Below, piece after piece: positions 1 through 48,027 of a stretch of DNA of 48,027 nucleotides. The position numbers and the translations under genes were made by a program. Origin of the DNA: Clostridiales bacterium (GTDB lineage: Bacteria > Bacillota > Clostridia > Lachnospirales > Lachnospiraceae); the NCBI GenBank assembly GCA_012839295.1, contig DUNO01000004.1:1-48027 (forward strand), read 5' to 3'. Each line of letters opens with the position of its first letter. Position 1 is the first letter of the stretch. A model generated the notes under the pieces. The model saw nothing but the letters and a program-made list of their open reading frames with translations, did no database searches and had not been told where the DNA came from.

Positions 1-11
1 ATTTATTAAGG

Positions 12-45
12 CCTATTCACTTTTTGAATAGGTCATCAAAAAGTG
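12..45 (+). promoter_or_regulatory. Leader with two mutually exclusive hairpins
   Basis: CCTATTCA (12-19) pairs perfectly with TGAATAGG (25-32). The overlapping segment CACTTTTTGA (18-27) pairs perfectly with TCAAAAAGTG (36-45). The two stems share bases 18-27, so only one can form at a time, which is the geometry of an attenuator or antiterminator. Neither stem is followed by a clear U-tract. The transporter gene begins 122 bases downstream. The window starts at base 1, so the structure may be cut at its 5' side. No known riboswitch consensus was recognised in bases 46-167. Confidence 0.35.
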
Positions 46-63
46 AAAGGCACGGGTATAGAT

Positions 64-159
64 ATGGATAAAGTGTTGTGTCTGGACTGCATTAGAAAAG
101 GGCAGTTTGCTCGAATTTGTATCTGCAGCGGAAAGCTTGCAGGCAGTGAAGAAAGGTAA
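64..159 (+). CDS. Possible small ORF, 31 codons
   Basis: An ATG at 64 opens a 31-residue frame ending at TAA 157-159, eight bases before the next gene. It contains a CxxC pair (CLDC, residues 6-9) and two more cysteines further on. The only ribosome-site candidate is GAAAGG, about 13 bases upstream, which is too distant to be convincing. It may be a leader peptide, the tail of something beginning outside the window, or chance. I recognise no family. Confidence 0.15.
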   Translation: MDKVLCLDCIRKGQFARICICSGKLAGSEER

Positions 160-167
160 GGTATTTT

Positions 168-701
168 ATGAAAAAACAAAACATGAAGTTAGTTTTATCG
201 GCACTTTTTATTGCTCTGGGGATTATACTGCCATTTATTACGATGCAGATACCAAGGATCGGGAACATGTTACTTCCGATGCATATCCCGGTTATGCTAT
301 GCGGCTTTATTTGCGGAGGACCCTATGGTTTTATTGTTGGGCTGATTGTTCCTCTGCTTCGAAGTGTACTGGTTGGAATGCCGCTCATGATGCCGACAGC
401 AGTTTCCATGTCACCGGAACTGGCGGTGTATGGACTGGTAACCGGTTATGTGTATCAAAAGCTGAAGGACAGGAGATTTGGGATTTATGTTGCCTTACTG
501 ACGGCAATGATTTTGGGACGCATTGTATGGGGTGGTGTTTCAATCGGGCTGTTCTCGCTGATGGGTAACTCCTTTACCTGGAAGCTGTTTGTTATGAACG
601 GCTTTGTTAATGCAATCCCCGGAATCGTGATTCAATTGATTTTCATTCCCTTGTTAGTGAAGAGGCTAAAAAGGAACAAAGAGGTCGGTGCATTTTTATA
701 A
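168..701 (+). CDS. ECF transporter S component
   Basis: This 177-residue integral membrane protein has about six hydrophobic segments and a short Lys/Arg-rich C-terminus, the size and layout of the substrate-binding S subunit of energy-coupling-factor vitamin transporters. S components capture a vitamin or precursor and dock with a shared EcfT/EcfA/EcfA' module, which is not in this window. The segment around residues 35-80 (HIPVMLCGF, then GGPYGFIVGL, then a Pro/Met-rich stretch and YGLVTGYVY) resembles the pantothenate/folate-type group. I cannot assign the vitamin from sequence alone. The next gene, a nucleoside-kinase-like protein, starts 16 bases after the stop, so the two are probably co-transcribed and the kinase may phosphorylate the imported compound. 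The start is the ATG behind an AAGG-rich stretch. Confidence 0.8.
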   Translation: MKKQNMKLVLSALFIALGIILPFITMQIPRIGNMLLPMHIPVMLCGFICGGPYGFIVGLIVPLLRSVLVGMPLMMPTAVSMSPELAVYGLVTGYVYQKLKDRRFGIYVALLTAMILGRIVWGGVSIGLFSLMGNSFTWKLFVMNGFVNAIPGIVIQLIFIPLLVKRLKRNKEVGAFL

Positions 702-717
702 TGGAAGGCTATAAGAT

Positions 718-1335
718 ATGGAAGAACTGAGCTGCAAATTAAAGAAAATTAAGGAAAAGTGTAAAGAGCGGTTTAAACCGGCTGTTATGGAAATTGAACA
801 GCGATTATCAGAAAAGGACAGAAAGAGAATCGTTGTTGCCATTGACGGCAAGTGCGGAAGCGGAAAGACAACGTTGGGATTATATTTGCAGGGGAGATTT
901 GACTGTAATCTTTTTCATATGGATGATTTCTTCCTCCAGAATCATCAGAGAACCGCTGCAAGATCGGAGGAGGCCGGCGGAAATGTGGATTATGAAAGAT
1001 TTAAAGCGGAGGTGCTTGAGCCCTTGCTGTCAGGAGGGACAGTGAGGTACCGGAGCTTTAACTGCATAACGCGGGTGATAGACAGGGAATGGGAGGTTCC
1101 TCCGAAAAGGCTGAATATTGTAGAGGGCTCCTACAGCCAGCATCCCTATTTTGGGAATCCCTATGATCTATGCATCTTTCTGGACATTGACGACCTGAGC
1201 CAAATCGAGAATATCAGAAACCGCAATGGGGAAGAAAAGCTTAAACTGTTCCAAAGGGAATGGATCCCCAAGGAAAACCGGTATTTTAATGAATTTAAAA
1301 TTAAAGAAAAAAGCCTGGTTATTCACTGGAATTAA
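718..1335 (+). CDS. Uridine-kinase-like P-loop kinase
   Basis: This 205-residue cytoplasmic protein has a Walker A motif DGKCGSGKTT near residues 43-52. An MDDFF segment near residues 68-72 matches the catalytic aspartate region of the uridine kinase / phosphoribulokinase fold, and VEGSY near 136-140 is the usual second-strand motif. Family members transfer phosphate from ATP to uridine, pantothenate or related small molecules. Being 16 bases behind an ECF S component suggests it traps the imported vitamin by phosphorylation, but that is inference. The protein looks intact and close to the usual length. The true substrate cannot be read from the sequence, so uridine kinase should be taken as a fold-level name only. 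Confidence 0.7.
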   Translation: MEELSCKLKKIKEKCKERFKPAVMEIEQRLSEKDRKRIVVAIDGKCGSGKTTLGLYLQGRFDCNLFHMDDFFLQNHQRTAARSEEAGGNVDYERFKAEVLEPLLSGGTVRYRSFNCITRVIDREWEVPPKRLNIVEGSYSQHPYFGNPYDLCIFLDIDDLSQIENIRNRNGEEKLKLFQREWIPKENRYFNEFKIKEKSLVIHWN

Positions 1336-1353
1336 CGGAAGCGGATCCGTTAA
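1332..1353 (+). terminator. Weak hairpin at the end of the kinase gene
   Basis: TTAACGGA (1332-1339) pairs with TCCGTTAA (1346-1353) around a 6-base loop. The kinase stop codon lies in the left arm. There is no U-tract after it, so intrinsic termination is doubtful. It may instead stabilise or process the 3' end. Confidence 0.3.
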
Positions 1354-1394
1354 TAAAGCCGGAAAAGGCGTATTGGCTCCTTCGGAAAAGCTTT

Positions 1395-1410
1395 AGACAA
1401 ACGTTTGCGT
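1395..1410 (+). promoter_or_regulatory. LacI-family-like operator upstream of the kinase-aldolase operon
   Basis: CAAACGTTTG at 1397-1406 is a perfect 10-bp palindrome with central CG. This is the usual form of LacI/GalR-family operators and is close to catabolite-responsive (CcpA) sites. It lies about 80 bases before the PfkA-like gene, where a promoter is expected. I could not find a convincing -35/-10 pair, so its position relative to the start of transcription is unknown. No LacI-family gene is in the window. Confidence 0.45.
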
Positions 1411-1440
1411 AAAATGATGGCAAATATAGCCCCAGGTTAT

Positions 1441-1472
1441 GCTACACTGGAAGAAAGCTACACTGGAAGAAA
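1441..1472 (+). repeat. 16-bp tandem direct repeat in the operon leader
   Basis: GCTACACTGGAAGAAA occurs twice back to back (1441-1456 and 1457-1472), perfectly identical, 17-48 bases before the start codon of the PfkA-like gene. The Gly/Ala-rich GGAAGAAAGGATGGG end supplies the ribosome site region. It could be a slippage duplication that changes leader length, or a doubled regulator site. Confidence 0.7.
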
Positions 1473-1488
1473 GGATGGGTAATATTTT

Positions 1489-2649
1489 ATGGAGAGGAAT
1501 ATTTTAATTGTACATGGCGGAGGCCCCACGGCAGTTATGAATGCTTCTTTATATGGAGCGGTAAAGGAGGCCGGGAAATATGCTGAACTGACCCATATCT
1601 ATGCTGCGAAAAACGGAACCGGAGGTTTCTTAAGAGAGGAATTAATTGAGCTGGAAAACACGCCGGAGGCTGACCTGGCATTATTGCTGCAGACACCGGG
1701 AAGTGCAATCGGAACCTCAAGGGATGAGATAGAGCAGGAAGATTATGAGAAGATGACGGAAATTCTTGTGAAAAAGAAGATTCATTACGTACTTTTTAAC
1801 GGTGGAAACGGAACCATGGATACCTGCGGAAAGCTTTATAAAACCTGCCTGAAAAAGGGCTTGGACATTAAGGTCATGGGCATTCCTAAGACCATAGACA
1901 ATGATATCTCAATTACGGACCACAGCCCGGGCTATGGAAGCGCAGCGCGTTTCCTGGCGCAGAGCGTAAAAGAGGTTTGTGCGGATGTGAAGGGGCTGCC
2001 GATCCATGTGGCTGTGGTGGAGGCACTGGGAAGAAACGCAGGATGGATTACGGCAGCCAGTGCCCTGGCAGGGGAGGATGGAATAGGCCCGGATCTGATC
2101 TATCTGCCGGAGCGGCCCTTCGAGGCGGATCGGTTTATAGAGGATGTCAGGAAGCTGCTGGAAAAGAAAAAGGGAATTGTGGTTGTAGCCAGCGAAGGAC
2201 TGAAGAACGCAAAGGGAGAGCCGGTTGTGGAGCCGGTCTTTCGGACAGAGCGGGCAATTTACTTCGGGGATGTCAGCGCCCATCTTGCCAACCTGGTAAT
2301 CAAAAGGCTTGGTTATAAGGCGAGGAGCGAAAAACCGGGGCTGCTTGGCCGGGCTTCTATTGCTTTGCAAAGCCCGGTAGACCGTGAGGAAGCCAGGTTA
2401 GCCGGAGAAATAGCCTGCAGGGCAGCGATGCAGGGGGAAAGCGGAAAAATGGTTGCCTTCAGGCGTATTTCCACGGAACCATATGTGATGGAGCCGTTTT
2501 TGGCGGATATTGATGAGGTTATGATGCATGAACGGACGATGCCGGACGAATATATCAACAGCGAAGGGAATGGCGTGACGGAAAGCTTCAAGGAATGGTG
2601 CCGGCCTTTAATTGGCGGGGAATTACCGAAAATGGTGTCCTTTAATTAA
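1489..2649 (+). CDS. Phosphofructokinase family (PfkA fold) sugar-phosphate kinase
   Basis: This 386-residue protein has the PfkA-family motifs in order: GGGPT (10-14), PGSAIGTSR (70-78), GGNGT (105-109) and PKTIDND (133-139) with the catalytic aspartate D137. The family phosphorylates fructose 6-phosphate at C1 using ATP or pyrophosphate. The donor motif is mixed. Lys134 is typical of pyrophosphate enzymes, while Gly108 is typical of ATP enzymes rather than the Asp of GGDDS. The usual metal-binding Asp is Asn107. Donor and substrate therefore cannot be called by motif. It opens an operon with an aldolase (33 bases on), a triosephosphate-isomerase paralog and a LarA-like gene, so its product is probably a ketose 1-phosphate or bisphosphate fed to that aldolase. 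A LacI-type palindrome lies upstream. Confidence 0.8.
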   Translation: MERNILIVHGGGPTAVMNASLYGAVKEAGKYAELTHIYAAKNGTGGFLREELIELENTPEADLALLLQTPGSAIGTSRDEIEQEDYEKMTEILVKKKIHYVLFNGGNGTMDTCGKLYKTCLKKGLDIKVMGIPKTIDNDISITDHSPGYGSAARFLAQSVKEVCADVKGLPIHVAVVEALGRNAGWITAASALAGEDGIGPDLIYLPERPFEADRFIEDVRKLLEKKKGIVVVASEGLKNAKGEPVVEPVFRTERAIYFGDVSAHLANLVIKRLGYKARSEKPGLLGRASIALQSPVDREEARLAGEIACRAAMQGESGKMVAFRRISTEPYVMEPFLADIDEVMMHERTMPDEYINSEGNGVTESFKEWCRPLIGGELPKMVSFN

Positions 2650-2682
2650 GAGGATCCGAAAAAGCGAATGGAGGATGAGATT

Positions 2683-3837
2683 ATGTTAGTACCTATGCGG
2701 GCTATTTTAGAAGCGGCAGACCGGTGCGGTTATGCCCAGGGGGCATTTAATGTCAATGCGGTGGCTCAGGCGAAGGCAGTGATTGGTGTGCATGAGATGT
2801 TCCGCAGTCCTGCAATTTTACAGGGGGCCGATCTGGCCAACGGATTTATGGGCGGAAGATGCGATTTTATGAATGCCACCCTTGAGGATAAGAAAAAAGG
2901 CGCAAAAAACATTGCAGATGCTGTGAAGCTGTATGGGGAGAACAGCTCCATTCCAGTTGCGCTCCATTTAGACCATGGAAGAAACCTGGATTCCTGTATA
3001 GCGGCAATTGAAGGAGGCTATACCAGCGTTATGATCGACGGAAGCTCCCTGCCCTTTGATGAAAATGTGGAGCTGACAAGGGAGGTCGTAAAATATGCGC
3101 ATAAGCTCGGGGTGTCCGTTGAAGGCGAGCTTGGAGTTTTAGCAGGGGTAGAGGATCATGTATTCAGTGCGGACAGCACCTATACCAATCCTCTGAGCGC
3201 GGTGGATTTCTTCCGGAAAACGGGAGTGGATGCCCTGGCGATCAGCTATGGGACCATGCATGGTGCCAATAAGGGAAAGAATGCATTGATCCGTAAGGAG
3301 ATTGCCATTGCTGTCAAGGAGTGCCTGCGCCATGAAAGAATCCAGGGCTTCCTGGTAAGCCACGGCTCCTCTACCGTGCCGGGATATATCGTGGATGAAA
3401 TCAATGCCCTTGGCGGCAATCTGACCAACGCGTTCGGTATCGACGTAAACCAGCTGATCGAGGCCTCCCACTGCGGGATCAACAAGATTAACGTTGACAC
3501 GGATATCCGTCTTGCGGTAACCCGTAATATGAAAGAATTGTTTGCAAAGGAGCCATCACTTAGGACCAGTGCCTCAATTGGCGGGATCTATGAGCTGCTG
3601 GAGAAAAACAAGACAGCCTTTGATCCCCGGGTATTTATTACGCCAATTATGGATACTGTAATGTATGGAACTATACCGGATGATGATGTGGCGCGTATCT
3701 GCGGCTGTATTGAAGCCGGTGTCAAGGAAGTTGTGGGCACATTGATTGTACAGTTCGGCAGCTTTGGAAAAGCACCCAAGGTGGAGTGTGTTACTCTGGA
3801 GCAGATGGCCGACAGATACAAAAGAGGAGGAATATAA
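2683..3837 (+). CDS. Class II (metal-dependent) ketose-phosphate aldolase
   Basis: I start at the ATG at 2683 because GGAGGA lies seven bases before it; an in-frame ATG at 2668 has no such site. The 384-residue protein carries the class II aldolase signature: HLDHG (95-99, catalytic Asp97, metal ligand His98), EGELG (147-151), a second metal His193 in TMHGANKG, His227 in SHGSS and NVDTD (280-284). The family cleaves fructose- or tagatose-bisphosphate, or related ketose phosphates, to dihydroxyacetone phosphate plus an aldehyde. It is about 80 residues longer than typical 285-310-residue enzymes, with extra sequence around 55-80 and at the C-terminus. It sits between the kinase and the isomerase paralog, whose ATG immediately follows this stop codon. 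The aldehyde product is unknown. Confidence 0.85.
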   Translation: MLVPMRAILEAADRCGYAQGAFNVNAVAQAKAVIGVHEMFRSPAILQGADLANGFMGGRCDFMNATLEDKKKGAKNIADAVKLYGENSSIPVALHLDHGRNLDSCIAAIEGGYTSVMIDGSSLPFDENVELTREVVKYAHKLGVSVEGELGVLAGVEDHVFSADSTYTNPLSAVDFFRKTGVDALAISYGTMHGANKGKNALIRKEIAIAVKECLRHERIQGFLVSHGSSTVPGYIVDEINALGGNLTNAFGIDVNQLIEASHCGINKINVDTDIRLAVTRNMKELFAKEPSLRTSASIGGIYELLEKNKTAFDPRVFITPIMDTVMYGTIPDDDVARICGCIEAGVKEVVGTLIVQFGSFGKAPKVECVTLEQMADRYKRGGI

Positions 3838-4680
3838 ATGAAGCATATCTATCTGAACTTAAAAAGATTTGATGTTCCCACAGAATTCGGAGGAGTGAAC
3901 CGGATTGCCCCTGTAAAGGACTGGGCATCCTATATCATTACCAATACCCAGGAAGAATTAAAAAAATATGATGCGGATAAAGTGGAGTTTGCCATGTATT
4001 TTCCGGAAGCCCATCTGTTGGAAGCGGCAGCTGCGAAAGCAGCGGACAGCCGGATTAAAATAGGGTGTCAGAGTGTTTACCGGGCAGATGTTTCTGTCGG
4101 CGGCAACTTTGGGGCATTTACCGGGAACAGGCCGGCAGCGGCAATGGTCGGTGCAGGCTGTGAAACCACCATCATAGGTCATTGTGAGGAGAGAAATGAC
4201 AAAGCAGGAATCCTTGCGGAAGCGGGTATTGTTAATCCGGATGCAATTAACAGGATATTAAACCAGGAGATCAGATGTGCCATCACCCGTGGCATGACCG
4301 TGCTTTATTGCATCGGTGAAAAGGCGGAGGAACAGACCCAGTGGATGGAGGTTCTTGGAAAACAGCTGGAGCTTGGATTAAAGGATGTGGATACCTCCAA
4401 GGTTGTGATAGCTTATGAGCCGATTTGGTCAATAGGACCCGGAAAAACTCCTGCGGATAAAGAATATATAACTAAAATAGCACGCTTTGTGAAGGATAAA
4501 ACCGGTGGCATGGATATCGTTTACGGCGGCGGGCTGAAACAGGAGAATGCGGCAATGCTGGCCTCCATTGGGGAGATTGACGGAGGACTGATTGCGCTCA
4601 CCAGATTCCAGGGAGAAATTGGATATTATCCGGAGGAGTATCTGGAAATTATAAGACTTTATATGAATGGAGGAATGTAA
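3838..4680 (+). CDS. Triosephosphate-isomerase paralog with altered phosphate loops
   Basis: This 280-residue TIM barrel keeps the catalytic set: Lys9 (NLK), His115 (GHCEER, canonical GHSERR) and Glu194 (AYEPIWSIGPGKT, the mobile lid). The phosphate-gripping loops differ. The usual YGGS is YGGG (229-232), and the usual VGGAS after IDG is IALTRFQGEIG (252-262). It therefore looks catalytically competent as an aldose-ketose isomerase but probably not for ordinary glyceraldehyde 3-phosphate. TIM paralogs acting on tetrose phosphates, such as erythrulose-phosphate isomerases, are established precedent. The ATG directly follows the aldolase stop and the LarA-like gene starts one base after this stop, so translation is coupled. 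Most likely it handles the aldehyde released by the aldolase, or is a redundant dihydroxyacetone-phosphate isomerase. Confidence 0.8.
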   Translation: MKHIYLNLKRFDVPTEFGGVNRIAPVKDWASYIITNTQEELKKYDADKVEFAMYFPEAHLLEAAAAKAADSRIKIGCQSVYRADVSVGGNFGAFTGNRPAAAMVGAGCETTIIGHCEERNDKAGILAEAGIVNPDAINRILNQEIRCAITRGMTVLYCIGEKAEEQTQWMEVLGKQLELGLKDVDTSKVVIAYEPIWSIGPGKTPADKEYITKIARFVKDKTGGMDIVYGGGLKQENAAMLASIGEIDGGLIALTRFQGEIGYYPEEYLEIIRLYMNGGM

Positions 4681-4681
4681 G

Positions 4682-6178
4682 ATGAAGATTGAATTTGAAT
4701 ATGGACAAGGAACCATGGCAGCAGAGCTGCCGGATCAAGCAGACATTTTTATTCCCGGTGAAACAGTGAAGGACCCGGATTTTATTCCGGAGGATAAATT
4801 AGAAGAAGCATACCTGGAAAGCCTGGCCCATCCCATCGGGATGCCAGCACTGACAGGGCTGGCGCATAAGGGGAGTACGGTCACCTTTATTGTCCCGGAC
4901 CGTGTCAAGGGCGGGGAACAGGCTACCAGCCACAGGAAATTGAGCATCAGATATATTTTAAAGGAGCTTTACACGGCAGGAGTGGAGAAGAAGGATATTC
5001 TTTTCATTATTTCCAACGGACTGCATCCCAGAAGCAAGGAATCCGATGCAAGGGCAATCTTTGGTCCTGAGCTTTTTGACGAATTCTGGCCTACCGGACA
5101 GATCATCAGCCATGACAGCGAGGATCAGGAGCATATGGTCAATCTGGGGACAACCCACCGGGGAGATCCGGTTTATATGAATAAATATGTCTTTGACAGC
5201 GATATTCCCATCCTGATCGGGCACGTACAGGGAAACCCTTACGGCGGATATTCAGGAGGCTACAAGCACAGTGCCACGGGTATCACCAACTGGCAGAGCA
5301 TTGCGAGCCACCATGTGCCCTCCGTTATGCATAGAAAGGACTTTACTCCGGTGAACGGCGCAAGCCTGATGCGCACTAAATTTGATGAAATCAGCATGCA
5401 TATGGAAAAAGAAATGGGGCATCCCTTTTTCTGCTGTGATGCGGTACTGGATACCCAGTCCAGACAAATTGCGATCTTTAGCGGATATGCAAAGGAGATG
5501 CAGCCGGTCAGCTGGAAGACAGCGGATAAGAGAACCTATGTACACTGGGCGGAGAAAAAATATGACATTATGGTATTCGGAATGCCCCAGAAATTCCATT
5601 ACGGGGATGGAATGGGAACAAACCCGATTATGATGATGCAGGCCTTAAGTGCACAGGTGCTGAGATATAAGAGGATCATGAGCGAGAATTGTGTTATTAT
5701 CTGCTCATCTACCTGCAACGGGTATTTCCATGACGAGCTGTGGCCCTACTTAAGGGAGCTGTATGAGCTGTTCCAGCATGACCACATGTATACCCTGCCG
5801 GATATGAACAGGCTGGGTGAATACTTTGCGACAAATGAGGAGTATATCCGCAAATACCGTTTTACCAATGCATTCCATCCCTTCCACGGATTTTCCATGA
5901 TGTCCTGCGGGCATATTGCCGAAATGAATACCAGTGCCATCTATATTGTCGGAGCAGAGGAACCGGGCTATGCCAGGGGAATGGGGCTAAAGACAAGGGA
6001 GACCTTTGAGGAGGCCATAGAGGACGCGAAGAAAAAGTTTGTTGGAAAGAACCCGAATATTTTAGCTCTGCCGATGACGTTTAAAAAATCAGCAGTTCAT
6101 CTTTGCATGAAGAACAAGGAAGAGGATTGCATGGATGCTTATGGACATATGAACCAAGGCTGCGGATGCTGTGGCTGA
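4682..6178 (+). CDS. LarA-like nickel-pincer racemase/epimerase family protein
   Basis: The start at 4682 has GGAGGA seven bases upstream; the in-frame ATG at 4667 overlaps that site. The 498-residue protein matches the lactate racemase LarA fold. It has DR (73-74), His115 in NGLHPR, His181 in IGHV, Lys195 in GGYKHS and His210/211. These align with the catalytic histidines and the lysine that holds the nickel-pincer cofactor, with a few extra residues between His181 and Lys195. Family members racemise or epimerise 2-hydroxy acids (lactate, malate, gluconate and others). The LarB/LarC/LarE cofactor-making genes are not here. The C-terminus ends in an unusual cysteine cluster, GCGCCG. Its place in an aldolase operon suggests the pathway yields a 2-hydroxy acid of both configurations, or that it epimerises a sugar acid. 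Confidence 0.75.
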   Translation: MKIEFEYGQGTMAAELPDQADIFIPGETVKDPDFIPEDKLEEAYLESLAHPIGMPALTGLAHKGSTVTFIVPDRVKGGEQATSHRKLSIRYILKELYTAGVEKKDILFIISNGLHPRSKESDARAIFGPELFDEFWPTGQIISHDSEDQEHMVNLGTTHRGDPVYMNKYVFDSDIPILIGHVQGNPYGGYSGGYKHSATGITNWQSIASHHVPSVMHRKDFTPVNGASLMRTKFDEISMHMEKEMGHPFFCCDAVLDTQSRQIAIFSGYAKEMQPVSWKTADKRTYVHWAEKKYDIMVFGMPQKFHYGDGMGTNPIMMMQALSAQVLRYKRIMSENCVIICSSTCNGYFHDELWPYLRELYELFQHDHMYTLPDMNRLGEYFATNEEYIRKYRFTNAFHPFHGFSMMSCGHIAEMNTSAIYIVGAEEPGYARGMGLKTRETFEEAIEDAKKKFVGKNPNILALPMTFKKSAVHLCMKNKEEDCMDAYGHMNQGCGCCG

Positions 6179-6230
6179 TATCTGATATAAAAGGCGCTGC
6201 CCCTTATTGAAAACCGGAAGACTTTTCAAA

Positions 6231-6280
6231 AAGTATGATAAAAGTTCATACTTATTACCAAAATAAAAACATGGTATTAT
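6231..6280 (+). promoter_or_regulatory. Operator copy 1 and promoter of the binding-protein gene
   Basis: AAGTATGA (6231-6238) and TCATACTT (6246-6253) form an inverted repeat around a 7-base spacer. A -10-like TATTAT starts 22 bases after the repeat (6275-6280). The matching -35 position (6252-6257, TTATTA) is poor and overlaps the repeat edge, which suits an activator-dependent promoter. The entire 23-bp block recurs identically at 7603-7625 with the same spacing to its -10. Confidence 0.7.
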
Positions 6281-6361
6281 TTGTACATGGCCGATGCGGA
6301 ATAAAATTGTATCTGCCTGCAAGTGTTGAGATGACATGTTAATATTAAGGAGGAAAAGGGT

Positions 6362-7441
6362 ATGAGAAAGGTTTTAAGTTTATTTATGGTGCTTGTAATG
6401 ATTGCTGCATTTGCCTCAGGCTGTTCTCAGGGAAATAAATCTGAAGAAACGGGTAAGGGGACACCAGAAGTGACTTCAGCAGGAGAGGACACGGTGGAGG
6501 CATCAACACCAACGGCAGCGCCGGCAGAACTAAAAGTAATAACCGTTGGTTATATGCCAAATTACGCAAGCATGTGTACTGTGGTTGCAGGTATTCAAAT
6601 GAACTACTTTGAAGAGCAGGGCTTGAAGGTAAATCTGGTAGAATTCGCGGACGGCCCGACCATTATAGCAGCCATGGAATCAGGTGCTGTTGATATTGGA
6701 TATATCGGACCTGGAGCACACAAGCTCTGCATTCAGGGAAAAGCTAAGATTTTTGCGTTTTCCCATTATGGAAATGCGGATGCGGTTATTGGCAGTGCAA
6801 GTAAGGGAGTTAGTAAGATTGAAGACTTAAAAGGGAAAAAAATCGCAATGGCTTCCGGCACCACCAGTGAGACAATCTTGAATCTGACACTGGCAAAAGG
6901 GGGATTAACGAAGGAGGATGTAGAGATCCTGGATATGGATGCATCCGCCATAGTTACAGCCATGATTTCAAGAAGCGTAGATGCTTGTGCGACCTGGTCT
7001 CCGAATACAAATTCGATTAAGGAAGAACTGGGAAGTGATGCGGTTACCCTCACAACGAATGTTGATTTTACCGATATATCCCCTTCCATCTGTTCCTGGA
7101 TCGCAAACCCGAATTATATAGATGCAAATGCAGATGATATTTTAAGCTTCACCAAGGCACTCTATAAGGCAATGGATTATAGGGCACAGGAGGCAAATAT
7201 AGATCAGGTGGTAGAGTGGGTAGCTGATCAGGTCGCCCTTGACGTGGAATCCGTAGCCGCCCAAAAGGGAGATGGCGACTGGGAGACAGCAGATGAGCTG
7301 ATAGCAATGATAAACGATGGCTCTTTGGAAAAGGCATTTCAGGCACAGCAGGATAACTTTATAACATCAGGGGATGTAAAAGAAAAGGTTGCTGTAAGTG
7401 ATTATGTAATGTTCCAGAATATGCTTGATGCCGCAAAGTAA
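6362..7441 (+). CDS. NitT/TauT-type ABC transporter substrate-binding lipoprotein
   Basis: This 359-residue protein has a lipoprotein signal (hydrophobic residues 5-18 and a lipobox ending in ASGC, Cys21), then a Ser/Thr/Pro-rich linker to about residue 55. The domain after it has the periplasmic-binding fold of the NMT1/SsuA/TauA group: VGYMPNYAS, FADGPTIIAAMESGAVDIGYIG, then LKGKKIAMASGTTSE. Relatives bind nitrate, taurine, alkanesulfonates or thiamine-precursor pyrimidines. The ligand cannot be named from sequence. It has its own promoter and a terminator-like hairpin before the permease, so it is made separately, as is common for binding proteins. The cognate permease and ATPase follow. 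Its neighbours are sugar-phosphate enzymes, which makes a sulfonated or otherwise anionic sugar ligand worth testing. Confidence 0.85.
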   Translation: MRKVLSLFMVLVMIAAFASGCSQGNKSEETGKGTPEVTSAGEDTVEASTPTAAPAELKVITVGYMPNYASMCTVVAGIQMNYFEEQGLKVNLVEFADGPTIIAAMESGAVDIGYIGPGAHKLCIQGKAKIFAFSHYGNADAVIGSASKGVSKIEDLKGKKIAMASGTTSETILNLTLAKGGLTKEDVEILDMDASAIVTAMISRSVDACATWSPNTNSIKEELGSDAVTLTTNVDFTDISPSICSWIANPNYIDANADDILSFTKALYKAMDYRAQEANIDQVVEWVADQVALDVESVAAQKGDGDWETADELIAMINDGSLEKAFQAQQDNFITSGDVKEKVAVSDYVMFQNMLDAAK

Positions 7442-7500
7442 TATAGAACAGGTAAAATGTAAATACAGATATTACCCCCACACTTATTTGATAAATATAA

Positions 7501-7533
7501 AAAAGAACTATCATCTGCGATAGTTCTTTTTTT
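7501..7533 (+). terminator. Intrinsic terminator after the binding-protein gene
   Basis: AAAAGAACTATC (7501-7512) pairs perfectly with GATAGTTCTTTT (7519-7530) around the loop ATCTGC, and the T-run continues to 7533. This is a textbook terminator. It separates the binding-protein transcript from the permease-ATPase transcript, which has its own copy of the operator. Confidence 0.9.
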
Positions 7534-7602
7534 GAATAATTCATATAATCCCCAGGACCGGCGTTCCTGAATTGTTAATTACAGGCAGCAGATATACAGG
7601 AG

Positions 7603-7652
7603 AAGTATGATAAAAGTTCATACTTAAATCAGATGCCCATATCTGTTACTAT
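7603..7652 (+). promoter_or_regulatory. Operator copy 2 and promoter of the permease-ATPase genes
   Basis: AAGTATGA (7603-7610) and TCATACTT (7618-7625) with the same 7-base spacer as copy 1. A -10-like TACTAT lies at 7647-7652, again starting 22 bases after the repeat. The -35 position (7624-7629, TTAAAT) is weak. Identical operator and geometry at two promoters point to one regulator, plausibly the NarL-type response regulator encoded at 10998. Confidence 0.7.
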
Positions 7653-7697
7653 TGATACATGAAAGTTAGTCAATATTATTTAGAAGGGACTTTAAGT

Positions 7698-8510
7698 ATG
7701 AAAACAAACAATTACACAGCGACTGGTAAAAATAACGGAGGCAGTTTGATTAACGGGATTCCTAAATGGCTATGGTTGCTCCTGTCCTTTGGGGCGGCAA
7801 TGCTCCTCTGGACTTTATTATCCTTCAACCCCAAAACTGCACGGAGTTTTCCGAATGTAATCGTTGTGGGGGAAGCGGTTATCACAATGATTAGCCGCGG
7901 GGTATTTTTTGCGGACATAGCCAGCAGTTTAATTTCCGTCGGCGCAGGCTTTGCCCTCGGCTTTGTCATTGCCCTGCCGGTAGCCATATTGATGGCCTGG
8001 TATAAGCCGGTACGTAACATTATTGAGCCATGGATCCAGTTTATTAGAAATATCCCGCCGCTTGCCTATGTACCCCTGATTGTTATCTCAGCCGGAGTTG
8101 GACGTAAACCACAGATTATCGTAATTACGATTGCGACTTTTCTTACCATGGCAATTACCATCTACCAGGGTGTTGTTAATATTGATACGACTTTGATTAA
8201 AGCTGCCAGGGTTTTGGGAGCAAAGGACAGGGATATCTTTTTAAGGGTAATTGCTCCGGCGTCACTGCCGTTTATCATGACAGCCGTCAGACTTGGTTCA
8301 TCCGTAGCTCTCACTACCCTGATTGCCGCAGAATCCACGGGAGCCTCCGCCGGACTTGGTATGAGGATCCGGGCTCTGAATAACTCCTTTGAGTCGGCAC
8401 CAATGCTGTTATATATCATTATAATAGGCATTATCGGAATGGTCATAGAGAAAATTATTAAGGCACTCGAAAGGAGACTGACAGGATGGCAGGAAAAGAG
8501 AGAAATGTAA
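7698..8510 (+). CDS. NitT/TauT-type ABC transporter permease
   Basis: I start at the ATG at 7698, with AGAAGGGA about eight bases upstream. An in-frame ATG at 7659 lacks a ribosome site and would leave only a few bases after the -10 box. The 270-residue protein has about six membrane helices and the EAA cytoplasmic loop (AARVLGAKDRDIFLRVIAPASLPFI) of the BPD_transp_1 / SsuC-TauC permease family. It forms the membrane channel with the ATPase whose gene overlaps its last 25 bases, so translation is coupled. Substrate class follows the binding protein: nitrate, sulfonate, taurine or pyrimidine-like. Confidence 0.88.
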   Translation: MKTNNYTATGKNNGGSLINGIPKWLWLLLSFGAAMLLWTLLSFNPKTARSFPNVIVVGEAVITMISRGVFFADIASSLISVGAGFALGFVIALPVAILMAWYKPVRNIIEPWIQFIRNIPPLAYVPLIVISAGVGRKPQIIVITIATFLTMAITIYQGVVNIDTTLIKAARVLGAKDRDIFLRVIAPASLPFIMTAVRLGSSVALTTLIAAESTGASAGLGMRIRALNNSFESAPMLLYIIIIGIIGMVIEKIIKALERRLTGWQEKREM

Positions 8511-9277
8511 AGGTAAAGATAGATAATGTTGTTAAGAAATTTAATACCCGTAAGGGTGAAATGACAGCTTTGAATGGAGTGGACCTGGATATCCTGGAGA
8601 ATGAATTTGTAAGTGTGGTTGGCCCATCAGGATGCGGCAAATCGACACTCCTGAATATCATAGCCGGATTATCGGAGGCAACCTCGGGAAAAGTCTACTG
8701 TGACGGGCATGAAGTAAAGGGTACCGGAACGGAAAGAGGAGTGGTGTTCCAGCAATATGCCCTATTTCCTTGGCTTACGGTCAAAAAGAATGTAGAATTC
8801 GGACTTGGGATTAAGGGCATAAATAAGGAGGAAGCTTCGGAAATTGCGATGAAATATATTAGGATGGTGGATCTGGAGGACTTCGCCAATCATTATCCCA
8901 AGGAACTGTCAGGAGGGATGAAGCAGAGGGTGGCCATAGCAAGGGCATATGCGGTGAACCCTTCCGTATTGCTGATGGATGAGCCCTTCGGAGCGCTGGA
9001 TGCACAGACAAGGACCCAGCTGCAGGAGGAGCTGCTGCATACGTGGGAAAAGGAGAAGAAAACCTGTTTCTTTATCACGCATGATGTGGATGAAGCAATC
9101 ATTTTGGCACAGAGAGTGGTAATCATGAGTGCCAGACCCGGCCGCATTAAGGAAATTGTGGATGTGGATATTCCGTATCCGAGAAACCAGGAGACAAAGC
9201 TGACGCAGGAATATATAGAAATCAAGAATCACATATGGAAACAGGTATATCAAGAATACCTGGAGGTCAGAAAATAA
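8486..9277 (+). CDS. NitT/TauT-type ABC transporter ATPase
   Basis: This 263-residue ABC ATPase has every catalytic motif: Walker A GPSGCGKST (about 47-55), Q-loop FQQY, signature LSGGMKQR, Walker B VLLMDEP followed by the D-loop (ALDA), and the H-loop THD. It belongs to the SsuB/TauB/NrtD branch that energises nitrate, sulfonate and taurine importers. It overlaps the permease gene by 25 bases. Together with the genes at 6362 and 7698 it makes a complete importer, unlike the three sugar importers further right, which lack ATPase genes. Confidence 0.9.
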   Translation: MAGKERNVKVKIDNVVKKFNTRKGEMTALNGVDLDILENEFVSVVGPSGCGKSTLLNIIAGLSEATSGKVYCDGHEVKGTGTERGVVFQQYALFPWLTVKKNVEFGLGIKGINKEEASEIAMKYIRMVDLEDFANHYPKELSGGMKQRVAIARAYAVNPSVLLMDEPFGALDAQTRTQLQEELLHTWEKEKKTCFFITHDVDEAIILAQRVVIMSARPGRIKEIVDVDIPYPRNQETKLTQEYIEIKNHIWKQVYQEYLEVRK

Positions 9278-9417
9278 CCGGCGCTGCCGTAAAGAAGCAG
9301 CTTCCGTAAATAGGCCGTAAAAGCTTGATACAGCCAGATAAATAGACTATCATAGATCTTACTTATGAGAAGCTTTGAATATGATGAAGAAAGCTTTATG
9401 GAAAAGGAGAGTAAGAA

Positions 9418-10914
9418 ATGCTTATCGTTTTTTTAATATTTCTTGTTGTTGTTTCTGTCTTATTGCTGCTCAGCAGCAGGAACAAGGAAACCTTTTATCT
9501 GGCTGGAATGTGCCTAAGCCTGGCTGTCATGCTGACAGGGATTTTGATCTTTATAGCAAAAAAAGGCGGCATATCGAAGGAGCTGAGCCAATTCTTCTTT
9601 TTATCCATATCAAATAAAACAAAGATACAGTATATGCTCATTCTTGTGGATCAACTGGGATATATTATTGCAATAGGAAGATATCTTTTCCCGGTATTCC
9701 TCATGCTGACGGCATTGAATTACAGCATGCTTCCCGTGATACGAAATAACCATAAGAAGAGCTGGCTGACCTTCATCATACCGGTCACTACCTTAATTGT
9801 ATATTATCCTAAGGTATTCCGGATGCTGGTCTCCTATGGGAGCAAAGCCCAAACCATAATCATATCCATCACGAATTATTGGATCGTGGCATACGTTGCA
9901 ATTGCTGTTCTTTTGCTGTTGATTGAAACCTACTCCATCAGCATGTGGTATTTTCGGAAACGGATGATTCTTATTGATATATTCATTGTTTCCATCGCCG
10001 GTTTATATCTGCTTTATGTCGGACAGGATCCGGCGCAGGTATATCAGTTTTATGCGGATGACTACATCTGGAAGCAGGGGATTTATTATATGCGTGCTAC
10101 CCTTTCCATTCCGGCGTATATCGTGATTTTGATTGCCAATCTGATTTGTGCGGTTGTGGGTATCGCAAGTGTAACAATCTATACCCAGGTGAATTTTGAA
10201 GCCAACAGGGAGGAGGTAATCAGACAGCGCAAATTTAATACCATTAGCGCAGGAACCTCCGTTTTCATCCATAGCATAAAAAATCAATTGCTGGCAAACC
10301 GGGTTATATATAAACGGATCGGAAGCATCTATCAGGAGGACAAGCCGGATATGGATAAGGTAAAGGAGTATACGGATGCCCTGCAAATAAATAATGAATT
10401 TATGCTGTCAAGGATGAATGACTTGTACCGCTTTGTAAAAACGAATTCCGTCCATTTGATTCCGGTTTCCATAAAAGAGCTGCTTGAAAGCGCGCGGGAA
10501 ATGTATCTGAGAAAATATCCCGAAGGTCAGCTGGAGGTGCAGTATTCACAGGGGACTATGGTATTAGCTGATATCAACCATTTATGTGAGGCTATCTATA
10601 ATCTGATGATAAATGCACAGGAGGCAATCAATGACGCAAACAAAGGAAATGAAGGGGGAATTATTCTATGCTGTTACAATGTCCGGTTATATACGGTGAT
10701 TGAAGTGGTGGATAACGGTATCGGAATGAGTAAAAGTACCCTGAAAAAAATATATGATCCGTTTTATTCCAGCAAAAACTCTAATTTCAACTGGGGAATG
10801 GGGTTACATTATGTAAGGGAAATTGTTAAGGAGCATTTTGGAACCCTTAGATGTGAAAGTAAAATTGGGGAAGGAAGCCGTTTTTACGTACTACTTCCTA
10901 AATATAAGGAATAA
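9418..10914 (+). CDS. Multi-pass membrane sensor histidine kinase
   Basis: This 498-residue protein begins at an ATG behind GGAGAG. Residues 1-260 hold about seven or eight hydrophobic helices with no large extracellular domain, suggesting it senses a membrane or transporter state or a small ligand. The kinase core follows: phosphoacceptor His285 in FIHSIKNQLL, N-box NAQEA, G1 box DNGIGM, F box DPFYSSK and G2 box GMGLHYV. Its likely partner, a NarL-type regulator, starts 83 bases downstream, and a glucose-6-phosphate-isomerase paralog follows that. The arrangement ties the system to the sugar-phosphate genes and the ABC importer to its left. Confidence 0.88.
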   Translation: MLIVFLIFLVVVSVLLLLSSRNKETFYLAGMCLSLAVMLTGILIFIAKKGGISKELSQFFFLSISNKTKIQYMLILVDQLGYIIAIGRYLFPVFLMLTALNYSMLPVIRNNHKKSWLTFIIPVTTLIVYYPKVFRMLVSYGSKAQTIIISITNYWIVAYVAIAVLLLLIETYSISMWYFRKRMILIDIFIVSIAGLYLLYVGQDPAQVYQFYADDYIWKQGIYYMRATLSIPAYIVILIANLICAVVGIASVTIYTQVNFEANREEVIRQRKFNTISAGTSVFIHSIKNQLLANRVIYKRIGSIYQEDKPDMDKVKEYTDALQINNEFMLSRMNDLYRFVKTNSVHLIPVSIKELLESAREMYLRKYPEGQLEVQYSQGTMVLADINHLCEAIYNLMINAQEAINDANKGNEGGIILCCYNVRLYTVIEVVDNGIGMSKSTLKKIYDPFYSSKNSNFNWGMGLHYVREIVKEHFGTLRCESKIGEGSRFYVLLPKYKE

Positions 10915-10997
10915 AGAGGGATAAATTACTTGAGGCTATTGATGAAATGATACAAAGTATGTGCAGTGTCCCGGGCAGGACAGGAGATGGGGGGAAT

Positions 10998-11672
10998 ATG
11001 AAAAAGCATATTAAAGTAATGATTGCAGATGATTTCCAATTGCTAATAGAGGATATGGGAGATGTCATTAACAGCCAGCCCGACATGGAGGTGGTAGGTA
11101 CGGCCTGCTCAGGAACTGACATTGTTAAATTGGCGGGTGAAATGGATTACGATATCATTCTGATGGATATAGAGATGGAAAACATTATTGCAGGGATTAC
11201 TGCAACTGAGGCAATACGTGATATGAACAGGGAGGCTAAGATAATTTTCCTGACTGCCCACGAGACCAATGATATTATTTTATCTGCCATGGGAACGGGA
11301 GCAATTGACTATATTGTAAAAGGAAGCCCGGATGAGGTGATTTTGGAGCATATCCGGTGCGCTTATAAGGGAAATCCTATTATGAGCGTAAAGATCCATG
11401 AAATAATCATGCAGGAATATAAGAGACTCCAACAATCGGAACAAAGCCTGATTTATTTTATTAATAACATATCAACTCTTACTAATACGGAACGTATTCT
11501 GATACGTATGCTTCTTGATAATAAAAAAGTAGTAGAAATCGCGAAGGAGAGAAGTGTTGAAATTGTAACGATAAAAACACAGATTAACGGACTGCTGAAA
11601 AAGTTCGGTTGTTCCCGCAGTAAGGATATTGTAAATATAATAAGGAATTTGAATCTGACGCATTTATTTTGA
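10998..11672 (+). CDS. NarL/LuxR-type response regulator
   Basis: I use the ATG at 10998, just behind GGGGGGAAT; the longer frame from 10947 has no ribosome site and adds non-family sequence. The 224-residue protein has a receiver domain with acidic pair D11-D12, phosphoacceptor Asp57 (ILMDIE) and Lys near 109 (IVKGS). The C-terminal helix-turn-helix is LuxR/NarL-like (LTNTERILIRMLLDNKKVVEIAKE, then VKTQI-type recognition helix) at about 155-215. NarL-type regulators bind inverted repeats as dimers, so the AAGTATGA-N7-TCATACTT sites upstream of the transporter genes are good candidate targets. The isomerase gene starts 26 bases after the stop. Confidence 0.88.
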   Translation: MKKHIKVMIADDFQLLIEDMGDVINSQPDMEVVGTACSGTDIVKLAGEMDYDIILMDIEMENIIAGITATEAIRDMNREAKIIFLTAHETNDIILSAMGTGAIDYIVKGSPDEVILEHIRCAYKGNPIMSVKIHEIIMQEYKRLQQSEQSLIYFINNISTLTNTERILIRMLLDNKKVVEIAKERSVEIVTIKTQINGLLKKFGCSRSKDIVNIIRNLNLTHLF

Positions 11673-11698
11673 TGTTAAGATAGAATAGGGGGAAGGTT

Positions 11699-12952
11699 AT
11701 GTTCAATTTGGTGATACATAATGATGAAGAAATCAAATCAGAGCTGGATAGAATGTTATGGGAGAATAAAGAAGTTGTGAAGGAAGCCCAGAGGGGTGAA
11801 GAAGTTTTTGCCGACAACCAGGGCTGGCTGGACACGGAAGAATGGGCAGACAATAAAAGCATTTATAGGCTGGAAATGCTTTCAAAGGAGATCAGGGAAA
11901 ATGCAGATGTTTTTGTACTAATCGGCGTGGGCGGATCAAACAATGGAGCCAGGTCTGTAATCAGCGCGTTGCAGAAGGAAGGAACTCCGGAGATCATATA
12001 TGCAGGAAATACGCTTTCTCCTAACGCCTTAAATAAAATACTGAAACGGCTGGAGGGTAAATCAGTTTATTTAAATGCAATTGCAAAAAATTTTGAAACC
12101 TTGGAGCCAGGTGCTTCGTTCCGTGTTTTTCGCAAATACATGTATGAAGCCTACGGCGACGCTGCTGCAAAACGGATTATTGTCACAGGCACAAAGGGAA
12201 GTTCCTTGGAAAGGCTGTGTGAAGAGAAGGGGTATCCCTTTTTAGATTTTCCTTGGAATATTGGCGGCTGTTATACGGCCATTACCAATGTGGGGCTTTT
12301 TCCGATGGCGGTAGCAGGAGTTAATATCAGAGAGCTGGTGGACGGAGCACATAATATGCAGAAGAGGCTGCATATACCGGAGCTTGAAAATAATATAGCA
12401 TTCCAGTATGCCTGCTTAAGAAATCTTTTCTACCAGAAAGGTTATAGAGTTGAAATGCTGGCAAGCTTTGAACCGCAGCTCCGTTGGTTTTATAAATGGT
12501 GGATCCAGCTATTTGCAGAAAGTGAAGGAAAGGATAATAAGGGTGTTTTCCCTGTAGCGAGCGAGTTTTCGGAGGATTTACATTCTGTTGGACAGTTCAT
12601 ACAGGATGGGTCACCAATTATGTTTGAAACCTTTTTGGAGGTTTTGGAACAGCAGGATTCCCTTATCGTAGAGCAGGATGCTTTGGAGGATGGTTTTGAT
12701 TATCTCGAGGGCAAGGATTTCCGGGATATCAATAAAATTGCTTATAAAGCGACGGTAATGGCGCATAGCAGGAAACTGCCATGTATTACGATTGAAATTG
12801 GTTCCTTGGACGAATATCATTTCGGACAGATGTTCTATTTTTTTCAGTTTGCCTGCTATTTATCCTGTAAGATGATGGATGTTAATGCATTTGATCAGCC
12901 GGGAGTGGAGGCCTATAAAGAATGGATGTTTGATTCATTAGGAAAGCGGTAA
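11699..12952 (+). CDS. Glucose-6-phosphate-isomerase paralog lacking the phosphate loop
   Basis: This 417-residue protein aligns along its length with bacterial phosphoglucose isomerase: IGVGGSNNGA (75-84), ESEGKDNKG (274-282), SEDLHSVGQ with His295, and QPGVEAYK near the end with Lys407. Two otherwise conserved sites are changed. The phosphate-binding loop ISKSGTTTEP reads IAKNFETLEP (128-137), removing the Ser/Thr ligands. GGRYS/GGRFS reads GGCYT (189-193), so the catalytic-site arginine is Cys191. I infer an isomerase for a sugar without an ordinary 6-phosphate, rather than a housekeeping enzyme. It is the last gene of the histidine kinase-regulator operon. Regulation together with the importer is likely. 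Downstream, TTCTAAA (12990-12996) and TTTAGAA (13011-13017) may form a weak terminator. Confidence 0.82.
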   Translation: MFNLVIHNDEEIKSELDRMLWENKEVVKEAQRGEEVFADNQGWLDTEEWADNKSIYRLEMLSKEIRENADVFVLIGVGGSNNGARSVISALQKEGTPEIIYAGNTLSPNALNKILKRLEGKSVYLNAIAKNFETLEPGASFRVFRKYMYEAYGDAAAKRIIVTGTKGSSLERLCEEKGYPFLDFPWNIGGCYTAITNVGLFPMAVAGVNIRELVDGAHNMQKRLHIPELENNIAFQYACLRNLFYQKGYRVEMLASFEPQLRWFYKWWIQLFAESEGKDNKGVFPVASEFSEDLHSVGQFIQDGSPIMFETFLEVLEQQDSLIVEQDALEDGFDYLEGKDFRDINKIAYKATVMAHSRKLPCITIEIGSLDEYHFGQMFYFFQFACYLSCKMMDVNAFDQPGVEAYKEWMFDSLGKR

Positions 12953-13210
12953 TAATTTTAGATAAAGTGTGCGAAGAGAAAAGGGCGGCTTCTAAATTAA
13001 CATTTGTTGGTTTAGAACCTGCTCTTTTTGCTATGCCGATGTTTTCCGGAGGTTTCGGACGGATAATGACTTATTTACTGCAATATAGTGACAAATATCA
13101 TTTAGTGATAGAAGCTTTTTATTATGTATATTATAATATTGACACAAAGGTAAGAATTTCAACAGGAAATAGAAATATATATAGAAATTAGCTGACAGGG
13201 AGGAAGGGAA

Positions 13211-14875
13211 ATGAAAAACCGCTGGACCTTAAATATCCGCTTATTTGTTGTCACCCTATGTGTATCCATCCCCGTCATTGCGATGATTTTGTGGATTAAT
13301 TCCTATAACTTAGAAAACCTCCGGAAGGAGAGGGTCGCGGAAAGCCAGGCTGAGGTGGAAGCGGCCGTATCCCAGCTGGATACCATGATGGAGCTGCTGG
13401 AGAACTCGGTCATCAACCTGTCCATCAATAACCCGGATTTTCAGGTGGTGGCAAAAGCGACGGAGGAAAATACGGACTTCTGGCGTGCGAACCAGAGGCT
13501 TATGAGGAAAATAACGAACCTGACGAAGGGCTCATCCTTCCAGTTCTATATTTTCGTATATTATCCGAAGGTTGATCTATTCTATAACAATAAGGTGGAT
13601 CCGGAGATGACAAAGGCGATCCGGGATTTAATTGACAATAAGGATGAAGTTCCCTTAAAAAGACGGTGGAGCACAATTTGGAGCAATGACAAGGCCTATA
13701 TTGTACGGATCATTGATTACGAAAGCTATGACCTGGGAGCCTGGCTGGAATATGGCAGCCTGTACCGGAAGCTGGGTCTGGTTTCAGATGAGGATGTAAA
13801 ATATTATTTTGTAGATGAGAATGGTCGGGTTCTAAACTCTCGGGAAGAGATAAGTATTGATACCAGCGGGAATGTGTACCGGGATGGCCGGGGAAGCCGC
13901 TGGTATGTAGCATCTGCCCTTAGCGGGGAGACGGACTACCGGTTTGTGAAGCTGATTAACGAGAAGGCGTTGAAGAAGGAGCTGCCTAAGGTAACAGAAA
14001 GCATTTTCCTGGTAGCAGGCATACTGGTACTTCTGTTCACCGTATATATCCTGTGCATCTACCGCTGGGTAATTGGACCGATCAGCCATATGAAGAAAAG
14101 CATGGCAGTGATTGAAGCCGGTAACATGGAATACCGCATCCCCAACGCGGACAAAACCAGCGTAGAATTTGAAAGCGTGATTGACCAGTTTAACTCCATG
14201 ATGGATCAGCTCCAGAATCTTAAAATAGAGGTATACGAAGGAAAATTGGAGCAGCAGGAGACAAAGCTGCAATATTTGAGCCAGCAGATCCAGCCTCATT
14301 TTATGCTAAATACCTTGAATACGCTGTATAATTTCAGCGACAGGGATAAGCAGGCGACCAGGGAAATCATTATGCTCCTTTCAAAATATTACCGGCACGT
14401 TGTCAATGTTAACTCAAAGTATGTTTTGCTGGGGCAGGAGCTGGAGCATATTGAGAACTATTTGAAGCTCCAGAAGATACGCTATCCAAAGGCCTTTGAA
14501 TATGGTATTAAGTGCAGTCCTCCTCTGGAAATCATACCTGTTCCACCCTTTATTATTGAAAGCTTTGTGGGCAATGCCATCAAATATGGCCTGAGGCCGG
14601 GAGAAACCTCACTGCTTCAGATTGATGTGGAGGAGCTGGAGCAGTTTAAGATCCGCATTCGGATCTCTGATACGGGAAATGGATTTTCAGAGGATGATTT
14701 AGACAGTATCCGGGAATTTATTGAGGAAGGCAGTGTATCGGAGGAGCTTGGGGTTGGGATCCGTAATTCCATCGAGCGCCTGCGCTTGATTTACCAGAAT
14801 AGGGCAGCGATCCGGTTTTATAACCAGCAGCCCCACGGTGCTGTGATTGAGATTGATATAGTGTTACAGGAATAA
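13211..14875 (+). CDS. YesM-type sensor histidine kinase
   Basis: This 554-residue protein has an N-terminal membrane helix (about 8-28), a large extracellular sensing region (about 30-270), a second membrane helix (about 272-292), a HAMP region, and a cytoplasmic kinase. The LytS/YesM-type phosphoacceptor motif QIQPHFMLNTLN contains His363, and the ATP lid has SDTGNGF. Proteins of this type sense extracellular sugar, often through the binding protein, and signal to an AraC-type regulator. That partner starts 12 bases downstream, and a binding protein with two permeases follows, so the set probably controls its own importer. GGGAGG sits before the start. The 258-base gap upstream (12953-13210) has no convincing gene. 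Confidence 0.9.
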   Translation: MKNRWTLNIRLFVVTLCVSIPVIAMILWINSYNLENLRKERVAESQAEVEAAVSQLDTMMELLENSVINLSINNPDFQVVAKATEENTDFWRANQRLMRKITNLTKGSSFQFYIFVYYPKVDLFYNNKVDPEMTKAIRDLIDNKDEVPLKRRWSTIWSNDKAYIVRIIDYESYDLGAWLEYGSLYRKLGLVSDEDVKYYFVDENGRVLNSREEISIDTSGNVYRDGRGSRWYVASALSGETDYRFVKLINEKALKKELPKVTESIFLVAGILVLLFTVYILCIYRWVIGPISHMKKSMAVIEAGNMEYRIPNADKTSVEFESVIDQFNSMMDQLQNLKIEVYEGKLEQQETKLQYLSQQIQPHFMLNTLNTLYNFSDRDKQATREIIMLLSKYYRHVVNVNSKYVLLGQELEHIENYLKLQKIRYPKAFEYGIKCSPPLEIIPVPPFIIESFVGNAIKYGLRPGETSLLQIDVEELEQFKIRIRISDTGNGFSEDDLDSIREFIEEGSVSEELGVGIRNSIERLRLIYQNRAAIRFYNQQPHGAVIEIDIVLQE

Positions 14876-14887
14876 AGGAGGAGCGGA

Positions 14888-15664
14888 ATGGGCATTAAGG
14901 TCTTGATTGTGGATGATGAGGAAAACAGCGTAAAAACCCTGCAGGCAGAGATTGACTGGGACAGGTACGGCATTGACCAGGTCTTTGGGGCTTATAGCGC
15001 TGAAGAGGCGAGGAATGTCCTAAAGCAGGAGGCGGTCAACCTGCTGCTCTGCGATATCGAAATGCCGGGAGAGAGCGGCCTGGAATTTATTGAATGGATC
15101 CGCGAGGGAACCCGCCTCGCCGGCTTTAATATGGAGTGCATCATCCTGACCTGCTATCCGGAATACAATTTCATGCGCAAGGCAATGCAGCTGGGCTGCA
15201 GTGATTACTTAATCAAGCCTATTGACTATCAGGAGCTGTATCAGGTGATTGAAAAGGCAGTCCGGAGGATAGAGGAAAACCGGGAGGAAGAAATGAAGCA
15301 GGACATGGTCCAGGAGCTTCTGTCAGATTCCGAAAAGCAGGATATTATCCATACAAAGGTGATACCATATATCAGGGAAAACATAACAAACCCCTTCACC
15401 ATTACCGACATTGCGAAATACGCCGCGTTAAATCCACAGTACATGATGCGCCTATTCAAGAAAACCACCGGGAAATCCATTGTGGAATATGTCACTGCGT
15501 ACAAGATGGAAATGGCAAAGGAGCTCTTAAAAAAGTCCCAGTGGACGAATGAAATCATAGCGGAAAAGGTGGGCTATGTGAGCTCGAATTATTTTATCAA
15601 GCTGTTTAAAAAGCAGTATGGGATTACTCCGAGGGAGTACCGGAAGCAATTGGGTGGAAAATGA
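14888..15664 (+). CDS. YesN-type response regulator, AraC family
   Basis: This 258-residue regulator has a receiver domain (acidic pair D9-D10, phosphoacceptor Asp56 in LLCDIEMPG, Lys in YLIKPID) and a C-terminal AraC double helix-turn-helix ending in SNYFIKLFKKQYGITPREYRKQ. It starts 12 bases after its YesM partner behind AAAGGAGGAG. At 258 residues it lacks the long middle domain found in its 534-residue paralog at 26157. AraC-type proteins bind tandem direct repeats, and GTCATTAT repeats lie immediately after its stop codon in front of the binding-protein gene. Confidence 0.92.
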   Translation: MGIKVLIVDDEENSVKTLQAEIDWDRYGIDQVFGAYSAEEARNVLKQEAVNLLLCDIEMPGESGLEFIEWIREGTRLAGFNMECIILTCYPEYNFMRKAMQLGCSDYLIKPIDYQELYQVIEKAVRRIEENREEEMKQDMVQELLSDSEKQDIIHTKVIPYIRENITNPFTITDIAKYAALNPQYMMRLFKKTTGKSIVEYVTAYKMEMAKELLKKSQWTNEIIAEKVGYVSSNYFIKLFKKQYGITPREYRKQLGGK

Positions 15665-15670
15665 GAAGAA

Positions 15671-15749
15671 GTCATTATTAGATAAGTCATTATCGGATAG
15701 GATAGAGGTCATTATTGATTAACATGGGCTGTAATGGATATGGTATCTT
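15671..15749 (+). promoter_or_regulatory. Direct-repeat activator sites and promoter for the binding-protein operon
   Basis: GTCATTAT occurs three times: 15671-15678, 15686-15693 and 15708-15715. The last two are 22 bp apart, two helical turns. A -10-like TATCTT begins at 15744, 36 bases after the start of the proximal repeat. No good -35 is present. The same 22/36 geometry with different repeat sequences occurs upstream of the paralogous gene at 22055. The adjacent YesN-type regulator is the obvious candidate activator. Confidence 0.6.
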
Positions 15750-15752
15750 AAT

Positions 15753-15780
15753 AGCAGATGAACAACAACGTTTATCTGCT
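15753..15780 (+). promoter_or_regulatory. Hairpin in the 5' leader of the binding-protein mRNA
   Basis: AGCAGATGAA (15753-15762) pairs with TTTATCTGCT (15771-15780), ten pairs including one G-U, around an 8-base loop. It would lie within a few bases of the mRNA 5' end given the -10 at 15744, 25 bases before the start codon. A 5'-terminal stem like this can protect an abundant mRNA from decay; that role is inference. Confidence 0.5.
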
Positions 15781-15805
15781 ATCTTAAATTTATGGGAGGA
15801 AAAGT

Positions 15806-17359
15806 ATGAAAAACATGAAAAAGTTTTTAGCTCTATTGTTAGCCCTGATTCTTGTGGTCAGTATGACTGCCTGTGGCAAATCAGCTGACAAAAGCGGGGA
15901 GACGGGTGCACAGGCAACAAAGGCACCGAGTACGGATGGACAGACAGAATCATTAATAAATTTTGACGAAGAGCCATATGAAGTGGCAATTGAAAATGTT
16001 ACCTTAGGCCAGGAGTATGCTGATACAGCAGCAGTGGAAGCAGCAATCAATGCAATCACGGTGCCTGCAATTAACTGTAAGGTTAAGATTGTAAATTACC
16101 ACATTGCAGACCATGCAACCAAGGTATCCCTTGCAGTAGCAGGCGGCGACAAATTAGATTTAATCAACACAGGTCTTACCACTGCGCTTTCAACCCTTGT
16201 ATCCGATGGCGTGGTGATCTCACTGGATGAGCTATTGGCGGAAAGAGGAAAGGAATTGCTTGCAAAGGCAGTTAACCTGGTAAAAGCAACGACGGTAGAC
16301 GGTGAGGTTTATGCGGTTCCGGCAAGCCTTTACCCAAGTAAGGCGAATGGTATCGGTTATAACCAGCAAATGGCGGATGAATATGGAATCACAATTCCGG
16401 AAAATGTTACCCTGGAGCAGCTGACAGCAATCGGCGCGAAGCTTAAAGCGGCAAATCCGGACCTGTATTTGAATACCCAGGGAGACGGCTCCCTGACAAG
16501 CTTGAATGTTTACTATGATTTAGAGGCTTTTGGTGGGGATTTAAACTATGGCGTAATCTTTGATCCTTTAAACAGTACATCTATAGTAAATGCTTATGAA
16601 TCCGAGCAATACAAGGAATATTGCAAAGTATTTAAAAATTGGAAGGATCTTGGCTATATACCCGCAGATTCCCTGACCAACGGACAGAACGGGCAGGATG
16701 TATTCAACGCAGGACAGACCTTATACCAATGGATCAGCGTATCCCCGACCTCAGAGCAGGTTGTTGCAGGAAAAGGATTAAGCTTTACGGAGACCCTGGT
16801 ACCGATTACTCCGAATGAGCTGTCAACCGCAGCTGTCCAGGAATTTGCATGGGGTATTACCTCCTCCTGCGACCGTCCTGACAAGGCGATGGATTTCCTG
16901 AATTTCTTATATACCAATGCAGAGGTTGCGAACCTGTTACAATATGGCATTGAGGGAACGCACTACGTTAAGGTCAGTGACAACATCATCACTTATCCGG
17001 AGGGTGTGAACCCGATGAGTATCGGTTACGGCAGAATCTTTACCCAGTTTGGCGACACGCTGCAGCAGTTCCAGCTGGCACCGGCTACGGAAAGCTACTA
17101 TGATGATTTAAAAGCCTTTGCTGCCGAAGCAAAGCCTACAAAAACCTTAGGCTATGTATTCAACACCGATAACGTGGCTACGGAAATAGCCGCAGTTGCG
17201 AGTGTAGTATCCGAATACAGACCGGTACTTGAGACAGGTATGTCAGATAATGTCGATGCAACACTGGCAGAATTCAACGCTGCGTTAAAGGATGCCGGTA
17301 TCGAAAAAATCATTTCAGAGAATCAGGCTCAGCTTGATGCCTGGCTGGCAGAACAATAA
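15806..17359 (+). CDS. Sugar ABC transporter substrate-binding lipoprotein (DUF3502-like)
   Basis: This 517-residue extracellular lipoprotein has a hydrophobic signal (about 5-21) and lipobox ending MTAC with Cys23. The start at 15806 has GGGAGGA seven bases upstream. The body is a family 1 solute-binding fold of the large Firmicutes type that works with LplB/YtcP permeases, and the C-terminal part matches the DUF3502-type domain. The paralog at 22055 shares the INFDEEPY segment after the linker and the overall plan. The ligand is probably an oligosaccharide; the sequence does not say which. A 13-bp stem follows the gene and precedes the permeases, likely keeping this message more abundant than theirs. 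Confidence 0.88.
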   Translation: MKNMKKFLALLLALILVVSMTACGKSADKSGETGAQATKAPSTDGQTESLINFDEEPYEVAIENVTLGQEYADTAAVEAAINAITVPAINCKVKIVNYHIADHATKVSLAVAGGDKLDLINTGLTTALSTLVSDGVVISLDELLAERGKELLAKAVNLVKATTVDGEVYAVPASLYPSKANGIGYNQQMADEYGITIPENVTLEQLTAIGAKLKAANPDLYLNTQGDGSLTSLNVYYDLEAFGGDLNYGVIFDPLNSTSIVNAYESEQYKEYCKVFKNWKDLGYIPADSLTNGQNGQDVFNAGQTLYQWISVSPTSEQVVAGKGLSFTETLVPITPNELSTAAVQEFAWGITSSCDRPDKAMDFLNFLYTNAEVANLLQYGIEGTHYVKVSDNIITYPEGVNPMSIGYGRIFTQFGDTLQQFQLAPATESYYDDLKAFAAEAKPTKTLGYVFNTDNVATEIAAVASVVSEYRPVLETGMSDNVDATLAEFNAALKDAGIEKIISENQAQLDAWLAEQ

Positions 17360-17403
17360 TTAGTCCGGGTAAGGAGCCGTAAGGAACCCTTCCCCGGGAT
17401 AAG

Positions 17404-17442
17404 GTTAAGGGGCATCTGATTTCACAGGGGATGCCCCTTAAC
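17404..17442 (+). terminator. 13-bp hairpin between binding protein and permeases
   Basis: GTTAAGGGGCATC (17404-17416) pairs perfectly with GATGCCCCTTAAC (17430-17442) around a 13-base loop. No U-tract follows, so it is more likely a 3'-end-protecting or processing stem, or a partial terminator, that sets a high binding-protein to permease ratio. Confidence 0.65.
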
Positions 17443-17486
17443 ATACGAAATAGGAATAGATTCATCTATAATAAAGGAGTGGGAGC

Positions 17487-18419
17487 ATGGAACACCAGGT
17501 AATGCCTAAGAAGAAAAAGAAAAAGTGGAAACATTGGTTGCCTTTATATCTGATGGGCATACCAGGTATGGCTTATTTGTTGATTAATAATTATATACCC
17601 CTGTATGGACTGCAGATCGCGTTCAAAAAATTTAATTTTAACAAAGGAATCTGGGGCAGTAAATGGGTCGGTTTTGATAACTTTGAATATCTGTTTACTT
17701 CCGTCCAGGCATTCCGTATCACAAGGAATACCCTATTGTATAATTTGGCTTTCATACTTCTGGGAATGGTGCTGGGGGTAACCGTAGCCATCTTAATTAA
17801 TGAAATCGTGGGAGAAAAGATTAAGAAGTTTTATCAGACAGTAATTCTATTACCCTACTTAATGTCCATGGTAATCATCGCATATCTGGTATATGCGTAC
17901 TTAAGCCCGACCAACGGCTTATTCAATTCAATTTTAAATACATTTGGAATCGAAGATATCAACTGGTATGGTGAAAAGAAATATTGGCCATTTATTCTGG
18001 TATTCGTAAACCAATGGAAGAATATCGGCTTTGGGATGATCTTTTATCTGTCTTCCATCCTAGGGATAAGCAAGGACTATTATGAGGCGGCTCAGATCGA
18101 CGGTGCCACCAAGTGGCAGCAGATCAGGAAGATTACGATTCCGCTGCTTGCCCCTACCATAATTACTCTGCTGATCATCAGCATGGGACAGATATTCCGC
18201 TCCGACTTTGGTCTGTTCTATCAGATCCCGATGCGCCAGGGAAGCCTGATGCCGGTAACGGATACGATTGACACCTTTGTATACCGGAGCTTAATGCAGA
18301 AGCCCAATATGGCCATGTCATCAGCGGCAGGCTTTTACCAATCAGTTGTTGGATTTATATTAATTGTTACCGTAAATGCAATCGTTCGTAAAAAGAGCAA
18401 GGAAAATGCAATGTTTTAG
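17487..18419 (+). CDS. Sugar ABC transporter permease, LplB type
   Basis: This 310-residue protein has a basic N-terminus, about six membrane helices, and the EAA loop YYEAAQIDGATKWQQIRKITIPLLAPTI (within residues 195-225). It is the first of two permeases of an importer whose binding protein is encoded upstream. The ATG at 17487 has AAAGGAG seven bases before it. No ATPase gene is present in the cluster. Family members of this type use a shared MsmX-like ATPase encoded elsewhere. The next permease begins ten bases after the stop. Confidence 0.9.
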   Translation: MEHQVMPKKKKKKWKHWLPLYLMGIPGMAYLLINNYIPLYGLQIAFKKFNFNKGIWGSKWVGFDNFEYLFTSVQAFRITRNTLLYNLAFILLGMVLGVTVAILINEIVGEKIKKFYQTVILLPYLMSMVIIAYLVYAYLSPTNGLFNSILNTFGIEDINWYGEKKYWPFILVFVNQWKNIGFGMIFYLSSILGISKDYYEAAQIDGATKWQQIRKITIPLLAPTIITLLIISMGQIFRSDFGLFYQIPMRQGSLMPVTDTIDTFVYRSLMQKPNMAMSSAAGFYQSVVGFILIVTVNAIVRKKSKENAMF

Positions 18420-18428
18420 GAGGAAATG

Positions 18429-19310
18429 ATGCGACGTTCAGATCAAAAATATTGGGAGTTGTCGGCCCATATCGTACTTATAATCATGTCATTCTTGGCA
18501 ATCATGCCTTTCGTCCTGCTGCTGATTGCTTCCTTTACCGACGACAAGGTAGCATTACTGCAGGGCTATTCCTATCTGCCGAAGAAATTATCATTAGCAG
18601 CATACGGCTATATCTGGAATGAGGCACAGACCATCCTGAGGGCTTATGGCATCACGATTACGATTACTGTAATCGGAACCCTGGTAGGTATGATGATTAC
18701 TACCATGCTGGCCTTCATGCTGTCCAGGGAGGGGCTGCCGGGAAGAAAGGTATTGAACTTTTTATTGATATTCACAATGCTGTTTAACGGTGGGCTGGTG
18801 CCGCAGTATATCCTGTATTCCTCCACCTTCCATATCAAGGATACCTTATTTGCTTTGATTGTTCCGAACCTGTTAATGAATGCCTTTAATGTAATCTTAG
18901 TAAAGAATTATTTCCAGTACAGTCTGCCGACAGAGCTGTTTGAGGCAGCCAGGATTGACGGGGCATCAGAATTCACCGTGTTTAAAATCATAGCGCTTCC
19001 TTTGTCCAAGCCGATTCTTGCAACTGTCGGGATGATGACGGCCATCAGCTACTGGAATGACTGGCAGAACGGTATGTACTATTTAAACAATACGAAACTA
19101 TTCAGCATCCAGAGTATTCTCAATGCGATTAATAACAGTGTGCAGTTCTTGGCTACGAACAGTATCGAAGGGGTCCGTATGGATGAGATCCCGTCCACTA
19201 CGGTACGTATGGCGATCTGCGTGGTTGGTGTTATACCGATCATTATCGCGTATCCGTTTTTCCAGAAATACTTTGTAAAGGGTATTACGATGGGAGCGGT
19301 GAAGGGTTAG
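18429..19310 (+). CDS. Sugar ABC transporter permease, YtcP type
   Basis: This is the second permease of the importer, 293 residues, six predicted helices, with the EAA loop LFEAARIDGASEFTVFKIIALPLSKPIL. Two adjacent ATG codons are possible. AGGAGG at 18418-18423 is only two bases from the first (18426), so I prefer the second (18429). The protein ends with the family-typical FVKGITMGAVKG. The gene is followed three bases later by a very strong inverted repeat that should end the transcript. Confidence 0.9.
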   Translation: MRRSDQKYWELSAHIVLIIMSFLAIMPFVLLLIASFTDDKVALLQGYSYLPKKLSLAAYGYIWNEAQTILRAYGITITITVIGTLVGMMITTMLAFMLSREGLPGRKVLNFLLIFTMLFNGGLVPQYILYSSTFHIKDTLFALIVPNLLMNAFNVILVKNYFQYSLPTELFEAARIDGASEFTVFKIIALPLSKPILATVGMMTAISYWNDWQNGMYYLNNTKLFSIQSILNAINNSVQFLATNSIEGVRMDEIPSTTVRMAICVVGVIPIIIAYPFFQKYFVKGITMGAVKG

Positions 19311-19312
19311 AT

Positions 19313-19373
19313 ATGGCATGAAAAAGTCAAAGTAATCATCTCTAAAATGATTACTTTGACTTTTTCATGCCAT
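19313..19373. terminator. Perfect 27-bp inverted repeat, bidirectional terminator
   Basis: Bases 19313-19339 and 19347-19373 are perfect reverse complements (27 of 27) with a 7-base loop. Each arm carries AAAAA or TTTTT, so a U-tract lies inside the stem on either strand. It sits between convergent genes, ending the permease transcript from the left and the MNT/HEPN transcript from the right. The truncated HEPN frame ends inside the right arm. Confidence 0.85.
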
Positions 19374-19472
19374 TTTATATTTACCAATATCAAACATGCT
19401 TATAGCATTGTCCAATTCTTCTCTTGCCCGTTCAAGTCGATACTGGGATAATTCATTTATGCTGCTTGCCAT
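19365..19472 (-). pseudogene. Truncated HEPN-domain gene
   Basis: On the minus strand an ATG overlapping the end of the nucleotidyltransferase gene opens a 35-residue frame (start at 19472, stop at 19365). It reads like the first helices of a HEPN-domain protein: YRLERAREELDNAISMFDIGKYKMA. Intact HEPN proteins run to about 120-130 residues, with a later RxxxxH-type RNase motif, all missing here. The stop falls within the right arm of the large inverted repeat, so the rest of the gene was lost at that junction. The partner antitoxin-type MNT gene remains. Confidence 0.7.
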
Positions 19473-19813
19473 AACACGACTCCCTCTTTTTTTACGTTTA
19501 TATAAAAAGGCATAGTATCTTCCCATTTTCTGAATTTATCATAATCGATGTGCAGGACGGATAAAACCTGATCGAATTCCAGTTCCAGGTCTACAATCAA
19601 TTCAGACATTTTATCCTTCATTTCTTTTGTCAGTCCCTTTTTTACCAGTACTGCAATATCAATATCAGAATCTGCTTGTTGTGTGCCGCGCGCTACAGAT
19701 CCGTATAATACAATACTAATTAGCAAATCGCCATATATTCCAAGCAATCCGTCTGTTAAACGTTTGAATAATTCTATCTGCATCCATTTCTCGGCATGAA
19801 TGTGATTTTGCAT
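19457..19813 (-). CDS. MNT-type nucleotidyltransferase (antitoxin of MNT/HEPN pair)
   Basis: I start at the ATG at 19813, which has GGAGG eight bases upstream, giving 118 residues rather than the longer 143. The nucleotidyltransferase motif GSVARGTQQADSDIDIAVL (about 40-58) has the GS and DxD metal residues of minimal nucleotidyltransferases. Such proteins are encoded with HEPN toxins, which they can modify with nucleotides. The HEPN gene overlaps its 3' end here but is truncated, so this is an orphan. It is flanked by a huge terminator on one side and a truncated ORF and direct repeat on the other, typical of a decayed insertion between the two sugar modules. Confidence 0.75.
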   Translation of the reverse strand: MQNHIHAEKWMQIELFKRLTDGLLGIYGDLLISIVLYGSVARGTQQADSDIDIAVLVKKGLTKEMKDKMSELIVDLELEFDQVLSVLHIDYDKFRKWEDTMPFYINVKKEGVVLWQAA

Positions 19814-19938
19814 AGATACAGCCTCCTTTCTAAATCTGAATATAGCAAGATTATTTCCCTGTTTGTATATCTTTACTATATCGGACATTTACATAATCTA
19901 CAAGCTATTGATGGGTTGATTTTTCTCGATGGAGGCTT

Positions 19939-20018
19939 TAATGAAACTTTTTAACCTATCGAATAACCTACAAAAAAACCGAATTATTAATAACAGAGTC
20001 GGGAGAATATCTATTAAA
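19939..20018 (+). repeat. Direct repeat copy 1, left flank of the second sugar module
   Basis: About 80 bases align without gaps to 27821-27900 in the same orientation. The core 19980-20012 matches 30 of 33 bases, and the left part about 29 of 41. The repeats bracket the YesM-to-YesN module. The core contains CGAATTATTAATAACA. The element is followed within about 40 bases by a small ORF with a good ribosome site, as is copy 2, so it may be a duplicated promoter and leader. Confidence 0.7.
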
Positions 20019-20053
20019 ATATTATTATCTTGGTTATAATTGATGGAGGCATT

Positions 20054-20137
20054 ATGCATTTAAAGAAGAATACGAAATTAGTCAGGTTCATGGGACAAGT
20101 GCAATGTAGGCGAGTTGAAGTGTCGAAGACACGTTAG
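20054..20137 (+). pseudogene. Truncated copy of a small conserved protein
   Basis: ATG at 20054 follows GGAGG at proper spacing and opens a 27-residue frame. Its start, LKKNTKLVRFMGQV, matches LKKNIELVKFLGQV at the start of the intact 76-residue protein at 32646. After GQV the similarity stops and the frame ends early. It is therefore a broken paralog, next to the decayed MNT/HEPN genes. Confidence 0.6.
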
Positions 20138-20163
20138 CACCGTTTTCATGTCCAGTCATATAG

Positions 20164-21849
20164 CTAAAGGGATGGGTCATCAAACTTTGCAGGAATAATA
20201 ATTTCGCAGACAGCCCCATGGTTGTTATAAAAGTGCCATCTTGCTTTTCCTTCAAATAATATTTTAAGGCGTTGGATAGAATTGCGTATTCCAGTATGTG
20301 AACCTTCCGAATCTATGATTTTTCTTCCCTCATTTAATAGTGGCAGCAGCTCGGTGGGATAGCCGTTACCAGTGTCTGAAATAATGATTTTTGCATATGG
20401 GTAATAATCTATCTCAAGGAATTGGACACTGACAGTAATATGGATTTTATCTGCCATATGGAATGCATATTTTATGGAATTCTCCACAAAGTTCTGGATT
20501 AGTGCGGGAGGGATCAAGATATCCCCGATCATATGGTCAATATCAATCGAATAGGTAAATTTATTCTGGTAGCGGATTGACTGAATCTCCAGATAGATCC
20601 TGACATGGCTGGCTTCTTCACCCAGGGGAACGAAATCAGCATCAATTTTGATCATATATCGGAAATAATCAACATAATGGACAATCAGCTTGCGTGCTAA
20701 TGCATTGTCCTGGTTCACCATCAGATTATAAACCATATTCAATGAGTTGATGAGGAAGTGTGGCTTGATCTGTAATTGGAGGTTGTTAAGCTGTGAGCGC
20801 TGTACTTTTAACTGTTCTTCATAGATACCAATCTTTAAACCCTGTATCTGGCTGACCATTGAGTTGAAGGTACTGTTTACCAACTGGAACTCATTGGAAT
20901 CCTGCTTCAGGGGAATACGGTAATCCAGATCCCCGTCCTGAATATGCCCCATAGCAATGGTGAGCCGTTTTAAAGGCCGTGAGACAGTATTGTTGGTCAA
21001 GAGCAGTAATATTGGAACCAGCAGGATAAGCAAGATGGAAATTAATAGGGTATATTTTTGGACAAAAGGCAGAGCATCAATGATTTCCTGCTGTGCCAGG
21101 ACCTCTCCCAGCAGCAAAGGAGCTCTGTCTAATTGGGCCGTCAAGAGTACCATGCCGGGCGTAAGCTTCTGGTGTTGGGATTCAAGCCCATCTTCCCATA
21201 TGTAAATCATATATGCATCTGTGCCGCTCGGTGTCAGGAGCGTAAGGAGACGGGACATGTTGATGTATGCACCAATGCATATATTGCTGCTGGCGACATT
21301 TAAATGAAGAAGATAATCAGTCCCTTCAATTGTGTATAACTTCCATGCTGACCGCTCGCTGAACAGGTTAGGGCTCAGTAATTCCGGCCGTGAGTTGAGA
21401 TAATTCAAGATTGCGTTCCGGTCGGAAGCGAGAGCATGTATATTGTTACTGAACATGAATGATTCCTGCCCATGATTCGTAAGGCGAATAAAATAGCCGT
21501 CTATCATTCTACCTGATGGAATCTGCTCTGCAAGGCTATTCCTTAGGCGTATCTTTGCATATTGGACAGTTGCCTCATCGGTACTGTTTGCAGCCAAAGA
21601 GCAGTCGTTATTGTCAAATGCAAGCCTGAACGTATACGACATGGCAGCAGATAACTGTCCGTTCATCTGTTCAGCGTAGGCATGGAGCATGTTTTGGTGT
21701 GTCTGCCGTACCTGGGACAATAGAGTCTGCTGGGATTGGAAATTGTTATAGATAAGGAGTACGATCAGAGGAAGCATAAAGATAAGGATCCGGGAAATTA
21801 GTTTCCATGATATGGAGTTGAACAGATGGCTTAAGTGGTTTTTCTTCAC
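20164..21849 (-). CDS. YesM-type sensor histidine kinase, second module
   Basis: This 561-residue protein, with a GTG start at 21849 behind AGGAGGT, has a membrane helix (about 18-36), an extracellular region (about 37-265), a second helix (about 266-285), a HAMP region, and a kinase with QIKPHFLINSLN containing His364 and SDTGNGY. It is transcribed divergently from the binding-protein operon. Its likely partner is the AraC-type regulator at 26157, the last gene of that operon, so the usual YesM-YesN pair has been split by five genes and an inversion. In the first module the pair is adjacent. Confidence 0.9.
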   Translation of the reverse strand: MKKNHLSHLFNSISWKLISRILIFMLPLIVLLIYNNFQSQQTLLSQVRQTHQNMLHAYAEQMNGQLSAAMSYTFRLAFDNNDCSLAANSTDEATVQYAKIRLRNSLAEQIPSGRMIDGYFIRLTNHGQESFMFSNNIHALASDRNAILNYLNSRPELLSPNLFSERSAWKLYTIEGTDYLLHLNVASSNICIGAYINMSRLLTLLTPSGTDAYMIYIWEDGLESQHQKLTPGMVLLTAQLDRAPLLLGEVLAQQEIIDALPFVQKYTLLISILLILLVPILLLLTNNTVSRPLKRLTIAMGHIQDGDLDYRIPLKQDSNEFQLVNSTFNSMVSQIQGLKIGIYEEQLKVQRSQLNNLQLQIKPHFLINSLNMVYNLMVNQDNALARKLIVHYVDYFRYMIKIDADFVPLGEEASHVRIYLEIQSIRYQNKFTYSIDIDHMIGDILIPPALIQNFVENSIKYAFHMADKIHITVSVQFLEIDYYPYAKIIISDTGNGYPTELLPLLNEGRKIIDSEGSHTGIRNSIQRLKILFEGKARWHFYNNHGAVCEIIIPAKFDDPSL

Positions 21850-21930
21850 GAGGTTACCTCCTCTCAGTGTAGCTGGATTGTTATATTTGTTTTGAACATT
21901 ATAAGAAATGATAGGGGGTTTGTCAACTGA

Positions 21931-21994
21931 ACGGAAAATGCAATCATTTAGGACGGAAAATGTATACCTTGAGAAGTGTGGTCGGCTTTATAAT
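21931..21994 (+). promoter_or_regulatory. Direct-repeat activator sites and promoter for the second binding-protein operon
   Basis: ACGGAAAATG occurs at 21931-21940 and 21953-21962, exactly 22 bp apart. A perfect -10 TATAAT is at 21989-21994, 36 bases after the start of the proximal repeat. The -35 position (21966-21971, ACCTTG) is poor, as expected for an activator-dependent promoter. The geometry equals that at 15686-15749. The YesN-type regulator at 26157 is the likely activator. Confidence 0.65.
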
Positions 21995-22054
21995 AAGGAT
22001 GCATGGCAGGCAGCCCTAAGCTGCCGCATGACATAATATTTTGAGGAGGATTTT

Positions 22055-23623
22055 ATGATGAAAAGATTTTTAAGCTTGCTGTTAGTGGCTGTTATGCTGC
22101 TATCGGCTGCGGGGTGTAATTCAAGGGCATCATCTGATAAGGGAAGCACTCCGACACCGGTCGGCGAAAGCTCCGGACAGTCAGACACGGACGAGACTCC
22201 TATTAGCAAGGGGCAGATTAATTTTGATGAGGAACCGTATACTATCACCGTATGCTATCCAGTAATGGGAGTGGCATCACCAGATCAGGAACTGATCCAG
22301 GAAAAGATAAACGAAATTGCTATTAAGGAAATTAATGCATATGTTCAATTGGAAGCCATAGACCTGTTCAGCATGTCAAATACTTATGCACTAAAAGCTT
22401 CCAGCCAGGAAAAGATGGACTTGATCATGCTGATGCCGGGCGGTAACTATTTGACAACCTTTGTTAATACGAATATGATTGTGCCCATAGATGATTTGTT
22501 GGACGAATGGGGACCGGTTATTAAGGAAACAGCAGGTGACTGGCTGCCGGTCGGTCAGTTTCTTGGGAAGCAGTATACAGTTCCGCAGAACTCCACTACA
22601 CGTACCATGGGCTATGGATTCAATGTGTCTGTCCCTCTGTGTGAAAAGTATAATATTGATATCGAGAGTATCCGCTCTCTTGAGGATCTGGAAGCGGTCT
22701 TTGAAATCATCCACAAGAACGAGCCGGACATCACGGTGTTAGCGCCTGAGTCTACTGGTGGCTCAATTATTGGGCCGGTACTTGGCCTCTATGATACTTT
22801 GGGTTCAAGAACAAGCCGGATGGTAATCCAGGAAGATGGCAGCCTGAAGGTGGTTTTGGACATGGAAAGTCCGGAATATATGGAAGCGGCTAAGAGAGTG
22901 CGTGATTGGTACCAGAAGGGATATATATCAAAGGATGTTATTACGACACAGGAGGCGGGATCCACCCTTTTAGAGGCTGGTACTTGTTTTGCGACAGCTA
23001 TAGCATCTGTAGGTGCTTCCGGAGGTACTATTGGGGCAGGAGTTGAAGGAAGACATGTTGTGTTTGAAAGCGGCCTACCCCTTCTTCGTACAGCGGACAG
23101 CCAGCTGTTTATGTGGGCTGTACCGACAACCTGTACGCGACCGGAAAAATCAATCCAGCTATTGAATCTGTTTAATTCCAGCGCGGAATTAGCCAATCTG
23201 TTCTTTCATGGCATTGAAGGAATGCATTATGAGATTAATGACAAGGGTGCCGTGGTACCATTTGAAAATGCTGGTTGGGTGAATTACTGGCCGCTAGTAG
23301 GGGATGCCTTTAAGTTACTGGCATCCAAAGGTGACGTGAAAGACGGTACTGTTGAGGAATTTCGGCAAAAGGAAGCCGAATTTAATAAACTTACTAAGAT
23401 ATCCCCGGCATACGGCTTTACCCTCGATACTACTGACATTAAAACTGAAATAGCTGCGTGTAATGCTGTAGGTGATGAGTTTGGTGCAGCAATCGGCAAT
23501 GGTGCAGTAGATCCGGAAGTTGAGATCCCGAGGTATGTACAGAAGCTGTATGATGCTGGCGTACAGAGAATTATTGATGAACAGCAGAGACAGTTGGAGG
23601 CATGGGTTGCTCTGCAGAATTAA
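22055..23623 (+). CDS. Sugar ABC transporter substrate-binding lipoprotein, second module
   Basis: This 522-residue lipoprotein has a signal and lipobox ending in SAAGC (Cys22), then a Ser/Thr-rich linker. It is paralogous to the protein at 15806: both carry INFDEEPY just after the linker, a related central domain, and C-terminal DUF3502-like sequence. Two adjacent ATGs follow GAGGAGGA; either could be used. It delivers an oligosaccharide to the two permeases that follow. Transcription starts from an activator-type promoter about 60 bases upstream, with an untranslated leader of similar length to the first module. Confidence 0.88.
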   Translation: MMKRFLSLLLVAVMLLSAAGCNSRASSDKGSTPTPVGESSGQSDTDETPISKGQINFDEEPYTITVCYPVMGVASPDQELIQEKINEIAIKEINAYVQLEAIDLFSMSNTYALKASSQEKMDLIMLMPGGNYLTTFVNTNMIVPIDDLLDEWGPVIKETAGDWLPVGQFLGKQYTVPQNSTTRTMGYGFNVSVPLCEKYNIDIESIRSLEDLEAVFEIIHKNEPDITVLAPESTGGSIIGPVLGLYDTLGSRTSRMVIQEDGSLKVVLDMESPEYMEAAKRVRDWYQKGYISKDVITTQEAGSTLLEAGTCFATAIASVGASGGTIGAGVEGRHVVFESGLPLLRTADSQLFMWAVPTTCTRPEKSIQLLNLFNSSAELANLFFHGIEGMHYEINDKGAVVPFENAGWVNYWPLVGDAFKLLASKGDVKDGTVEEFRQKEAEFNKLTKISPAYGFTLDTTDIKTEIAACNAVGDEFGAAIGNGAVDPEVEIPRYVQKLYDAGVQRIIDEQQRQLEAWVALQN

Positions 23624-23669
23624 TTTCCTAGACATAGATCATTTCAAAAGAGGGAGGACCGATTGAAAT

Positions 23670-24590
23670 ATGAAAAAAAAGAAGAGGATCATATGGAAGA
23701 AGTATATCCCTCTTTACATCATGGCATTGCCGGCTTTAGTGTATGTAATTATCAACAACTATATGCCATTGTATGGCATGCAGCTAGCGTTCAGGGAACT
23801 TGATTACAGTAAGGGCGTTTTTAGTGGTAAGTTTGTCGGGTTCCAGAATTTTAAGTTCCTCTTTGCTACTAAGGATGCGTGGATGATGACGCGTAATACC
23901 GTGCTGTATAATCTATTGTTCATTGTCATCGGTACAGTGTTTGGCGTAACAGTAGCAATTTTGTTTAATGAGATCCGCTGCAAAATTGCAGCAAGGATAT
24001 ACCAGTCTGCAATATTGATTCCATATTTTATGTCCATGGTCATCGTCAGTTACTTGGCATTTGCGTTCATGGGTGGTGAAAATGGATTTATCAATAATAC
24101 GTTATTGAAGCTACTCGGTAAGGAACCAATTTCCTGGTATTCAGAAGCAAAATACTGGCCATTCATCTTGTTGTTCATACATACATGGAAAGGGATCGGG
24201 TATAGCGTACTGATGTATACCGTCCGCCTTCTGACGATCAACGATGAGTATTATGAGGCGGCTTCTTTGGATGGCGCTACCAAATGGCAGAAAATATGGC
24301 ACATTACGTTGCCTTTCTTGAAGCCTGCCCTTATATTGATGACCATTCTTTCTGTCGGCAGGATGTTCTACTCGGATTTTGGGCTGTTTTACCAGATTCC
24401 GATGAATTCAGGGCATTTGTATAATGTTACAACGACGATTGACGTGTATTCCTTCAGGGCTCTGATGAATTTAGGTGATATCACGATGGCATCTGCAACG
24501 GGCGTTTACCAGTCGGCAGTTGGGTTTGTCCTGCTTTTAGGGGCGAATATGCTGGTACGGCGGTTTAGCAAGGATGATTCGTTGTTTTAG
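23670..24590 (+). CDS. Sugar ABC transporter permease, LplB type, second module
   Basis: This 306-residue permease has about six membrane helices and the EAA loop YYEAASLDGATKWQKIWHITLPFLKPAL. It is close to the 17487 protein throughout, including the IPLYIMALP / INNYMPLYGMQLAF start. It lies 46 bases after the binding-protein gene and 11 before the second permease. There is no intervening hairpin as strong as that of the first module. Confidence 0.9.
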   Translation: MKKKKRIIWKKYIPLYIMALPALVYVIINNYMPLYGMQLAFRELDYSKGVFSGKFVGFQNFKFLFATKDAWMMTRNTVLYNLLFIVIGTVFGVTVAILFNEIRCKIAARIYQSAILIPYFMSMVIVSYLAFAFMGGENGFINNTLLKLLGKEPISWYSEAKYWPFILLFIHTWKGIGYSVLMYTVRLLTINDEYYEAASLDGATKWQKIWHITLPFLKPALILMTILSVGRMFYSDFGLFYQIPMNSGHLYNVTTTIDVYSFRALMNLGDITMASATGVYQSAVGFVLLLGANMLVRRFSKDDSLF

Positions 24591-24601
24591 GAGGGTATAA
24601 A

Positions 24602-25492
24602 ATGAGAACCAAAAGTGACAAACAGTGGGCTTTCGTTGGACATATCATAATGATTTGCCTCACTATCTGTGCCATAGCCCCATTTATCCTGTTGATTACT
24701 GCATCGTTGACCGAGGAGGCAACAGCGCTTCGCGATGGTTACAGCTTTTTTCCTGCAAAGTGGTCTTTAGATGCATATGGGTATATAGTAAAACAGTGGG
24801 CAGTGATTGGGCGCAGCTATCTTGTAACCATCACCGTAACTGCGGTAGGAACCTTGGTTGGTGTGTCCATTTCGGCAATGCTGGCTTATGTCCTTAGTCA
24901 AAGGGATCTTCCGGGACGGGGAGTGATACTCTTTCTGATCACCTTTACGATGTTGTTCAATGGTGGACTGACCTCTACATACATCATCTATACACAGGTG
25001 TTTCATGTAAAAAACACGATTTTTGGCTTGCTCCTGCCTAATCTTCTGCTGAATGCCTATTATGTAATGATGTTCCGTAACTATTTTGAAAACAGTATTC
25101 CGAAGGCATTAGTTGAGGCAGCACATATTGATGGTGCATCAGAGATGAAGATTTTCAGGCATATTATTGTGCCCCTATCCTTGCCTATGGTAGCTTCGGT
25201 AAGCATGATAGTCGCGTTGATGTATTGGAATGACTGGACAAACGGTCTGTACTACCTGTCATCAAACAGTAAGCTTCAGAGTATCCAGACACTTTTGAAC
25301 AATATGAACGAGAACATTAAGTTTTTGCAGCAAAATAATAATCCGGCTCTTTCCGGAGCCGCTGTTAATATCCCATCAGCCACAGTACGTATGGCGATTG
25401 CGGTAGTGGGTATCGCCCCAATTCTCTTGATGTATCCTTTCTTCCAACGTTGGTTTGTCAAAGGCGCGACGGTAGGGGCGGTAAAGGAATAA
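24602..25492 (+). CDS. Sugar ABC transporter permease, YtcP type, second module
   Basis: This 296-residue permease has six helices, EAA loop LVEAAHIDGASEMKIFRHIIVPLSLPMV, and the C-terminal FVKGATVGAVKE typical of the family. It is paralogous to the 18429 protein. TAGGAGGG precedes the start. It completes an importer without its own ATPase. Confidence 0.9.
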   Translation: MRTKSDKQWAFVGHIIMICLTICAIAPFILLITASLTEEATALRDGYSFFPAKWSLDAYGYIVKQWAVIGRSYLVTITVTAVGTLVGVSISAMLAYVLSQRDLPGRGVILFLITFTMLFNGGLTSTYIIYTQVFHVKNTIFGLLLPNLLLNAYYVMMFRNYFENSIPKALVEAAHIDGASEMKIFRHIIVPLSLPMVASVSMIVALMYWNDWTNGLYYLSSNSKLQSIQTLLNNMNENIKFLQQNNNPALSGAAVNIPSATVRMAIAVVGIAPILLMYPFFQRWFVKGATVGAVKE

Positions 25493-25517
25493 GTGAATAG
25501 ATGGGAGTGAGTGAGAA

Positions 25518-26126
25518 ATGTCCGGTATTTTCAAATATGACAATGCTTTTTTTCGGATTATGACTAAAGTAGCATATATATTTTATTTAAATGCCCTGTG
25601 GCTTCTTTTTTCTATTCCTATCATAACGATCGGTGCGGCTACGGCCGCACTGAATTCGGTTGCTTTAAAGATGGTAAGGGAGGAAGAAGGTGCCTTAACT
25701 AAAAGCTTCCTGAAGTCATTCCGTCAGAATTTTAAGCAGGCTACACTTATCTGGCTCGTTTTTTTTGTGGCTTTCGTGGTATTGATTGGTGATATCTATT
25801 ATTTTGCCTATATAGGGGGCTTTGCAGGGACACTCTGTGCGGGGATATTTTTTATGCTGGCATTGGTGGCCGCTTTGGCATTTATGATGGTTTTTCATCT
25901 ACAGGCTTATTTTTGTTACAATGTCCGGGGTGTTTTAGCTGCCTCCTTTAAAATGGCGTTAGGACACCTTGTCTATAGTTTGGCTCTGTTGGTCCTTTTC
26001 TGCTGCATATTATATGGTATCTATGTTTCAGTTTTTTTAATGGTGGTTTTAACTTTTTTTGGCGCCGGGATATTTTCGATGATTTCTGCTTACTTAATGA
26101 GAAAAATTTTTGACCAATATGGATAA
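25518..26126 (+). CDS. YesL-like membrane protein (DUF624)
   Basis: This 202-residue protein has four or five hydrophobic helices and the YesL/DUF624 pattern: an amphipathic N-terminus (FKYDNAFFRIMTKVAYIFYLNALWLLFSIPIITIGAATAAL) and a mid-region KSFLKSFRQNFKQATLIWLV. These proteins regularly occur with YesM/YesN-regulated sugar importers. Their role is unknown; an accessory of the transporter or kinase is the usual guess. It is present in this module and absent from the paralogous first module. The YesN-type gene follows after 30 bases. Confidence 0.8.
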   Translation: MSGIFKYDNAFFRIMTKVAYIFYLNALWLLFSIPIITIGAATAALNSVALKMVREEEGALTKSFLKSFRQNFKQATLIWLVFFVAFVVLIGDIYYFAYIGGFAGTLCAGIFFMLALVAALAFMMVFHLQAYFCYNVRGVLAASFKMALGHLVYSLALLVLFCCILYGIYVSVFLMVVLTFFGAGIFSMISAYLMRKIFDQYG

Positions 26127-26156
26127 GATAACTGGTACCGGAGGAGTGATAGAAGC

Positions 26157-27761
26157 ATGAAAGGTCGAAGCATAAATATTCTTATCGTAGATGATGAAAG
26201 TAGTGCAGTACAGGCAGTCCAAAATGGGGTATGCTGGGATAGTCTGGATTTTTCCGGTATCTACACAGCATCCAGCATGGCAGAGGCGATTGACATAATC
26301 CAAGACTGCCATGTGGATGTGCTGTTATGTGATATTGAAATGCCCATGGGTTCTGGCCTTGAGCTGCTTAAGTGGGTAAAAGACCATAAGTCTGATATAT
26401 GTTGTATTCTAATGACGTGCCATGCGGATTTTGGGTTTGCCCAGGAAGCGGTGCGCCTGGGGACTTTGGATTATATCTTAAAACCTCTGGATTTTGAAAA
26501 GCTGGAAAAGATCCTGCAGTTGGCTGTGGATAAGGTTTCTGAGAAGCAACATCTAAATAAGTTAAGCTCTTATTGGAGCAGCAGCAAAAAGGACGTTGTG
26601 AAGCAGTTCTGGAAAGATTTTTTGTTAGGAGATATCCTCCCAAATGAAGACGGCGTCCTGCATTACTGCAATTATAAACATTTGGACATTTTTGTGGAGA
26701 GCTTGTTTCTTCCGATAATAATTAGTGTGAAGCAGTGGGACGTTGGGCTTACGAAGAATGACCAAAAGCTTTTTTTTTACGCATTGCGTAATATTATTGA
26801 TGAATTAATGGAATTTGAGGATATACACCGCGAAGTATTTCCATTTCATGAAAACGCCGTAATAATAATACTGAACATGAAAGATTCCAACCAAAAAGAA
26901 AGGTTAGATCAGGCAATCTCGTATAGATGCAGCCAGATCATAGATACAGCCAGTAAGTATATCAAGGCGGTAGTTTGCTGTTATGTTGGAGGGGCAAGTG
27001 GGATCTGCGGAATTCCTGCCCAAGTAGAGATTTTACAAACCATGGATTTGAATAACGTGGTTTTTTCACAGAATATCCTGTTTATTAGCCAGTATAGTGA
27101 AAATGATTCGGTCACAAAGGATAATGGCTTTGCTGTATGGTGGGAGTTGTTCCGGTGCAAGGGATATGACCGTGTATTAAAAAAAACCAAGGATGAATTG
27201 TTGCTTCAGGATGGAAATGAAAAGTTAAGCCGTAAATCGCTTGACAGTTTGTACTATAATTTCTATTTTATGTTAATTGATTTCTGCCAAAGACAGAACA
27301 TCCTTTTGAAAGATTTATTTGGCGATGAAATGTCTGAAAGGCTATCGGAAGCTGGGAAGGTTTCTGTGGATGGTTTTATCCGATGGGTGGAATACGCGCT
27401 TAAGAAAGTTGGTGAATATGAAAAGAAAAATACCGCAGGAGAAAACCCTGTAGAGCAGGCAAAGCAGTATGTTAAAGATAATCTTTCCAATGAGCTTTCC
27501 ATTGAAGAAATTGCTGCATACGTATATCTGAGTGCAGATTACCTGACCAAAATCTTCAAAAAAGAAGAAGGCATGACTTTGCATAGGTATGTAATTAAGA
27601 AGAAGATGGAGAGAGCAATGTGGCTTTTGAAAAATACCCAAAATTCTATCGGTGATATTGCTTCCTTGGTTGGATATTATAATTATTCTAGTTTTGCGCG
27701 GTGCTTTTTGAAAGAAGTTGGGAAGTCGCCACAGGAATATAAGGCAGATATCAATCAATGA
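26157..27761 (+). CDS. YesN-type response regulator with long middle domain, second module
   Basis: This 534-residue protein has a receiver domain (VDDES, Asp59 in LLCDIEMPMGSG, Lys in YILKPLD), a long central region (about 130-425) of unknown function that resembles the middle part of full-length YesN proteins, and a C-terminal AraC double helix-turn-helix (about 430-534, ending SSFARCFLKEVGKSPQEYKAD). Its likely kinase is encoded on the opposite strand at 20164. The ATG at 26157 follows GGAGGAG. It probably activates its own operon through the 22-bp-spaced repeats at 21931. Confidence 0.9.
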   Translation: MKGRSINILIVDDESSAVQAVQNGVCWDSLDFSGIYTASSMAEAIDIIQDCHVDVLLCDIEMPMGSGLELLKWVKDHKSDICCILMTCHADFGFAQEAVRLGTLDYILKPLDFEKLEKILQLAVDKVSEKQHLNKLSSYWSSSKKDVVKQFWKDFLLGDILPNEDGVLHYCNYKHLDIFVESLFLPIIISVKQWDVGLTKNDQKLFFYALRNIIDELMEFEDIHREVFPFHENAVIIILNMKDSNQKERLDQAISYRCSQIIDTASKYIKAVVCCYVGGASGICGIPAQVEILQTMDLNNVVFSQNILFISQYSENDSVTKDNGFAVWWELFRCKGYDRVLKKTKDELLLQDGNEKLSRKSLDSLYYNFYFMLIDFCQRQNILLKDLFGDEMSERLSEAGKVSVDGFIRWVEYALKKVGEYEKKNTAGENPVEQAKQYVKDNLSNELSIEEIAAYVYLSADYLTKIFKKEEGMTLHRYVIKKKMERAMWLLKNTQNSIGDIASLVGYYNYSSFARCFLKEVGKSPQEYKADINQ

Positions 27762-27820
27762 TAATTCAACATGGAAGAAAAGATGGTAATAGATAATTGA
27801 ATAGAATTCATTACAGAGCT

Positions 27821-27900
27821 TAATGAAATACTTTAAGTTAGTGATTATCCTACAAATATAGCGAATTATTAATAACAAAGTCAGGAGTATATCTGATAAA
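27821..27900 (+). repeat. Direct repeat copy 2, right flank of the second sugar module
   Basis: Same element as 19939-20018, gapless, with a 30/33 core (27862-27894) and a more diverged left part. A weaker third match to the core, GCGAATT then GATAA, is at 32499-32518 upstream of the intact 76-residue protein gene. Copies 1 and 3 both precede members of that small-protein family, so the element may be their promoter region rather than a transposon mark. Confidence 0.65.
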
Positions 27901-27935
27901 GTGCTATTATATTAAAGAGAGAAGGGGAGTTGCTA

Positions 27936-28085
27936 ATGAAAAGTAGGACTAAAAATAAGCTTACTAAGGAAGAAGTTAAAGGTTTAGTAATTGAAAGCTT
28001 TGGAGATGTTGGATTCGTGGAGATAGAAGAAATGAAGGAGCATTTTGGGGTGATCCCTTGGCCGATTTTACGTCAGCTGCTATGA
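27936..28085 (+). CDS. Small ORF of unknown function, 49 codons
   Basis: ATG at 27936 follows GAAGGGGAG at good spacing and opens a 49-residue frame rich in Lys and Glu, with the segment TKEEVKGLVIESFGDVGF then EEMKEHFGV. I do not recognise it. It comes 36 bases after repeat copy 2, as the truncated ORF at 20054 follows copy 1. It may be the N-terminal remnant of a larger gene, since the downstream 190 bases hold only decayed coding sequence. Confidence 0.35.
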   Translation: MKSRTKNKLTKEEVKGLVIESFGDVGFVEIEEMKEHFGVIPWPILRQLL

Positions 28086-28104
28086 GAAGAAGCAGAGGGA
28101 ACGT

Positions 28105-28200
28105 TTATTTGCTGCCTTGAAATTTCGGGGTTATGCCAAAGTGTTCCCTATATTGTTTATAAAAATAAGTGGCATTATGAAAACCGTATTCCTCTTTTGG
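28105..28200 (-). pseudogene. Remnant of an AraC-family regulator C-terminus
   Basis: The minus-strand frame ending at TAA 28105-28107 reads EEYGFHNATYFYKQYREHFGITPKF, which is the last helix and tail of an AraC-type DNA-binding domain (compare F-x-x-x-SYFxxxFKKxxGxTPxxYR). Upstream of residue PKEEYG the frame has no AraC similarity, and the helix-turn-helix core is missing. It is a degenerate 3' fragment, in front of and opposite to the GH43 gene. The 510 bases 27762-28271 hold only this remnant, the repeat and the small ORF. Confidence 0.6.
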
Positions 28201-28271
28201 AAATAATCCTTTAGGGAAGTTTGAAACATTTGGCATTTTTAATGCCCATATAAAATTGGGAGGTATAGTAA

Positions 28272-29627
28272 ATGAAGGCACACAAAAACAGACGCAATCC
28301 CATCCTGCCATTGGAGTATCATATTCCAGACGGCGAGGCACATGTCATGCCGGATGGCAGACTTTACATCTATGGAAGCTTTGATAATCAGGAAGATACA
28401 TACTGCAGCGACAGATACCATGTAGTTTCAACTGCGGATATGGAGCATTGGACGGTTCATGATATTTCTTTAAAGGGTCAGGAAATTCCTTGGATAAATG
28501 ATCCTGATGCGCCGAAATATCCAGGGATTGACTGGAAAAATCCCACACCTTTCATCCGGGAAATGTTGAAAAAAATGCTGGAAAACGCTGATATGGAAGC
28601 GATGAAAGAAAAATTCGGGGAACAAGGTAAACTGGAAAAACCACCTTTATTATTTGCGCCGGATGCCATTTGTAAAGACGGGACATATTATTTATATTTC
28701 TGCATGTCGGATGACAGTGAAGGTGTAGCCGTTTCAAATAAGCCGGAGGGACCTTTTAAAAATCCGGTTCGGCTGCCCTGCGGCGGTATTGATCCTGCAA
28801 TATTCATAGATGATGATGGGAAAGCCTATTACTACTGGGGACAGCTGTTTGCCCACGGAGTGCAGCTGAACGAAGATATGATATCCTTTGATACAGAACA
28901 GGTAATAGACAACCTGGTTACTGAAGAAGAGCATTACTTTCATGAAGGCTCTTCCATGAGAAAGATAGGGGATACGTATTACTATGTCTATACAAATATA
29001 GAAAGAGGAAAACCGACTTCATTGGGGTATGCTACCAGTAAATCACCCCTTGGACCTTTTATCTATCGCGGCATTATTATCGATAATGACGGATGTGACC
29101 CGGCTAGCTGGAATAATCATGGTTCCATTGAAAAGTTTGGGGATCAATGGTATGTATTCTATCACAGATGCAGCCGTGGATGTGAACGATACCGGAGACT
29201 TTGCATTGAACCGATTACAATTGAAGCAGATGGGACAATTCCTGAGATAAAGATGACTTCCCAAGGCGTCGGTGATCCTTTTAAGCTGGGTGAAGTAATA
29301 AAAGGCTATCAGGCATGCGGAGGAAAAGGCAGTGTTTATATAGATGTTGATCATGCACATGGAGAAAAGCTGACCAGTATAAAAAAAGGAGATGAGGCGG
29401 TATTTCGCTATGTACGAAGTGATGAAGCATTTTCTGGAATTAGGATATCGGCAGCCGGCAGCGGAGTCATTGAAGTCGTGATGAGCGGTAAAAAAGCCGG
29501 TACCATTGTAATTGAGGCTGGAATCCAGAAGGAAGAAAATATTAAAATGGAACCGGGAGAACATGAATTGGTTCTGCGTTTTACGGAGAGTAATGACCTT
29601 GAGATATTTGACATTGTTTTGTTGTAA
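28272..29627 (+). CDS. GH43 family arabinofuranosidase/xylosidase, cytoplasmic
   Basis: This 451-residue protein begins after GGGAGG and has no signal peptide. It shows the GH43 beta-propeller acids: Asp20 in IPDGEAH, Asp131 in FAPDAICKDG and Glu225 in HEGSSM. Members release arabinose or xylose from arabinoxylan or pectic side chains. A helical stretch of about 50 residues (roughly 80-125, from EIPWINDPDA to LEKPP) separates the first and second blades, longer than in simple GH43 enzymes. The C-terminal 120 residues look like a beta-sandwich of the carbohydrate-binding type. With GH78, GH2 and GH3 nearby it probably trims imported oligosaccharides inside the cell. Exact linkage specificity cannot be read. 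Confidence 0.82.
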   Translation: MKAHKNRRNPILPLEYHIPDGEAHVMPDGRLYIYGSFDNQEDTYCSDRYHVVSTADMEHWTVHDISLKGQEIPWINDPDAPKYPGIDWKNPTPFIREMLKKMLENADMEAMKEKFGEQGKLEKPPLLFAPDAICKDGTYYLYFCMSDDSEGVAVSNKPEGPFKNPVRLPCGGIDPAIFIDDDGKAYYYWGQLFAHGVQLNEDMISFDTEQVIDNLVTEEEHYFHEGSSMRKIGDTYYYVYTNIERGKPTSLGYATSKSPLGPFIYRGIIIDNDGCDPASWNNHGSIEKFGDQWYVFYHRCSRGCERYRRLCIEPITIEADGTIPEIKMTSQGVGDPFKLGEVIKGYQACGGKGSVYIDVDHAHGEKLTSIKKGDEAVFRYVRSDEAFSGIRISAAGSGVIEVVMSGKKAGTIVIEAGIQKEENIKMEPGEHELVLRFTESNDLEIFDIVLL

Positions 29628-29670
29628 CCATTAGAAGTTATCGCCTGATACATGTTTTGGGAGGGCAGGT

Positions 29671-32457
29671 ATGTTAAAAGTTTATAATTTGCGAACAGAA
29701 TATTTAGAGGATCCAATTGGGATAGATGCCAGGAGACCCCGCTTTAGTTGGAAAATAGAAAGCGATAGAAAGAATGTAATGCAGAGTGCGTATAAAATCA
29801 CAGCTGCAGAAGATCCGGAGTTTAAAAAATTATTATGGGATAGCGGGAAGGTGGAAAAGGATACATCCCAGTGTATCCGCTGGGATGGTCCTGAACTGGT
29901 ATCCGGGCAGCGTATTTTCTGGAACGTAACAATATGGACCATAGAGGAAGAAAGAAAAAGTGGGGTGGCTTTCTTTGGAATGGGATTATTGAACCATACT
30001 GATTGGAAAGCAAAATGGATTGAACCGGAAGGAGAGATAGATCCGGATGTTGAAAAGCCTGCTCCATATATCAGGAAGGAGTTCGCCATAAGAAAGGGGC
30101 TTGTTTCGGCAAGGGCTTACATGACAGCCAGGGGGGTGTATACTTTTTACGTAAATGGGACAGCCGGTACCGATGCACTTTTTACGCCTGGCAATACCTC
30201 TTACTACAAACGCTTGCAATATCAGGTTTATGACATAACAGACCTTTTAGGAGAGGGCAATAATGTATTAGGTGTCATTTTGGGGGACGGGTGGTGGAGA
30301 GGCTCTACAGGTATTTATGGTATTAAAAATAATTATGGATATAAACTGGCCTTTCTGGGGCAAATCTTATTGTCCTATGACGATGGTACGGTAGAAGAAA
30401 TAGGCAGTGACTCATCATTCAAAACCTCCTATGGTCCGATAATAATGTCTGATTTGCAGATGGGCGAGAGATTTGATGCAAGGATTAATATAAGCGGATG
30501 GGATAGGCCGGGCTATGATGATTCTTCCTGGAGGAATGTAACTGTCATTGATGAAGGCTTTGAAAATCTAATCGCTACGCGCAGTGTCCCTGTGAGGAGG
30601 AAGGAAAGATTTAAGCCCAGGCTCCTGGAAACCCCCAACGGCGAAACTGTATTGGATTTTGGACAGAATATGTCCGGCTGGGTTGAGCTGAAGGTTCAGG
30701 GTACTGCTGGCAAAGAGGTGGTTCTTGTCCATGGTGAGACCCTGGATAAAGAGGGCAATTTCACCTTGCATAATCTTGGGCTTAGTAGCGGGCTGAAAAG
30801 CTTCCAGGAAATCCATTATATATTATCAGGAACAGGAGAGGAAACCTATTGTCCCCATTTTTGTATGTTTGGTTTCCGGTATGCGCTGGTTAAGGATTAT
30901 CCAGGGGAAATAAAAGCAGATAATTTTACTGCAGTTGCCATATATTCTGATATGGAGGAAACAGGCAGCTTCTCCTGCTCCAATCCTATGCTCAATCAAT
31001 TGGTATCAAACTCAATGTGGAGCCAAAAAAGTAACTTTGTCGACATACCTACAGACTGTCCGACAAGGGAAAGGGCAGGCTGGAGCGGCGATGCCCAGCT
31101 ATACAGCAGGACAGCTGCGGATTTTATGAATGTCTATTCCTTCTTCGAAAAATGGATGGCTGACCTGGAAGCTGAGCAGTATACAAATGGGGTAGTAACC
31201 AATACTATTCCGGATACAGGGTTCCATAACCCGGCTGAAGCCGAACGGACGAATATGATAAATAAATATCCAATGCTGTCGATGGCGCCACAAAGCAAGC
31301 ATGGGGAACCGGGAGTATTTGAAGGAGCTGCCGGATGGGGGGATGCTGCTGTAATCATTCCCTGGACAATGTATTTATGCTACGGCGACCAGAGTATTCT
31401 GGAAAACCAGTATAGCTCAGCTAAGGCCTGGGTTGATTATATGGATAGCTGTGCAAAAAATGCAAATGAACGTTACAAGGATACACCCGCATATCATAGC
31501 TATACGGATGGGGAGCTGGATGCGGATTATATTTGGGATACAAAGTTCCATTGGGGAGAATGGCTGGAGGCGGATAAAGCAGGAGAGGATACCAACGTCC
31601 TGCTTGGCAAACAATTCTTATTGTCAGATCCTTTGACCGCCACGGCTTATTATGCCTATTCTGCAGGACTGCTCACTAAAATGGCGGAGCTTTTAGGTAA
31701 AAAAGAGGATGCGGGCAAATATGGAAGGTTATGTGAAAAAGTCAAAAGGGTATACAACAAGTATTTTATAAAAGAAAACGGTCATATCCTTGATGATAGG
31801 CAGGCGCCTAATGTCAGGGCGCTTGCATTTAACCTTGCTTATGAAGATAAGAAGCAGGCGGTGGCTGCAAGATTGGACGAATTAGTAAAGGAAAAGGACT
31901 ACCATCTGAATACCGGATTCCTTTCAACGCCTTTCATACTTCATGTCCTGGTAGAAAACGGTTACGTAGATACGGCGTTCCGATTGCTGGAGCAGGATAC
32001 ATTTCCATCCTGGCTATATACTGTGGGGAAGGGTGCGACTACTATTTGGGAAAACTGGATGGGAATCAGCCCGGAAGGAGAATTATCAGGTTCACAAAAT
32101 CACTATTCCTATGGTGCTGTGTGTGATTTCCTGTTTGCAGGTATAGCAGGAATACGTCCGGTTATTGAAAAGCCTGGTTATAAGCACTTTGAGCTTAAAC
32201 CACTGACAGGGGGGACTTTGACTCATACAGCGGCGAAGTATGAATCCATCTATGGAACAATAGAATCGGGCTGGGAAAAGAAGGACAGGAATATATTATA
32301 TACTTTTGTGATACCTGCAAATACTACCGCAACTGTGCTGTTGCAGGGTGATGAAAGGGATGTAGATGCTATAAGTAAAGAGTTTAAGAATGCCTGTTTT
32401 GAAAATGGCCGCATAAAGTTTGAGGTGGGAAGTGGGTATTATAATATTATGGTTTAG
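29671..32457 (+). CDS. GH78 alpha-L-rhamnosidase, cytoplasmic
   Basis: This 928-residue protein, behind GGGAGGG, has the GH78 layout: an N-terminal beta-sandwich pair (FLRTEYLEDPIGIDARRPRFSW-like start), a central (alpha/alpha)6 barrel and a C-terminal beta domain. The barrel carries DIPTDCPTRERAGWSGDAQ with the likely general acid Glu467, and later WMGISPEGELSGSQNHYSYGAV, both family hallmarks. There is no signal peptide, so it acts on imported rhamnose-containing oligosaccharides, such as rhamnogalacturonan fragments or flavonoid glycosides. It follows the GH43 gene by 43 bases and probably shares its transcript. Confidence 0.88.
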   Translation: MLKVYNLRTEYLEDPIGIDARRPRFSWKIESDRKNVMQSAYKITAAEDPEFKKLLWDSGKVEKDTSQCIRWDGPELVSGQRIFWNVTIWTIEEERKSGVAFFGMGLLNHTDWKAKWIEPEGEIDPDVEKPAPYIRKEFAIRKGLVSARAYMTARGVYTFYVNGTAGTDALFTPGNTSYYKRLQYQVYDITDLLGEGNNVLGVILGDGWWRGSTGIYGIKNNYGYKLAFLGQILLSYDDGTVEEIGSDSSFKTSYGPIIMSDLQMGERFDARINISGWDRPGYDDSSWRNVTVIDEGFENLIATRSVPVRRKERFKPRLLETPNGETVLDFGQNMSGWVELKVQGTAGKEVVLVHGETLDKEGNFTLHNLGLSSGLKSFQEIHYILSGTGEETYCPHFCMFGFRYALVKDYPGEIKADNFTAVAIYSDMEETGSFSCSNPMLNQLVSNSMWSQKSNFVDIPTDCPTRERAGWSGDAQLYSRTAADFMNVYSFFEKWMADLEAEQYTNGVVTNTIPDTGFHNPAEAERTNMINKYPMLSMAPQSKHGEPGVFEGAAGWGDAAVIIPWTMYLCYGDQSILENQYSSAKAWVDYMDSCAKNANERYKDTPAYHSYTDGELDADYIWDTKFHWGEWLEADKAGEDTNVLLGKQFLLSDPLTATAYYAYSAGLLTKMAELLGKKEDAGKYGRLCEKVKRVYNKYFIKENGHILDDRQAPNVRALAFNLAYEDKKQAVAARLDELVKEKDYHLNTGFLSTPFILHVLVENGYVDTAFRLLEQDTFPSWLYTVGKGATTIWENWMGISPEGELSGSQNHYSYGAVCDFLFAGIAGIRPVIEKPGYKHFELKPLTGGTLTHTAAKYESIYGTIESGWEKKDRNILYTFVIPANTTATVLLQGDERDVDAISKEFKNACFENGRIKFEVGSGYYNIMV

Positions 32458-32518
32458 TTCTTTGCCCATGAATAATCGGAGTGAATTATAAATACAAGGC
32501 GAATTTTTGATAAAAAAA

Positions 32519-32531
32519 ATGATTTAATCAT
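32519..32531 (+). promoter_or_regulatory. 13-bp palindrome before the small-protein gene
   Basis: ATGATTTAATCAT is a perfect odd palindrome (ATGATT / AATCAT) in the 188-base gap between the rhamnosidase and the small protein. It follows the weak third copy of the repeat core at 32499-32518. It may be an operator; no promoter hexamers could be assigned with confidence. Confidence 0.3.
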
Positions 32532-32645
32532 AACAATACTTCTGGAAATTTGTTATCATAATAGAATAAAGAAAAAAGTTGAACATAGAAACATATGCGA
32601 AAATATCCTGCTTTTTTAAATTCTATGACAAACAACGGAGGTATT

Positions 32646-32876
32646 ATGTTTTTAAAAAAGAATATTGAATTAGTTAAATTCCTGGGTCAGGTTAATAAAT
32701 GTAAGGAAGATATTTTATTTTGCACAAATGAAGGGGATCTGTTGAATCTGAAATCCACCCTGTCCCAGCTTGTCTTCGCCAGTATAGCAGATAAGCCAGA
32801 GATTCTCTATTCTGCTGAAATTAAAGTAAAGAGGGAAGAGGATTATCAGCTCCTTAAAGATTATCTCATCGGCTAA
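32646..32876 (+). CDS. Small conserved protein, 76 residues
   Basis: I start at the ATG at 32646, which follows ACGGAGG; the longer 93-residue frame has no ribosome site. The protein is soluble and basic at the start (LKKNIELVKFLGQVNKCKEDILFCTNEGDLLNLKS) with a hydrophobic middle and an acidic tail. A truncated relative is at 20054. I have seen similar short Clostridia proteins but know no tested function. It lies 35 bases before an AraC-family regulator gene and is probably translated from the same message, so a role in modulating that regulator is a reasonable guess. Confidence 0.6.
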   Translation: MFLKKNIELVKFLGQVNKCKEDILFCTNEGDLLNLKSTLSQLVFASIADKPEILYSAEIKVKREEDYQLLKDYLIG

Positions 32877-32911
32877 GTGATAGCAGGTAATAGGATAGAA
32901 AGGGGATAGCA

Positions 32912-34120
32912 ATGGATAATTTAGAAAGTAGAATTGAAATTGTAAGGGAATTGCTGACCTGTGTCCATAATCTCTATTTTACAGAATACGATGCAGCATT
33001 CAACCCTTTATATACCACTGCACCGCTGTTTGGTGCTATCATTATCTTTTTATCCATGGACGGCGGCATGAGTGCTATCTCACCAAAGGATATCCGTTAC
33101 GAGGGGAAGCCGGTGATAAATACGAATTCTATGGGAATGACCTGGATCTCGGACATAGAAATGCATGATGGAGAGATCTATAAGATACATGTCCTGGGAC
33201 CAGTGTTCCTGGATGATTTTTCAGTCCAGAAAATTGAAAGTTCATTGCAGAAAATGGATATTTCTGCAGCTTTAAAACTGCAGGTTAAGAGCATAATTAA
33301 GGAATTGCCCATCATCCCCATAATTAAGTTCTATGAGTATGGAATTATGCTTCACTATTGCCTGACCGGCGAAAAAATGTCAATCAGTGAATATGTATAT
33401 TACAATTATGGGCAAAGACTTCAACGGGAAGATGAAATCATATTTGCAGAGCGTCATGGAACTTATATGATGGAACAACAATTAATGAAATTTGTGGAAG
33501 AAGGAAATATCAACTACCGCAAGGAAAAAGACAGAATAACCTCTTCTGGAAAGATAGGCAAGATGGCAAAGGGTGATTACATGCGCCAGACGAAAAATAT
33601 GGTAATAACCCATGTAGCCCTTTGTTGCCGTGCGGCGATCCGTGGAGGAGTACCCCCGGAGACAGCGTACCTGCTTAGTGACAGGTATATACAAAGTGTA
33701 GAAGAATGCAAAACCTTAGCAGAAATAAATGAAGTCAGTACTACCATGTATGATGATTACGTACAAAGGGTTCACCAGATTAAAACCAGCAATGGGATAT
33801 CCCCTCAGATCCAATCCTGTTGTGATTATATCTCCCTGCATGTGGAGGAGAAGCTGGATGTACATACGATGGCTTCCAGGGTTGGATATACTGATTATTA
33901 TTTCACTAAGAAATTTAAGCAAGAGACAGGAGTCAGTGTCCGGGAATTCGCGACGCAGAAGAAGATTGAGCGGGCGAAGGATTTGCTTAAGGGTCATGAT
34001 CTGAGTATCCAGGATATCAGTGATGAACTGGGCTTTAGCTCACAGAGTTATTTTGGGGATATTTTTCGTAAAATGACAGGCATGAGTCCTGGTGAGTTTC
34101 GTATGAAGGGTGACAAGTAG
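32912..34120 (+). CDS. AraC-family transcriptional regulator
   Basis: This 402-residue protein lacks a receiver domain. The N-terminal ~290 residues form a sensory region of unknown ligand, with an early hydrophobic segment (PLYTTAPLFGAIIIFLSM). The C-terminal ~100 residues are an AraC double helix-turn-helix (ISLHVEEKLDVHTMASRVGYTDYYFTKKFKQ, then SSQSYFGDIFRKMTGMSPGEFR). It sits between the GH43/GH78 genes and the third importer and probably activates that importer in response to a sugar. A terminator-like hairpin follows the gene. Confidence 0.88.
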   Translation: MDNLESRIEIVRELLTCVHNLYFTEYDAAFNPLYTTAPLFGAIIIFLSMDGGMSAISPKDIRYEGKPVINTNSMGMTWISDIEMHDGEIYKIHVLGPVFLDDFSVQKIESSLQKMDISAALKLQVKSIIKELPIIPIIKFYEYGIMLHYCLTGEKMSISEYVYYNYGQRLQREDEIIFAERHGTYMMEQQLMKFVEEGNINYRKEKDRITSSGKIGKMAKGDYMRQTKNMVITHVALCCRAAIRGGVPPETAYLLSDRYIQSVEECKTLAEINEVSTTMYDDYVQRVHQIKTSNGISPQIQSCCDYISLHVEEKLDVHTMASRVGYTDYYFTKKFKQETGVSVREFATQKKIERAKDLLKGHDLSIQDISDELGFSSQSYFGDIFRKMTGMSPGEFRMKGDK

Positions 34121-34206
34121 ATCATGATTTGAAGGGTTAAAAATCGGATTTAAGTATTTGGATGAATCACCATAATTTCGATGAATTGTTGTAATTTCAT
34201 ATAGAA

Positions 34207-34257
34207 AGATACAAGGTGGATATCTCGGTCATTTTAGGATATCCATTTTTTGTATCT
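34207..34257 (+). terminator. Terminator after the AraC regulator gene
   Basis: TGGATATC (34217-34224) pairs with GATATCCA (34238-34245) around a 13-base loop, followed by TTTTTT. An outer stem AGATACAA (34207-34214) with TTGTATCT (34250-34257) extends it across the T-run. This is a credible intrinsic terminator. The 418-base gap 34121-34538 otherwise holds the small ORF at 34387. Confidence 0.75.
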
Positions 34258-34386
34258 ATTGTGATTAATACCAATAAGAACCATTCATTTATTAAAAAAC
34301 GAAGTGAATAACTGATAAAAATGCTGAATTGCTTATAACAGCTTTTTCAATGGATTTGATAAGATATGGATATAAGAAGGAGGGAT

Positions 34387-34479
34387 ATGTTGAATTTTAT
34401 AAAACAAGAGTTTTTGTGTGCAGAGCACAGTTTCCAATTAGATGAAGAAACAAGAGGCATAGTAGTAAATTTTTTGTGA
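34387..34479 (+). CDS. Small ORF of 30 codons before the third binding protein
   Basis: ATG at 34387 follows GAAGGAGGG at ideal spacing and opens a 30-residue frame (starts LNFIKQEFLC). It ends 59 bases before the binding-protein gene. I recognise no family. The excellent ribosome site argues for translation, as a leader peptide or a small protein. It could also be a remnant N-terminus, since small ORFs with good sites also precede truncations elsewhere in the window. Confidence 0.4.
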   Translation: MLNFIKQEFLCAEHSFQLDEETRGIVVNFL

Positions 34480-34538
34480 GAATAATATTTCACTGTTTAT
34501 AGTGGTGTAAATATTAATTTTATAAGGAGGAGAACGCA

Positions 34539-36482
34539 ATGAAAAAAAGTTTTTACAAGGTTGTCAGCATGATGTTAGCCGTAACGCTGGCATTCGGTTT
34601 ACTTACCGGATGCAGTAGCGGCAAATCAGGTGGTCCATCCAAGGATGCCCAATTTACGTGGTGGATCGATAATACGGATGGGGCAGGCACTTATTATACC
34701 GATTACAGTGAGAATATGGCCGTCCAATATCTCAATGCACAGTATTGGGATACGGAGAACCATACCCTGGGGACAAAAGAAAATGGTAAGAAGCTCAGCC
34801 TGTCATTTCAGGTACCGATTACTGGATCGGAAGCAGATAATTTCTCAACTATGATAGCGACAGGGGAGTACCCGGATATTATGAGCTTATCCTATTCCTC
34901 ACAAAGTCCCCAGCAGCTGTATCAGGATGGTGTCCTGATGGATCTTACAGAATATGTAGAGAAATATATGCCAAATTATATTACTGTATTGAATGAAAAT
35001 CCTGACCTTAAGCAGTTTACTACGGTTACAGATGCAGATGGGAAAGATCATTATTATGCCTTATATGCAATCGCAGATGGTGTGGGTGAACCTTGGCAAG
35101 GTTATATGTACCGTCGTGACTGGGTGGTCAAATATGCACAGCCCACTGAATATATCTGGGATTGGAACAGCGATTACGTGAAGCAGAATGGACATCCGCT
35201 GTATACTCCTTTAGCTGTGGCTCAGGAAGCCGGCGACTATACCGGTTGGACGGAGAATCCGGTTACGGAATTTACATTTTCACAGGGGGATGATCCTAAT
35301 AATGACTGGACGGATAACGTAATCTTTCCGAGCGGTAAAACAGAACCATATACCATCAGTGACTGGGAATGGATGATGGAAGGTTTTTCTAAAGCTCTGG
35401 AGGAAAAAGGCTTTGCTGGGGATTCCAATGCGTATTGTCTGTCCTTATATTACCCTGGCTATATGGCTACCGGAGATCTGGTATCTTCCTTTGGTGGAGG
35501 TGGACCTGCAGTATATAAGAACGATCAGGGAAAGGCGGCATTCGGTGGTACTGGAAGTGCCTTTAAGACCTATCTGGAATGTATGAATAACTGGTATAAC
35601 AAGGGGTGGCTTGACAAAAAGTTTGAAACAAGATCCTCGGATATGTTCTTCCAGATTAATCCTAATGGTTATAACCAGGGTATGGTTGGGATTTGGTGTG
35701 GGGGAGTTGGAATTCTGGGTAGTTCCATCCGCTCTACCTGTACCGATGCAGAGGATCAAAAGGATGCTTTTGTTACTGGTTGTTCTTTTCCTATCAATGA
35801 CGTATATGGAGATGAAAGTAATAAATATAAAGAACCGGATATGATGTATCAAGGAGGAAAGATTGGTGCAACAGTAGGAATTACTACAGCTGCCGAGGGA
35901 AAAGATTTGGAACCCCTATTCTCAATGCTTAATTACCTGCAATCTTATGAGGGTGCAAGAATAGTAGCTATTGGCTTAGACAAGGAACAGTATGCTTCTA
36001 TGGAATTCAGTCCAGATTACTATGCTTCAAACGGTATTGATTGTGCATATACAATAGAGAACCGAGGAGATGGTGTTGATACTTATGTGCAAGCAGTGGA
36101 TGCCAGCAGTGAACTTTCACCTGCAATCAGGGGACAGCGTTTACTTAGTCGGGCATTGTGTGGGAATAGGGAGAAAGGCTATCTTTTTGATCGGGGCTAT
36201 GCCAAGGTAACGCAATCTGCAATTGAGTCCTGGCTTGCATATACTAGTACGGCGCAAGTATTGGATTATCCAAGCCTTATGGATGACGAACAGTCTGCTT
36301 TAAACAGCAAAGTTGGAGCGTATATTGAGGATTATATGAGCATGTCGGTTCCGGCGTTGATTAAGAATGGCTTATCGGATTGGGATAACTATTGTAAGAA
36401 GCTGAATAAGTATGGTCCTGAAAAAATAACAGAAATATATCAGGAATTATTTGATAAATATAATATTAATCTTAACCAATAG
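34539..36482 (+). CDS. Large sugar ABC transporter substrate-binding lipoprotein
   Basis: This 647-residue lipoprotein has a signal peptide and lipobox ending LLTGC (Cys25), larger than most sugar-binding proteins (400-550). The body has family 1 solute-binding features: IMSLSYSSQSPQQLYQDGVLMDLTEYVEKY, YALY, DWVVKY and SDWEWMMEGFSKALEEKG, as in LplA-like proteins of LplABC importers. GGAGG precedes the start. It should bind an oligosaccharide released from pectin or hemicellulose, given the GH43, GH78, GH2 and GH3 genes around it. An unknown lipoprotein follows after 13 bases. Confidence 0.88.
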   Translation: MKKSFYKVVSMMLAVTLAFGLLTGCSSGKSGGPSKDAQFTWWIDNTDGAGTYYTDYSENMAVQYLNAQYWDTENHTLGTKENGKKLSLSFQVPITGSEADNFSTMIATGEYPDIMSLSYSSQSPQQLYQDGVLMDLTEYVEKYMPNYITVLNENPDLKQFTTVTDADGKDHYYALYAIADGVGEPWQGYMYRRDWVVKYAQPTEYIWDWNSDYVKQNGHPLYTPLAVAQEAGDYTGWTENPVTEFTFSQGDDPNNDWTDNVIFPSGKTEPYTISDWEWMMEGFSKALEEKGFAGDSNAYCLSLYYPGYMATGDLVSSFGGGGPAVYKNDQGKAAFGGTGSAFKTYLECMNNWYNKGWLDKKFETRSSDMFFQINPNGYNQGMVGIWCGGVGILGSSIRSTCTDAEDQKDAFVTGCSFPINDVYGDESNKYKEPDMMYQGGKIGATVGITTAAEGKDLEPLFSMLNYLQSYEGARIVAIGLDKEQYASMEFSPDYYASNGIDCAYTIENRGDGVDTYVQAVDASSELSPAIRGQRLLSRALCGNREKGYLFDRGYAKVTQSAIESWLAYTSTAQVLDYPSLMDDEQSALNSKVGAYIEDYMSMSVPALIKNGLSDWDNYCKKLNKYGPEKITEIYQELFDKYNINLNQ

Positions 36483-36495
36483 GAGGATATATGCT

Positions 36496-37647
36496 ATGAA
36501 AAAAGCTTTTTCTATCGTTTTAACACTGGTTCTTTGTATGACAATGCTGGCTGGCTGTGCCAATAAAGGCGAGGAGGCCACAACGGATGGAACAACAGCA
36601 GGGGTATCCGCAACTGTTGCCCCGACGCAAGCTGCCGTGGAACATTCCACAGATCCGCTTGAGATGATTACAGATGGCTATTATGTTTATTCATTCTTCG
36701 TTGAAGGGTATGGGCAATATGACCATTTCTTCCATTTTTATAAAGAGGCACCGGTTGTCGGAGCGGTTTTTTATGCTGGTTTTGCTAATAACCAGGTAAC
36801 CCTTGCAGGTACCTATACAGTTGAGAAAAAGGATTTCAGTTATAAATGTGCAGCAACCAGGGATGACCTTGTGGAAGGCAATCTGACAGAGGGAACAGCG
36901 CCCTATACGATTACCTTCTATGATTTTAACGGTAATGAGTTAGACAGCTGTGGATTTGACGGTAATGTATTGTACAACGATATGACAACGGTCACTGGCT
37001 CCGGCGGTGAGGATATGCAGTATCTGCATGATATTGATGGGGATTCCTCTAAGTTTATAGAGACTTATAAGGCAGAGATGGGTGTTAAGTATCTTGATTT
37101 TGTGTCTGATGCGGATGAGAGTTCCACATTAACACTATTCCATAATATGACCTACCTTGATATGGTGGATATCATGGTAGAAGGCAGCTGGGGCATGGAA
37201 TCAAATGCGGATGGAAGCTTTACATATACCCTGACCCCTTCCGATTCAACAGGAACCGGTGCAGTATTATCAGTAGCTGCTGATCAGGCAAGTGCTTCTT
37301 ATACTCCGGATGGCGGTGAAGCAGTTGCCATGACAAATACAGCAACCTTGGTGGGCGCCGAAGCAACCTCATTAGTAGCCTTTACCGGAACCTATACAAC
37401 CTTTGATTTATTGTCAGATGGAACCTATAAATTTGAATATGCTGCAGCAGGGGTAACCGAAACTGGAACCTGGTCATATGACAAAGCAGCCTATGCCCTG
37501 ACGATTACCCAGGAAAACGGCAATGTGATTACACCGGAATTGGACGGGGATTATAACATGTCCTTTAGCTATACGGCGGTTGTCAGTGATCAGTTGGTGG
37601 ATACCTTCATCTGTGATTCCCAGACCTGGGGAGCATTGGCTAAATAG
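36496..37647 (+). CDS. Lipoprotein of unknown function between binding protein and permeases
   Basis: The start at 36496 follows TAGGAGGA; an earlier in-frame start at 36451 has no ribosome site and overlaps the previous gene. The 383-residue product has a signal and lipobox ending LAGC (Cys21), a Thr/Ala-rich linker, and a domain of repeated short beta-strand segments (GTYTVEKKDFSYKCAA, GSWGMESNADGSFTYTLTP, GTYTTFDLLSDGTYKFEYAAAG, GTWSYDKAAYALTI) suggesting a lipocalin-like or repeated beta-sheet fold. I recognise no family. Its position, tightly behind the binding protein and before the permeases, suggests a surface accessory of the importer, for example a second glycan-capture protein. Confidence 0.7.
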   Translation: MKKAFSIVLTLVLCMTMLAGCANKGEEATTDGTTAGVSATVAPTQAAVEHSTDPLEMITDGYYVYSFFVEGYGQYDHFFHFYKEAPVVGAVFYAGFANNQVTLAGTYTVEKKDFSYKCAATRDDLVEGNLTEGTAPYTITFYDFNGNELDSCGFDGNVLYNDMTTVTGSGGEDMQYLHDIDGDSSKFIETYKAEMGVKYLDFVSDADESSTLTLFHNMTYLDMVDIMVEGSWGMESNADGSFTYTLTPSDSTGTGAVLSVAADQASASYTPDGGEAVAMTNTATLVGAEATSLVAFTGTYTTFDLLSDGTYKFEYAAAGVTETGTWSYDKAAYALTITQENGNVITPELDGDYNMSFSYTAVVSDQLVDTFICDSQTWGALAK

Positions 37648-37718
37648 GTTCGAGCTTCGATTGACCTTTTATATTAATCAGGATTCGAATTGTTGTAGAA
37701 TCATGTTGTTATAAACAA

Positions 37719-37742
37719 ACAGGGTGAGCTTGCTCACCCTGT
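37719..37742 (+). terminator. 11-bp hairpin between lipoprotein and permease genes
   Basis: ACAGGGTGAGC (37719-37729) pairs perfectly with GCTCACCCTGT (37732-37742). There is no strong U-tract, only ATTGTT. As at 17404-17442 it lies between binding-protein and permease genes and probably favours the upstream part of the message. Confidence 0.65.
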
Positions 37743-37816
37743 ATTGTTAAAATTGTTGTTGAAAGTTATACCCTTCATAATATCATGTCGGGATGGACGT
37801 AGTAAGGAGATTACAA

Positions 37817-38803
37817 ATGGGAAACCAAGTAGAAGTAATGCAGACACAAAATAGTGCGAAACAAAGAAAAAAACCACAAAAAGAGAGCACGGATAAATTA
37901 ACCTTGAAAAAGGATCTAAAAAAGAATGGTGTTTTATATCTGATTTTTCTGATACCGGCAGTCTACCTGATTATTTTTAAATATATCCCCATGGTAGGTA
38001 TTTTGATGGCCTTCCAGAATTATAAGGTTTCAAAGGGATTATTTCATAGTGAATGGGTAGGGCTAGCAAATTTTATTGAATTATTCAGCGGGGATCAACT
38101 GCCGATAGCATTGCGAAATACCGTTGCCATGGCACTGCTTAATTTAACCTTAGGTTTTATTGTACCGGTTACTTTGGGGCTATTAATTTCCCAGGTTAGG
38201 AGTAAACGGACATCCCGCGTAGTACAGACGGTAACCTACCTTCCGTATTTTGTATCTGCAGTCGTTGTTTGTTCCCTTGCCCAGGAGTTCCTTAACGATT
38301 CCGGTGCAATTACGCAGGTATTATCCTTCTTTGGATTACCGGAGCAAAACTGGCTTGCGGTAAATGGCTCCTCCTTTTGGATGATTAATACTTTCCTGGG
38401 AATATGGCAGGGTGCCGGTTATGGAGCCATTATCTATATTGCTACGATAAATGGTATTAGCAAGGAGCTTTATGAGGCTTCGGCAATTGATGGAGCTAAC
38501 CGCTGGAAACAGTTAACCAAGATTACCTTACCAGGAGTTTTACCCATCATCGTAATGATGTTTACAATACAGATTGGTTTGGTATTTATGTCTGGCTTTG
38601 ATAAGGTGCTGCTGCTTTATATGCCCTCCACCTATGAATATTCCGATGTCTTATCTACCTATACCTACCGTATGGCGTTCGGATCGTCAATTAACTATGG
38701 TTTATCTACGGCCTCAGGATTATTCCAATCCATAGTCGGAACAATCCTGCTAATTGTGGGGAACAAGTTAAGCTCAGCCATGACTAAGATGTCATTGTAT
38801 TAG
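37817..38803 (+). CDS. Sugar ABC transporter permease, LplB type, third importer
   Basis: I start at the ATG at 37817, seven bases after AAGGAG, giving 328 residues; the longer frame from 37793 lacks a site. After a charged N-terminus (about 1-35) come six membrane helices and the EAA loop LYEASAIDGANRWKQLTKITLPGVLP. It pairs with the permease that starts 13 bases later. No ATPase gene is present. Confidence 0.9.
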   Translation: MGNQVEVMQTQNSAKQRKKPQKESTDKLTLKKDLKKNGVLYLIFLIPAVYLIIFKYIPMVGILMAFQNYKVSKGLFHSEWVGLANFIELFSGDQLPIALRNTVAMALLNLTLGFIVPVTLGLLISQVRSKRTSRVVQTVTYLPYFVSAVVVCSLAQEFLNDSGAITQVLSFFGLPEQNWLAVNGSSFWMINTFLGIWQGAGYGAIIYIATINGISKELYEASAIDGANRWKQLTKITLPGVLPIIVMMFTIQIGLVFMSGFDKVLLLYMPSTYEYSDVLSTYTYRMAFGSSINYGLSTASGLFQSIVGTILLIVGNKLSSAMTKMSLY

Positions 38804-38816
38804 GAGGTACGGAAAA

Positions 38817-39749
38817 ATGAGTGATAAAAAGAATATGATTATTAAAAAGGCGAGCAAGGATGGCATGGTAGTACATCCAAGTATTTCGGGAAGGATAGCG
38901 GATATACTAATCATGGTGGTGTTAATCACCTGTATGTTTATCTGCCTTGTTCCTATGTGGCATACTCTGATGTGCTCCTTATCTGATGGGAAGCAATTAC
39001 AGGCTCACAATGGTATGGCATGGTGGTGGGTTACTTTGGACGGCAAACCTAATTTTATGGGTTATCTTAAGACAATAAACTATGGCGATTTTGCTATTAT
39101 TAAAAGCTATGGCATTACATTGCTGTATGTTGCCGGAAATGTATTTTTTGGTTTAATACTGAATGTTATCTCCGGTTACGTGTTATATAGGAAAACTAAA
39201 TTCGGTGGTGTCATAGCAATCTTTATTTTATTGACCATGATGTTTGGCGGCGGTATTGTACCGACCTATATGGTAATCAAGAATCTTGGAATGGTAGGAA
39301 CGCCATGGGCTTTGATGCTTCCCGGATGCACCAATGCAATGTTCATGCTAATTGCATCAAATGCCTTCCGGCAGGTTCCGGACAGTACTGTAGAGGCGGC
39401 GGAGATCGACGGAGCCGGTCATTTTACCGTGATGTTTAAGATTATGCTGCCACAGGCAATGGGTCTTATCATGGTAATCATTATCAACACGGCAATTTTG
39501 TCCTGGAACTCCTGGTTTGAAGCTTCGATCTATGTGCCGAACAGCCAGCAGCTATGGCCGTTACAGCTGTGGATTAAGAAGGTGGTTGCTGATAACGCCT
39601 CCATCGTAAATGTAGCTGTTCCTGACTGGAATAAGTATTTAGTATCCTATTGTGTTATTCTGATCGCCACGATTCCTGTCTTGATTGCTATGCCATTTGC
39701 ACAGAAACAGTTACAGAAGGGCTCCTTTGTAGGAGCTGTAAAAGGTTGA
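38817..39749 (+). CDS. Sugar ABC transporter permease, YtcP type, third importer
   Basis: This 310-residue protein, behind AGGAGG, has six helices, EAA loop TVEAAEIDGAGHFTVMFKIMLPQAMGLI, and ends LQKGSFVGAVKG. It differs from the 18429 and 24602 proteins by an N-terminal extension and a longer first extracellular loop (DGKQLQAHNGMAWWW), as in other LplC-type proteins. It completes the importer fed by the 34539 binding protein. Confidence 0.9.
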   Translation: MSDKKNMIIKKASKDGMVVHPSISGRIADILIMVVLITCMFICLVPMWHTLMCSLSDGKQLQAHNGMAWWWVTLDGKPNFMGYLKTINYGDFAIIKSYGITLLYVAGNVFFGLILNVISGYVLYRKTKFGGVIAIFILLTMMFGGGIVPTYMVIKNLGMVGTPWALMLPGCTNAMFMLIASNAFRQVPDSTVEAAEIDGAGHFTVMFKIMLPQAMGLIMVIIINTAILSWNSWFEASIYVPNSQQLWPLQLWIKKVVADNASIVNVAVPDWNKYLVSYCVILIATIPVLIAMPFAQKQLQKGSFVGAVKG

Positions 39750-39803
39750 AATAAAATTAGTGAAGGAGGGATCAGGTTCATGCCAGCACTTTCATAGAAA
39801 TTT

Positions 39804-42272
39804 ATGATGTATGGCATAGGGCATGGACATATCTATATGAAACGAATCAATTTTAATGATAACTGGAGGGTAAAGCGGGAGAATGACCATCATTCTTCTC
39901 CAAATCCCGCAATTGAGGTACAACTGCCCCATGATGCCATGTTCACTACACAGCGTAATGAGAAGGCATGGAATGGGACGAAAAAGGCATTCTTTGAAAA
40001 TGGCACCTGGGAATATGCAAAAATCTTTGAAGCACCTGAGGAGTGGAAAGAAAAGCACGTGGTTTTGGAATTTGAAGGCATATACAGCCAGTCCATGATC
40101 TATTTAAATGGCAGCTTTGCAGGCCAGCGCCCCTATGGTTATTCAGAATTTGCTATCGAACTGGATAAATTCCTACGGTATGGGGAAAGGAATGAGTTAA
40201 AGGTAATCGCCCGCAGTTCGGATGATTCTAGATGGTATTCCGGTGCCGGTATCTATCGCAATGTGAATCTACTGGTATCTGAATTGATACATATTCCTGT
40301 TAACGGTGTCCGTATCTCTACCCAAGAGGCTTCAGAGAAAAAAGCTGTAATCTATACTGAAATAAAGGTGGAGAATCTGTCGGTGCTTCCCTGTGTAACG
40401 GCTCGTGTACATACAGAGATCTGTGCCCTGGACGGTACAGTGGTGGGTAAAGATACGTCGCCGGTCACACTTACACGAAGTGAGACAGTAAAGATGAATC
40501 AGCGTATCCATATCCCGTCCCCCAAGCTGTGGAGCGTGGATACACCGGAGCTTTATACCTGTAAAACCACTCTTACGGTAAATGGGGAAAAGATAGATTC
40601 GCAGGAAAACCGCTTTGGAATCCGAACCCTGATGCTTGACGTTATAGATGGCCTTCAGATCAATGGTAGTACAGTGAAGCTGCGTGGCTGCTGCATCCAT
40701 CATGATAATGGTGTCATAGGTGCACGGACATTCCCGGCGGCAGAATACCGGAGAATCAGGAAGCTGAAGGAGGCCGGCTTTAACGCAATCCGTTCCTCCC
40801 ATCATCCGGCAAGCCGTGCACTGCTGGATGCCTGTGATGAGCTTGGCATGCTGGTCATGGACGAGGCCTTTGATATGTGGACCATCTGCAAATCCTCAGG
40901 TGATTATGCCCTTCACTTTCCGACCTGGTGGGAAAAAGACATCGAAGCGATGGTGAATAAGGACTATAACCATCCCAGTGTTGTAATCTATTCTATCGGC
41001 AATGAAATATCAGATGTAGAAACAGGGCTTGGTACTGCCTGGGGTAGAAAAATAGCGCAGAAGATACAGGAGCTGGATACTACACGCTTTACGACTAATT
41101 CCGTGAACGGTATGCTTTGCGTCATGGGAAAAATCCAGGAATACATGGCTAAAATGCAGCAGGCCATTGATGCTAACAATGGTGACATCAATGCGACCAT
41201 GGCAAATGCAGGACAGGGAATGGGGAACATCACCCAGATACCGGAGATCGGCCATGCGACAGAGGAAACCTTCTCTACTGTGGATATTGCCGGATACAAT
41301 TATATGGTCGCACGCTATGATATCGACCATGAGCAGTACCCGAACCGGATCATTGTAGGCAGCGAGACCTTTACAAAGGATATTCCTGAGATATGGAAGC
41401 TTGTCACAGACAATGCTCATGTAATCGGGGACTTTGCCTGGACAGGATGGGATTATCTTGGGGAAACCGGCATCGGCAGGGTAGGCTATGAGGGCAACCT
41501 GAAATTAACGAACTTTTCCTTCTATGGTGAATATCCATGGATAACGGCTTGGTGCGGTGATATCGACATTACCGGATACCGGCTTCCTGCATCCTATTAC
41601 CGTGAGATTGTATATGGCCTGCGTAACCAGCCCTATATAGCGGTACAGCGTCCGGAGCATTACGGCAAAACACCTTCCATTTCCCCCTGGAGCTGGAGCG
41701 ATAGCGTCAGCAGCTGGAGCTGGGAAGGCTTTGGAGGTAAGCCAATCGTCGTAGAGGTGTATTCTGCCGCTGATGAAGTGGAGCTTCTGCTGGATGGAGC
41801 GGTGATCGGGCGGAAGCAGGCTGGGGAAGGCAAGCTCTATAAGGCTGAATTCGATACCACGTACCGGCCGGGGAGGCTGGAGGCCGTTGCATATACGAAT
41901 GGAGTGGAAACAGGGACGTATTCCCTTGGCAGTGCAGCAGAGGAGCTGATCCTTACTGTGCATGCGGAGCGTCCTTCTGTTAAGGCGGACGGGAAGGATC
42001 TGGCTTATATCAATATTGAACTGACGGACAGGAACGGGAACCTCCATACAGGGAAGGACAGGGCAGTAACCCTCACATTGGACGGGGAAGGTGAGCTGAT
42101 CGGGTTTGGAAGTGGCTCCCCGGTGACAACGGAGAGCTATCTGGACGGCGAATGCACAACCTATAACGGACGGGCACTTGCGGTAATTTTACCAAAAGAT
42201 ACGGGGGTACTCAAAGTGGCGGCTATCACAGAGGGCTGTGAGGCTGTAACAGTGGATATTCTTGTGAGTTAA
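39804..42272 (+). CDS. GH2 family beta-galactosidase/beta-mannosidase-type hydrolase
   Basis: This 822-residue protein has the GH2 layout: jelly-roll sugar-binding domain, Ig-like domain, TIM barrel with acid/base Glu401 in YSIGNEI and nucleophile Glu521 in IIVGSETF, then C-terminal Ig-like domains. LRGCCIHHDNG (about 290-300) is a family mark. There is no signal peptide, so it acts in the cytoplasm. It may be a beta-galactosidase, beta-glucuronidase or related enzyme; I cannot separate these. The start is unclear. The strong AAGGAGGG site leads to an ATG at 39780 whose frame stops after five codons (TAG 39795-39797), in frame with this gene. Translation then probably begins at 39804, 39807 or 39838, none with a ribosome site. 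Confidence 0.85.
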   Translation: MMYGIGHGHIYMKRINFNDNWRVKRENDHHSSPNPAIEVQLPHDAMFTTQRNEKAWNGTKKAFFENGTWEYAKIFEAPEEWKEKHVVLEFEGIYSQSMIYLNGSFAGQRPYGYSEFAIELDKFLRYGERNELKVIARSSDDSRWYSGAGIYRNVNLLVSELIHIPVNGVRISTQEASEKKAVIYTEIKVENLSVLPCVTARVHTEICALDGTVVGKDTSPVTLTRSETVKMNQRIHIPSPKLWSVDTPELYTCKTTLTVNGEKIDSQENRFGIRTLMLDVIDGLQINGSTVKLRGCCIHHDNGVIGARTFPAAEYRRIRKLKEAGFNAIRSSHHPASRALLDACDELGMLVMDEAFDMWTICKSSGDYALHFPTWWEKDIEAMVNKDYNHPSVVIYSIGNEISDVETGLGTAWGRKIAQKIQELDTTRFTTNSVNGMLCVMGKIQEYMAKMQQAIDANNGDINATMANAGQGMGNITQIPEIGHATEETFSTVDIAGYNYMVARYDIDHEQYPNRIIVGSETFTKDIPEIWKLVTDNAHVIGDFAWTGWDYLGETGIGRVGYEGNLKLTNFSFYGEYPWITAWCGDIDITGYRLPASYYREIVYGLRNQPYIAVQRPEHYGKTPSISPWSWSDSVSSWSWEGFGGKPIVVEVYSAADEVELLLDGAVIGRKQAGEGKLYKAEFDTTYRPGRLEAVAYTNGVETGTYSLGSAAEELILTVHAERPSVKADGKDLAYINIELTDRNGNLHTGKDRAVTLTLDGEGELIGFGSGSPVTTESYLDGECTTYNGRALAVILPKDTGVLKVAAITEGCEAVTVDILVS

Positions 42273-42337
42273 ATAAAAATAGAAACCAATAGAAGATATA
42301 CCCTAGAAGCGACAGACTGCGGTAAGGAGATAAGCAT

Positions 42338-44602
42338 ATGACAATAGAGAAAATTAGAGAGTTAATCGGCAAGATGACATTAGAAGAGAAGGCGTCCCTG
42401 TGCTCCGGTGAGGATTTTTGGCATACGAAGGCAATCGAGCGTCTTGGAATACCGGCAGCAATGCTGACGGATGGACCACATGGGTTAAGGAAACAGGATG
42501 GAAGAGGTGACCACCTTGGTTTGGGGGACAGTATCAAGGCAGTTTGTTTTCCGGCAGGCTGTGCCACGGCTGCTTCCTTTGACCGTGAGCTCATCGAGAA
42601 GATGGGGGAAACCATCGGCAATGAATGCCAGGCAGAGGGTGTTGCCGTCATCTTGGGTCCTGCTGTAAATATCAAGCGTTCCCCCCTATGTGGGCGTAAC
42701 TTTGAATACTATTCTGAAGATCCCCTGGTCGCATCGGAAATGGCAGGAGCCTTGATAAAGGGTGTCCAGAGCAAGAACGTTGGAACCAGTATAAAGCACT
42801 TTCTGGCAAATAACCAGGAACACAGGAGGATGTCCTCCTCTTCTGAAGTAGATGAGCGAACCCTAAGGGAGATTTACCTGGCTGCCTTTGAAGGTGCGGT
42901 GAAAAAGCAGAAGCCCTGGAGCGTAATGGCTGCCTATAATAAGATTAACGGAGTATTTGCCCCTGAAAATAAAACCTATCTGACAGACGTCCTCCGTAGT
43001 GAATGGGGATTTGACGGTTATGTGGTAAGTGACTGGGGTGCAGTCAATGACAGGGTACTCGGATTGGAAGCAGGCCTTGATCTGGAGATGCCTTCCACGA
43101 AGGGTGTAAACGATAAATTGAGTGTAGAAGCAATCAAGGAAGGCCAGCTGGAGGAAAAATACCTGGATCTGGCCTGCGAAAGAATGCTTGATGTACTATA
43201 CCGTTATATTGAAAACCGTGACCCTGAGGCAGTCTTTGACAGGGAAATGGATCATGAATTCGCAAAAAAAGTAGCTGAGGAATGTATCGTATTACTAAAG
43301 AATGATGGCATACTGCCACTAAAAAAGAGCGCCAATATTGCATTTATTGGAAAATACGCAAAACAACCGAGATACCAGGGCGGAGGCAGCTCCCATATCA
43401 ATGCAGCTAAAATTACATCAGCGATGGACGCAGTAGAACACAGGAATAATATCCTCTATGCCCAGGGCTTTGATGATAAGGCGGATGTTGTTGATGAAGT
43501 CCTGCTTGCAGAGGCCGTGGAGGCAGCAGGGAAGGCTGAGGTTGCAGTTATCTTTGCAGGACTGCCGGATGCATTTGAATGTGAAGGCTATGACCGCTCC
43601 CATATGAGGCTGCCAGGTTGCCAGAATACCTTGATTCATGCTGTTTGTGAAGTCCAGGAAAATGTTGTTATAGTGCTACATAACGGATCACCGGTGGAAA
43701 TGCCTTGGATTAAAAAGGTAAAAGGTGTGATAGAATGCTACCTGGGAGGAGAAGCCGTAGGTAGTGCTCAGGTGGATATTTTATTCGGAGATGTAAATCC
43801 CAGTGGAAAATTACCGGAGAGCTTCCCTATTAAGCTACAGGACAATTCATCCTATCTGTATTTCGGGGGTGAAGGCGATATCGTTGAATATAGGGAAGGT
43901 GTTTTTGTAGGTTACCGTTATTATGATAAGAAAGAAATCGAGGTATTATTCCCCTTTGGACATGGTCTGTCTTATACGGAGTTTGAGTACTCGGATCTGA
44001 AGCTGGATAAGGAGCAGATGAAGGATACGGAAAACCTCCGGGTATCTGTTATAGTAAAGAATACCGGAGCTATGAAAGGAAAAGAGGTCGTCCAGCTTTA
44101 TGTAGGTTGTGAGGGAGGATCGATCATCAGACCGCTGAAGGAATTAAGAGGCTTCGAAAAGCTGGAACTAATGCCGGGAGAGAGTAAGGAAGTAACATTT
44201 ACCTTAGATAAGAGAGCCTTCGCATACTGGAATACGACCCTTCATGACTGGCATGTAGAAACAGGAGCTTATAAAATCATGGTTGGAAGGTCATCCAGGG
44301 ATATTGTATTGGAGCAGGAAATCCAGGTCGACAGTACGGTTAAGGTGCCTAGGGTCTATTCCTATGCCTCTACCATCGGTGATATTATGGCAGATCCTGA
44401 TAAGGCTGGAATTATTAGCGGCCTCATGAGTAATATGGGAGGCAGAAGGGAAGCAGCTGCGGAAGTGCCGCAGCAAAATGATGCAATATCGCCAGAAATG
44501 GTACAGGCCATGATGCAGGGGATGTCTTTAAGAAATATCCTTACCTTCACGGGAATGCCGAAAGAAGTGTTTGATAATTTGATTATTGAATTGAATAAAT
44601 AA
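42338..44602 (+). CDS. GH3 family beta-glucosidase/beta-xylosidase
   Basis: This 754-residue protein has the GH3 catalytic barrel with MLTDGPHGLR (substrate-binding Asp), KHFLANNQEHRR and nucleophile Asp232 in VVSDWGAV, the alpha/beta sandwich with GGGSSHIN and FECEGYDRSHM, and a C-terminal fibronectin-like domain (VVQLYVGCEGG). A further ~90-residue tail ending in NKVPRVYSYA-like and Gln/Met-rich sequence is longer than usual. No signal peptide, so it is cytoplasmic. It probably removes terminal glucose or xylose from imported oligosaccharides after GH43/GH2 trimming. Ribosome site GGAG lies upstream. It is the last gene of the glycan locus. Confidence 0.88.
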   Translation: MTIEKIRELIGKMTLEEKASLCSGEDFWHTKAIERLGIPAAMLTDGPHGLRKQDGRGDHLGLGDSIKAVCFPAGCATAASFDRELIEKMGETIGNECQAEGVAVILGPAVNIKRSPLCGRNFEYYSEDPLVASEMAGALIKGVQSKNVGTSIKHFLANNQEHRRMSSSSEVDERTLREIYLAAFEGAVKKQKPWSVMAAYNKINGVFAPENKTYLTDVLRSEWGFDGYVVSDWGAVNDRVLGLEAGLDLEMPSTKGVNDKLSVEAIKEGQLEEKYLDLACERMLDVLYRYIENRDPEAVFDREMDHEFAKKVAEECIVLLKNDGILPLKKSANIAFIGKYAKQPRYQGGGSSHINAAKITSAMDAVEHRNNILYAQGFDDKADVVDEVLLAEAVEAAGKAEVAVIFAGLPDAFECEGYDRSHMRLPGCQNTLIHAVCEVQENVVIVLHNGSPVEMPWIKKVKGVIECYLGGEAVGSAQVDILFGDVNPSGKLPESFPIKLQDNSSYLYFGGEGDIVEYREGVFVGYRYYDKKEIEVLFPFGHGLSYTEFEYSDLKLDKEQMKDTENLRVSVIVKNTGAMKGKEVVQLYVGCEGGSIIRPLKELRGFEKLELMPGESKEVTFTLDKRAFAYWNTTLHDWHVETGAYKIMVGRSSRDIVLEQEIQVDSTVKVPRVYSYASTIGDIMADPDKAGIISGLMSNMGGRREAAAEVPQQNDAISPEMVQAMMQGMSLRNILTFTGMPKEVFDNLIIELNK

Positions 44603-44646
44603 GTAACAAAAAAAGATTAATAATCAGTAAAAAAGTAAAAAACATG

Positions 44647-44732
44647 ATAACGCTATTTTATTGCATCCATTTATAATTAAGCTTGTAAGCGAAGTCAAGA
44701 TACAAAAGCAAATGCTTTTGCCCTTACGTTAT
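44647..44732 (+). ncRNA. Possible structured leader before the Ig-like protein gene
   Basis: Nested pairings can be drawn: ATAAC (44647-44651) with GTTAT (44728-44732), inside it GTAAG (44685-44689) with CTTAC (44723-44727), and an inner hairpin CAAAAGCA (44703-44710) with TGCTTTTG (44713-44720). The outer helices would stack end to end. No T-run follows. The segment matches no riboswitch consensus I know. AT-rich sequence yields such pairings by chance, so this is tentative. Bases 44603-44819 have no other gene. Confidence 0.3.
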
Positions 44733-44819
44733 TCATATTACAGTCATTGAATTATCCTATGGAATATTAACATCTTTAATTAAAGGTGTGATATTAATAA
44801 ATTTTATGGAGGGTTTCTT

Positions 44820-45512
44820 ATGAAAGGGTTTAAAAAAGCTTTAGCGTTACTCGTAGCATTAGTGATGGTTTTTGGAGTGAGCGCAACTGTATCAGCGGCT
44901 ACCTCATACAAAGACGGTTCCTATGATGCTGCAACGGATGCCGATGCCCAGGGGACATCTTACAAATTGCATGTGGATATCAAGGATGGAAAGATCAATG
45001 CAGCCACATTTGTTATGGTGTTAGGAAACGGGCAAATGGAATTAAATGATGAAAGTGTAAATTGGCTGCCAGCTGAAAACCAAAGTCAGTATAAGAGCAT
45101 ACTGCAATTGACGAAAACATATGCAGCAAAGCTGGTTGAAACAAAGGATGGCTCCAAGGTCACGGCCATGCCTCTTGATGAAACAATTTATCCTGCTTTT
45201 GCAGATTGCTGGAAGAAGATTGCGAAGGAAGCTGCTGCAGCAGAGGTCGCTGTTACCAAGCCTACTGTTGCAAAGACAAAAGTCACCCTGTATTTAAGCG
45301 GATCGAATAAGAAGCTTACCTACAAGGTTGCACTGAAAGATAACGCCGGTTACACCGCTACTTACAAATCCAGCGACGCGAAAATTGCTACGGTAAGTAA
45401 ACAGGGTGTGATAACAGCTAAAAAAGCCGGTACCGCAAATGTAGTTGTAACGTTCAAAAAAGGAACGGATACTTATAAGAAAACCGTTAAGGTTACCGTA
45501 AAAGCTAAATAA
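44820..45512 (+). CDS. Secreted protein with FMN-binding-like and bacterial Ig-like (BIG2) domains
   Basis: This 230-residue protein, behind GGAGGG, has a signal peptide (about 1-27, cleavage after VSA). Residues 30-140 begin YKDGSYDAATDADAQG and continue with DGKI, like the FMN-binding repeats of Gram-positive pheromone lipoproteins, but the threonine motif SGAT that carries flavin is absent. Residues 150-230 form a BIG2 Ig-like domain: VTLYLSGSNKKLTYKVALKD, YKSSDAKIATVSKQGVITAKKAGTANVVVTF. It is probably a cell-surface protein. There is no sortase motif or SLH domain. Its role near the chemoreceptor is unknown. Confidence 0.7.
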   Translation: MKGFKKALALLVALVMVFGVSATVSAATSYKDGSYDAATDADAQGTSYKLHVDIKDGKINAATFVMVLGNGQMELNDESVNWLPAENQSQYKSILQLTKTYAAKLVETKDGSKVTAMPLDETIYPAFADCWKKIAKEAAAAEVAVTKPTVAKTKVTLYLSGSNKKLTYKVALKDNAGYTATYKSSDAKIATVSKQGVITAKKAGTANVVVTFKKGTDTYKKTVKVTVKAK

Positions 45513-45581
45513 TAGGGGGAGTTGGTGATCCTTCAAAGTTGTATAACTGCAAATAACTGATAAAAAACAATAGCCACATAC

Positions 45582-45615
45582 GGGGGCAAGAACAATAGTA
45601 AATGTTCTTGCCCCC
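45582..45615 (+). terminator. 13-bp hairpin after the Ig-like protein gene
   Basis: GGGGGCAAGAACA (45582-45594) pairs perfectly with TGTTCTTGCCCCC (45603-45615) around an 8-base loop. It is very stable but followed by AAAATG, without a U-tract. It probably ends or protects the upstream message. Confidence 0.7.
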
Positions 45616-45661
45616 AAAATGTATACAAAAATACTGTTAATTATCTTCAGTGGAGGATGAG

Positions 45662-47842
45662 ATGAGAAAAATAAATTTGAAGTTACATATAATGAAGCCG
45701 AACCTTAAGAGCAGGTTGAAGAATGCTTCTAATAAGGTGAAGAAAAGTGAGGAATTAAAAGTTGATACAAGTGAATTTATAGGAAGAAAAGCTGGAGCAC
45801 GGAAGCTGAGGCAGAAGATGTCCTCATCAATACGATCTGAGCTGATTCTATCATTTCTCGTCCCTATTGTCTGTATTGTGCTTTTGGGGATTGTATCGTT
45901 TCTACAGGCTTCCTCAGGGATACGTAGCAATTATGAAAAATCTGCCGAGCAGTCGGTTCATATGACGGGAGAATATCTGAATTTCGGTTTAGGCTCAGTG
46001 AAGGAAACGGCCAAACAGTATATTAATGACAATAGCTTAAGCTTATATTTCATGGGCTTTTATTCGGATGATAATATAGTGCAGAACGAGGTTATGAATA
46101 ATATCAGCACCTCCTTTATGAATAAGATACAGACGGATAAATTTATTTCTAACATTTATGCAATTTCGGATACCCTTCCCATTGTTTCGACAGCGAAGCT
46201 TCAGACAGAGAATTTATATAACGAATTTATAAAAACAGAAAGCGGTGCAAAGGTAGCTGGAAATAGCCGTGCCGCCTTTTGGCTGGGCAACGACGCCTAT
46301 CTGGATGAGAAGCTTACAAGTGATAGCAGAACTTATGCGATCCGGCTTGTGCAGCATCTGAGTGAGGCGGATGGAATCCTTGTGATAGACATTAAAAGAA
46401 AAACCGTGGAAGGGATCCTGAATGACCTTAATTTTGGTGAAAAAGGGGTCATCGGTTTAATAACGGGGGACGGTAAGGAAATCATGGCAGATAAAGAAGC
46501 TGCTACAGAGGGAGGCGTATTTGCCGATAAGGATTACTATAAGAAGGCAGTGGAAGCAAAAGAAGATACGGGTTCCGAATATGTCAGGTACCAGGGAAAC
46601 CGCTATCTGTTCCTGTATTCTAAAATCGGAGACACAGGAGCAATGCTCTGTACACTGATACCAAAAGCTACAATTATGAGCCAGGCTAACAAAATCATGT
46701 ATATTACCATCATTATCGTAATACTGGCATGCATTATAGCGGTTTCCACAGGAATCATAATATCAAATGGTATTGATAGGACCATAAAGATGATTATCGT
46801 TAAGCTAAAGGAGGCTGCAAAGGGAGATCTGACGGTAAGCTTCCATACAAAACGCAGGGATGAGTTCCAGATCTTGATAGAGGAAATACAAGGGACCTTT
46901 GCCAACATGAGAGGACTCATTTTGCAGGTGAAGGAGCTTTGCGGGGAGGTGGCTGATTCTGCCCAGAATGTCAGTACTACCTCGGAATTATTCCTAAAGT
47001 CCTCATCAGATATATCAATGTCCGTGAATGAAATAGAGCAGGGCATTATGCAGCAGGCAGTTGATTCACAGGAATGCCTGCTCCAGATGGATAGTCTTTC
47101 CGGCAAGATCGTGACAGTAAGTGAGAATACAAAGAAAATAAGCAATATCACGGATAACGCAAGGAAAAGCATAAATGAAGGAACCTCAATTACGGAAGAG
47201 CTAAACCTTCAGACGAAATCTACGATGGAGATAGTGACGGATATTTTAATGGATATTGAAAACCTGGCAAATGAATCCCTTTCCATTAAGAAAATTATCA
47301 ATGTAATTAATGAGATTGCAAACCAGACCAATCTTCTTTCCTTAAATGCCTCTATAGAGGCAGCGAGGGCTGGAGCCGCAGGCAAGGGCTTTGCAGTTGT
47401 GGCAGAGGAAATCCGCAATCTGGCGGAACAGTCCAAGGAAGCTGTAAAGGACATAAAAGCCATTATTGATAAAATTCAAAATAACACACAAAAGACGACG
47501 GAAACGGCAAAGAAAACAGAAAATGTCATGCTGCTTCAGGAAAGTGCTGTTAAGAATACCATTGATTCTTATCAGAGCATTAATGATAATGTAACAAGGC
47601 TTGTAATGTATCTTAAGGAAATATCGGATAATGTGGACAACATGGAAGCAGCCAGAACAAGTACTTTGGGTGCGATAGAAAATATTTCTTCAGTTCTGGA
47701 AGAAGTTTCTGCATCTTCCAATACAGTAAACCAGAATTCCAACGAGCAGCTGACGGCGGTTGAGTCACTAAACAGATCCGCATTGGGGTTAAATAGCAGT
47801 GCACAGAAGCTTGTACAGGAAGTAGAACGATTTATTGTATAA
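45662..47842 (+). CDS. Methyl-accepting chemotaxis protein
   Basis: I use the ATG at 45662, five bases after GGAGG, giving 726 residues; an in-frame GTG at 45650 overlaps that site. The first ~55 residues are Lys/Arg-rich and cytoplasmic, an unusually long lead before the first membrane helix (about 60-82). Then come an extracellular sensing domain (to about 340), a second helix, HAMP, and the signalling domain with [43 protein letters not shown]. It senses an extracellular cue and drives the CheA kinase. The sensing domain resembles dCache-type folds only weakly. No other chemotaxis genes are in the window. A stable hairpin lies upstream. Confidence 0.88.
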
Positions 47843-47854
47843 ATATTTAAAAGG

Positions 47855-48027
47855 GGCTGTCGGGAAATTAGGTTTTTTAGCCCGTTCAGTCCCATATAGA
47901 GACAACCCCGTGACAATCAGGCTTTCACTGCTTGGAAAAATCACCCGGGGTTGTTTTTATGTGCATTCGTTTTGAAACTTTTCTGATTTTTGGGTACAAA
48001 AAGCTAAGCCGTCCTTCCTGTCTGGGC
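47855..48027 (-). mobile_element. Probable end of an insertion sequence (IS1182-like)
   Basis: The block from 47855 begins GGGGCTGTCGGG, the form of terminal repeats in IS1182-type elements. ACAACCCCG (47902-47910) pairs with CGGGGTTGT (47946-47954), followed by TTTTT, giving a terminator that could serve either the MCP gene or the element. Read on the minus strand there is an open frame to the window edge that ends inside this region. No transposase motif is visible because the rest lies outside the window. The call rests on the end sequence alone. Confidence 0.4.

Follow-up and report, generated by a model that had tools for sequence, protein, structure and literature searches.

Why does a Lachnospiraceae genome keep a second, divergent set of upper-glycolysis enzymes next to a dedicated importer and a LarA-like protein? 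The question is raised by the window, a stretch of 48,027 nucleotides of a Clostridiales bacterium (contig DUNO01000004.1). The initial annotation had placed phosphofructokinase, aldolase, triosephosphate isomerase and glucose-6-phosphate isomerase families, a LarA-like gene, an importer and a two-component system together. Inspection of the ORF list and profile searches confirmed this co-location at 1489-12952, where ten genes lie on the plus strand. The cluster starts with PFK', a PfkA-family kinase (1489-2649; PF00365, 4e-56). It is followed by the class II aldolase FBA' (2668-3837; PF01116, 1e-70), the triosephosphate-isomerase-like TIM' (3838-4680; PF00121, 2e-35) and the LarA-like protein (4667-6178; PF09861, 4e-36). 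The importer is composed of a substrate-binding protein (6362-7441), a permease (7659-8510; PF00528) and an ATPase (8486-9277; PF00005). A sensor histidine kinase (9418-10914; PF02518) and a response regulator (10947-11672; PF00072) come next, and the glucose-6-phosphate-isomerase-like PGI' (11699-12952; PF00342, 1e-20) closes the cluster. The order isomerase, kinase, aldolase and triose isomerase given earlier was wrong, because the hexose isomerase is the last gene and not the first. Upstream on the same strand, there are an ECF transporter S component (168-701; PF12822), whose homologs stand alongside the module in a few other loci, and its partner, a small kinase-like protein (718-1335) without a Pfam match and with a weak match to PRK07667.

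The recurrence of the gene set was surveyed around the 80 closest relatives of the LarA-like protein, which makes 81 loci with the own cluster. The counts are those of a tblastn recount; ORF-based counts missed genes under antisense ORFs, such as TIM' of locus L052. PFK', FBA', TIM' and LarA were found together in 46 of the 81 loci. Therefore, the clustering is not due to chance, and the co-occurrence in related genomes, proposed earlier as a check, was obtained. TIM' is present in 71 loci, and in 69 of them no more than 600 bases separate it from LarA. A NagA-like entry enzyme (NagA') appeared in 38/81 loci and PGI' in 35/81. An SsuA-type binding protein was counted in 37 loci by tblastn and in 41 by ORFs, a gap that comes from the identity and length thresholds of tblastn. 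Homologs of the histidine kinase and of the response regulator are each found in 20 loci, the own cluster included. The entry modules, NagA'/NagB' or PGI', exchange on one shared core. For instance, genome G033 carries FBA'-TIM'-LarA-PFK' twice (L052 and L053) with 99-100% identity, one copy behind an importer and NagB'/NagA' and the other with sulfatase genes, GH3 and PGI'. A search of the own genome for NagA' and NagB' gave distant copies only, the best on contig C18 with 36% and 29% identity. Therefore, entry at this cluster would proceed through PGI'.

The cluster enzymes had been regarded as extra copies, and the rest of the genome agrees with this. A canonical TPI is encoded on another contig (317 bits vs 123 for TIM' of the cluster), and a canonical PGI was found besides a second divergent one (PGI', contig C35). 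In all, the genome has five PFK-family and fourteen class II aldolase matches. In the tree, TIM' and canonical TPI are placed on the two sides of one branch with 100/100 support. The residues lining the active sites were then compared by alignment, with the roles of the phosphate-site residues presumed from textbook knowledge. As judged from these alignments, PGI', TIM', NagA' and NagB' keep their catalytic residues and have lost the residues that classically hold the phosphate. In PGI', the phosphate loop SKSGTT has become AKNFET, fixed in 34-35 of 35 sequences, while E274, H295, K407 and 61 other residues are identical across all 35 PGI' and all 14 canonical rows. TIM' retains the catalytic N/K/H/E of a classical triosephosphate isomerase in 59/59 sequences, but its glycine-rich phosphate site is replaced in 58-59 of them (S212 to G, G234 to L and S236 to R in 59/59; G233 to A in 58/59). 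Compared with two canonical NagA sequences, NagA' has R227 changed to H in 37/37. Compared with two canonical NagB sequences, NagB' has K208 changed to H and G205 to R in 31/31, and the aligned loop positions 43-44 are gapped. TIM' and NagB' also have invariant arginines at positions where the canonical rows have none.

The kinase and the aldolase behave differently. D127/D129 and R243/R252 of PFK' are retained in 55/55 relatives, and D102, H103, H198, H232 and R281 of FBA' in 47/47, with R281 kept in only 2/8 paralogs. Thus R243/R252 of PFK' and R281 of FBA' seem, from their conservation, still to hold an anion at carbon 6. D103N and R162H of PFK' say little, because the same sites are altered in the long-type paralogs of the own genome. 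NCBIfam PRK14072, above its cut-off, names PFK' a diphosphate-dependent fructose-6-phosphate kinase. Against this label, glycine at position 104 (52/55 relatives) suggests ATP as the phosphoryl donor, by a rule that we take to apply here.

The LarA-like protein aligns over residues 6-499 with PDB 9q3j at 1043 bits. Its signature positions were matched to the residues named in section 2.5 of PMC12611868, where the number of the Ni-ligand histidine corresponds to no histidine at that place in our alignment. H120 is invariant in 80 of 81 sequences and N190, K200, K81 and D78 in 81 each. The catalytic histidine is kept, the second one is replaced by asparagine and the lysine linking the cofactor is present; by these residues, the protein is a member of the single-histidine nickel-pincer subfamily. 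This subfamily was published in 2025 with LarA of Blautia wexlerae and Streptococcus plurextorum (PDB 9q3j, 9q2u and 9q3k), and the passages on it give no substrate, state that lactate racemisation was not found and describe a covalent ligand of 316.5 Da (PMC12611868). None of the common sugar phosphates compared fits this ligand by mass in a tool-free comparison, and the ligand counts against the O-sulfate route proposed below. A lactate or sulfolactate racemase was rejected, given the asparagine at residue 190 in 81/81 sequences and the reported lack of lactate racemisation. Racemisation of sulfolactate, the 2-hydroxy acid named earlier as a fit for LarA, is thus unlikely, since hydroxyacid racemases have a second catalytic histidine that this protein lacks. 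For cofactor synthesis, LarC and LarB are adjacent on contig C9 of the own genome, and in the relative L051 the genes for LarE, LarB and LarC come after LarA, on its strand. Five genomes have LarA without TIM', and each carries an extra glycerol-3-phosphate-oxidase-like gene adjoining an importer ATPase, pointing to dihydroxyacetone-X as the LarA substrate, where X is the group at the former carbon 6.

Further clues to X come from transport and neighbouring genes. The binding protein scored 145 bits against TIGR01728, the SsuA family (3e-42; cut-off 163.5), which places it below membership and in a related SsuA/TauA class, and TauA and SsuA are among its nearest solved relatives. Neither a sulfatase nor a TauE exporter was found in this cluster. 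The earlier statement that no exporter is visible thus holds here, but TauE-family exporters are common among the relatives (27/81 loci, all 27 on the strand of LarA). Sulfatases adjoin PGI'/GH3 genes in four of the 81 loci (L053, L056, L059 and L062) and at the second PGI' locus on contig C35, which has a FucI-like gene nearby. Since the own genome has 23 sulfatase-family matches and only 4/81 loci show the arrangement, sulfatase proximity there could be a coincidence.

Taken together, these features make it slightly better than an even bet that the cluster is a dedicated Embden-Meyerhof-type route for sugars bearing a non-phosphate anion X at carbon 6, most likely an O-sulfate. The importer would take up an aldose-6-X. 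PGI', the predicted aldose-6-X isomerase, would form the ketose-6-X, which PFK' would phosphorylate at carbon 1. FBA' would then release DHAP into glycolysis and glyceraldehyde-3-X, and TIM' would convert the latter to dihydroxyacetone-X. The single-histidine LarA would act on this C3-X compound, perhaps releasing sulfate and forming methylglyoxal or lactate. In relatives, a TauE-type exporter may remove the sulfur anion or product, and in many of them NagA'/NagB' would supply the same core from N-acetylglucosamine-6-X. Paralogy, conserved clustering, retained and replaced residues, transporter families and the exchange of entry modules were computed directly. From them we infer the identity of X as a sulfur oxyanion, sulfate rather than sulfonate, as well as every substrate and the LarA reaction. 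The organism thus probably uses sugars that bear sulfate where ordinary glycolysis needs phosphate. The earlier inference that a non-standard sugar has its own dedicated route here is supported, since the module is conserved along with the importer class, and the sulfosugar idea is supported in part. A fuller scheme is proposed tentatively, with doubt outweighing confidence: Clostridia would degrade GlcNAc-6-sulfate and hexose-6-sulfates without prior removal of sulfate, for the rebuilt NagA, NagB, PGI, PFK, aldolase and TIM the sulfate ester would stand in for phosphate, and the nickel-pincer LarA-type enzyme would finish dihydroxyacetone sulfate by internal hydride transfer and sulfate release, a nickel-pincer reaction distinct from racemisation and epimerisation.

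Could X be a sulfonate, as first supposed? The cluster would then encode a further sulfoglycolysis with a PGI-type isomerase, starting from sulfoquinovose or a related 6-deoxy-6-sulfo sugar, and LarA would act on sulfolactaldehyde or its ketose isomer. A sulfur anion does fit the SsuA/TauA-type importer, the TauE exporters of the relatives and the sulfatases in some loci. The variant without TIM' counts against O-sulfate, because its glycerol-3-phosphate-oxidase-like gene would suit dihydroxypropanesulfonate (DHPS) better. GH31, the family of known sulfoquinovosidases, appeared in 3/81 loci (L018, L021 and L058; one-seed search, Pfam-checked for L018 and L058), but the family is broad and implies no specificity there, so the odds of a sulfonate are unchanged. 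With the NagA/NagB-like entry in 38/81 loci, GlcNAc-6-sulfate is a better fit than glucose bearing a sulfonate. A sulfonate would require GlcNAc-6-sulfonate, for which we know of no source. Sulfatases beside PGI' also speak against it, and FBA' is closer to Giardia FBPA (1e-50) than to 8q57 (7e-33) and 8q58 (1e-30), which we take to be SqiA. As had been noted earlier, no sulfolactaldehyde reductase or dehydrogenase is visible; Pfam searches found none among the ten cluster genes. Sulfoquinovose is therefore less likely than the O-sulfate, and a sulfonate is on the whole unlikely, yet it is a live rival.

An X without sulfur, a neutral or carboxylate group at carbon 6 as in a 6-deoxy or uronate-type sugar, could also explain the loss of phosphate ligands such as Arg227 of NagA and Lys208 of NagB. 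The LarA contexts L047 and L083 are in its favour, as they resemble pentose, ascorbate or nucleoside pathways, are not sulfur-like and offer no simple fit to the proposed route. However, the invariant arginines of PFK' and FBA' and the novel ones of TIM' and NagB' suit an anion, and the importers, exporters and sulfatases indicate sulfur, which makes this explanation improbable. Redundant isozymes acting on ordinary phosphorylated sugars, with LarA as an incidental neighbour, would agree with the family-level matches and the NCBIfam label of PFK'. This is very improbable: the replacement of phosphate-site residues is uniform in four enzyme families and canonical copies exist in the own genome, the two grounds on which ordinary isozymes were rejected, and the fully supported TIM'/TPI split and the conservation with a special importer class point the same way.

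If the O-sulfate route is true, it would provide a pathway for a structurally solved nickel enzyme subfamily without a known substrate. It would also explain a possible use of sulfated sugars by Lachnospiraceae and related bacteria, such as those set free from mucin or glycosaminoglycans, and would bear on the amount of free sulfur anion reaching sulfide-forming bacteria. Every proposed step falls to a soluble enzyme whose candidate substrate is defined, which makes it directly testable. Paper listings on nickel-pincer LarA (also with dihydroxypropanesulfonate or sulfolactate), sulfoglycolysis and GlcNAc-6-sulfate gave no description of this pathway, and for C3/C6 sugar sulfates such as glyceraldehyde 3-sulfate and fructose 6-sulfate no paper was listed. 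Text searches for glycolysis in PMC11770544 and PMC7583248 gave no phosphofructokinase, aldolase or triose in the text covered, and a text search of PMC11659886 likewise gave no mention of metabolism or transporters.

Three known systems resemble the cluster. Section 2.6 of the single-histidine LarA paper (PMC12611868) also describes glycolytic genes nearby, along with a glucosamine-6-phosphate isomerase and what may be sugar ABC transporters. The passages covered leave substrate and pathway open and do not name NagA, a sulfonate-type importer, TauE or sulfatase, whereas the present analysis proposes both a pathway and a class of substrate. Sulfo-EMP2 of Firmicutes (SqvD, SqiK and SqiA), as outlined in PMC9594981, likewise joins an isomerase, a PF00365 kinase and a PF01116 aldolase, and cleaves a 6-sulfo ketose 1-phosphate to DHAP and a C3 sulfur compound. 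The same kinase and aldolase families stand together in our cluster, which speaks for the sulfonate rival. In contrast to Sulfo-EMP2, its isomerase belongs to the PGI family (PF00342) and not to the FucI-like SqvD type, many relatives have the NagA/NagB-like entry, and TIM-like and LarA-like enzymes take the place of sulfolactaldehyde reductase or dehydrogenase. The catabolism of GlcNAc-6-phosphate by NagA and NagB with glycolysis shares the enzyme families and the chemical order of the proposed route, but in NagA', NagB', PGI' and TIM' the phosphate-binding residues are replaced.

Ten + strand genes were found at 1489–12952 by ORF listing, Pfam and NCBIfam. They encode a PfkA-family kinase, a class II aldolase, a TIM-like protein, a LarA-like protein, the binding protein, permease and ATPase of a nitrate/sulfonate/taurine-class importer, a histidine kinase, a response regulator and a PGI-like protein. 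The gene set claimed in the initial annotation is present; the isomerase-first order is not, as the PGI-like gene comes last. The cluster enzymes, marked by a prime below (PFK', FBA', TIM', PGI'), are extra copies. Canonical TPI and PGI are also encoded in the window's own genome, which has 5 matches to the PFK family and 14 to class II aldolases in all. In a TIM tree of 45 rows (22 TIM', 23 others), with a long-branch warning for some rows, one branch with 100/100 support split TIM' from the others. TIM' appeared in 2 of the 13 examined genomes of the genus, the window's (G000) and G012, and the trait is therefore accessory in the genus. A MAG labelled Herbinix sp. supplies the nearest LarA relative, at 94% identity.

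Upstream of the ten genes (168–1335) are an ECF S component and a small protein resembling a kinase; anything further upstream is out of view because the window starts at base 1 of the contig. The pair recurs near the LarA module in four loci (L025, L054, L079, L183), and the two seem to be fused into a single longer ORF in L008 and L012. The pair possibly imports and phosphorylates a precursor of a cofactor, perhaps of the nickel-pincer nucleotide. LarB adjoins LarC on contig C9 of the window's genome, and at L051 LarE, LarB and LarC follow LarA on the same strand. Positions 13211–47842 of the window form a glycan-degradation region adjoining the module, with sugar-type solute-binding proteins, a histidine kinase, AraC-type regulators, a GH78 rhamnosidase, GH43, GH2, GH3, a chemotaxis receptor and a Big_2 protein.

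Co-occurrence in relatives, a check suggested with the initial annotation, was observed. The best 80 of 146 LarA relatives from one scan of genome contigs were kept, so the sample is biased to close relatives, and genes were counted by tblastn over these loci and the window (n = 81). Sequence of at least 18 kb is available for only 47 of these loci (including the window), so contig ends account for part of the absences. TIM' was present in 71 loci, and in 69 it lies no more than 600 bases from LarA and on the same strand; PFK' and FBA' were each present in 57, and all four genes stood together in 46. The other counts were 38 for NagA'-like, 35 for NagB'-like, 35 for PGI', 37 for the SsuA-type binding protein, 20 each for histidine kinase and response regulator, and 15 for GH3. 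One NagA' member scored above the TIGR00221 cut-off, which confirms it as NagA, and one NagB' member scored under the nagB cut-off. Two entry types were distinguished. The 38 NagA'/NagB' loci hold the binding protein in 28, TauE in 22 and GH3 in none; the 21 PGI'-only loci hold GH3 in 15, TauE in 3 and the binding protein in 2 (window, L021). Both entries occur in 14 loci and neither in 22. Close NagA' or NagB' was not found by search of the window's genome, so the entry of this strain is PGI'.

The functional roles of the PGI, TIM, NagA, NagB, PFK and FBA residues come from classical structures. For PGI', 35 rows (33 of 36 ORF hits after an identity and length filter, plus two from genome searches) were compared with 14 canonical rows. 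AKNFET stands in place of the SKSGTT loop, with S to A, S to N and G to F in 35/35 and T to E in 34/35, while K130, T134, E274, H295 and K407 are identical across all 49 rows. In TIM' (59 of 67 rows, 270–305 aa, against 20 canonical rows; E. coli gene numbering), N9, K11, H95 and E167 are retained in 59/59; S212 is replaced by G, G234 by L and S236 by R in all 59, and G233 by A in 58. NagA' (37 rows against two canonical references) carries R227 to H in 37/37 and retains E131, H195, H216, H251 and D273. NagB' (31 of 32 rows against two references) shows T41 to V, K208 to H, G205 to R and a gap at positions 43–44 in 31/31, with D72, H143 and E148 retained. Judged by alignment, four families have thus lost the residues that classically bind phosphate at the C6 end. 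PFK' (55 of 59 rows) keeps D127, D129, E222, R243 and R252 in 55/55; its His instead of Arg at position 162, also 55/55, is uninformative because long-type PFK paralogs of the window's genome lack Arg162 too. FBA' (47 of 62 rows) keeps D102, H103, H198, H232 and R281 in 47/47; of 8 paralogs, 2 carry R281. In TIM' and NagB', an arginine is invariant at a site where the canonical rows lack one. Loss of phosphate ligands with arginines kept (PFK', FBA') or gained (TIM', NagB') argues for a different anion rather than a neutral group. We are fairly confident that the module is a dedicated route for a sugar with a C6 anion other than phosphate (X), and this anion probably contains sulfur.

For the sulfur, the binding protein is of the SsuA/TauA class with a score under the curated cut-off, and TauA and SsuA are among its nearest solved relatives. 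TauE-family exporters stand beside LarA in one third of the loci (27/81), every one on LarA's strand, and PF01925 confirmed a single member from each of the two clusters counted. Sulfatases (PF00884) occur in 4/81 loci (L053, L056, L059, L062), each of which also carries PGI' and GH3. On contig C35 of the window's genome (1–36000; L102, L103), three sulfatases surround a second divergent PGI'. This region, which also has GH3, an MFS symporter, a FucI-like isomerase, a 284-aa class II aldolase and regulators of the ROK-like and LacI-like kinds, is perhaps a second sulfated-sugar locus. The same genome has 23 sulfatase-family matches, which counts against the significance of this proximity; the number seems to us large for a Lachnospiraceae-like genome and suggests a sulfated-glycan lifestyle.

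TIM' was missing from 10/81 loci by tblastn, and all ten genomes were searched together with five whose loci hold it. It lies elsewhere in the genome for L020, L023, L064 and L065; the search at E 1e-20 found none in the genomes of L029, L057, L058, L071, L073 and L074. In the last five, a glycerol-3-phosphate-oxidase-like gene, 80–100% identical to that of L057, adjoins an importer ATPase, and at least one further, more distant copy (35–44%) is elsewhere. One internal TAA was reported for two of the five matches, yet open ORFs of 480–486 aa are there. In four of the five, the next genes encode a flavoprotein of pyridine-nucleotide type and a DUF1667-like protein (Pfam checked in L071). For the L065 genome, which has TIM', the search for the oxidase-like gene gave no more than a copy at 50% identity and a fragment. 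The oxidase-like enzyme would convert glycerol-X to dihydroxyacetone-X, and TIM' would form the same compound from glyceraldehyde-3-X; dihydroxyacetone-X is therefore proposed, as our best guess, to be the LarA substrate. The LarA reaction itself is a guess, and release of the sulfur anion by LarA seems rather unlikely.

O-sulfate and sulfonate are the main candidates for X. The oxidase variant suits a sulfonate, with DHPS as the compound, as well or better. The entries bear on the same choice. In one genome (G033, records of Gemmiger gallinarum DSM 109015), FBA', TIM', LarA and PFK' of L052 and L053 are 99–100% identical; the L052 core stands behind an SsuA-type importer, a two-component system, NagB' and NagA', that of L053 with sulfatase genes, GH3 and PGI'. 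Likewise, FBA', TIM' and LarA of L059 and L063 are 98–99% identical with neighbours swapped, PGI' being in both. On a quick LarA tree, the two entry types (58 rows) required 14 changes. Near-identical cores behind swapped neighbours, with these changes, indicate that a single core receives what either entry produces; GlcNAc-6-sulfate with hexose-6-sulfate is the simplest natural input pair known to us. We regard O-sulfate with the proposed scheme as about evenly balanced against everything else. The sulfonated-sugar catabolism initially proposed is upheld in part, as a dedicated route for a non-standard sugar, and is redirected toward O-sulfate.

Other neighbourhoods were also seen. At L047 (7366–12329), LarA and TIM' share a strand with a gene set resembling ascorbate-6-phosphate lactonase, AraD and IolO. 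At L083 (9093–20453), they share one with RpiB and, presumably, nucleosidases and an ABC transporter. Both may be other sugar entries into the LarA/TIM' pair. Within L183 (G015, C42, 352000–371999), FBA' was not found, and LarA adjoins a 217-aa protein whose start we take to resemble a transaldolase/FSA-type aldolase. GH31, a family that includes sulfoquinovosidases, occurred in 3/81 loci when a single seed was used for searching, and Pfam was checked for two of these.

The best PDB match of the window LarA is 9q3j (residues 6–499 aligned, 1043 bits). According to PMC12611868, structures of two LarA homologs with one catalytic histidine were solved, lactate racemisation was not found, a covalent 316.5 Da ligand was observed, and glycolytic neighbours were noted with the substrate not assigned. 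The residues named there are invariant or nearly so in our 81 sequences (H120 80/81; N190, K200, K81 and D78 81/81 each). A description of the module beyond this was not found in the literature searched, mostly papers open without subscription. According to PMC9594981 and PMC12890257, Firmicutes sulfo-EMP2 proceeds through SqvD, a PF00365 kinase and a PF01116 aldolase, and in its last step sulfolactaldehyde is either oxidised or reduced. Two enzyme families and the logic are common to this pathway and the present module, but the module differs in its PGI-type isomerase, TIM' and LarA, and in the NagA'/NagB' entry of its relatives.
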